From positions 1-30,488 of the IMG/VR virus record IMGVR_UViG_3300042368_001365: 30,488 nt of DNA; one strand, written 5' to 3'. A program made the position numbers and the translations under genes. The DNA is from a virus. Position 1 is the first letter of the stretch, and every line of letters begins with the position of its first letter. Below, one piece after another: positions 1 through 30,488 of this stretch. The notes below the pieces were generated by a model. That model did no database searches and had not been told where the DNA came from. It was given only the letters and a program-made list of their open reading frames with translations.

Positions 1-683
1 TTTTCAAGATAACCACCAGTGTCACCTGTTCCAGTTCTAAAAGTGAAATTTGAGTCAGCAAATTTACCACCATTTAGTCTTAATATAAATTGTTTGGGTA
101 TTTCAATTTCAATATCAGCTTCATCAATTACGAATAATGTAGTTAATAGCTTTCTAATACCATCTTCTGTTCCTTTTCGATGGTAAAAGTTTTTTCTTAT
201 TCCTATAAAGAATTTTTCTAATTCCGATCTTCCAACTGTTAATGAAGTAGAATTAAATATTCCAGTAAATGATTCTGCGTATACGGCATACAAATTTTGT
301 ATTAGATTTTCTTTTGTTTTTCTTACATCAATAAGATCTAAAATATTTTTAGAAAGCCCATATTGTCCACCAGATGAATTATCACAATATAGCCAATCAT
401 AATATTTTTGTAAAAAATCATAGATTGTTAAAACACTTTCTCCATTACCTTCACGTTCTGTTTTTTCTTTGATTACCCACAATGGAATAAATTTTGTAAT
501 ATCAAATAAAGTACCACAAGTTTCTGTATTATTTGTATTAAATCTAGGATCATTCTCAACAAGACGAGTTGCAGATGATGATTTATTTTGAGTTGATTCA
601 ATTTCTTGAATAACCAAATCAATCAATGCATTTACAGCATGATTATTATTTAATACTGCGTCTTGTATAAGATATGGTATCAT
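1..683 (-). CDS. Baseplate/tail structural protein, gp7-like (partial, C-terminus outside window)
   Basis: This reading frame starts at an ATG that overlaps the TGA of the gp6-like gene (ATGA) and stays open to the window edge, so only about the first 227 residues are seen. The visible part contains a YDFLQKYYDWLY segment and then a RKNFYHRKGTEDGIRKLL segment followed by IEIPKQFILRLNGG. As I recall, this 'YxxKGTExxxRxLL...PKxxILRxSxG' pattern occurs in large virion proteins encoded just after gp6 in marine T4-like phages, where gp7 (baseplate wedge) sits in T4. Position as last visible gene of the baseplate operon supports a wedge or fibre-attachment role. The exact equivalence to gp7 is an inference. 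Confidence 0.6.
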   Translation of the reverse strand, partial: MIPYLIQDAVLNNNHAVNALIDLVIQEIESTQNKSSSATRLVENDPRFNTNNTETCGTLFDITKFIPLWVIKEKTEREGNGESVLTIYDFLQKYYDWLYCDNSSGGQYGLSKNILDLIDVRKTKENLIQNLYAVYAESFTGIFNSTSLTVGRSELEKFFIGIRKNFYHRKGTEDGIRKLLTTLFVIDEADIEIEIPKQFILRLNGGKFADSNFTFRTGTGDTGGYLE

Positions 684-2416
684 GTACCAGCCTCTATTAC
701 CTTATTAGATAAAATTGTAAATTTAGTATTCTGAGAAGTTATAAATTTATCATTTACAAAATTTAAATCAACTTGAATGTTTCCAGATGCTATATTGTAT
801 ATTTCCAAAATACCCTTTTTAACATTAATTCTTCCATAATTTAATGATGAATTATAATTATATGAACCTGAAGAAGTTCTTACAAATGTTTTAAGTGGTA
901 CAAATGTATCTAATTCAGTAGTATTTGTAATTGTTGCTCTTAATTGTACGGTTCTACTATTCTTATCTAAGAAAGATTCTGTTACTGATTTAGTTGAGCC
1001 GACTAAAATATTAAATTCATTTTCTAAATTTATAGTTACACCATTTGTTGGTGCATCTGTAAATATCTTATTATAGTTCATGATAATATCAACAGATCGA
1101 ACATCTGAAAAATTATTTAAAATATTTGTTTTTATTTGGGCTATATCAAAAGTAATATTATATTTACTTATAATAGAATAATTTGAAATTAAATAATTTT
1201 TGATATTTGAAATTATTCTTTGTTTTGTAGATGATGATGTAATCTCTGGATTGAATTTCAATTGCACATCATAAGTAAGATTGTCCGATGTGGATTGAAC
1301 ATATTCAGGAAGAATAGTCACAGCACATTTTGTCTTAAGATATGATATAAGATCTAATACATCTGATGTCGGAATAGAATCAGTTGCAATAAAAACTCTT
1401 CCATATTTTGGTGGAAATAATTCATCGCCACCAAAAATTGAGAAGTTATCTTTAGATACATCAAAACCTTTATTTCTTAAATATACAGTAGATATTGCTA
1501 AAAAGTCATTTTTTGTAATTGCTCTATTTTGTGCAGCAAAAAACTTAGGACCAATAAATTTTAAATAATCTATATCTGGACCATTCAATCCACCAGATGA
1601 TGTTTGTATAAGTTCAATATTATTGCTTGTTTCTGCAACATATTCAAAATTAACTATATTATTTGCAGCAGTTCCATTAGATGTCAAATAACTAATTCTT
1701 GTATTATATGAATCTAAAACTTCATTTCCAAGTGAATTTTCTTTACCAAACTGTATCTCAAATCCTGTCTCAAATCTTTCAACGAAATAACTAGTTTGAC
1801 TTAAATTTTCGGTTGAATCTCCGATATTGTCTAATAAAGTCCACTGTCTCCAAACACCATCTCCTTCATCTATTTCAACAATTAATGTTGAAATATCAAC
1901 GGTGTTATCTGCAATAAAATATGTTTGATTTGTATAATCTATTAGATTCGTTATAATTTTATGTTTTACAAGTTGACGGCCTTCGACAATTAATATATTA
2001 TCGATGAAATCGTCAGCATTTACATCTGCCGCATAGTCTTGTAGAGTATAAAAATTGTATATGATTCCAGAATCATTTTTTCCTGAAAATTGAGCAAATT
2101 GAGGAATATTTGGTGATCCACCCATTTTTACTTTTGCTCTAGCAGATGTTCTTGTTGGAACTGTCACTCCTAATGGCTTTAAAAGAGAAATGATAGATTC
2201 TTCTCTTTGAGCTGAATCCAGAAACATTTCATTTGCCAACATATTGGAATAAAATGCGTAATACATTGTATTGTAACTAAGAAGACTTACAATAGATTGT
2301 AAAACAGATCCTTCAAAATTATAATCTTTAAGGGTGTCTTGGGTTTTTAAAAATTCAGTAAGACTATTTTTTATTTGTTCATAGCTAATAGAACCCAAAT
2401 TAATATTATTTGACAT
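680..2416 (-). CDS. 6: Baseplate wedge protein gp6 (baseplate J-like)
   Basis: 578 residues, close to T4 gp6 (about 660). The N-terminus carries the family signature: DYNFEGS at residues 31-37 and NEMFLDSA at 62-69, matching the 'DYNFEGSxLSxxxxLLxYNTxYxxFYxNMxxNEMFLDxA' region of gp6. In T4, gp6 forms the inner ring of the baseplate, joins neighbouring wedges and takes part in the sheath-contraction trigger. The start ATG overlaps the TAA of the gp25 gene upstream and the stop overlaps the next ATG, so these genes are translationally coupled in one late operon. Confidence 0.9.
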   Translation of the reverse strand: MSNNINLGSISYEQIKNSLTEFLKTQDTLKDYNFEGSVLQSIVSLLSYNTMYYAFYSNMLANEMFLDSAQREESIISLLKPLGVTVPTRTSARAKVKMGGSPNIPQFAQFSGKNDSGIIYNFYTLQDYAADVNADDFIDNILIVEGRQLVKHKIITNLIDYTNQTYFIADNTVDISTLIVEIDEGDGVWRQWTLLDNIGDSTENLSQTSYFVERFETGFEIQFGKENSLGNEVLDSYNTRISYLTSNGTAANNIVNFEYVAETSNNIELIQTSSGGLNGPDIDYLKFIGPKFFAAQNRAITKNDFLAISTVYLRNKGFDVSKDNFSIFGGDELFPPKYGRVFIATDSIPTSDVLDLISYLKTKCAVTILPEYVQSTSDNLTYDVQLKFNPEITSSSTKQRIISNIKNYLISNYSIISKYNITFDIAQIKTNILNNFSDVRSVDIIMNYNKIFTDAPTNGVTINLENEFNILVGSTKSVTESFLDKNSRTVQLRATITNTTELDTFVPLKTFVRTSSGSYNYNSSLNYGRINVKKGILEIYNIASGNIQVDLNFVNDKFITSQNTKFTILSNKVIEAGT

Positions 2417-2799
2417 TATCTTGTTCTCGCTATTTCTATTTTAAATGTATCTATTGTATTTAATGATGTTATTGAATAAGATATCTCTACATCTACATTT
2501 TGATCAGAGGTTGTATATACAATATCAATCAATTTTATTCTAGGTTCATATTTATTAATTGCTATGCGCAAATTTTGATCAACATAAAATTCTACTAGCT
2601 CTGGATGTTCAAAAATAGAATTGTAGATATCAGTACCAAAATTTCTTAAAAATGGTCTTTCTCCAAAATTTGTTAAAACAATATTTTTTATTGATTGTTT
2701 AATAGCATTATTATCTTTTCGTATGGCAAAATCACTAGTAAATGGATTTTTACTAATGAAAAAATTTAAATCGGAATATAGATTTTTTTGTAATACCAT
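2416..2799 (-). CDS. 25: Baseplate wedge protein gp25 (sheath initiator)
   Basis: 127 residues, the normal size for the gp25/lysozyme-like baseplate family (T4 gp25 is 132). Diagnostic features are NFGERPFLRNFGTDI at 44-58 and the conserved EPR triplet at 85-87, followed by a short beta-rich C-terminus. gp25 sits at the baseplate core and its handshake domain seeds sheath polymerisation. The stop is fused with the start of gp6 (TAATG), and the preceding hub gene ends only 12 bp downstream on the map. The function follows from family knowledge; the family call rests on the motif and gene order. Confidence 0.9.
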   Translation of the reverse strand: MVLQKNLYSDLNFFISKNPFTSDFAIRKDNNAIKQSIKNIVLTNFGERPFLRNFGTDIYNSIFEHPELVEFYVDQNLRIAINKYEPRIKLIDIVYTTSDQNVDVEISYSITSLNTIDTFKIEIARTR

Positions 2800-2811
2800 A
2801 TATTTTATTTA

Positions 2812-5800
2812 TTATTGAATTACGATTGGTTCAGACCCTTCATTTGGATTTAAGAAAGAACTATCTCTATTTAATGTCAATTCATAATAATCTACAGCAT
2901 TTCCATTAAAGATGTAGTTTATAGAAGTAACCAGATATTTTCCAGTGAATCTCTTATATGGATTTTCTCCATTTGGAACAGTATTTGGCTGTAAGATATA
3001 GATTATATCACCAATCTTAAGTGATGGATTTGCCTGTACTTTTATAGAAAGTTTGGTACTAAATAATAAATTGATTTGAGCATTTCTAAGCAATGGAGTT
3101 TTAGCTGGTGTATTCCAGAATGTAGCATATGTGCGATTATATTCTAGATAATCCATAAATTTATCACCAATTTCTGGACAATTACAGCTAAACGTACTGT
3201 CTGGATTTGACCAAACACAACCTAACCAATCCTTGCCAAGATGTTCTGAAATTAAAGAACATTCTTTTATTTCTTGTTCTAATTTATAGATTTCAAGATA
3301 GGATGGCTCTGCTTCGGTTGGTTTTCTATTTTGTGCTGGACAATTGCAATACGGATTACCAGCCGTACAACCACTCGTAGTAACAAAGCCATTAGGATTA
3401 ATACATTTTAAATTAGATTTTGTACAAATATCTGTTGTCTTAGCAAAAACAACAAATTGAGCAGCAAAATTATTATCAAAAATATCACAATGATTTTGTC
3501 TTACAGGAGGAAATACCATTCCATAATCTGTATTTCCAGATAAATCATATTTCCATACATCCTCAGTAACCAATCCAGGTCTGTAAATGACATGATCGCC
3601 AGATAACCACCAATTTGTCATTTCTTTGAAGTAAGTTTTTATGTCAGGATGTATTTCTGAAAATGTATCATTGTCTTTAAAAACTGTTATATAGTTATAA
3701 TCATTATATTTATAATGATAAAAATCAATATCAGCTGTATTATATGCATCTAAAATTTCATTAAAATCTTTAGTCTTATCCAATCTCAAAATGTCATATT
3801 CATTACTAGCTAAAGGAATTTCTACGGAGAAATTATAGACAAAATTTCGATAACGAAATTGTTCACTGTATGACCTGGAATCAAAGAAAATATTTTCATA
3901 TGTTCGATATGGATCACCGAACATTTCACTTAGTCCAGGAAAAATTATAATTGATTCTGGGATATGGAAAGACCACCAATTTCTACAAGCTTTCAAAACT
4001 TTATGTGAATTAATTAAAAAATTAGATGCAAAATTTAAATTTGATAAATTTTTTGTATAATATGAATTTTTATTATCATTATAACTGTTTAAAACTCTAG
4101 TATTTGTATTGAATGCAACATTTCCATTCTGTCTGTCGTATTCATTTTCATAAAGATTAGCTATTTGTTGGAAATAATCACCATATAACCAGAAGCTATA
4201 ATAATCATTATCAGTATTTTCAGATAAAATATAACTGTCATTACATGTCACATAATAAGGATATTTTGTTTCAAAAGCAATTTCTGGCCATAAATCCATC
4301 TGTGAAGATTGAATACCAGAAGACCACCAATAATATTCACCATTATATTGTGGATCTGGTATTTTTTTCATTGCAACATCAAATCCATATGGATCCATGC
4401 CAATAACAACAACATTTTGATTAATTGTTTGTCTACCATTTGGTCCAGCTGTTAAAGATACAATATATGGTAAAAAATATTCATAACCAGCATTTCTCAC
4501 AAAACCGTTGGGAAAATCACTCAATGATTCAACTCCAATTGGTTGTTTAAATTCAATTCTAATATATGAAGATATTTCTTCTCTTTTTAAATTTGGTGGC
4601 TTTTTGTCAATTATATCAGATTTAAAAATATTAAATTTATTTTCATAATTTGATAAATCTGCCGAATATAATGTACTTATAGATTCTAACATTCTATTTC
4701 CATAACCTAAATCGGTTGTATTTTGATTATTTACAATATTAGAATTTCTAGCTTCAAAATATCCTCCTAATTTTGGTAATGAATCTGGAGAATATTGACC
4801 AAGAGGGGGATCATTTGATTTAAATATTTCATCTTTAAATTTCAATCTAGTTGGAATATCTGATCCTAAAAAAGTATTTTCTTGTTTATATTTTTGATCA
4901 TAGTATGGGTGATTACCATCCTCAGATATATCCACTTCTTCATCATCAAAAAATATTTTATATAGATATTCTCCAGTTTGATTACCAGTTATTCCATTAG
5001 TTCTAGCTAATATTTCATAGCGAGATCCCCTTACTGGTTTTCTTTTAATTGATTTAATATTAAATAAAGAAAGATTTGATGCGACTATTTCATTATCAGC
5101 ATTTTTAATTTTTCTTTCTTCTTTTGATATAAAAAATGCTTTTCTATTTAAATATTCTTCTTTAGAGGTTTTCCATTTTTCATACAACTTTTCAGAAATA
5201 GTATTTTTAAAGAATGTTATTAACTTTATTTGCTGTTCAAGAAATACTTTCCTTTTTTGTGAAGTTCTTTTTAATATTTCCAAACCAAGATTATTTAAAC
5301 ATGAAAAACAAAATGCTTTTTTGTTATTTACAAGAGATAAAAAATTATTATATGAATTTTCTCTGAAAGAATCTTTGAAATTAAATTCATTGTCTGTATA
5401 TTCCATTAAATAATCATATGTTCGAAAAAAATCTAAAATAGCTGCACTATATCCAAATACGGGTTCTCCATTTTCATCATAATCTCTAATATATTCTTCT
5501 ACACCAACAATACCAGTATCAAATATTTTTTGTTTAGAGCAGTCAAATATAACTTCTGATAATTTAAATCTGCCAAGTTCATCAATTAATGCTGATCCAG
5601 CATAAAGATAACGTTGATATTTTCCTTCTGGTGGTTTTAATAAAATATTAAGAAAAGATTTTGCTCCATTACTATATAATTTGATATCATTAAAATCATA
5701 ATCTAAAAAATTTTCAGTTTGAAATTCAGCGGCAGCTGAAATATACTCATCTGCTTTTTCTAAAAATTCATTTACAATAATTAATTGTTTATTATATTTT

Positions 5801-7467
5801 CCAATAAGATCATCATATTCTTTAAATCCATTTGTAAAAATATGTTTTTCATAATTTGAAAAATCAGAATTTAAATGATAAAAATCAGCAATTGTTTCAT
5901 TAAATGGTGCAGAATTTAAATCATAAGATAAACTCAATCCTTTATTATTAGTTGTATCAGAATCATAGTTATAAACATCACTAAATGATCCAGCTGCTGC
6001 AACTTTATAATTTACACCAAGATCACCAAATATACCAGTTGGACCAAATAGTAATTTAAATTCTGTATTTTCTTGAGGATTTGTAACACCGCGTATTCTT
6101 GCAATATCTAATTCATCCTGTATACCACCAAGACGATCTGATAAACAGCATATAGAGCATCTATATACTTCCCATTTCCTTTTTAAATTTTTGAGATATG
6201 AATACTTAGCTCTTTTTGCTTTTAATGGTTCACGTATTTTCTTGTGAATTGTATAAAATGTTTGTATATCCAATTCAGTCATATCATACTGAGGAATAAA
6301 AACAATATCATTCCATCTTGAATCACCTGTTTTACCTATATGATCCCACTTTTGTGGAAATGGTGTATTTAATTTTGAATCACTATAATAGCCATAAACA
6401 GTATCATCTGTTCTTAGGCTTTGGAGTATATTCTTTCCATTCGAAGAATAAACTGAAGTGGTTGTAGAATCTGGTAAAATCTTATTGGTTTCTATTGGTG
6501 TCCATGTCTCAAAATCTCTATGATAATTGAAGTCTATAGTCTCTCGTTTAAATGATAAATTATTATCGACAAAATCAAGATAATATTCATCATAATTAGG
6601 AGTAATTTTTTCGTAAAAACTTTGAAAGACATTATTATCTGAAAGTTCTAATATATTTGCTTCAGACATTTCATATACAGTTTTTATAGCAAATGGATAT
6701 GTTGTTTCATTTGTGAAAACATAAAAATTTTTAATTTCAGCAGAATCCGCTATCATTTTTTCAACTGATTTAAAATGATAACCATCTATATCTCTCCATA
6801 AGAAATAATTTATTGCATTTTTATTATCTTTGGATACAGTATAGGAAGTAACATATTTTAATAATCGTTCTAAACTTGTTTGACCTTTACTTTTTGCCCA
6901 TGGATATGTTAGTTCATTTGATCGAATCCACACACCATTATATGATGGTTCGATTTCATACTCCTCAAAGCCAAATTTATTAAAAATTTCATTAATCAAA
7001 CCAGGAATATTTCCAGACCCATCAGTTGCAATATAACCAACAAAATCATCACCTAGATTAAATAAATCATATTCAGAATTTTCTGATAAGATATTATCTG
7101 TTGAAAAATCAATTTTAATTGCATTAAAATATTCAAACTGATTCATACTGACATTTGTGCCAGTATTTGTTATCTGTTGAATAGAAAAGATTTTAAATTC
7201 AATTGTTTTAGTTGTTGAATATGATATATCTGAAAAAAGTTCTACAATAAGTTTTTCAGTTCCAGTAATACTTAAATCCCCTGACCAATTGAATGCATCT
7301 TTTATAATTAAATGACCACCAATTGTAGTTGAATTTATATCTTGAATAATTTTTAATTCTTCCAGTGGATTTGCTACAAAACCTTGCCATGGATGAACAT
7401 CAAATGTGATATCATTTTTTACTATTTGAATTTTTCGTACTATAGATGCTAAATTAGTTAGAGCCAT
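2812..7467 (-). CDS. Giant baseplate hub protein, gp27-like with very large insertion
   Basis: 1,551 residues, about four times T4 gp27 (391). The first ~250 residues (FDVHPWQGF, then GHLIIKDAFNWSG and FKIFSIQQI) and the last ~80 residues (LSIKVQANPSLKIGDIIY, then TGKYLVTSINYIF and YELTLNRD) read as the two halves of a gp27-type tube-like hub domain. Between them lie roughly 1,100 residues I cannot assign, rich in Tyr, Asn and Asp, with a Lys-rich helical stretch near residues 770-830 and a cysteine-rich section near 1,385-1,460 (CxxxxxCxC patterns). The gene lies between gp53 and gp25 and overlaps gp53 by one base. The hub assignment is moderately firm; the role of the insertion is unknown. 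Confidence 0.72.
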   Translation of the reverse strand: MALTNLASIVRKIQIVKNDITFDVHPWQGFVANPLEELKIIQDINSTTIGGHLIIKDAFNWSGDLSITGTEKLIVELFSDISYSTTKTIEFKIFSIQQITNTGTNVSMNQFEYFNAIKIDFSTDNILSENSEYDLFNLGDDFVGYIATDGSGNIPGLINEIFNKFGFEEYEIEPSYNGVWIRSNELTYPWAKSKGQTSLERLLKYVTSYTVSKDNKNAINYFLWRDIDGYHFKSVEKMIADSAEIKNFYVFTNETTYPFAIKTVYEMSEANILELSDNNVFQSFYEKITPNYDEYYLDFVDNNLSFKRETIDFNYHRDFETWTPIETNKILPDSTTTSVYSSNGKNILQSLRTDDTVYGYYSDSKLNTPFPQKWDHIGKTGDSRWNDIVFIPQYDMTELDIQTFYTIHKKIREPLKAKRAKYSYLKNLKRKWEVYRCSICCLSDRLGGIQDELDIARIRGVTNPQENTEFKLLFGPTGIFGDLGVNYKVAAAGSFSDVYNYDSDTTNNKGLSLSYDLNSAPFNETIADFYHLNSDFSNYEKHIFTNGFKEYDDLIGKYNKQLIIVNEFLEKADEYISAAAEFQTENFLDYDFNDIKLYSNGAKSFLNILLKPPEGKYQRYLYAGSALIDELGRFKLSEVIFDCSKQKIFDTGIVGVEEYIRDYDENGEPVFGYSAAILDFFRTYDYLMEYTDNEFNFKDSFRENSYNNFLSLVNNKKAFCFSCLNNLGLEILKRTSQKRKVFLEQQIKLITFFKNTISEKLYEKWKTSKEEYLNRKAFFISKEERKIKNADNEIVASNLSLFNIKSIKRKPVRGSRYEILARTNGITGNQTGEYLYKIFFDDEEVDISEDGNHPYYDQKYKQENTFLGSDIPTRLKFKDEIFKSNDPPLGQYSPDSLPKLGGYFEARNSNIVNNQNTTDLGYGNRMLESISTLYSADLSNYENKFNIFKSDIIDKKPPNLKREEISSYIRIEFKQPIGVESLSDFPNGFVRNAGYEYFLPYIVSLTAGPNGRQTINQNVVVIGMDPYGFDVAMKKIPDPQYNGEYYWWSSGIQSSQMDLWPEIAFETKYPYYVTCNDSYILSENTDNDYYSFWLYGDYFQQIANLYENEYDRQNGNVAFNTNTRVLNSYNDNKNSYYTKNLSNLNFASNFLINSHKVLKACRNWWSFHIPESIIIFPGLSEMFGDPYRTYENIFFDSRSYSEQFRYRNFVYNFSVEIPLASNEYDILRLDKTKDFNEILDAYNTADIDFYHYKYNDYNYITVFKDNDTFSEIHPDIKTYFKEMTNWWLSGDHVIYRPGLVTEDVWKYDLSGNTDYGMVFPPVRQNHCDIFDNNFAAQFVVFAKTTDICTKSNLKCINPNGFVTTSGCTAGNPYCNCPAQNRKPTEAEPSYLEIYKLEQEIKECSLISEHLGKDWLGCVWSNPDSTFSCNCPEIGDKFMDYLEYNRTYATFWNTPAKTPLLRNAQINLLFSTKLSIKVQANPSLKIGDIIYILQPNTVPNGENPYKRFTGKYLVTSINYIFNGNAVDYYELTLNRDSSFLNPNEGSEPIVIQ

Positions 7468-8408
7468 TATACACTTACCGTTATTGATATAGATTTATTA
7501 TTTGAATTAATAAGTGAAATTATTTCATTTATTACAGTTGGAGCATATTTTGGATTTAGCAATTTTATTGATCTAAATTTTTCATTATCCAAAATAGCCT
7601 TTGATTGAATTGTTCTTATCGTAGAAATATTATTGTCAGAAACAGATGTCATATACTTGAATAATGAAGTATTCGTTATTGTATTTGTATCTGTCAAATC
7701 ATTTGTCGTATATGTTCCTAATGCTGTTGATTTTGAATCATTTGTATTGTTTATGATATATGGAGACACAAAATTAGAATTTAAATCTAAGAATTCAACT
7801 GGTGCATCTTTTTGATCTTTTATAGATTTTATTGTTGCCCATGTTTTTGTTTTAATTGCTTCATCTTCTGATGCAATATAAGAATGTGGTAATTCATTTG
7901 AATTCGAATCATAAAATCCAACTATATTGTTAGATTGTAGATTTCCATATATTTCATTTACAACTGCATATCTGAATGTTTTGTTGTATTCATTTATAAC
8001 TGCATAATTTACATTACTAGTATTTTGTATAGCAGTCTGAGTACCATTTAATGTGACTCCAGCTATTATATTTCCTGATTTTAAATCTGGCATATATTCA
8101 CTAAAGAAAAAAACTTTTCCTGGATATTTTGTTTCAATAAATGATGTTAAATAATTTTCAGATATTGGAAACTCTAAATTACTTACAATATTATTTGGTA
8201 ATAAAACTAACCACCATAATGTAGAATCTTTATAAAAATTTCTTGCTATATTTTCAGGTGTATCATCATCTTGCACATAATATGTGAAAAATGCTGATGT
8301 ATTTTCCAGAGTGCTTTGTTTGAAGCTTACTCTTCTAAAAATATCAACAAGAGAATATTCTGTATTATTAAATGTATATGTTAATAATGGAAATTTTTCT
8401 AGGTACAT
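7467..8408 (-). CDS. 53: Baseplate wedge protein gp53 (LysM-like N-terminus)
   Basis: 313 residues. Residues 41-72 read FTYYVQDDDTPENIARNFYKD followed by WWLVLLPNN, the gp53 signature of a LysM-like motif (V-Q-D-x-D-T-P-E-x-I-A) followed by an aromatic 'yWillLlN' helix. T4 gp53 (about 196 residues) clamps wedges together in the baseplate; this protein carries a longer beta-rich C-terminal part. It lies directly after gp48 with a one-base overlap and before the hub gene. Family call from motif; the function of the C-terminal extension is unknown. Confidence 0.85.
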   Translation of the reverse strand: MYLEKFPLLTYTFNNTEYSLVDIFRRVSFKQSTLENTSAFFTYYVQDDDTPENIARNFYKDSTLWWLVLLPNNIVSNLEFPISENYLTSFIETKYPGKVFFFSEYMPDLKSGNIIAGVTLNGTQTAIQNTSNVNYAVINEYNKTFRYAVVNEIYGNLQSNNIVGFYDSNSNELPHSYIASEDEAIKTKTWATIKSIKDQKDAPVEFLDLNSNFVSPYIINNTNDSKSTALGTYTTNDLTDTNTITNTSLFKYMTSVSDNNISTIRTIQSKAILDNEKFRSIKLLNPKYAPTVINEIISLINSNNKSISITVSV

Positions 8409-9331
8409 TAGACTGAGTTCTTAGAAATTATTGTAATGCCATCTTCAAGACGATAAACTGGATCTACTTCTGTAAATGATAATGAAAAGCTAGTTAATAA
8501 TGGTTTTGGCATATTTCCGCTATCTTCTATTGAATATGGACTTCCTCCAGCAGCTGTATTTATACTTACAGATTTTAAAACACATAGCTGTATTTGACCA
8601 AGCCAAGATGGATCTATCTTACCAGTTAATCCCATACCAACACCAAATCTCCATAATGGTGGAGAATAACCTTTATCAATTTTGATTAAACTTCCAACTG
8701 CTCCTACAGCAGCACCAATAACAATACCAACTGGACCAGCTACAGCTCCAATCGCTGCACCACCACCAGCAGAAGCAGAAACAGAACCAGTAGATTCTGC
8801 TGAAGATACTTTGAGTGTAGGTAGTGCTAGAGCATGAAAGGTATTAGCGATAAGTGCTACTTCTCTTGCTTCTTCTGTAGTTGTCGCTAAAAGTGTAAAA
8901 CTTAAATTAAATGATCGTTTTTCTGCATTTGAAAAAAGAGTTTGTGTATTATCAATATCTCTTCTACCCTCTGTTTGAGTGGCAACTGCCTTTTTTATAC
9001 CAAGTCCTTCAGTTATTAATTCAAGAGCACCTACACCAAATGATTTAAGTGATGTAACAGTTGTTGTGTCGTCTGTGTATTTTATATTCGTTGAACTTAC
9101 TAATTGTTTTGGTACTGGAACGAATATAGTAGCTATTTTTTCATCCATACCAGAATATACATCATTAGGGTTTATTAAACCATAACCACTAGAAGTAACA
9201 GTATCTAGCCAACGTCTACAACAAAGCTTGAGAAACATAGTTTTATTTCTCTGCTCTTCGTTAGAATTCACCAACCTACTGGTAGGATAAATCATTGCTG
9301 AACTAAATTTTAATGGATCTGATGTTGCCAT
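8408..9331 (-). CDS. 48: Baseplate tail-tube cap protein gp48-like
   Basis: 307 residues, first gene of the minus-strand baseplate operon. It has an N-terminal region with FVPVPKQL, a beta-rich core (KRSFNLSFTLLATTTEEAREV), a Gly/Ala-rich hydrophobic stretch around residues 182-220 (repeated AAIGAVAG-type motifs) and a C-terminal LTSFSLSFTEVDPVYR strand motif typical of tube-like proteins. In T4, gp48 caps the hub and, with gp54, starts tube polymerisation. Its gene lies divergently next to gp4 and just before gp53, and a separate gp54-like gene is present at 9777, which is why I prefer gp48. The Gly/Ala segment could be membrane-interacting. Assignment is moderately certain. Confidence 0.7.
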   Translation of the reverse strand: MATSDPLKFSSAMIYPTSRLVNSNEEQRNKTMFLKLCCRRWLDTVTSSGYGLINPNDVYSGMDEKIATIFVPVPKQLVSSTNIKYTDDTTTVTSLKSFGVGALELITEGLGIKKAVATQTEGRRDIDNTQTLFSNAEKRSFNLSFTLLATTTEEAREVALIANTFHALALPTLKVSSAESTGSVSASAGGGAAIGAVAGPVGIVIGAAVGAVGSLIKIDKGYSPPLWRFGVGMGLTGKIDPSWLGQIQLCVLKSVSINTAAGGSPYSIEDSGNMPKPLLTSFSLSFTEVDPVYRLEDGITIISKNSV

Positions 9332-9339
9332 ACTAAATA
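9332..9339 (+). promoter_or_regulatory. Late promoter-like element ACTAAATA before gp4
   Basis: ACTAAATA lies 6 bp before the gp4 ATG, the same geometry as the TATAAATA elements elsewhere in the window. It differs from the T4 late consensus TATAAATA at the first two bases. There is no Shine-Dalgarno sequence between it and the ATG. The opposite strand of this short divergent gap must also serve the baseplate operon. Confidence 0.4.
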
Positions 9340-9345
9340 TATATT

Positions 9346-9777
9346 ATGGCATACAGAACTAAATATTTACCCAAAAATAAAAACAAATACAAAGGAAATC
9401 ACGAAAATATAACGTGTCGTTCTTTGTGGGAAAGAAAGTTTTGTAAATATCTTGATGAAAATAAAAATATCATTGGATGGGCTTCTGAACCATTAAAAAT
9501 ACCATATTTATCACCAGTAGATAACCAAGTTCACTTCTATATACCAGATTTTTTAGTAGAGAAGCAGAATGCAGATGGTTCTATAGACACTCTAATGATT
9601 GAAATCAAACCTGAAAAACAAACAAAAATTCCAGAAAAGGGTAAAAAATCTAAAAAAACCATGATTACTGAAACCATGACATATGCCATAAATGTAGAAA
9701 AATGGAAGTCTGCTGATAAGTTTTGTAGAGATCATGGAATAAAGTTTAAAATTTTAACAGAAAAGGATTTATTCTAA
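9346..9777 (+). CDS. 4: Head completion protein gp4 (TnsA-like nuclease fold)
   Basis: 143 residues, the size of T4 gp4 (about 150). The sequence shows CRSLWERKFCKYLDEN near 24-39, W45-A-S-E-P, IPYLSP, then FYIPDFL (D68) and LMIEIKPEKQ (E86-x-K88). This is the E...D...ExK layout of TnsA-type endonucleases and of gp4. In T4, gp4 is needed to finish the head after packaging, probably by trimming DNA before the neck attaches. The gene starts a plus-strand late operon; its TAA shares a base with the next ATG (TAATG). Confidence 0.88.
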   Translation: MAYRTKYLPKNKNKYKGNHENITCRSLWERKFCKYLDENKNIIGWASEPLKIPYLSPVDNQVHFYIPDFLVEKQNADGSIDTLMIEIKPEKQTKIPEKGKKSKKTMITETMTYAINVEKWKSADKFCRDHGIKFKILTEKDLF

Positions 9778-10367
9778 TGCCTTTAACAATAAGCGACTAC
9801 AAAAATTATATTGAAAGTCGTAAATTTGTTCAGAGTCCTTCAAATTACAGAATGACAATTTCTCCAGGAGAAACTAATTCTGGTTCTTCTCCAACTATGG
9901 TTTTATATCCAGATAGTGTGTTATTACCTGGAAGAAATTTTATTAACACTCCATTTGCATATTATGGTCCAGAATTTACACTACCTCTGAGAAGAGAATA
10001 TAATGAATTATCTGTAAATTTTATTGTATACCAAGATTGGATTGAACGTGGATATATTGAAACCTGGATGGATGCAGTTATGCCTTATACTAAAGTAAAT
10101 TCGGGTGTTCAATCTTCAGATATATTTCCAAAAGATTTAATCAAACGACTAAGAACGATTCAACTTGAATTTTATTCAAGAGAAAAAATAGAAGAAAATG
10201 TTTTATGCGCATTTACATTTTTTGATGCATATCCATTATTAATAACTCCAACTTCATTTAGTGCTGATAATTCTGGTTATACAATTTTTACTGTTAATTT
10301 TAGTTATCGTTATTATAAAATAAATAATATAACACCAGCGACAACACATCAAAATAGGGACATGTAA
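9777..10367 (+). CDS. 54: Baseplate tail-tube initiator gp54-like
   Basis: 196 residues. The central and C-terminal parts have the tail-tube fold pattern shared by gp19 and gp54: FTLPLRREYNELSVNFIVYQDW, an ETWMDAVMP segment, then CAFTFFDAYPLLITPTS and YTIFTVNFSYRYYKI at the end. gp54 sits on gp48 and is the first ring on which tail-tube protein polymerises. It follows gp4 and precedes a gp26-like gene, consistent with a block of central baseplate genes. A second tube-like protein role cannot be excluded. Confidence 0.75.
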   Translation: MPLTISDYKNYIESRKFVQSPSNYRMTISPGETNSGSSPTMVLYPDSVLLPGRNFINTPFAYYGPEFTLPLRREYNELSVNFIVYQDWIERGYIETWMDAVMPYTKVNSGVQSSDIFPKDLIKRLRTIQLEFYSREKIEENVLCAFTFFDAYPLLITPTSFSADNSGYTIFTVNFSYRYYKINNITPATTHQNRDM

Positions 10368-10369
10368 TT

Positions 10370-11089
10370 ATGATTCAAAAAACATTGATCGACAGCTTAC
10401 CACGTTTTTCTTTTAAAAGACCAACTACAAATAAATTAGTTTATTTTAGACCAATATTAGTAAAGGAAGAAAAGAAACTACTTATGTGCCAAGAACTTGG
10501 CACAAGAAATGATATTATTTCTGGAATAACAGAAGTATTAAGTTCATGTTATTATGATATTAATATTGAAACATTACCTACATATGAATTTGATTATTTT
10601 TATGTACAACTAAGATCAAAATCTGTAGGTGAAATAATTGATGCTAAATTTATATGTCCAGAAACCAATGAAAAAATAAATTTAAATCTAAATTTAAATG
10701 ATATTAAAATTACAGGTCTTGAAAAATATTCGAATAGAGTAAAAATATCTGACGATTTAATTTTTGAATTTAAACCACCTTCATATAGTGATATAGAAGA
10801 TTTTGAAAAGAAAGACTTTTCTTATGATGATATGATTAAATTAACTGCTAGATGTTTAACAAATATTCATAAAAAAGATGAATCAATTGATGCAAATAGT
10901 TATACTGAAGAAGATAAAATCAACAGTATTATGTTATTGACACAGAAGCAATTTGGTAAAATTATAGATTATTTTGATAATCTACCAAAATATGAGTATG
11001 AAATTGCTTATACGACTTCAGATAATATAGAAAGAAAAATTGTTTTATCGGGTATTGACGATTTTTTCACATTAGCCTCAGTCATATAA
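10370..11089 (+). CDS. 26: Baseplate hub protein gp26-like (T4_baseplate family)
   Basis: 239 residues (T4 gp26 is 208). The segment ETLPTYEFDYFYVQLRSKSVGE near residues 67-88, followed by a CPETN loop and FKPPSYSDIEDFE, resembles the T4 base-plate protein family (gp26). In T4 this gene product is required for assembly of the central hub. The gene begins 2 bp after the gp54-like stop; the ATG lies in 'aattATG' with no strong Shine-Dalgarno, suggesting coupling. Family assignment is by motif memory and position. Confidence 0.7.
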   Translation: MIQKTLIDSLPRFSFKRPTTNKLVYFRPILVKEEKKLLMCQELGTRNDIISGITEVLSSCYYDINIETLPTYEFDYFYVQLRSKSVGEIIDAKFICPETNEKINLNLNLNDIKITGLEKYSNRVKISDDLIFEFKPPSYSDIEDFEKKDFSYDDMIKLTARCLTNIHKKDESIDANSYTEEDKINSIMLLTQKQFGKIIDYFDNLPKYEYEIAYTTSDNIERKIVLSGIDDFFTLASVI

Positions 11090-11094
11090 GTCTA

Positions 11095-11277
11095 ATGTCA
11101 TATTTTGACTTAAATTTCCAAATGATGCAACATCACAAATATTCATTAAATGAAATTGAATATATGATGCCATGGGAAAGAGACATATATGTTGAACAAC
11201 TGAGGCAGTACATAGAAAATGAAAATTTAAAAACATTACAAGAGACAGCAAATAAGAAATCTAAGGGTGTAAGATGA
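11095..11277 (+). CDS. Small tail/hub assembly chaperone-like protein
   Basis: 60 residues: a short all-helical protein with MMQHHKYSLNEIEYMMPWER followed by DIYVEQLRQYIENEN. The 'HxYSLxExxxMxPWExxxYxxxL' pattern is found in small phage tail chaperones and in genes that follow gp26 in marine T4-like phages. It may be the functional counterpart of T4 gp51 (hub assembly catalyst) although it is much shorter, so I give no symbol. It starts 5 bp after gp26 and its TGA overlaps the next start (ATGA). Confidence 0.6.
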   Translation: MSYFDLNFQMMQHHKYSLNEIEYMMPWERDIYVEQLRQYIENENLKTLQETANKKSKGVR

Positions 11278-12608
11278 AAAATAAAAAAATAGAATTCGAA
11301 AAACTAAAAAATAAACTTAAAAAATTATTTTTTAAAAGACTAATACAAGTCGAAAGTTTTAATAATTCTATTAATTTAATTAAAAATGTTCCATCAGAAG
11401 AAAATAATGAAAAAACATTTGATAAAGTAGTTGCTAATACTAAAGATAAATCTTTTATTGTTGTAAAAAATATAAAAAATGAAAATTTTGAACCAAAAAA
11501 TATAGAAAAAATCAATAATATTATAACTTATTCATCAATTTCTAGCAAATCTGATAAAAAACAACCACTTAAATTGGAATATGATAAGAAAAACGCAAAA
11601 AATATTGGTTATAATCAAAAAAATATAGAAAAACATCAATTAGATAAAATTTCTCTAGAACCAAATAAATCAGAAAGCTCAAGTTCAAAATTTATTTTAA
11701 ATAAAAATATCAATAACTCAAAAAATACAAATAAAACTTTTGAGTTATTCAAAAATTATAATATAAAATTAATTACAAAACCTGAACAAATTAAAAATTT
11801 AAATATACAAAATATTTACAATCAAGAGTTTGAAATTGATGAGAAAAAAATAACAATTCCTTCTAAAGAACAACTTAAAAAATTACAAAAAAACGTAAAA
11901 TTAAATAAAGCCGATCTTAAAAAAGGAAATAATGTACAATTAAATAAAACCGTTATTGAAAAAGGTAATAATATACAATTAAATAAAACCGTTATTGAAA
12001 AAAGTAATAATGTAAAATTAAACAAAAATAAAATTGAATCTCAAAGATCAAATATTCAAAAGATTGAAAATCATACATCGTATGTGAATAAAAATAACTT
12101 AATTTCAAATAAACAAATTCAAAATAAAAATTATGTAATAAATTTTTCTAAATTTAATCCAACTAATATAGAAAAAAATAAAATAATATATGCACTACCA
12201 GCTTACCAAGAAGGTACTGGTGGTCCTACCACAACCGAAAGTATAGGTAAGATTCATAAAGGTGAAGTTATTTTAAGTCAAAAAGAATCTAAATCATTTT
12301 CTGAACGATTGATGAAAAATACACCAAATACGAATCTTTCAATAAATAAACCAACTAGCACATTAGAATCAGATTCTGAACAATCTAAAAATAAAATGGA
12401 AATAGAGGAAGGATATAATCCAGACAAGCCTTTAATTCCTATGAATGAAATTACAAAATCTGAAGTATCTAATAAAATATCTGTAAAAGAAATTGATGAA
12501 CTATATAAACCAGATTTGTTAATAAAAGAAAAAATAGATGCTCCTTTATTCACTAGTTCAGCAATAAAAAAACAGTCGCCTCCAGAATGGAGAACGACTG
12601 TCGGATAA
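11274..12608 (+). CDS. Lys/Asn-rich repeat protein with tape-measure-like C-terminal motif
   Basis: 444 residues of strongly biased composition (Lys, Asn, Ile, Glu, Ser). Residues about 210-255 form tandem 13-residue repeats (LNKTVIEKGNNIQ). Towards the C-terminus the sequence YALPAYQEGTGGP, then GKIHKGEVILSQKES resembles the 'GG...iHkGEavip' end motif of tail tape-measure proteins. Position after gp54/gp26 and the chaperone fits a gp29-type tail-length ruler or hub protein; T4 gp29 is 590 residues. No other domain is visible and most of the chain looks extended or disordered. The last codons contain the terminator of the convergent gp32 gene. The assignment is tentative. Confidence 0.55.
   Translation: MKNKKIEFEKLKNKLKKLFFKRLIQVESFNNSINLIKNVPSEENNEKTFDKVVANTKDKSFIVVKNIKNENFEPKNIEKINNIITYSSISSKSDKKQPLKLEYDKKNAKNIGYNQKNIEKHQLDKISLEPNKSESSSSKFILNKNINNSKNTNKTFELFKNYNIKLITKPEQIKNLNIQNIYNQEFEIDEKKITIPSKEQLKKLQKNVKLNKADLKKGNNVQLNKTVIEKGNNIQLNKTVIEKSNNVKLNKNKIESQRSNIQKIENHTSYVNKNNLISNKQIQNKNYVINFSKFNPTNIEKNKIIYALPAYQEGTGGPTTTESIGKIHKGEVILSQKESKSFSERLMKNTPNTNLSINKPTSTLESDSEQSKNKMEIEEGYNPDKPLIPMNEITKSEVSNKISVKEIDELYKPDLLIKEKIDAPLFTSSAIKKQSPPEWRTTVG
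11901..12041 (+). repeat. 39-bp tandem repeat inside CDS (about 3.5 copies)
   Basis: Units begin at 11901, 11940 and 11979, with a partial copy from 12018. Each encodes LNK-x4-K-x-NN-x2; the second and third copies are nearly identical in DNA. In-frame repeats of this kind change copy number easily, which would alter the length of the encoded protein by 13 residues per step. Confidence 0.8.
12565..12601 (-). terminator. Rho-independent terminator of gp32, inside the convergent gene
   Basis: On the minus strand, ACAGTCG at 12601-12595 and CGACTGT at 12578-12572 pair, with an inner CTCC/GGAG stem, and are followed by a run of seven or more T (12571-12565). The hairpin lies within the last coding residues of the plus-strand 444-residue gene and 25 bp beyond the gp32 stop. 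Confidence 0.8.
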
Positions 12609-12625
12609 TTAATGGATTTTATTGA

Positions 12626-13519
12626 TTAAGCGTTTTTGAATTGTTCAAAATAACTTAATGCATCAATTTCTTCATCAGCAGAATCTTCTGCCTTTGGCTT
12701 TTGCTTAAGACTTGATGGTTTTTGTTGGAAATCATTTTCATCAAGATCTTCAGCAGTCTTTTCATTACCAGCACTGCCTCGAATATCTCCACCAAGAACA
12801 TCATAAAGACGCTTCTTGAGATCATCATAAGACTTGAAATTATTTGGAGCAATGAATTCATTCAATGAATTTTGCTTATTCCAAATAGTTTCAATCTTTG
12901 CATCATCCCCACCAAAAAGAGGACTTGGTGAATCAAATTCAGACTTATCATAATTTGTATATCCACCAATCTTACGCATCTTCAACTTGAAGTTGCATCC
13001 ACCCCAAAAATCAAATGGATTAATTGGTTCCTCATCCTTAAATTCTGGCTTCATCTTTTCTTGAATCTTATCAAAAATCTTTGTGCCATACTTAAACAAG
13101 AAAACCTTACCTTCATTTTGAGGATTTGCTTCATCCTTAATTACAAGGATATTGGAAATATATGTTGTCTTGCGCTTACGATTTCGTGCAATATTCTTAT
13201 CTTCTTCAGAACCAGTGTTCCAAAGTTGAGTATTCAACTCACTTACTGGATCCTTTTGGTTAAGGGTTGTAAGAGAATTTTCAATATACCAACCACCTGG
13301 TCCTTGGAATGCGTGTGAAAAAAGCTTCACCCATGGGCATTCTTCACCGTTGATTTCTGGGAGAAACCGAATCACTGCGAATCCGTTTCCCATCTTATCT
13401 TGTTCCAAACGCCAGAAACGATCATCCTTGTAATCCTTCTTGGATGATTCATCCAACTTCTTCATAAGATCACTAATACTATTCTTTGACTTGTTCTTGA
13501 AATCTTTAAATGAACTCAT
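12626..13519 (-). CDS. 32: Single-stranded DNA-binding protein gp32
   Basis: 297 residues (T4 gp32 is 301). The basic N-terminus (KDFKNKSKNS) matches the cooperativity segment. The core has FWRLEQDKMGNGFAVIRFLP, WVKLFSHAF, LTTLNQKDPVSELN, RNRKRKTTYISNILVIKD and FDFWGGCNFKLK, the OB-fold order of gp32, and the C-terminus is acidic (DSADEEID). It coats replication, recombination and repair intermediates. H69 is kept, but the three cysteines of the T4 zinc site are absent and replaced by a GPGGWYIEN turn. Codons are less AT-biased than in neighbouring genes, fitting high expression. The gene has its own consensus promoter and a structured leader. Confidence 0.95.
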   Translation of the reverse strand: MSSFKDFKNKSKNSISDLMKKLDESSKKDYKDDRFWRLEQDKMGNGFAVIRFLPEINGEECPWVKLFSHAFQGPGGWYIENSLTTLNQKDPVSELNTQLWNTGSEEDKNIARNRKRKTTYISNILVIKDEANPQNEGKVFLFKYGTKIFDKIQEKMKPEFKDEEPINPFDFWGGCNFKLKMRKIGGYTNYDKSEFDSPSPLFGGDDAKIETIWNKQNSLNEFIAPNNFKSYDDLKKRLYDVLGGDIRGSAGNEKTAEDLDENDFQQKPSSLKQKPKAEDSADEEIDALSYFEQFKNA

Positions 13520-13534
13520 ATTTTTTTACTTTCC

Positions 13535-13581
13535 CCGAAGATCTCCTTCGGACTTTTATACACAGGTAGGAACTCCCTACC
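13535..13581 (-). promoter_or_regulatory. Structured 5' leader of gp32 mRNA (two hairpins)
   Basis: The predicted transcript begins near 13580 and folds into GGTAGG-GAGTT-CCTACC (13581-13565) and CCGAAG-GAGAT-CTTCGG (13551-13535). An A-rich unpaired stretch (AAAGTAAAAAAAT) then leads to the ATG. T4 gp32 represses its own translation by binding a pseudoknot plus unstructured leader; this layout is compatible with the same logic, but a pseudoknot is not demonstrated. Confidence 0.5.
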
Positions 13582-13586
13582 ACTGA

Positions 13587-13614
13587 ATTATACTATATTT
13601 AGGTTATATGTCAA
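13587..13614 (-). promoter_or_regulatory. Sigma70-type promoter for gp32
   Basis: TTGACA at 13614-13609, 16-bp spacer, TATAAT at 13592-13587. Both hexamers are perfect. The -35 box overlaps the TGA stop of gp33. Confidence 0.85.
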
Positions 13615-13838
13615 GCAAACGGCAATCGATTTTTTGGCTTTCTAATTAAATTTATTTCCAATCCCTCTTTTTCTATCTTTTCTATTAGAGGTTTAGTTAA
13701 TAATTTTGGAGCCACTGTTAAGTCAATTGACGATTGTTCTAGATTATGAATTACAGCATCAATATATGAATACTTGTAACGCTTAACGGTATCTTCAACC
13801 TTACGGGAGAACTCTTCTTTTGTAATATCAAATATCAT
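13611..13838 (-). CDS. 33: Late transcription co-activator gp33
   Basis: 75 residues. YSYIDAVIHNLEQSSIDLTVA, then KLLTKPLIEKIEKEGLEINLIR lines up with T4 gp33 (MSYLEATTAFLEENSI, then IIEKIQSEAIDENLL). In T4, gp33 binds the flap of host RNA polymerase and links gp55-dependent late promoters to the gp45 sliding clamp. The neighbour gp32 is the same as in T4 (32-59-33), although no gp59 gene lies between them here. The TATAAATA elements in this window are the expected targets. The hydrophobic flap-binding C-terminus of T4 is represented only by RLPFA. Confidence 0.8.
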   Translation of the reverse strand: MIFDITKEEFSRKVEDTVKRYKYSYIDAVIHNLEQSSIDLTVAPKLLTKPLIEKIEKEGLEINLIRKPKNRLPFA

Positions 13839-13872
13839 GGTAATCTTTATATATATTTTATAAGGGTTTTAT

Positions 13873-15150
13873 ATGCCAACAGCCGATACAAGTAGTAACA
13901 TTATTATTACAACATATGATGCCACAGCTATACTTGGAACCGATTATGGTACAAGTGGTACTGGCTTATCATTAGCACACATCCCATTACAAAAAGTTGT
14001 CTGGGGTTCAGATGCCCAGGCTTTCAGAGTAACCGAATCAACGCCATTACCTGTTAGTATTTTAGGAGTAACAGGTGGATCTAATGTTATTGGAGTTACC
14101 TTTGGAGCCATAACTGGTTCTGTTTCTGTAAGTAATAGATCTGGAACATATCTTGTTGTAGGTGGCCCGAGTGGATCAATTAGTGGTTATCAAAGCGTAC
14201 CAGTAACTGGTCATATTCAGGGTACTACAAACGGTATTTTACTAGGAGTTACTGGTTCTGTCAATATAGCAAATACAGTCACTATACAAGGTTTAAGTGG
14301 TGGAGTTGCTGTAGGTATTACTGGTGGAAGACCATTATCAAGTTCAAGAGACAGCGTGACCGTAACAGGATACGTCGGTATATGCGGCGGATTTGGCCTT
14401 GCAGCGGCCACAGACAGTGTTAGAGTCTATGGCTCTGATTCTGGAAGCAAAGTCTTAACGAAGCTCTACGCGAGCGATGGTGCCACTTTAGGGTATTCTG
14501 GTGATGCTCTCAATGTAAATGTGATTGGTGCTGGTATTAGTGCTACAGTCACAATAAATCCAGTAGTCGGTGTAACCAACGGAAACGGTTTACCACTAAA
14601 AGTAATAGGAAGTGGAGTTACTTCAGATAGTCCAATTTTAGTCAAAGGTACTATTGGAAGTGGTGCGATAGATGTTACTGCTACGACTGCTCTTCCTGTA
14701 GGTGTAACTGGTACAGTTGTAATCGATGATGCTGACATTATAAATTCATTAGAATCAACATCAAAACCGATAGTATCAAACTTAGCATCAATAAAAACAA
14801 ATACCTCTGTAATATCAACTATCAATGATAAATTATCTGCTGGTACAATAACAGCTAAAATTACAGAAATAATTAAACCAACAAAACTATACAGTGGTTA
14901 TAAAGATTTAACAACCACTGCAAGTATAATTGTTTCTACATCTACTCCATTGAAGAGTGGTATACACATAAAAGCACCTTTAACAAATATTTCTACAATT
15001 TTTGTTGGAAGTAGTTCTCTTTCAACATCTTCAACGTCTGGATTCCCTCTAGATCCAGGTGAATCAATTTTCTTTGAAATAGACAATTTAAATAAAGTAT
15101 ATGCTTCTTCCGCAACTTCAGGGCAAAAAATTAATTACATTGCTTCATGA
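13873..15150 (+). CDS. Gly/Ser/Thr/Val-rich virion protein with beta repeats
   Basis: 425 residues, almost free of charged clusters, with repeated short beta motifs (VTGSVNIAN, VTGGSNVIGV, ITGSVSVSN, VTGTVVIDD) from residue 60 to about 290, suggesting a repetitive beta-structured shaft or fibre. The last 90 residues (GIHIKAPLTNISTIFVG, then FPLDPGESIFFEIDN and KINYIAS) look like a small beta-sandwich; a similar pattern ends the 125-residue protein at 21516. The start has AAGGG 10 bp upstream. The stop overlaps the next ATG (ATGA). Likely a virion surface or fibre protein; no family recognised. Confidence 0.55.
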   Translation: MPTADTSSNIIITTYDATAILGTDYGTSGTGLSLAHIPLQKVVWGSDAQAFRVTESTPLPVSILGVTGGSNVIGVTFGAITGSVSVSNRSGTYLVVGGPSGSISGYQSVPVTGHIQGTTNGILLGVTGSVNIANTVTIQGLSGGVAVGITGGRPLSSSRDSVTVTGYVGICGGFGLAAATDSVRVYGSDSGSKVLTKLYASDGATLGYSGDALNVNVIGAGISATVTINPVVGVTNGNGLPLKVIGSGVTSDSPILVKGTIGSGAIDVTATTALPVGVTGTVVIDDADIINSLESTSKPIVSNLASIKTNTSVISTINDKLSAGTITAKITEIIKPTKLYSGYKDLTTTASIIVSTSTPLKSGIHIKAPLTNISTIFVGSSSLSTSSTSGFPLDPGESIFFEIDNLNKVYASSATSGQKINYIAS

Positions 15151-16157
15151 TTTCAAAGTCTAATATATCCAAGCAAAATAATAGACCACAAGGACAGGGA
15201 AAAGATTTTATTTCTGTCCGAAGTGGTTCTTTTTATGGATTGAAAATTCAGAAAAAAATACTAGAAGCATCATCATATAAAAGAGGAATTGTTGCCTCTC
15301 CTAATTTTTATTTTTATGATAATGATACTAAGGTGATGATTGATTTTTCAGATTATAAAAATTCTACTACGGATGAGCAGATAAAGGAATTTTTTACTTT
15401 AAATTTAACTGGTCAAACTTTTACAGTTGAGCAATCTGAATGGGTTAATACAGAATTATTTAAAAATAAAATATCATTAAATGGAACATATACAATTAAT
15501 GTTTTTCAGAATAATATTTTATTTGCTAATGTAGTTGATGTTGAAGAATTTGAAACTAATATTAAGAGGTATGATAAAAAGTATTTTGTAGATGTTCCAA
15601 ATTTTACAATATTAGTAAATACAACTCAAGATGATATTCCAATCTCCCATATAGTAAATCATCTTGGAAAAAATTCAAAAAATTCTTTCTCATATCTTGG
15701 GGCAAATATAGGTGACTATGTTTCTTTATCAATATCGTCTAAAAAATTTGAAATTATTGATATTTTTATAGATGAAGAAGGAAAAGAGATTGTTGAAATA
15801 TTGGGTGATTTAAGCATTCAAGATTTAACAACATCATTAACCAATGTTGTGATTTATATCAAAAATCAAAACTTTACAAATATAACAGATTTCGATAATG
15901 TAATTACTGGAAAATGTAATGTTACAAAATCAGGTGTTGCTTTCTGCTACGATAATCAAACAGAACTTCAATGTGAATGTAGAAAAAATAAAAATTTAAA
16001 TGAAATTTCTACTTTTACAAAAGGAATTTATTGTCCAGACGTTGATGTGGTGGTGAAACGAACAACACCAATTGAAGAACTCTCTATAATAGCTAGAGAC
16101 ACTAAAGCAATTTTAAACAATGTAACAACACAGCTATCGCAATCAAGAATACGTTAA
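15147..16157 (+). CDS. Putative virion structural protein
   Basis: 336 residues, coupled to the preceding virion gene by an ATGA overlap. It is beta-rich with many aromatic residues and has a cysteine cluster near residues 255-280 (GKCNVTKSG, CYDNQTELQCECR) and a further C in GIYCPD. The cysteine-rich CxC style resembles that in the giant hub protein of this window. I do not recognise a family. Co-transcription with the Gly/Ser-rich protein suggests a tail or fibre-associated part. Confidence 0.5.
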   Translation: MISKSNISKQNNRPQGQGKDFISVRSGSFYGLKIQKKILEASSYKRGIVASPNFYFYDNDTKVMIDFSDYKNSTTDEQIKEFFTLNLTGQTFTVEQSEWVNTELFKNKISLNGTYTINVFQNNILFANVVDVEEFETNIKRYDKKYFVDVPNFTILVNTTQDDIPISHIVNHLGKNSKNSFSYLGANIGDYVSLSISSKKFEIIDIFIDEEGKEIVEILGDLSIQDLTTSLTNVVIYIKNQNFTNITDFDNVITGKCNVTKSGVAFCYDNQTELQCECRKNKNLNEISTFTKGIYCPDVDVVVKRTTPIEELSIIARDTKAILNNVTTQLSQSRIR

Positions 16158-16375
16158 GATATCTTTATTTCTTTTTTTGGAAATATTTCATATCTTATGG
16201 CAAAGTATTGCTTAAGTTTATCAACAGTAGCCTGTGAATCACAAATAACATTTAGGTAAACTTCATCATTATTTACATCATATGATGAAACTTTACATTC
16301 TTCAATTTTTTCTACATCTCTTTTGGGCTTTCCGCCAAATAATGTAAAGTTGAAACTAAATGATAACTCATACAT
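16154..16375 (-). CDS. Small hypothetical protein
   Basis: 73 residues, convergent with the preceding gene and overlapping it by 4 bp. Sequence is a beta-alpha-beta type mix (YELSFSFNFTLFGG, then YDVNNDEVYLNVICDSQATVDKLKQYF) with no recognised family. An AATAAATA element lies 5 bp before the ATG with no Shine-Dalgarno, the geometry shared with other late genes here, which favours a real gene. Confidence 0.5.
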   Translation of the reverse strand: MYELSFSFNFTLFGGKPKRDVEKIEECKVSSYDVNNDEVYLNVICDSQATVDKLKQYFAIRYEIFPKKEIKIS

Positions 16376-16380
16376 AAAAT

Positions 16381-16388
16381 TATTTATT
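16381..16388 (-). promoter_or_regulatory. Late promoter-like AATAAATA, 5 bp before ATG
   Basis: AATAAATA read on the minus strand, then ATTTT, then the ATG at 16375. By the T4 rule (TATAAATA at about -13 to -6) transcription would start at the ATG itself. Confidence 0.45.
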
Positions 16389-16393
16389 TAAAT

Positions 16394-16425
16394 AAAAAAA
16401 CCCAGTTGATTTCTCAACTGGGTTT
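16394..16425 (-). terminator. Rho-independent terminator
   Basis: AACCCAGTTGA (16399-16409) pairs with TCAACTGGGTT (16414-16424), loop TTTC. On the minus strand the stem is followed by seven T. It terminates the membrane-protein gene that ends at 16442. Confidence 0.85.
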
Positions 16426-16441
16426 CGAAAAGTAAATTAAT

Positions 16442-16789
16442 TTACTTTCGTTTTGAGTCTAGACTATCTAGACGATTATGTACTTCTTGAATCTGCTGAT
16501 CATAAAAACGATTAGAATCAGTATTCAAATCATTCATTTGATCTTCAATGAATCGGAATCGTTCCCATACAGATCGCATTTCTTCATTGAATGAATAAGC
16601 TTCATCACGCTTCTTAGCCTCTGACGGCGTAGATAGACAACAAAGAAGTGTGCTGACAGCAATAAGCCCTACACAAACAAGACTTCCTATAGGTATTACT
16701 TGTGTATTCTTTGTGTAATATGAAGCAATAAAACTAAAAACTAAAACGGCCAATGCCACGATAGATAGAACAATACTTGAATTACGCAT
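16442..16789 (-). CDS. Small protein with two membrane helices and a helical tail
   Basis: 115 residues from the ATG at 16789, chosen because AAGGAGAAAAT precedes it; the longer frame upstream reads through tRNA-Arg. Two hydrophobic segments (about residues 6-24 and 33-52) form a hairpin, followed by a soluble, charged, probably coiled-coil tail (FRFIEDQMNDLNTDSNRF, then IQEVHNRLDSLDSKRK). Size and topology would suit a lysis or membrane-remodelling role, but no family is recognised. It appears to be co-transcribed with the tRNA directly upstream from the sigma70-type promoter at 16933 and ends in a strong terminator. Confidence 0.65.
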   Translation of the reverse strand: MRNSSIVLSIVALAVLVFSFIASYYTKNTQVIPIGSLVCVGLIAVSTLLCCLSTPSEAKKRDEAYSFNEEMRSVWERFRFIEDQMNDLNTDSNRFYDQQIQEVHNRLDSLDSKRK

Positions 16790-16806
16790 ATTTTCTCCTT
16801 TTAAAG

Positions 16807-16881
16807 CACGGGTGATAGGGATCGAACCTACATCATCCAATTACGGTACTTCTGCTTAGAAGGCAGAGCCGATACACCCGC
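16807..16881 (-). tRNA. trnR: tRNA-Arg (anticodon TCT), non-canonical D-arm
   Basis: Acceptor arms GCGGGTG/CACCCGT (with a G-U first pair), anticodon stem TCTGC/GCAGA around loop CTTCTAA (anticodon TCT, codon AGA), and T-arm GTAGG-TTCGATC-CCTAT are clear. Only 7 nt separate the acceptor from the anticodon stem instead of a normal D-arm, while 19 nt fill the variable region; the total is still 75 nt. TA(T)CGG before and CCGTA after the anticodon arm can pair, extending that arm. No CCA is encoded. AGA is a common Arg codon in this AT-rich phage. Confidence 0.65.
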
Positions 16882-16905
16882 ATCGAAACAACTACTTATC
16901 TATAT

Positions 16906-16933
16906 ATTATACACAAAGGTTCAATTATGTCAA
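16906..16933 (-). promoter_or_regulatory. Sigma70-type promoter for tRNA-Arg and membrane protein
   Basis: TTGACA at 16933-16928, 16-bp spacer, TATAAT at 16911-16906. The -35 box overlaps the start of the opposite HNH gene. Confidence 0.75.
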
Positions 16934-17388
16934 GATGTCTTTACTGTAATAATATTACCAATAACCCAAAATTTTGCTCAAGATCCTGTTCTGCTAAAAT
17001 TTCTAATAAAAATCCAAAAAGAAAAGTTAAAAAATTATGCAAAACATGTAATAATAAAATACAATCTAGTAGAACTTACTGTAAAGAATGTTTTATAGAA
17101 TTTAATTCTGCTAAAGATTTAACATTAAAAGAAGCAATTTATGATAAAGGTCATAAATCATCTGCATTCGCTTTAGTTAGAGCAAGAGCAAGAGCAACAA
17201 ATAAAATTAAATCATCTTTCAAATGTGAACATTGTGGTTATGATAAACATATTGAAGCTTGTCATATAAAACCAATAAGTTCTTTTCCAGAGGATACTTT
17301 ATTGAGTGAAATAAACCATGATCAAAATTTAATTGCTTTATGCCCAAATTGTCATTGGGAATTTGATCATGGTTTATTTCAAATATAA
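16927..17388 (+). CDS. HNH endonuclease with zinc ribbons (probable homing endonuclease)
   Basis: 153 residues. Four cysteine pairs in the N-terminal half (CLYCNN, CSRSC, CKTCNN, CKEC) form zinc ribbons. A C-terminal HNH core follows: CEHCGYDKHIEACHIKPIS, INHDQNLIALCPNCHWEFDHG. It lies alone on the plus strand between minus-strand genes and is more AT-rich than they are, as expected for a mobile free-standing endonuclease. AAGG precedes the ATG by 8 bp. It would cut DNA in phages lacking the insertion. Confidence 0.85.
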   Translation: MSRCLYCNNITNNPKFCSRSCSAKISNKNPKRKVKKLCKTCNNKIQSSRTYCKECFIEFNSAKDLTLKEAIYDKGHKSSAFALVRARARATNKIKSSFKCEHCGYDKHIEACHIKPISSFPEDTLLSEINHDQNLIALCPNCHWEFDHGLFQI

Positions 17389-17718
17389 TTAGTCAAGTGC
17401 TAACTTGAGATCTCCAGGACCAGCAATCTTCTTTTGGGGAATGAAGATATTATTCACAACTACTGATGTGTAGTGATCCTTAAGGTCATCCATAGGTTCT
17501 GCTTCGAATACAACTGTACTCTTTGGAATGGAGATTCCATTTTCTTGCTTTACATATGGAAGCCAACGAGCAAACATAAGTTTACCTTCTGGTCCTGGAA
17601 TAAGAATCGCAGGACTCATCAAATTATAAAAAATATTTTCACTAGTCTCTGTGACTGTGTATGAACAAATAATTTCTTCACCAGAATTCAAACGCAAAAT
17701 TTTAATATTATCACTCAT
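17389..17718 (-). CDS. Sm-like (Hfq-like) domain phage protein
   Basis: 109 residues. IKILRLNSGEEIICSYTV, then YNLMSPAILIPGPEGKLMFARWLPY, then IPKSTVVFEAEPMDDLKDHY has the pattern of a phage Sm/Hfq-like family that I recall from marine T4-like phages: an Sm1-like strand pair with 'LxxGEExIxxY', then the 'FAxWLPY' segment. The protein may bind RNA or be structural; function is not established. It abuts the HNH gene with no gap and is followed upstream by a 2-bp gap to the next minus-strand gene, so the two are probably co-transcribed. Confidence 0.6.
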   Translation of the reverse strand: MSDNIKILRLNSGEEIICSYTVTETSENIFYNLMSPAILIPGPEGKLMFARWLPYVKQENGISIPKSTVVFEAEPMDDLKDHYTSVVVNNIFIPQKKIAGPGDLKLALD

Positions 17719-17720
17719 AA

Positions 17721-17945
17721 TTATTCCTTACATTTACAATTGCCAAGAATTTTATCCCAAAATGAGCATTTTGGCGGTTGCTCAATTGGCCAACAGGTAT
17801 TTACATTATCAGGAATGAAATCTGAATTTACTGGATCAATAGTTCTATTTGATGCACGTATTACTTCTTTTTCAGTAAAAAGTAAATCTAAACATCTACC
17901 ATCGACTTCGATTTTAGTATAAAATAATTTATTTTTAGATTTCAT
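17721..17945 (-). CDS. Small cysteine-tailed phage protein
   Basis: 74 residues, first gene of a two-gene unit with the Sm-like protein (2-bp gap). The N-terminal half is beta-rich (FYTKIEVDGRCLDLLFTEKEVI) and the C-terminus is compact and cysteine-containing (CWPIEQPPKCSFWDKILGNCKCKE). The 'WPIExPxKCSFWDKIxGNCK' ending seems familiar from other T4-like phages as a conserved protein of unknown function, but I cannot name it. Confidence 0.6.
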   Translation of the reverse strand: MKSKNKLFYTKIEVDGRCLDLLFTEKEVIRASNRTIDPVNSDFIPDNVNTCWPIEQPPKCSFWDKILGNCKCKE

Positions 17946-17948
17946 AAT

Positions 17949-17976
17949 GGGAATAGTAGGAATTGAACCTACTAGT
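17949..17976 (-). tRNA. tRNA-like 3' half (T-arm), probable relic
   Basis: A perfect T-arm (GTAGG-TTCAATT-CCTAC) with a following TATTCCC-A that would serve as 3' acceptor strand. I cannot find a matching 5' acceptor (GGGAATA) at a tRNA-like distance; the nearest is about 150 nt upstream at the end of another gene. Best read as a decayed or highly divergent tRNA. Confidence 0.3.
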
Positions 17977-18077
17977 ATATATATTGCTATTCAAACCTAT
18001 GACGGGCCTAAGATTTCGTCCTGTTTTACACATGTAGCGTAATGAGACTCGATGAAATATAAACCAGAATAGTAATA

Positions 18078-18437
18078 TTATACTACGCCTGTATTCCCTT
18101 TTTTCTTTCGTTTATTTTTCTTTGTTTGAAGTTGTAGTTTATCTGCAAGATGCATTGCAGTAATTGGTATACCATGATCAGTAAATAATTCAAATTTTTG
18201 AATTATTTTTTCACCATATACATTATCACCTACTTGTAGGTATGGACCATTTTCATATTCAATTATTAAAATTTTTTCTTTATCTTTTTCATCAAAAGCT
18301 TGACGAACATAATTGGAAGGACCAAAACAATATAAGATATTATCTATCTCATTTAGAAAGAAACATCTATCTTCACCTGTTTTGGTTTTATTTCTACCAA
18401 CAACTTTATAATTTTTAATAATATCTTCAATTGTCAT
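18078..18437 (-). CDS. Hypothetical protein with lysine-rich tail
   Basis: 119 residues. The body alternates charged helices and short strands (DRCFFLNEIDNILYCFGP, then ILIIEYENGPYLQVGDNVYGE); the C-terminus is strongly basic (TKKNKRKKKGN). No family recognised. A GATAAATA element lies 7 bp before the ATG and no Shine-Dalgarno is present, as for other late genes here. Downstream (17946-18077) lies a 132-bp gap containing TATAAT on the minus strand and the tRNA-like relic. Confidence 0.6.
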   Translation of the reverse strand: MTIEDIIKNYKVVGRNKTKTGEDRCFFLNEIDNILYCFGPSNYVRQAFDEKDKEKILIIEYENGPYLQVGDNVYGEKIIQKFELFTDHGIPITAMHLADKLQLQTKKNKRKKKGNTGVV

Positions 18438-18444
18438 TGTAAAA

Positions 18445-18452
18445 TATTTATC
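18445..18452 (-). promoter_or_regulatory. Late promoter-like GATAAATA, 7 bp before ATG
   Basis: GATAAATA then TTTTACA then the ATG at 18437. One mismatch from the T4 late consensus. Confidence 0.45.
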
Positions 18453-18633
18453 TTGAGTATGATTCTTTAATCAGTTTACATTCAATGCGTTTATCAGCAT
18501 CTTTTTGCATTTTACGTTGTTTGATAATTTTCTTACCCCAACCAACACGTGAAATTTGTGTTAGTTGAATTTTAAAAGCGGAGCCTTGCCTCTCCGCTTC
18601 TTCATCAATTGAATCCCATTTACGTTTTGCCAT
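18448..18633 (-). CDS. Small basic protein immediately after tRNA-Ile
   Basis: 61 residues from the ATG at 18633 (MAKRKWDSIDEEAERQGSAF). The longer in-frame reading would run backwards into tRNA-Ile and is rejected. Only two bases separate the tRNA 3' end (18636) from this ATG and no Shine-Dalgarno is present, so processing of the tRNA would leave an almost leaderless message. The protein is helical and basic (KKIIKQRKMQKDADKR); no family recognised. Confidence 0.55.
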   Translation of the reverse strand: MAKRKWDSIDEEAERQGSAFKIQLTQISRVGWGKKIIKQRKMQKDADKRIECKLIKESYSR

Positions 18634-18635
18634 AA

Positions 18636-18710
18636 TACGCCGTCTTGGAATCGAACCAAGTCTTATTCGATTATAAGTCGAACTGAGATAACCAAGACCT
18701 CCCACGGCGC
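18636..18710 (-). tRNA. trnI: tRNA-Ile (anticodon TAT)
   Basis: 75 nt. Acceptor GCGCCGT/ACGGCGT, D-arm GAGG/TCTC around a TTGG-containing loop, anticodon stem TTCGA/TCGAA with loop CTTATAA (anticodon TAT, codon AUA), T-arm CTTGG-TTCGATT-CCAAG, discriminator A, no encoded CCA. AUA is frequent in this AT-rich genome and usually rare in hosts, so the tRNA would help late translation. Confidence 0.88.
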
Positions 18711-18717
18711 GTTAGTA

Positions 18718-18975
18718 TTATTCTACCATACTTTCATTCTTTGTCAAGTGGATCTTACACTTTTTATTATTCACATGTCCATTTTCATTCTTGATAAAAT
18801 AATTACTTTTCTGACGATCATCATCATGACCAAGACGATAATTAATCTCTGTAATATTACAACGATCAATTAGAATGGCATTATTAATTGCCCCTACAAT
18901 CAGTTCAGAAGCCTTCATAGCCTCTTCTTCAGTGAATGGCATTGGAATATCAATATGGAGTCGATACTGGCTCAT
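18718..18975 (-). CDS. Conserved-looking small phage protein
   Basis: 85 residues starting MSQYRLHIDIPMPFTEEEAMKASELIVGAI. The start overlaps the stop of the deaminase-like gene (ATGA), so the two are translationally coupled. The N-terminal half reads as one strand plus a helix, with conserved-looking ITEINYRLGHDDDRQKSNYF in the middle. I do not recognise a named family. Its C-terminal codons contain the TTGACA of the tRNA-Ile promoter. Confidence 0.65.
   Translation of the reverse strand: MSQYRLHIDIPMPFTEEEAMKASELIVGAINNAILIDRCNITEINYRLGHDDDRQKSNYFIKNENGHVNNKKCKIHLTKNESMVE
18720..18747 (-). promoter_or_regulatory. Sigma70-type promoter for tRNA-Ile
   Basis: TTGACA at 18747-18742, 16-bp spacer, TAGAAT at 18725-18720, just upstream of the tRNA 5' end at 18710. 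Confidence 0.7.
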
Positions 18976-19337
18976 AGACGCTTAAAACCCTCATTATCAG
19001 TATAATAGATTCGATCAAAAACTTCAACACACCAACCACTACAAACTTCACACGGACGAGACATTCTTAGTTCTCCATCAGCATTCATGCGAATATTAAT
19101 AAGAGTCAATTTCTTATCTCGCATATACTTAGGAACCTTTCGATATGCATCTAATTCAGAATGCATTTCGTTATAAAGATAACCTAACTTCTTAGCCTTT
19201 GGGTGTGTCTTGAAATAATTCGCACCCACTGATACCAAACGCTTCTTATTAAAGATTAAAGATAAGTGTTTCTTTTGCCGTGGAATACCAAGGCACATAG
19301 GAAACGCAAACTTTAAAAGATCATCATCTGGAATCAT
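18972..19337 (-). CDS. Cytidine/deoxycytidylate deaminase-like protein
   Basis: 121 residues. H59-S-E61 (MHSELDAYRK) and P95-C96-E-V-C99 (RPCEVCSGWC) form the zinc and proton-shuttle signature of the deaminase superfamily ([H]-x-E and PCxxC). Spacing of about 35 residues between the motifs is normal. The N-terminus (RLVSVGANYFKTHP) matches the strand preceding the active-site helix. The protein is shorter than typical dCMP deaminase (T4 cd is 193), so substrate (free nucleotide, DNA or RNA) cannot be told. It follows the HTH gene after a terminator and is coupled to the 85-residue gene. Confidence 0.7.
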   Translation of the reverse strand: MIPDDDLLKFAFPMCLGIPRQKKHLSLIFNKKRLVSVGANYFKTHPKAKKLGYLYNEMHSELDAYRKVPKYMRDKKLTLINIRMNADGELRMSRPCEVCSGWCVEVFDRIYYTDNEGFKRL

Positions 19338-19345
19338 AAAAAGAA

Positions 19346-19367
19346 AGAGACAAAATTAATTGTCTCT
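19346..19367 (-). terminator. Terminator after the HTH gene
   Basis: AGAGACAA (19346-19353) pairs with TTGTCTCT (19360-19367), loop AATTAA. On the minus strand it is followed by TTCTTTTT, which runs straight into the ATG of the deaminase-like gene, so that gene probably depends on read-through or another promoter. Confidence 0.7.
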
Positions 19368-19383
19368 CCCCAAAAATTAATTA

Positions 19384-19665
19384 TTAGCGAGATGCTGCAA
19401 TTGCAGTACGCGATCCATCAACGTCAAACTTAAACTTACGACGACCTGTGTGAGTATCGCGCATGAAGTAGCGTGTGCTGCCAGAACGAGTCTCTTCAGT
19501 TTCAACTTCCCAATTACCGTAACGCTCAACGAGAACACGAATGTCGCTCATCATAGCACGAAGGTTCTTTACACCAAATCGACTACGAGCCTCTGCTGCG
19601 GTAATACCACGACCAGCTGCCAAATAATTAATAACACGACGCTTCTTCGAAATAACATTTGCCAT
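19384..19665 (-). CDS. Winged-helix/HTH DNA-binding protein
   Basis: 93 residues. Residues 1-50 (SKKRRVINYLAAGRGITAAE, then RSRFGVKNLRAMMSDIRVLV) form a helix-turn-helix with a following recognition helix, and the C-terminus (GSTRYFMRDTHTGRRKF) suggests a beta wing. Similar small HTH proteins are widespread in T4-like phages of marine and soil bacteria, with unknown targets. The start is preceded by AGGAGATTTATT. Base composition is clearly higher in G+C and codon choice more uniform than in neighbours, suggesting strong expression. It follows tRNA-Lys and ends in a terminator. Confidence 0.7.
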   Translation of the reverse strand: MANVISKKRRVINYLAAGRGITAAEARSRFGVKNLRAMMSDIRVLVERYGNWEVETEETRSGSTRYFMRDTHTGRRKFKFDVDGSRTAIAASR

Positions 19666-19733
19666 AATAAATCTCCTAAACGACTCTTGTTTTGATCACC
19701 ATGGCGAGTCTTACATGATGACTAACGATTGAA

Positions 19734-19806
19734 TGCCCCCAGTAGGGATCGAACCTACGACCTTAAAATTAAAAGTTTTCTACTCTACCAACTGAGTTAT
19801 AGGGGC
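19734..19806 (-). tRNA. trnK: tRNA-Lys (anticodon TTT)
   Basis: 73 nt. Acceptor GCCCCTA/TGGGGGC (one U-G pair and A-U inner pair), D-arm ACTC-AGTTGGTA-GAGT, anticodon stem AAAA/TTTT with loop CTTTTAA (anticodon TTT), T-arm GTAGG-TTCGATC-CCTAC, discriminator A, no encoded CCA. AAA is the dominant Lys codon here. Confidence 0.92.
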
Positions 19807-19823
19807 TTTACTTGTGAGGCTTG

Positions 19824-19852
19824 ATTGTACCCTATTGGTTCTTCTTTGTCAA
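19824..19852 (-). promoter_or_regulatory. Sigma70-type promoter for tRNA-Lys and HTH gene
   Basis: TTGACA at 19852-19847, 17-bp spacer, TACAAT at 19829-19824. The -35 overlaps the stop region of the HNH gene. Confidence 0.75.
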
Positions 19853-20193
19853 GGGATCACACCAAACTTTTTAAGTAACTCTTGATTCGTGTGTTCTACA
19901 GTATGACAATTAGCACAAAGAATTACACATTTCTTTACTTCTTCATAACGATCAGCACGAAGAAGATTGCGTGAGTACAAAGAATATTTCTTTTCTTTTG
20001 GATCTAAATGATGAAATTGAAGAGTGGCTGGATTCCCAGAGTATCCACACTTAGTACACTTACCACCCATCATTTCAACTAATTCTTTTCTAGATTCCCA
20101 ACGTCTTTTGGTTGTATTACATGAAGGACAAACAACACAACCCTTTTTATTTTTCTGAGTGAACTCTCGCTCACAATACTTGCATTTGCACAT
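19849..20193 (-). CDS. HNH endonuclease
   Basis: 114 residues. Two zinc-ribbon cysteine pairs at the N-terminus (CKCKYCERE, CVVCPSCNTT), then the HNH core CTKCGYSGNPATLQFHHLDPKEK and VILCANCHTVEH. The Q-F-H-H-L-D-P pattern is typical of short HNH nucleases of phages. It overlaps the 3' end of the upstream CDKHVVKM gene by 23 bp in another frame, so both share one transcript. It may be a homing endonuclease, though overlap and shared strand suggest long residence. Confidence 0.85.
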   Translation of the reverse strand: MCKCKYCEREFTQKNKKGCVVCPSCNTTKRRWESRKELVEMMGGKCTKCGYSGNPATLQFHHLDPKEKKYSLYSRNLLRADRYEEVKKCVILCANCHTVEHTNQELLKKFGVIP

Positions 20194-20686
20194 TGTTTAC
20201 ACCTTGTGTATACCATTCTGGCGGTTCAGTGAATTTCCACTTAGCAAATCTTGACTTTTCATGAATATAATAATCACGATATGCTTGAACCGAATCAGAG
20301 TTTTTATATTTATCAGGCATTGCTTGAGCAAATGGTGTTAAATCGCCATATGGGATTTTCATGGGTGGAACTTTCAAAAACCACTTAGTCATCTGATGTG
20401 CTTTATGTTCTCTATTATATCTTTCAGTATATTCTACCGAAAGTTCGTTTGTATGATAGGCAAGCCAAAAATAATTTTCAATTGTTTCTCTTGCCCAAAT
20501 TGTACATGGGTGATTGACAAATGATTGTTTGTATAGTTCAACGGGAGCATGAACAATATGTGATGCTCCTAAACGATGAATTGTAGAAAGCATCTGACAG
20601 CCTTCTACAATCATCTTAACTACGTGTTTGTCGCAAAGAGAACGTGCTGCAATAATAGGATTTTCATGCACAGCAAAAATATTCAT
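20171..20686 (-). CDS. CDKHVVKM-family phage protein (function uncertain)
   Basis: 171 residues. Hallmarks are N-P-x-x-A-A-R-S-L-C-D-K-H-V-V-K-M at residues 9-25, NHPCTIWARETIENYFWL near 58-75, TPFAQAMPDKYK and AYRDYYIHEKSRFAKW, then PPEWY. I recall this pattern in conserved T4-like phage proteins that databases often label only as hypothetical or pyrimidine-dimer-glycosylase-like; I cannot confirm the latter. The many conserved His, Cys, Arg and Trp residues suggest an enzyme acting on nucleic acid. A perfect sigma70 promoter lies directly upstream. Confidence 0.65.
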   Translation of the reverse strand: MNIFAVHENPIIAARSLCDKHVVKMIVEGCQMLSTIHRLGASHIVHAPVELYKQSFVNHPCTIWARETIENYFWLAYHTNELSVEYTERYNREHKAHQMTKWFLKVPPMKIPYGDLTPFAQAMPDKYKNSDSVQAYRDYYIHEKSRFAKWKFTEPPEWYTQGVNNVQMQVL

Positions 20687-20692
20687 GTCCCA

Positions 20693-20720
20693 ATTATAAC
20701 AGAATATATTCAGATGTCAA
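20693..20720 (-). promoter_or_regulatory. Sigma70-type promoter for the CDKHVVKM and HNH genes
   Basis: TTGACA at 20720-20715, 16-bp spacer, TATAAT at 20698-20693; both boxes perfect. It sits only a few bases beyond the stop of the first targeting-peptide gene (20723) and marks the border of the internal-protein cluster. Confidence 0.85.
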
Positions 20721-20722
20721 GA

Positions 20723-20878
20723 TCACCATTCACCAGTGCTCTTCTTTATAGCCACTTCTTGATTACGTGCTTTTTTCTCTGATGAATGTGTACCAAGCAC
20801 TTTACCTTTTTTACTCATAAGTAAATATTTGTCTCCGCGTTTAATTATAGTTTCAAGAAGAGTTTTAAATTTTTTCAT
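20723..20878 (-). CDS. Small putative internal head protein (targeting peptide MKKFKTLLET)
   Basis: 51 residues, too short for many gene finders. It begins MKKFKTLLETIIKRGDKY, a variant of the shared N-terminal peptide with L-L-E at positions 7-9, which would be cut after E9 by a gp21-type prohead protease. The remainder is a basic, compact sequence (LLMSKKGKVLGTHSSEKKAR). It starts 5 bp after the stop of the next targeting-peptide gene, so the pair are co-transcribed from the late promoter at 21258. Packaging in the capsid is inferred from the N-terminus; function unknown. Confidence 0.65.
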   Translation of the reverse strand: MKKFKTLLETIIKRGDKYLLMSKKGKVLGTHSSEKKARNQEVAIKKSTGEW

Positions 20879-20883
20879 TGGAA

Positions 20884-21252
20884 TTATTTTGTATATTTTC
20901 CAGTGGAAGTTTTATAGGCTCTAATTTGACTTGGTGTACCAAATCCTCTAGATAAAGCAGATGTTTGTTTTCCTACGGCTCCTCTTGAGATATCCTCAAC
21001 ACCCTGTAATGATGCTTCTACATCTCTGAATTGAGCAGACTTACTAGCTTGTTTAAATAATTTTCCACTAATTTTTCTTGCTTCTGTTGATTTCTTGACA
21101 GATGGATCCTGTGAATATAATATTTTACTTTCATCAGGAGTAATTGTTGGTATTTCTGATCTGATACGTTCTAAACGAGAAAGTAGACGAGCCTCTTCTT
21201 GTTTTGGATCTTTTCGCATTTTTTCCGTAATAAAATCTTTAAAGTTCTTCAT
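20884..21252 (-). CDS. Putative internal head protein (targeting peptide MKNFKDFITEK)
   Basis: 122 residues beginning MKNFKDFITEK, with I-T-E at positions 8-10 as the predicted protease site. The rest is highly charged and helical (EEARLLSRLERIRSEI) with a basic Ser/Thr/Gln-rich C-terminus (KQTSALSRGFGTPSQIR), compatible with DNA binding in the head. A perfect TATAAATA late element lies 5 bp before the ATG without any Shine-Dalgarno. No family recognised; role as packaged protein inferred. Confidence 0.65.
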   Translation of the reverse strand: MKNFKDFITEKMRKDPKQEEARLLSRLERIRSEIPTITPDESKILYSQDPSVKKSTEARKISGKLFKQASKSAQFRDVEASLQGVEDISRGAVGKQTSALSRGFGTPSQIRAYKTSTGKYTK

Positions 21253-21257
21253 AAAAA

Positions 21258-21265
21258 TATTTATA
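21258..21265 (-). promoter_or_regulatory. Late promoter TATAAATA, 5 bp before ATG
   Basis: Perfect T4 late -10 element on the minus strand followed by TTTTT and the ATG at 21252. The predicted start of transcription falls on the A of the ATG. Confidence 0.75.
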
Positions 21266-21290
21266 AAAAAAAAGAAGGCTCAGAGCCTTC
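21265..21290 (-). terminator. Rho-independent terminator overlapping a stop codon
   Basis: On the minus strand GAAGGCTC-T-GAGCCTTC (21290-21274) is followed by nine T (21273-21265). The TGA of the 54-residue gene lies inside the stem. The T-tract runs directly into the late promoter of the next gene. Confidence 0.9.
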
Positions 21291-21444
21291 CCAGTGCGAT
21301 TTTAGGTAATCGACCTTCCTTATGTAATTTTTCCAATGTCTTTTTCTTAGCATTCTTAGCAATGTTTTCTTGATTCTGACGAGTAATACGGTTCTTCCTC
21401 TTTCGATGCTTAATCTTAGCCTCACGATTTGTTGTATTTGGCAT
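21280..21444 (-). CDS. Small highly basic protein
   Basis: 54 residues, MPNTTNREAKIKHRKRKNRI at the start, with about one third Lys or Arg. An AAGGAG Shine-Dalgarno lies 6 bp before the ATG and a sigma70-type promoter upstream. It lacks the targeting peptide of its neighbours. Such short basic phage proteins often bind nucleic acid or host proteins, but no family is recognised. The gene forms a single-gene unit closed by a strong terminator. Confidence 0.7.
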   Translation of the reverse strand: MPNTTNREAKIKHRKRKNRITRQNQENIAKNAKKKTLEKLHKEGRLPKIALGRL

Positions 21445-21461
21445 AAAAGCTCCTTTGCTTT

Positions 21462-21489
21462 ATATTAGCATAAATATTCAAAATGTCAA
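21462..21489 (-). promoter_or_regulatory. Sigma70-type promoter for the small basic protein
   Basis: TTGACA at 21489-21484, 16-bp spacer, TAATAT at 21467-21462. Confidence 0.65.
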
Positions 21490-21492
21490 GTT

Positions 21493-21500
21493 TATAAATA
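21493..21500 (+). promoter_or_regulatory. Late promoter TATAAATA for the 21516 gene
   Basis: Perfect TATAAATA 15 bp before the ATG, followed by a TATAGGAAAAT Shine-Dalgarno region. It lies back-to-back with the host-type promoter on the opposite strand. Confidence 0.8.
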
Positions 21501-21515
21501 ATATAGGAAAATAAT

Positions 21516-21893
21516 ATGTCATTTAAACTCAATAATACAGACATTCGTAGCATTAAAGTATATGATCCAAAAGTAGTTCAAACTACAACTGGTCTGGTTG
21601 CCAACACTGCAACTTCGTGGGTATATCTTCAAGGTGGTACATTTACAAAACCATCATCAACAGTATTATCAGAAGGCGTTCTTATAAGAAATGTTGGTTC
21701 TGTAAGCAATGCTGTTATTAGTATTGAAGGAAAAACTGCTGGTACTTATCCTGGTTCTGGTGCTACCGCTGATGGATTCCTATTAGCAACAAACTCAGAA
21801 TTGTTCTTACCAGTGAATGATTTAAATGATGTTGTATTTAAAACATCTGGTTCTTCAGTAGTTGGTATAACATTAGGATTTATTGCATACTAA
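21516..21893 (+). CDS. Small beta-rich virion protein
   Basis: 125 residues, almost entirely short beta strands with Gly/Ser/Thr turns (VLIRNVGSVSNAVISIEG, then FLLATNSELFLPVNDLNDVV, then GITLGFIAY). The C-terminal pattern resembles the end of the 425-residue protein at 13873. Preceded by a perfect late promoter and Shine-Dalgarno, so a late structural or decoration protein is likely. Its stop is one base from the next ATG (TAATG). No named family. Confidence 0.6.
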   Translation: MSFKLNNTDIRSIKVYDPKVVQTTTGLVANTATSWVYLQGGTFTKPSSTVLSEGVLIRNVGSVSNAVISIEGKTAGTYPGSGATADGFLLATNSELFLPVNDLNDVVFKTSGSSVVGITLGFIAY

Positions 21894-22336
21894 TGCGTAA
21901 TTCAAGAAAATATGTAAATCCATCTATAAATGCAAGTAGAAATATTTTTACTTCTATAGACGCAACACCTGGTGCTATTACTTTCTCTCCAACAGCAATA
22001 TCTGGTCTTATTTCTGGATCTGTATCAACAACAATAAGTGGAGTAAATTCTCCAGTAACATTAGCAGTTACAACATCAAACGGAACTTTTTCTGCAAATC
22101 ATACACTACAATTTTTTAAAAATAGTAGATTAATTGATACATTTACTGTTGCTTCAAGAATTGGTACAAATAGATTATTATCAGAACAATTTAATAATAA
22201 TGATGTCTTAACAATAACAGCAACAGAACCTGGTAATGCTATATCTTATACATTAACATTAAAAGCTCTAAGATTAGAAATAACTAATCTATTAACTGAC
22301 GCAGTGACACAAACATTGTCAATAGGATTAAATTAA
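21893..22336 (+). CDS. Putative virion protein with Ig-like beta sandwich
   Basis: 147 residues, coupled to the preceding gene. From about residue 40 the sequence alternates strands with Thr/Ser-rich turns (SVSTTISGVNSPVTLAVTTS, then NHTLQFFKNSRLIDTFTVAS, then NDVLTITATEPGNAISYTLT), as in bacterial Ig-like domains of phage surface proteins. A head or fibre decoration role is inferred. The gene sits as a plus-strand island inside the minus-strand internal-protein cluster. Confidence 0.55.
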   Translation: MRNSRKYVNPSINASRNIFTSIDATPGAITFSPTAISGLISGSVSTTISGVNSPVTLAVTTSNGTFSANHTLQFFKNSRLIDTFTVASRIGTNRLLSEQFNNNDVLTITATEPGNAISYTLTLKALRLEITNLLTDAVTQTLSIGLN

Positions 22337-22627
22337 TTATTTCTTTTTGATTTCTTCTTCAGTATAGAAAGATTCAATATTATAAATGTAAAAGCTTTTC
22401 CATGATTGTTCTTTTACGTCATAAAATGGTAAAAGATTTGGATCATCCTGGGCTTTGTGTATTTCCATAATTGTATTTTGATATCTGCCAGGTATCAATG
22501 TTGGTTTTAATGTACCAAAAATACTTCGAAATCTTCCATTGGTGGCTTTTCGAAATACTACCTTACATATACCTTTAGATAATTCTTCTATAAGAATCGT
22601 CCTACTTGCGTTTCTTTTTAACACCAT
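22337..22627 (-). CDS. SH3-like beta-barrel phage protein
   Basis: 96 residues. LSKGICKVVFRKATNGRFRS, then IFGTLKPTLIP resembles a small phage family with 'L+xGxCxVxFxKxxGxxRxxxxTLxPxLIP' (an SH3-like fold often annotated only by fold). The C-terminal half (FYDVKEQSWKSFYIYNIESF) also fits. It overlaps the end of the adjacent targeting-peptide gene by 26 bp and abuts the convergent virion gene. Function unknown. Confidence 0.6.
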   Translation of the reverse strand: MVLKRNASRTILIEELSKGICKVVFRKATNGRFRSIFGTLKPTLIPGRYQNTIMEIHKAQDDPNLLPFYDVKEQSWKSFYIYNIESFYTEEEIKKK

Positions 22628-22820
22628 GAACAGAATGACCTTTCTTAGAAAGTTTTCTTATTCTTTTTAAATTAAATGATGATATTCCTTTTCTACGTTT
22701 AGAAAGACGAATACCACTTTTATGCAATGCATCAGCTGCTTTCTTTTCTCCAGGAGCATATTCAACTTCACGTCCACCCTTTTTAAATATTTCCTCGGTT
22801 AGTGCTTTAAATGTTTTCAT
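22602..22820 (-). CDS. Putative internal head protein, highly basic (MKTFKALTEE)
   Basis: 72 residues from the ATG at 22820. This start is chosen over the upstream one because it begins exactly with the shared peptide (MKTFKALTEEI, L-T-E at 7-9) and lies 5 bp after a perfect TATAAATA. The body after the predicted cut is extremely basic (SKRRKGISSFNLKRIRKLSK, then HGVKKKRK), suggesting contact with packaged DNA. No family recognised; packaging inferred. Confidence 0.68.
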   Translation of the reverse strand: MKTFKALTEEIFKKGGREVEYAPGEKKAADALHKSGIRLSKRRKGISSFNLKRIRKLSKKGHSVHGVKKKRK

Positions 22821-22825
22821 AAAAA

Positions 22826-22833
22826 TATTTATA
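22826..22833 (-). promoter_or_regulatory. Late promoter TATAAATA, 5 bp before ATG
   Basis: Perfect late element, then TTTTT, then ATG at 22820. Same arrangement as at 21258-21265; no Shine-Dalgarno. Confidence 0.75.
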
Positions 22834-22843
22834 TTTTTGCCAC

Positions 22844-22872
22844 TTGACAACATTATGAAAAATAATTATAAT
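22844..22872 (+). promoter_or_regulatory. Perfect sigma70 consensus promoter for HNH gene
   Basis: TTGACA at 22844-22849, 17-bp spacer, TATAAT at 22867-22872. Both hexamers and the spacing are the full consensus. Confidence 0.88.
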
Positions 22873-22897
22873 AATTTTGTCTGGTATAAGGATAAAT

Positions 22898-23350
22898 ATG
22901 TCTATGAGTACTGTTGCGTTGTATAATATGTCTTATCAGAAGCTGATTGATATTGATTGGAAACATGCTGTCGTATTACTTATCAATGATAAAGTGGCTC
23001 CATGTACTGAAGAAGAATATTTAGAAATCAAAACGGGAAGTGGGATATTTAAATTACCTCTTCACCTTGCTCTTAAAAAGTATGTGTATATTCCTTTTAG
23101 GGATTTAAGTCCTTCCAGAAAGAATATTTTTAAGAGAGATGATTATATCTGCCAATACTGTTCTTGTAAACTAGAATATACAAATGCCACAGTAGATCAT
23201 GTCATTCCGAGATCAAAAGGTGGAAGACATGAATGGCAAAATGTTGTTACAAGTTGTTTGAAGTGTAATCGTAAAAAGGGTGATCGTACACCAAAAGAAG
23301 CAAATATGCCTCTGAGTAAAAATCCAAAACCTTTACGGTTTGGGTCTTGA
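22898..23350 (+). CDS. HNH endonuclease (McrA-like core), probably mobile
   Basis: 150 residues from the ATG at 22898, chosen because AAGGATAAAT precedes it. The C-terminal HNH core is CQYCSCKLEYTNATVDHVIP, then RSKGGRHEWQNVVTSCLKCN, then RKKGDRTPKEANM, the McrA/HNH_5-type pattern with two CxxC zinc pairs. The N-terminal ~70 residues (YNMSYQKLIDIDWKHAVVLL) are also commonly seen in this phage HNH group. A stand-alone plus-strand gene with its own perfect host promoter inside a minus-strand late cluster points to a homing-type insertion. Its end overlaps the convergent gene by 18 bp. Confidence 0.85.
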   Translation: MSMSTVALYNMSYQKLIDIDWKHAVVLLINDKVAPCTEEEYLEIKTGSGIFKLPLHLALKKYVYIPFRDLSPSRKNIFKRDDYICQYCSCKLEYTNATVDHVIPRSKGGRHEWQNVVTSCLKCNRKKGDRTPKEANMPLSKNPKPLRFGS

Positions 23351-23527
23351 TGGTTTTGTATAAGTTGGTCGAGGCTTTGGTGGAGGTGACTTTTCAAAAG
23401 TATCTCCGTCTGTTGTCACTGGCTTCACTGGTGGTATCTTCGGTTCTGCTTTTGCTTTTTGTGTAGATGGTGTAGATTGTCTTATTGGATTGATCATCTC
23501 ACTCATCAATTGTTTAAATGTTTTCAT
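23333..23527 (-). CDS. Pro/Lys-rich putative internal head protein (MKTFKQLMSEM)
   Basis: 64 residues beginning MKTFKQLMSEM, with M-S-E at 8-10 in place of the usual L/I-x-E. The remainder is proline- and lysine-rich and probably disordered (KAEPKIPPVKPVTTDGD, KSPPPKPRPTYTKPSRPKP), similar in style to the 67-residue protein at 24920. It overlaps the next gene in the operon by 4 bp (ATGA type). Packaging is inferred from the N-terminus. Confidence 0.62.
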   Translation of the reverse strand: MKTFKQLMSEMINPIRQSTPSTQKAKAEPKIPPVKPVTTDGDTFEKSPPPKPRPTYTKPSRPKP

Positions 23528-24321
23528 TTTGGTAATATTCCTAAGAGAGTTTCATCTCTTGTTATCATTCCTTCAGTATCTACTCCATGTGGTAGATCAA
23601 ATTTATTTTTAATAACTTTTGATGTATTTCCAGATCGATCAGTTGAAACATCTCCAGTATAGGCATCCTGAAATGTTGACGGTGTTATCTTTCCAAGTGA
23701 TTGTAATTTAATAACTCTTGGTTGTCCAAATTTTCTAGGTCTAGATGGTTCTTCTGAAGTGTGTATAAATTTTCCTACATGATGATCATTTTCATGTCCG
23801 TGTTGTACTGCTTTTCTCCACATATGAACTGAACCAGGACTCTGAATATCACCACTCATAATTCCATATCCTGTAGCATTGGCTATAGTATGTAAGAAAT
23901 TATGTGGAAGTTCAAATACTCCACTCTTTACATCTCTTGTTTTTTTCTGTGGATTACCAGAAAACATTTTTATTTCTTTGCCATCTGGTGTTTTTACAAC
24001 ACTGTAGTTATCATGTGAAAGACGATATGTTGCTAAAGATGTGTTTTCATGACCAGGTGCATTTGAAAATACATTAACATTTAAATGATGCTTTGTATAT
24101 CCACTCGAATCTGACTCAGAGAATTTTTTATAACGAATATGAAATTTATCATTCAAATCAACTCTTTGTGATTCTGGATCATGTGTATAATTATTACCCA
24201 ACTTTTTGACTAATTCATCTAAAGATTTAATGTTTTTCTCTGGTGGTTTTTCATCATGTGTTACTTCTGGATCATATCCACCTAATATATCTTCAGAAAT
24301 ATATTGTTTAAAAGATTTCAT
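23524..24321 (-). CDS. GNAT-like putative internal head protein (MKSFKQYISED)
   Basis: 265 residues. It begins MKSFKQYISED (I-S-E at 8-10). After a polar linker, the middle is beta-rich and residues 155-175 read MSGDIQSPGSVHMWRKAVQHG. This resembles the 'lxSDxxQTxGGxxxWxxLxxxG' C-terminal motif of GNAT-fold phage proteins and also aligns with the neighbour at 24321 (ISGRVHTRGGKNIWAEL). The acetyl-CoA loop is not obvious here. If catalytic, it would be a packaged acetyltransferase; if not, a GNAT-fold remnant. Start and stop overlap neighbours by 1 and 4 bp. Confidence 0.6.
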   Translation of the reverse strand: MKSFKQYISEDILGGYDPEVTHDEKPPEKNIKSLDELVKKLGNNYTHDPESQRVDLNDKFHIRYKKFSESDSSGYTKHHLNVNVFSNAPGHENTSLATYRLSHDNYSVVKTPDGKEIKMFSGNPQKKTRDVKSGVFELPHNFLHTIANATGYGIMSGDIQSPGSVHMWRKAVQHGHENDHHVGKFIHTSEEPSRPRKFGQPRVIKLQSLGKITPSTFQDAYTGDVSTDRSGNTSKVIKNKFDLPHGVDTEGMITRDETLLGILPK

Positions 24322-24923
24322 TATTTACCTTTATACTTGAATAACCATCGTATTGGATTTGAAGTTCTTGTAGCTGTATAGAATTTAGTATAATGTTTTG
24401 GATTATTAGAATCATACACTATAGGGCGACTACCTTCTCTGTTCGTGTCATGAGCCGTGACCGTACCTTTTTGAGACAACTCGGCCCATATATTCTTACC
24501 ACCTCTAGTATGAACACGCCCAGAAATCAATGTATATTTGTTATGATCTGCCCATCTCTTATAGAGTTCAGACATCAATCCTTTACCAGTATGTTCTTTA
24601 TTTAATTTTGGAAAATTTGAATAATAAGTATTATGCTCAGAATCATGAGGATAGAAATCAGTATTACCAACAACCTTATGTGTTCCTTGAGAATCTTTCA
24701 TCGTCACATAGCCACTGTGTAATCGTTCTTGAGTAAAGGGTGAGTCTTTGTTTGAAGAATATCCATGAAAATGATATTCATTACCATCGATTACACTAGA
24801 ACCCAAAGAATATAGATCTGAATGAGCCTTTGGTAATTCTGTTCGTATATTTGGTCTAACAAATTCATCCCTTGGTGGTTCTAATATAGGGTTTTCTATA
24901 AGATATTCTTTAAAGGATTTCAT
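24321..24923 (-). CDS. GNAT acetyltransferase-like putative internal head protein (MKSFKEYLIEN)
   Basis: 200 residues beginning MKSFKEYLIEN (L-I-E at 8-10). The central part has strands (NEYHFHGYSSN, GYVTMKDSQGTHKVVGN), then KEHTGKGLMSELYKRWADHN at 110-128. That is a GNAT-type acetyl-CoA loop and helix (x-x-G-x-G/x-L-x-x-x-L-Y), followed by the strand and motif ISGRVHTRGGKNIWAEL (133-149). It appears to be a complete small N-acetyltransferase carrying a head-targeting peptide. T4 packages the modifying enzyme Alt in the same way. Substrate unknown. Confidence 0.65.
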   Translation of the reverse strand: MKSFKEYLIENPILEPPRDEFVRPNIRTELPKAHSDLYSLGSSVIDGNEYHFHGYSSNKDSPFTQERLHSGYVTMKDSQGTHKVVGNTDFYPHDSEHNTYYSNFPKLNKEHTGKGLMSELYKRWADHNKYTLISGRVHTRGGKNIWAELSQKGTVTAHDTNREGSRPIVYDSNNPKHYTKFYTATRTSNPIRWLFKYKGK

Positions 24924-25123
24924 TTCTTTGCGAGTTCCCTGGCTCTGGCTAATATGGCAGCAAATGTAGATGGTTGTTTTGGTTGTTGTTTAGGAGCTGG
25001 CTGTGCCTTTATTGGAATACCTTTTGGTTTTGGAACTGTTGGTGTTATAACACTAAAACCCCGAGGGAGTGGTTCTTCAATTCCAGTTGATGCTGGTTTG
25101 ATATATTGTTGAAATGATTTCAT
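24920..25123 (-). CDS. Pro/Lys-rich putative internal protein with degenerate targeting peptide
   Basis: 67 residues beginning MKSFQQYIKPAST. The first seven residues follow the shared peptide but the L/I-x-E site is replaced by I-K-P, so protease cleavage should fail at that point. The rest is proline-, lysine- and glutamine-rich (PKPKGIPIKAQPAPKQQPKQ) with a short C-terminal helix (FAAILARARELAKK). Overlaps both neighbours by 4 bp (ATGA type). Confidence 0.58.
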   Translation of the reverse strand: MKSFQQYIKPASTGIEEPLPRGFSVITPTVPKPKGIPIKAQPAPKQQPKQPSTFAAILARARELAKK

Positions 25124-25455
25124 TGTCTTATCCCCAGAGGAATATCTGTAATATGATTTGCTCGAATATTTACAAGTTTTGTAGAACCAGTTGCAAATTG
25201 TTTATAATGACCAGTATTTGCTATATGTTGCATCATGTAAAAAGCATAATTTGGATCTAAACTATCTGTATTAATCACTCTGAAACCAAAATGCTGTGGA
25301 TTGGGTTTTTTTGTTGGTTTACCGACTTCATGTTCAGCACCCCGACGAACAATATAAAAATGAGGATCTTTCACATTTGTGCCAACCTCGACAAAATCAC
25401 CAAGACGCATTTGCCTTTCTGATTCCTCTTGAAGATATATTTTAAAGGATTTCAT
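25120..25455 (-). CDS. Putative internal head protein with HsdS-like target-recognition fragment
   Basis: 111 residues: targeting peptide MKSFKIYLQEE (L-Q-E at 8-10), then MRLGDFVEVGTNVKDPHFYI and a C-terminal half DPNYAFYMMQHIANTGHYKQ, then FATGSTKLVNIRANHITDIP. The last part matches the ending of type I restriction specificity (HsdS) target-recognition domains: 'pxYlxyxLxs...(T)G(s/t)xxxlnixxixxipiP'. Only half of one such domain is present (about 100 residues after cleavage). A plausible role is interference with host restriction on DNA entry, as T4 IPI* does by another mechanism. The fold call is from pattern recognition and needs structural comparison. Confidence 0.6.
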   Translation of the reverse strand: MKSFKIYLQEESERQMRLGDFVEVGTNVKDPHFYIVRRGAEHEVGKPTKKPNPQHFGFRVINTDSLDPNYAFYMMQHIANTGHYKQFATGSTKLVNIRANHITDIPLGIRQ

Positions 25456-25461
25456 ATAGTA

Positions 25462-25469
25462 TATTTAGA
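25462..25469 (-). promoter_or_regulatory. Late promoter-like TCTAAATA, 6 bp before ATG
   Basis: TCTAAATA then TACTAT then the ATG at 25455; one mismatch from TATAAATA. It lies within the T-tract end of the upstream terminator. Confidence 0.55.
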
Positions 25470-25504
25470 AAAAAACAGTGTCTATGGAAGACACTGTTCT
25501 TTTT
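25466..25504. terminator. Bidirectional Rho-independent terminator
   Basis: AACAGTGTCT (25474-25483) pairs with AGACACTGTT (25489-25498), loop ATGGA. Runs of A on the left and CTTTTT on the right give T-tracts on both strands. It ends the transcript of the 25521 gene, so the following operon must start from the late promoter next to it. Confidence 0.88.
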
Positions 25505-25520
25505 ATTTGTTTAAAAATAC

Positions 25521-25997
25521 TTATTTAAAGTATTTATTTCCCCTTGCGCGATTGAAATGTTGTATATCGTATGCTTGTTCAATTTCATGAAAAGGCGGCA
25601 AATTTTTAGGATCTATTGGTGGAACTTCAAAACCTCTACGCTCTAGTGCATCAGCAGCAAAATTAAGACCTGTTTCTGGATCATAATTCATTCTAGGTCT
25701 AAGAGTTGCAATTTTATATTTAAGTCTTTTATCTCTTCCCTTTTTATCTACTGATGGTTTAGTTCTAGGAGGTCTAGATCTTGCAGTATCTTTTGGATTT
25801 ACGAATCGTGGAGCTGGCTTACCTTGTACAAAACCTAAAATTCCTCTACTTTCTCCTGTTTTTTTAAATGGATAATCTATTGGATTTCTTTTATTACCAT
25901 GAACATCTCTTGGATTAAAATCAATCAAGTCGGTTCTTTGAGCTATTGCTCTTGTGGCTTCTGATAAAATATTTTTATAATAATCTTTTAAAGCCAT
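25521..25997 (-). CDS. Basic putative internal head protein (MALKDYYKNILSEA)
   Basis: 158 residues from the ATG at 25997. This start is chosen because MALKDYYKNILSEA aligns end-to-end with the N-terminus of the 27597 protein (MTLKEYYKNRLQEA), with L-S-E at 11-13 as cleavage site. A start 60 bp upstream (26057, MDCNKSK) has a better Shine-Dalgarno (AAAGGA) and cannot be excluded; it would add 20 basic residues. The body is basic and proline-rich (TARSRPPRTKPSVDKKGRDK) with a C-terminal helical part. No family recognised. Confidence 0.62.
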   Translation of the reverse strand: MALKDYYKNILSEATRAIAQRTDLIDFNPRDVHGNKRNPIDYPFKKTGESRGILGFVQGKPAPRFVNPKDTARSRPPRTKPSVDKKGRDKRLKYKIATLRPRMNYDPETGLNFAADALERRGFEVPPIDPKNLPPFHEIEQAYDIQHFNRARGNKYFK

Positions 25998-26077
25998 AAA
26001 CTCTTCATTTTCTTTCATGTACTTCTTCTTTTTCATTTTTGATTTATTGCAATCCATATAATATCCTTTATTATTAT

Positions 26078-26545
26078 TTATTTCTTTTTAATTCTTGATT
26101 TCATATTCTCATGAGCCATGAACATTCTATGAGCCTCTTGTCCAAGTTGCTCATCAGTAACATCTGCCTTCAGACCAGGATTGTATGTTAAGTCAGTTAT
26201 TCCTGAACGAATCTCTGCACCCACCATGCCATGTGTATAATTATGAGTATGAATTTTCTTGGCTTTTTCTCTCATTAATTCATCAAGAGACATGGCCATT
26301 GGATGTTCCTCGACTTCAAGGTGATATTCTGTAGATTTTAGTTTTGGAAGTCTTTGATCATCAATGTCAAATTCACCTTCATTCGTTTTCCTGGCAAGTC
26401 TCATCTCGGCCCTGTCTATTTTTTTCTGAGAACCACCAGCAGCATACATTTTATCAAGTCGAGTTTCTAATTTAGAAATGTCTCTTTGATATCTTTTTTG
26501 GCCTGTTGGTCTGGCTTCTGAGAGATATTGCTTAAAGGATTTCAA
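26078..26545 (-). CDS. Putative internal head protein with TTG start (MKSFKQYLSEA)
   Basis: 155 residues. The start codon is TTG, overlapping the TGA of the upstream gene (TTGA), with AGGAGA 6-7 bp before it. The N-terminus MKSFKQYLSEA gives L-S-E|A, the best match in the cluster to the T4 internal-protein cleavage site. The remainder is charged and helical (RDISKLETRLDKMYAAGG, KKIDRAEMRLARKTNEG). The DNA of the first ~31 coding bases is identical to that of the 26542 gene apart from the first base. Confidence 0.68.
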   Translation of the reverse strand: MKSFKQYLSEARPTGQKRYQRDISKLETRLDKMYAAGGSQKKIDRAEMRLARKTNEGEFDIDDQRLPKLKSTEYHLEVEEHPMAMSLDELMREKAKKIHTHNYTHGMVGAEIRSGITDLTYNPGLKADVTDEQLGQEAHRMFMAHENMKSRIKKK

Positions 26546-27096
26546 TTAAAATCTCCTTCTGCATTATAATTGATTCCCCGTGCATCTAAATCTCTTTTAT
26601 GACGATCAAGATCTGGAACAAAGTTAACATTAAAATGTTTTTTAATATGTTCTATTGGATCTTCTATTGTTTTTTGTGAGATGGGAGAAGGAGCCTTATC
26701 AGCCTGAGCAAAATATTCACCGCTATTAGCCTGAGATCTTTCAAACCCTTGTCTTACATTATATTGAGAGATTGTTGGTCTATGGGCGTTTATTGCCTCT
26801 CTGTCATCTTCTGTGAAATGTATAGTTGGTTTCTCTTCTTTTGTTCTCTTACCCGTTACGAGCCACCTGGTAGATCTAGGAACAGCATACGAAAGAACAT
26901 GGTGATATTGACCAGCAAACAATCCTTTTTTTTCTTTCCAGTCTTTTGGGGGAACCCATCCAACATTATTTTCTACATTACCAGAACCTGTACCATCTGG
27001 AGAAAATGCATAAGTCTGGGCTTTCGGGATGAGTATTTTATCATCAAACCTATAGAGCTTTCCTGCTTCTGAGAGATATTGCTTAAAGGATTTCAT
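26542..27096 (-). CDS. Putative internal head protein (MKSFKQYLSEA), unknown globular domain
   Basis: 184 residues: targeting peptide MKSFKQYLSEA, then a globular domain KLYRFDDKILIPKAQTYAFS, then SGNVENNVGWVPPKDWKEKK and GQYHHVLSYAVPRSTRWLVT, with an acidic-basic C-terminus ending DPIEHIKKHFNVNFVPDLDR. The Y-R-F-D start, Gly/Ser turn and YHHVLSYAVPR strand look like a compact enzyme fold, but I cannot name it. A GATAAATA late element lies 6 bp before the ATG, overlapping the stop of the upstream gene. Confidence 0.65.
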   Translation of the reverse strand: MKSFKQYLSEAGKLYRFDDKILIPKAQTYAFSPDGTGSGNVENNVGWVPPKDWKEKKGLFAGQYHHVLSYAVPRSTRWLVTGKRTKEEKPTIHFTEDDREAINAHRPTISQYNVRQGFERSQANSGEYFAQADKAPSPISQKTIEDPIEHIKKHFNVNFVPDLDRHKRDLDARGINYNAEGDFN

Positions 27097-27101
27097 GTAT
27101 T

Positions 27102-27587
27102 TTATTTATCAGCCAAAAGACCAGTTAAATGTTTTAGATGTTCATCATAATTATGAGTTGTGATATCCGTGGTTACTTTGTCGCCATATCCAGGTTGTTG
27201 ATGACCACTAACATGAATTCTATAGTCAGGAAAATGTTGTCGAATATGTTTTACTGCGGTAATTCTATTAAATACATCATCTTCAAGTCTTTTTCCAGTA
27301 AGTCTACTTGATGGAACCATTTGACCATTCTGAGTAATTATATGTACAATACGATTATCGTGATCTACTCTTCCCCAAGATTGTGCTGGAATTCTTTTAC
27401 GTTGAGGTATTCTACGTTTTTCGTCTGCTTCCTTTCCTCGATCCATAAATTCTAGATGAGGAAAAACATCAAAATGTTCTCTTGCTCCACTTTTTTCATG
27501 AGCAAAACCTGTATCTGGATGATATGCCCAGGATGAATTATTTTTAAAAGTTAATACTTCAATTAAATAATGCTTAAATGATTTCAT
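27102..27587 (-). CDS. Putative internal head protein (MKSFKHYLIEV)
   Basis: 161 residues beginning MKSFKHYLIEV (L-I-E at 8-10). The body includes WAYHPDTGFAHEKSGAREHF, a basic stretch (EKRRIPQRKRIPAQSWGRVD), beta strands (NRIVHIITQNGQMVPSSRL) and a C-terminal segment rich in His (IRQHFPDYRIHVSGHQQPGY, THNYDEHLKHL). No family recognised. It ends 6 bp before the next ATG, with that gene's late promoter covering its stop. Confidence 0.65.
   Translation of the reverse strand: MKSFKHYLIEVLTFKNNSSWAYHPDTGFAHEKSGAREHFDVFPHLEFMDRGKEADEKRRIPQRKRIPAQSWGRVDHDNRIVHIITQNGQMVPSSRLTGKRLEDDVFNRITAVKHIRQHFPDYRIHVSGHQQPGYGDKVTTDITTHNYDEHLKHLTGLLADK
27103..27110 (-). promoter_or_regulatory. Late promoter-like GATAAATA, 6 bp before ATG
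   Basis: GATAAATA, AAATAC, then ATG at 27096. One mismatch from the T4 late element; predicted 1-nt leader. Confidence 0.5.
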
Positions 27588-27596
27588 AGAGCCTTT

Positions 27597-27962
27597 TTAT
27601 TTTCTTCTTCCCTTTATTCTTCCTTTTAAGACTTCAGCAGCCATACCAGCACCAAGAAGTCCAACACCTAGTCCTGCTCCATATAAGGCTCTTTTACCAG
27701 CGGGAACGGTTGATCCAACAAGACCCACCTTATTAGCGGCTTCTGCCCTTGCCCGACTAACTTCTTCTCCACCAACAGGATTTCCTATTGCTTTATGAAA
27801 AGTAGTTTTTGCATCTCTTATATACGGAGCTGCCACACCGACCGCTGCGCCTCCTCCAGCGAAAAGGCTAGACGCTAGGCCGACTGCGCCTAAAGTTCGG
27901 CGTAATTTATTCGACAAAACAGCTTCTTGTAGTCTATTCTTATAGTATTCTTTGAGTGTCAT
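27597..27962 (-). CDS. Glycine-zipper membrane protein with targeting peptide (MTLKEYYKNRLQEA)
   Basis: 121 residues. N-terminus MTLKEYYKNRLQEA with L-Q-E|A at 11-13, the second type of targeting peptide in the cluster. Two hydrophobic glycine/alanine-rich segments follow (about 24-45, AVGLASSLFAGGGAAVGVAA; and 92-112, LYGAGLGVGLLGAGMAAEVL), with GxxxG spacing, separated by a basic linker and ending RIKGRRK. Such a protein could insert in a membrane after ejection, for example to form a channel or protect the cell. AAAGGA precedes the ATG. First gene of the cluster at the composition boundary. Confidence 0.66.
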   Translation of the reverse strand: MTLKEYYKNRLQEAVLSNKLRRTLGAVGLASSLFAGGGAAVGVAAPYIRDAKTTFHKAIGNPVGGEEVSRARAEAANKVGLVGSTVPAGKRALYGAGLGVGLLGAGMAAEVLKGRIKGRRK

Positions 27963-28226
27963 ATTTATTTTCCTTTCTATAATGTAGGAGATCAGGCTAA
28001 ATGCTTCATTTAATATATTTAGAAAACGCTAATAGAGCATTTTTTTCCCAGAAAAAATTTTTGAGGTCTGGGAGTCCCATTATAATTTAATAGGAATTTT
28101 GGGTGTGTTAGGGTTTTGGGACTCGCAAGCGGCTAAAGGGGATGGGTTCCCTTTTGTCAATTTCACTGTCCTGTGACGTGGTTTAGAAACGTGACCATAT
28201 AACGAGGCTGGATGTTGATAGTACGA
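27963..28226. other. Non-coding junction between AT-rich late region and GC-richer early array
   Basis: No convincing gene. The left part (to ~28046) has late-type composition, with TCTAAATA on the minus strand near 28011-28018 and a T-run. CCCAGA (28047-28052) and TCTGGG (28067-28072) can form a hairpin around an AAAAAATTTTT loop. From ~28075 on, G+C rises. GTTGATAGT at 28214-28222 is the right arm of the array hairpin without its left arm, marking the left edge of the cassette array. The minus-strand frame at 28080-28322 is an artefact of the control block. Confidence 0.6.
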
Positions 28227-28286
28227 TGTGGATATCCTGTGGATAACTCTAGGTCGCTTGACACTCTCAATAGAATCGGGTAGGGT
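28227..28286 (+). promoter_or_regulatory. Early control block A: paired DnaA boxes plus promoter
   Basis: TGTGGATAT (28227-28235) and TGTGGATAA (28238-28246) lie 11 bp apart. TTGACA follows at 28258-28263, then a 17-bp spacer and TAGGGT at 28281-28286. GAATCGGG occurs just before the -10 and again at 28291-28298 over the expected start site. The block is exactly 60 bp, as in units B, C and D. Confidence 0.8.
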
Positions 28287-28360
28287 ACTAGAATCGGGTA
28301 ACTCCGTCCGATGCAAGGGCAATTCGGCCCACTTCAGACCGAACGAAAGGCTAGGCTACC

Positions 28361-28510
28361 ATGAAACCGAAGAAACGTTCAGAGACGGACGACGAGTGGG
28401 GCGATGACTTCGACCCATATGAAGATTGTGAAGAGGAAATTGCCAGACAAATCGATGAAGATGCTGCTAATATTGAGAGCATCACTAGATCGATGGATGG
28501 ATACACTTAA
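28361..28510 (+). CDS. Tiny acidic early protein
   Basis: 49 residues, MKPKKRSETDDEWGDDFDPY at the start, then a strongly acidic stretch (EDCEEEIARQIDEDAANIES). The length and charge recall small phage inhibitors or DNA mimics, but this is speculation. GAAAGG lies about 14 bp before the ATG, in the leader sequence shared with the next two cassettes. Transcription would come from block A (75-nt gap from -10). Followed by a UUCG terminator. Confidence 0.6.
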   Translation: MKPKKRSETDDEWGDDFDPYEDCEEEIARQIDEDAANIESITRSMDGYT

Positions 28511-28517
28511 ACTTCAC

Positions 28518-28535
28518 GGGAGGCTTCGGCCTCCC
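28518..28535 (+). terminator. Terminator hairpin with UUCG loop
   Basis: GGGAGGC-TTCG-GCCTCCC, followed by AAGCCTTTC. A very stable tetraloop hairpin directly after the first cassette ORF. Confidence 0.75.
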
Positions 28536-28548
28536 AAGCCTTTCAAAT

Positions 28549-28593
28549 ACTATCAACATTGGTATTGGGCCTTTGGCCCCCAATGTTGATAGT
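28549..28593 (+). repeat. Long cassette hairpin H1
   Basis: ACTATCAACATTGG pairs with CCAATGTTGATAGT around a GGGCC-TTT-GGCCC inner stem. Identical to the copy that begins at 30447. Outer arms are constant in all units; the inner stem differs. Confidence 0.9.
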
Positions 28594-28600
28594 TTGGCCT

Positions 28601-28660
28601 TGTGGATACCTTGTGGATAACTCTAGGTCGCTTGACAGTCTGAAGACAATCGGGTAGGGT
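28601..28660 (+). promoter_or_regulatory. Early control block B: paired DnaA boxes plus promoter
   Basis: TGTGGATAC (28601-28609) and TGTGGATAA (28612-28620), TTGACA at 28632-28637, 17-bp spacer, TAGGGT at 28655-28660. Drives the Csx16-like gene. Confidence 0.8.
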
Positions 28661-28732
28661 ACTAGAATCGGGCAACTTCGTCCGATGCACGGGCAATTCG
28701 GCCCACGACAGATCCTAACGGAAGGCTAACAA

Positions 28733-29053
28733 ATGTCCTACTACATCGAAACTCTCATTGTGACTCGACATGCCGCCCTTGTTACGTATCTTCGGGAAAG
28801 ATACGGAATCACGGGAACGGTAGTCGAGCATATCTCGAAAGAGGATGCGCGTAGTCGCAATATTATCGGCAACGTGCCTCTGCACGTTGCCGCCTACGCG
28901 AATGCCGTTGCTACATTGGAGTTGGATATTCCGCGCGAATTGCGCGGTGTCGAATTGACGGTAGATCAAATTCGTCAATATTCGAAGGGCCTTGAATGGT
29001 ATAAGGTTCGACATACTGACTCTGGTATGGATTATTTCGACCTCGAAGAATAA
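28733..29053 (+). CDS. Csx16 (VVA1548)-like protein, candidate phage ring nuclease/anti-CRISPR
   Basis: 106 residues. The order TRH (11-13), VEH (31-33), IGNVPLHVAA (45-54), LDIPRELRG (64-72) and ELTVDQIRQYSKGLEWYKV (74-92) matches the Csx16/VVA1548 family of small type III CRISPR-associated proteins (TRHxGA..., VxHL, xxGxLPxxxAA, LxLxxPxxxRGxELxxxxLxxYxxxLExY). That family is thought to include ring nucleases that degrade cyclic oligoadenylate signals. A phage copy in an early cassette could switch off type III CRISPR immunity, like the unrelated AcrIII-1. No cas genes or CRISPR repeats are in the window. GGAAGG lies 9 bp before the ATG. Confidence 0.72.
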   Translation: MSYYIETLIVTRHAALVTYLRERYGITGTVVEHISKEDARSRNIIGNVPLHVAAYANAVATLELDIPRELRGVELTVDQIRQYSKGLEWYKVRHTDSGMDYFDLEE

Positions 29054-29064
29054 GCAAGAACCTT

Positions 29065-29081
29065 GCCCCATGCGACGGGGC
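29065..29081 (+). terminator. Terminator hairpin after Csx16-like gene
   Basis: GCCCC-ATGCGAC-GGGGC followed by TTTC. The same hairpin follows the next cassette at 29588-29604. Confidence 0.7.
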
Positions 29082-29089
29082 TTTCAAAT

Positions 29090-29135
29090 ACTATCAACAT
29101 TGCTATACGGCCTTTGGCCTAGCAATGTTGATAGT
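29090..29135 (+). repeat. Long cassette hairpin H2
   Basis: ACTATCAACATTGCTA pairs with TAGCAATGTTGATAGT, inner loop region CGGCCTTTGGCC. Compared with H1 the paired bases after ATTG change on both sides. Confidence 0.9.
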
Positions 29136-29142
29136 TTGGCCT

Positions 29143-29202
29143 TGTGGATATCCTGTGGATAACTCTAGGTCGCTTGACACCCTCAAGAGAATCGGGTAGG
29201 GT
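29143..29202 (+). promoter_or_regulatory. Early control block C: paired DnaA boxes plus promoter
   Basis: TGTGGATAT (29143-29151) and TGTGGATAA (29154-29162), TTGACA at 29174-29179, 17-bp spacer, TAGGGT at 29197-29202. Confidence 0.8.
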
Positions 29203-29255
29203 ACTAGAATCGGGCATCTTCGCACCGAGACAGATACCCTAACGAAAGGCTAACA

Positions 29256-29579
29256 ATGATTGACTTCCAGACTCGCATCACCGAAATTCGAACGGCCAAC
29301 CAAACAATGTGGTCATCTGCTTTGGATTCAGTTTCGTTGTTAGAATCATCTCACGATCGCACAATTGATCTGTTAGCCGCATTGATTGATTGTGTCAATA
29401 CGTCCAAACATTGTATCGACAATGGTGGATTCAAGGAAATTGAACCCTATATCTCACGAATGGACAGAATTATCAAACAATTGGGATTGTGTATCCCGAT
29501 TAACAATTCAGAATCATTCTCTGAATCATTCAAACAATATCTTGTACAATATCACAAGATGTGTCTTGGAGAAAAATAA
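29256..29579 (+). CDS. Early cassette protein, helical, unknown
   Basis: 107 residues, predicted almost all helix: DFQTRITEIRTANQTMWSSA, then DLLAALIDCVNTSKHCIDNG, then YISRMDRIIKQLGLCIPINN and ESFSESFKQYLVQYHKM. No family recognised. The leader contains the shared CTAACGAAAGGCTAAC ribosome-binding region. One gene per transcript: promoter block C upstream, GCCCC/GGGGC terminator downstream. An anti-host or anti-defence role is suggested only by context. Confidence 0.7.
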   Translation: MIDFQTRITEIRTANQTMWSSALDSVSLLESSHDRTIDLLAALIDCVNTSKHCIDNGGFKEIEPYISRMDRIIKQLGLCIPINNSESFSESFKQYLVQYHKMCLGEK

Positions 29580-29587
29580 ACAATTCT

Positions 29588-29604
29588 GCCCCATGCGACG
29601 GGGC
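29588..29604 (+). terminator. Terminator hairpin
   Basis: GCCCC-ATGCGAC-GGGGC then TTTC, identical to the one at 29065-29081. Confidence 0.7.
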
Positions 29605-29612
29605 TTTCAAAT

Positions 29613-29658
29613 ACTATCAACAGGGCTATAAGGGCGAAGCCCTAGCCCTGTTGATAGT
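29613..29658 (+). repeat. Long cassette hairpin H3
   Basis: ACTATCAACAGGGCTA pairs with TAGCCCTGTTGATAGT around AAGGGCGAAGCC. TTG in H2 has become GGG and its partner CAA has become CCC, keeping the stem. Confidence 0.9.
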
Positions 29659-29665
29659 TTGGCCT

Positions 29666-29725
29666 TGTGGATACCCTGTGGATAACTCTAGGTCGCTTGA
29701 CAGTCTGAAGACAATCGGGTAGAGT
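29666..29725 (+). promoter_or_regulatory. Early control block D: paired DnaA boxes plus promoter
   Basis: TGTGGATAC (29666-29674) and TGTGGATAA (29677-29685), TTGACA at 29697-29702, 17-bp spacer, TAGAGT at 29720-29725. The long leader of units A-C is missing: the ATG follows the -10 box after 6 bp. Confidence 0.78.
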
Positions 29726-29731
29726 CATATC

Positions 29732-30013
29732 ATGCACAACTCCACTCTCTCATCTCTCTCGTCACGTATTGAGTCAATGGATCCCGAACAAACTCTTGAT
29801 ATGTCAAGAGTTTGCATCATTCTCATGAAGGACATCTTTGCCGAAACTTCGCTTGAATGTAAGCGAAGTTTGTTTATTGCATTGGTGAAAGTATACCCTA
29901 TGGTTCGTCGGGAAATTTCCCGCGACAGAGTTGCACTTCGTTGGCCACAACTCGACCAGTTGCAGAATCAATTGGACGAGTTGTTTATTCACGCGAAACA
30001 AATATGTAAATAA
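29732..30013 (+). CDS. Early cassette protein, possibly from a leaderless message
   Basis: 93 residues, helical: MHNSTLSSLSSRIESMDPEQ, then VCIILMKDIFAETSLECKRS, then WPQLDQLQNQLDELFIHAKQ. No family recognised. The ATG is exactly 7 bp after the last base of the -10 box, so transcription should start at or next to the ATG. An internal ATG at 29777 is the alternative but has no ribosome-binding site. Followed by a UUCG terminator. Confidence 0.6.
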   Translation: MHNSTLSSLSSRIESMDPEQTLDMSRVCIILMKDIFAETSLECKRSLFIALVKVYPMVRREISRDRVALRWPQLDQLQNQLDELFIHAKQICK

Positions 30014-30023
30014 CACAAACATA

Positions 30024-30039
30024 GGGAGCTTCGGCTCCC
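30024..30039 (+). terminator. Terminator hairpin with UUCG loop
   Basis: GGGAGC-TTCG-GCTCCC followed by AAAGCTTTC, after the 29732 gene. Confidence 0.72.
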
Positions 30040-30052
30040 AAAGCTTTCAAAT

Positions 30053-30098
30053 ACTATCAACAACGGTAGGGCTTTGCCCGTTAACCGTTGTTGATAGT
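30053..30098 (+). repeat. Long cassette hairpin H4
   Basis: ACTATCAACAACGGT pairs with ACCGTTGTTGATAGT, inner AGGGCTTTGCCCGTTA. Again outer arms constant, inner stem replaced as a complementary pair. Confidence 0.88.
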
Positions 30099-30103
30099 TT
30101 GAG

Positions 30104-30176
30104 ATATCCACAATGTACCCACAATCTCGCTAGATTCTCCCTACCCTCTTGCACTCTTCAGGACAGTCGCTATAGT
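30104..30176 (+). promoter_or_regulatory. Divergent early control block E
   Basis: The boxes are in inverted orientation: ATATCCACA (30104-30112) and GTACCCACA (30115-30123), still 11 bp apart. A weaker promoter follows: TTGCAC at 30149-30154, 16-bp spacer, TATAGT at 30171-30176. The rest of the block does not match A-D. Confidence 0.6.
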
Positions 30177-30182
30177 TACGGC

Positions 30183-30383
30183 ATGGATACCAACTCCAAC
30201 AACGTACTTCCCCCGTCCGCAGTTACCGACCGAAATTGTCGCAAGACGAGCCGTCCCGAATTGGCGGCAGAGTTCAAGTTGTTGTTACCAACTTGCCTCA
30301 ATTCGAGGGGTCATTGGGTATTGGACTTCTCCCGAATGACAGAGGAGGAGAAGGAACTCGCAAGACGGTTGAGAGACTTCTGA
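30183..30383 (+). CDS. Small early cassette protein, possibly leaderless
   Basis: 66 residues from the ATG at 30183: MDTNSNNVLPPSAVTDRNCR, then LAAEFKLLLPTCLNSRGHWV and an acidic-basic C-terminal helix (RMTEEEKELARRLRDF). The frame is open further upstream but would overlap the previous gene and the control block, so this start is preferred. It lies 7 bp after the -10 box, as in the previous cassette. No family recognised. Confidence 0.58.
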   Translation: MDTNSNNVLPPSAVTDRNCRKTSRPELAAEFKLLLPTCLNSRGHWVLDFSRMTEEEKELARRLRDF

Positions 30384-30434
30384 AGTCTCTCACAACGTGA
30401 CAATCAACCAGAGAGTCTATGTGACTCTCTGGTT
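30371..30434 (+). terminator. Two hairpins after the last complete cassette gene
   Basis: GAGAGACTTC-T-GAAGTCTCTC (30371-30391) overlaps the stop codon; AACCAGAGAGTC-TATGT-GACTCTCTGGTT (30406-30434) follows, then ATTCTTTG. The second is the likely terminator. Confidence 0.72.
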
Positions 30435-30446
30435 ATTCTTTGAAAT

Positions 30447-30488
30447 ACTATCAACATTGGTATTGGGCCTTTGGCCCCCAATGTTGAT
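30447..30488 (+). repeat. Long cassette hairpin H5, cut by window end
   Basis: Same sequence as H1 (28549-28593) as far as it is visible, so the array continues to the right of the window. Confidence 0.85.

Follow-up and report, generated by a model that had tools for sequence, protein, structure and literature searches.

Single-gene cassettes around csx16

The window, by which we mean the whole 30,488-base stretch analysed here (an IMG/VR record without end repeats), carries from position 28226 on a series of small genes that follow each other one by one, each with its own upstream block and hairpin. The gene at 28733-29053 encodes a Csx16-like protein of 106 aa with an ATG start codon (MSYYIETLIVTRHAALVTYLRERYGITGTVVEHISKEDARSRNIIGNVPLHVAAYANAVATLELDIPRELRGVELTVDQIRQYSKGLEWYKVRHTDSGMDYFDLEE), and occupies one cassette in a set of at least four, each of which holds a single gene behind a common upstream block. 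The features of this region are as follows.

28361..28510, plus strand: ORF of the preceding cassette, 49 aa, no family match
28549..28593, plus strand: hairpin between the preceding cassette and csx16, from folding
28600..28620, plus strand: tandem TTGTGGATA / TGTGGATAA boxes upstream of csx16, the second a perfect DnaA-box consensus on the minus strand
28632..28660, plus strand: promoter-like element of csx16 (TTGACA, 17 nt, TAGGGT), a consensus match only
28715..28732, plus strand: csx16 ribosome-binding region (GGAAGG ... ATG), common to the neighbouring cassettes
28733..29053, plus strand: csx16-like gene (PF09652, 106 aa), predicted cA4 ring nuclease or cA4-binding protein
29090..29135, plus strand: long hairpin 3' of csx16, -28.2 kcal/mol, z = -9.3
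29256..29579, plus strand: ORF of the next cassette, 107 aa, no convincing family match
29732..30013, plus strand: ORF of the cassette after next, 93 aa, ATG 6 nt past the -10 hexamer
30183..30383, plus strand: ORF past the last complete hairpin, 66 aa, no family match

In the cassette layout, TTGTGGATA/TGTGGATAA boxes are followed by CTCTAGGTCGCTTGACA, a gap of 17 nt, TAGGGT, the ORF and a hairpin of 45-50 nt. The box pair of the first cassette copy differs by one base, and the fourth cassette has TAGAGT for TAGGGT. The promoter-like block of csx16 is repeated at 28258, 29174 and 29697, and a 25-mer, GTGGATAACTCTAGGTCGCTTGACA, has four exact copies in the window against 0 expected. The GGAAGG upstream of the csx16 start is Shine-Dalgarno-like. 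In the fourth cassette (29720-29732) the mRNA of the 93-aa ORF may be leaderless, or its true start may lie downstream, because the ATG is only 6 nt beyond the -10. None of the other cassette genes matched defence or anti-defence families.

The sequence-only reading had placed csx16 alone under a strong early promoter. The single-gene cassette and the perfect -35 (TTGACA) agree with this description, but the -10 (TAGGGT) is poor, and a consensus scan missed the csx16 element, listing the fourth copy only. Judged from the repetition of the block, a strong early promoter for csx16 is plausible. A perfect DnaA box, TTATCCACA, is found on the minus strand before each cassette promoter (28238, 28612, 29154 and 29677), usually with a second box, TATCCACAA, 12 nt from it; TTATNCACA occurs 12 times in the window versus 2.2 expected, and all four occurrences with C fall in the cassettes. 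It is possible from this arrangement that host DnaA serves as a transcription factor for the cassettes.

Further inter-cassette hairpins are located at 29613-29658 and 30053-30098, and the cassette hairpins range from -27.5 to -33.1 kcal/mol, with z about -7 to -9. The outer arms of the four copies are identical, while the inner arms vary between copies yet still pair. No clear T run was found after these hairpins, which could be terminators, RNA processing sites or recombination sites for gene shuffling.

The carrier phage

Three genes of T4 type were identified in the rest of the window.

680..2416, minus strand: T4 gp6-like baseplate wedge subunit (phrog_219, E = 3.6e-70)
9346..9777, plus strand: T4-like head-closure protein (phrog_218)
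12626..13519, minus strand: T4 gp32-like single-strand DNA binding protein (phrog_224, E = 8.6e-113)

Its gene content marks the window as part of the genome of a divergent myovirus of T4-like type. Its gp6 is approximately 30% identical to proteins of cyanophages and other T4-like phages, so the phage has no close named relative. Parts of the T4-like region recur at 99.99-100% identity in contigs from four further samples, and more distant relatives are numerous. As csx16 was not found in 44 T4-like relatives of the window, mostly fragment records, it is an accessory gene outside the T4-like core.

Approximately 10 ORFs on the minus strand between 20884 and 27962 have N-termini resembling MKSFKQYLSEA, MKNFKDFITE or MTLKEYYKNRLQEA, followed by divergent bodies; relatives (L120) have similar ORFs whose bodies differ. 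The cluster looks like a set of internal head proteins with T4-type capsid-targeting sequences, probably injected with the DNA. The window also encodes a pyrimidine dimer DNA glycosylase-like protein (20171-20686, minus strand; PF03013, E = 7.5e-11) and an HNH endonuclease (22877-23350, plus strand; PF14279, E = 4.9e-17).

Cas10 (PF22335) is absent from the window, itself a fragment record, whose ORFs include no other evident cas gene. Adjacency to type III CRISPR genes, which is the usual setting of the Csx16 family though not a requirement for it, is thus lacking, and this suggests an anti-CRISPR role. Within the fragment, csx16 is encoded by a mobile element with T4-like genes and without its own type III system, in agreement with the earlier proposal of a phage location free of cas genes.

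Assignment of the gene product to the Csx16 family

A Pfam scan matched the window protein to PF09652 (Cas_VVA1548, which is Csx16) with E = 7.8e-16 and 58.5 bits, above the gathering score of 25 bits. The match is full-length, aligning residues 9-92 with profile positions 2-90 of 91. Three PADLOC Csx16 models also matched (E = 3.9e-15, 6.5e-10 and 4.4e-7). At the level of sequence profiles, membership of the Csx16 family is therefore confirmed, the resemblance being well beyond chance. The assignment to Csx16/VVA1548 had been made from the letters before any profile search, and the motifs quoted for it do occur in the protein and line up with those of the family.

The protein was filed under PF09652, rather than as a CRISPR-locus equivalog, because it scored 19.9 bits against NCBIfam TIGR02620, the NCBI model for CRISPR-locus Csx16, which has a curated cut-off of 46.35 bits. 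Four other virus-type copies that were scanned, together with the RefSeq-annotated Csx16 of plasmid pDEIPR02, scored 17.5-33.4 bits, CRISPR-locus Csx16 scored 113-121 bits, and P-10H_0 (59) and Drs3 (45) fell in between. A profile-profile comparison of virus-type with CRISPR-locus-type Csx16 gave a probability of 99.2% and E = 2e-19. PHROGs contained no family for the window protein. DUF1874 (AcrIII-1 / Crn2) did not match it in the Pfam scan, which supports the view that it belongs to a different family from AcrIII-1.

All residues conserved across the family are kept in the window protein (T11, R12, H13, H33, G46, P49, R71, G72, E74, L75 and Y90), and these are common to cellular and viral Csx16. 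Position 11 is conserved as T/S across both types, and H33, R71 or E74 is not kept in a small number of the virus copies. The virus type differs from the CRISPR-locus type at T11/S11, L16/A16, L20/A20 and [KR]42/D42, so that T-R-H in the virus and plasmid branch corresponds to S-R-H in CRISPR-locus Csx16. An insert of four residues (VCAR-type) after A54 is present in the CRISPR-locus type and missing from the virus and plasmid branch. G41-[KR]-[HR] is nearly universal in the virus-type subfamily, but the window has S41-R-N instead.

Relatives in viruses, plasmids and cells

A tblastn search of 50,697 phage records with the window protein or a CRISPR-locus Csx16 as query revealed only Methanobacterium virus Drs3 (two records), and a virus-type Csx16 query found nothing in the same records. 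Scans of IMG/VR with a single protein or with the Drs3 protein gave no match, and the first alignment was too diverse for scanning. Alignment-based scans found 20 other contigs with Csx16, a count to be read as at least 20; a scan of virus contigs for CRISPR-locus-type Csx16 found none, and the virus copies were retrieved with queries of their own type. Two of the contigs, L138 and L139, carry an identical Csx16 protein. Hallmark genes located near viral csx16 include a portal (L021), terminase (L015 and L016), a phage DNA polymerase (L010) and a phage ligase (L022).

Cas10 is absent from all 20 virus records, from Drs3, from plasmids pDEIPR02 and pMESIL02, and from the archaeal plasmid P-10H_0. 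Among cell genomes with csx16, 10 of 14 have a strong full-length Cas10 match, which in at least six is on the csx16 contig. The remaining genomes have weaker, partial matches that may be other GGDEF-like domains, because the Cas10 model also matches in E. coli. Csx16 scored above the cut-off in 12 of 299 Pseudomonadota genomes (the phylum of G002), and all of these were of the CRISPR-locus type.

In a tree of 42 Csx16 domains, the window copy clusters with 14 viral and 3 plasmid rows (support 99/97), on a long branch (1.68) whose nearest neighbour is L013, at 46% identity. The proteobacterial CRISPR-locus proteins form a separate side of the tree (96/93). With Drs3 and P-10H_0 set apart, the placement of all remaining mobile-element copies on one side has weak support (61/68). 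We tentatively suggest, with slightly more doubt than confidence, that viruses and plasmids have their own Csx16 branch apart from that of the CRISPR loci, which the NCBI model overlooks, and that this branch would be a dedicated anti-type III family parallel to AcrIII-1/Crn2, possibly the source of the CRISPR-locus protein or the reverse. The main weakness of this claim is the cellular sample, since the two genome-collection scans reached Pseudomonadota Csx16 only and the cellular copies in the tree all come from that phylum.

The Allomeiothermus plasmid pMESIL02 encodes two Csx16 domains in one chain (L003:3013-3795), the second without the TRH, H33 and RG.EL positions; it is possible that this protein is an asymmetric fused dimer. 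C-terminal extensions of approximately 110-160 aa were observed in the viral Csx16 proteins at L014:263-904, L022:9995-10750 and L136:7926-8717.

The window protein had been described as possibly new, which overstates the case: Csx16 has already been counted in 2 of 28,114 phage genomes (PMC12409355), and it is annotated in Drs3. The additions made here are a carrier of T4-like type, at least 20 more IMG/VR contigs that have Csx16 but no Cas10, and a tree that groups the window with virus and plasmid copies, away from proteobacterial CRISPR-locus Csx16.

Predicted structure

An AlphaFold2 model of the window protein (pLDDT 91.4) showed alternating strands and helices in a compact alpha/beta domain. 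A model of a CRISPR-locus Csx16, L024 (pLDDT 95.2), had the same order of elements, the window model having an extra C-terminal strand relative to it. A Foldseek search of PDB and BFVD with the window model gave no significant match; this result says little, since the control, a model of a genuine cellular Csx16 searched against PDB, was not significant either, although Sis0455 and Sso2081, both ring nucleases, ranked near the top. Sequence searches of PDB found no Csx16 structure. The window protein is predicted to be a small CARF-like (Rossmann-type) protein that would most likely act as a homodimer.

Proposed function

In experiments, a representative Csx16 degraded cA4 but neither cA3 nor cA6, and ring nucleases, Csx16 among them, are associated with cA4 effectors only (PMC12409355). 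We infer a scheme comprising early expression, dimerisation, cA4 binding and cleavage, and an anti-CRISPR benefit. The host Cas10 would detect phage RNA and make cyclic tetra-adenylate (cA4), which the window Csx16, as a homodimer, would bind and cut to linear products, so that cA4-activated host effectors such as Csx1 or Can1/2 would stay off or be switched off. The phage csx16 would then be an anti-type III CRISPR gene acting like AcrIII-1 from a different family. By analogy with the cellular enzyme, we consider it probable that the window protein degrades host cA4 during infection. Points that weigh against this are the long branch of the window copy, its S41-R-N, its score below the TIGR02620 cut-off, the Foldseek search without a significant match to a solved structure, and the absence of csx16 from the 44 T4-like relatives, mostly fragment records. 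The anti-type III function put forward by the sequence-only reading stands as a sound extrapolation from cA4 cleavage by cellular Csx16 (PMC12409355); no assay of a virus or plasmid Csx16 was found in the accessible literature. The same reading had also named cA6, an improbable substrate given that the assayed Csx16 cleaved cA4 only (PMC12409355).

Alternative explanations

Two alternatives concern whether a Csx16 is truly present in this phage. The csx16 cassette could be an assembly chimera, foreign to the T4-like phage: G+C content climbs from about 0.33-0.38 to 0.43-0.47 past position 28000, the contig end of the window is a repeat 98% identical to 28540-28590, and a contig from another sample (L026, IMGVR_UViG_3300042321_002860) ends at 28590, inside this 51-base repeat. 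That contig is, however, 100% identical to window positions 22229-28590, so the internal-protein cluster and the first cassette are also contiguous in a second assembly, and csx16 sits in the cassette that follows, which is built alike and has the shared upstream block and hairpin on either side. A misjoin at the 51-base repeat is possible but unlikely, to the point that we regard a chimera as very improbable, and the Csx16 protein is of the viral type in the tree regardless of linkage. It might also be argued that the likeness to Csx16 is superficial, the NVPLHVAA stretch being ankyrin-like and the remainder chance, as PDB sequences searched with phmmer and with profiles yield ankyrin and DARPin chains through that stretch alone. 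CRISPR-locus Csx16 draws the same ankyrin and DARPin matches; they span approximately 25 residues of one repeat, whereas the PF09652 match is full-length (residues 9-92), and the model predicts a compact alpha/beta domain and not a helical repeat. With one short stretch to its credit and no ankyrin family in the Pfam results, an ankyrin repeat protein was rejected as hardly conceivable.

The main rival to the ring nuclease reading is that the protein is a cA4 sponge, which would bind and sequester cA4 with slow or no cleavage and protect the phage by titration. The orphan Csx15 protein PfCsx15 captures cA4 yet cleaves it little or not at all (PMC13148439), and virus-type Csx16 differs from the CRISPR-locus type across positions 40-62, where it lacks the insert after A54. 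The strongly conserved polar residues R12, H13, H33, R71 and E74 are nevertheless all kept in the window protein, which suggests that the catalytic site has been kept too, and we consider a sponge unlikely. Still less likely is a response to a different nucleotide signal, such as that of CBASS or another cyclic oligonucleotide, by a broader anti-defence protein. Mobile-element Csx16 does stand apart as a divergent group that lacks CRISPR genes, and specificity varies among ring nuclease families, Crn4 cutting several cOA (PMC12830947), but the assayed Csx16 is cA4-specific and ring nucleases are tied to cA4 effectors only (PMC12409355).

The ring nuclease reading, if cA4 is indeed cleaved, would add Csx16 to AcrIII-1 as a viral ring nuclease against type III CRISPR, in a T4-like carrier population seen in several metagenomes. 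As judged from its sequence, the phage Csx16 is not of a new kind and is plausibly a credible candidate anti-CRISPR gene. Of wider importance is the recurrence of Csx16 in at least 20 uncultivated virus contigs, together with the fact that all four of the copies scored fall under the TIGR02620 cut-off. The 20 further contigs provide a panel for comparing mobile-element with CRISPR-locus Csx16 in speed, breadth and sponge behaviour, and for testing the direction of gene movement between viruses and CRISPR loci.

Comparison with known systems

The window protein resembles CRISPR-locus Csx16 / Cas_VVA1548 (PF09652, TIGR02620) in its Pfam family, length, conserved residues and predicted order of strands and helices, and differs from it in lacking both a Cas10 and the insert, in having T-R-H for S-R-H and K/R42 for D42, and in scoring below the TIGR02620 cut-off. 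The Csx16 of Drs3 (YP_010355846.1) likewise stands alone in a tailed virus genome without Cas10, but its virus is archaeal, and the protein is nearer the CRISPR-locus type (TIGR02620 45 bits), with a weakly supported tree position. The proteins of pDEIPR02 (Deinococcus) and pMESIL02 belong to the same branch as the window copy (99/97), also on elements without Cas10, although they are plasmid-borne and that of pMESIL02 has two domains. AcrIII-1 / Crn2 (DUF1874) has the role proposed here, that of a virus enzyme removing cA4 (PMC12409355), in another protein family whose model the window protein does not match. Crn4b, viral Csx20 and viral SAVED ring nucleases are phage- or plasmid-encoded too, and Crn4 and Csx20 are also encoded by CRISPR loci (PMC12830947, PMC12409355, PMC12751052); they differ from the window protein in belonging to other families, absent among its PADLOC and Pfam matches.
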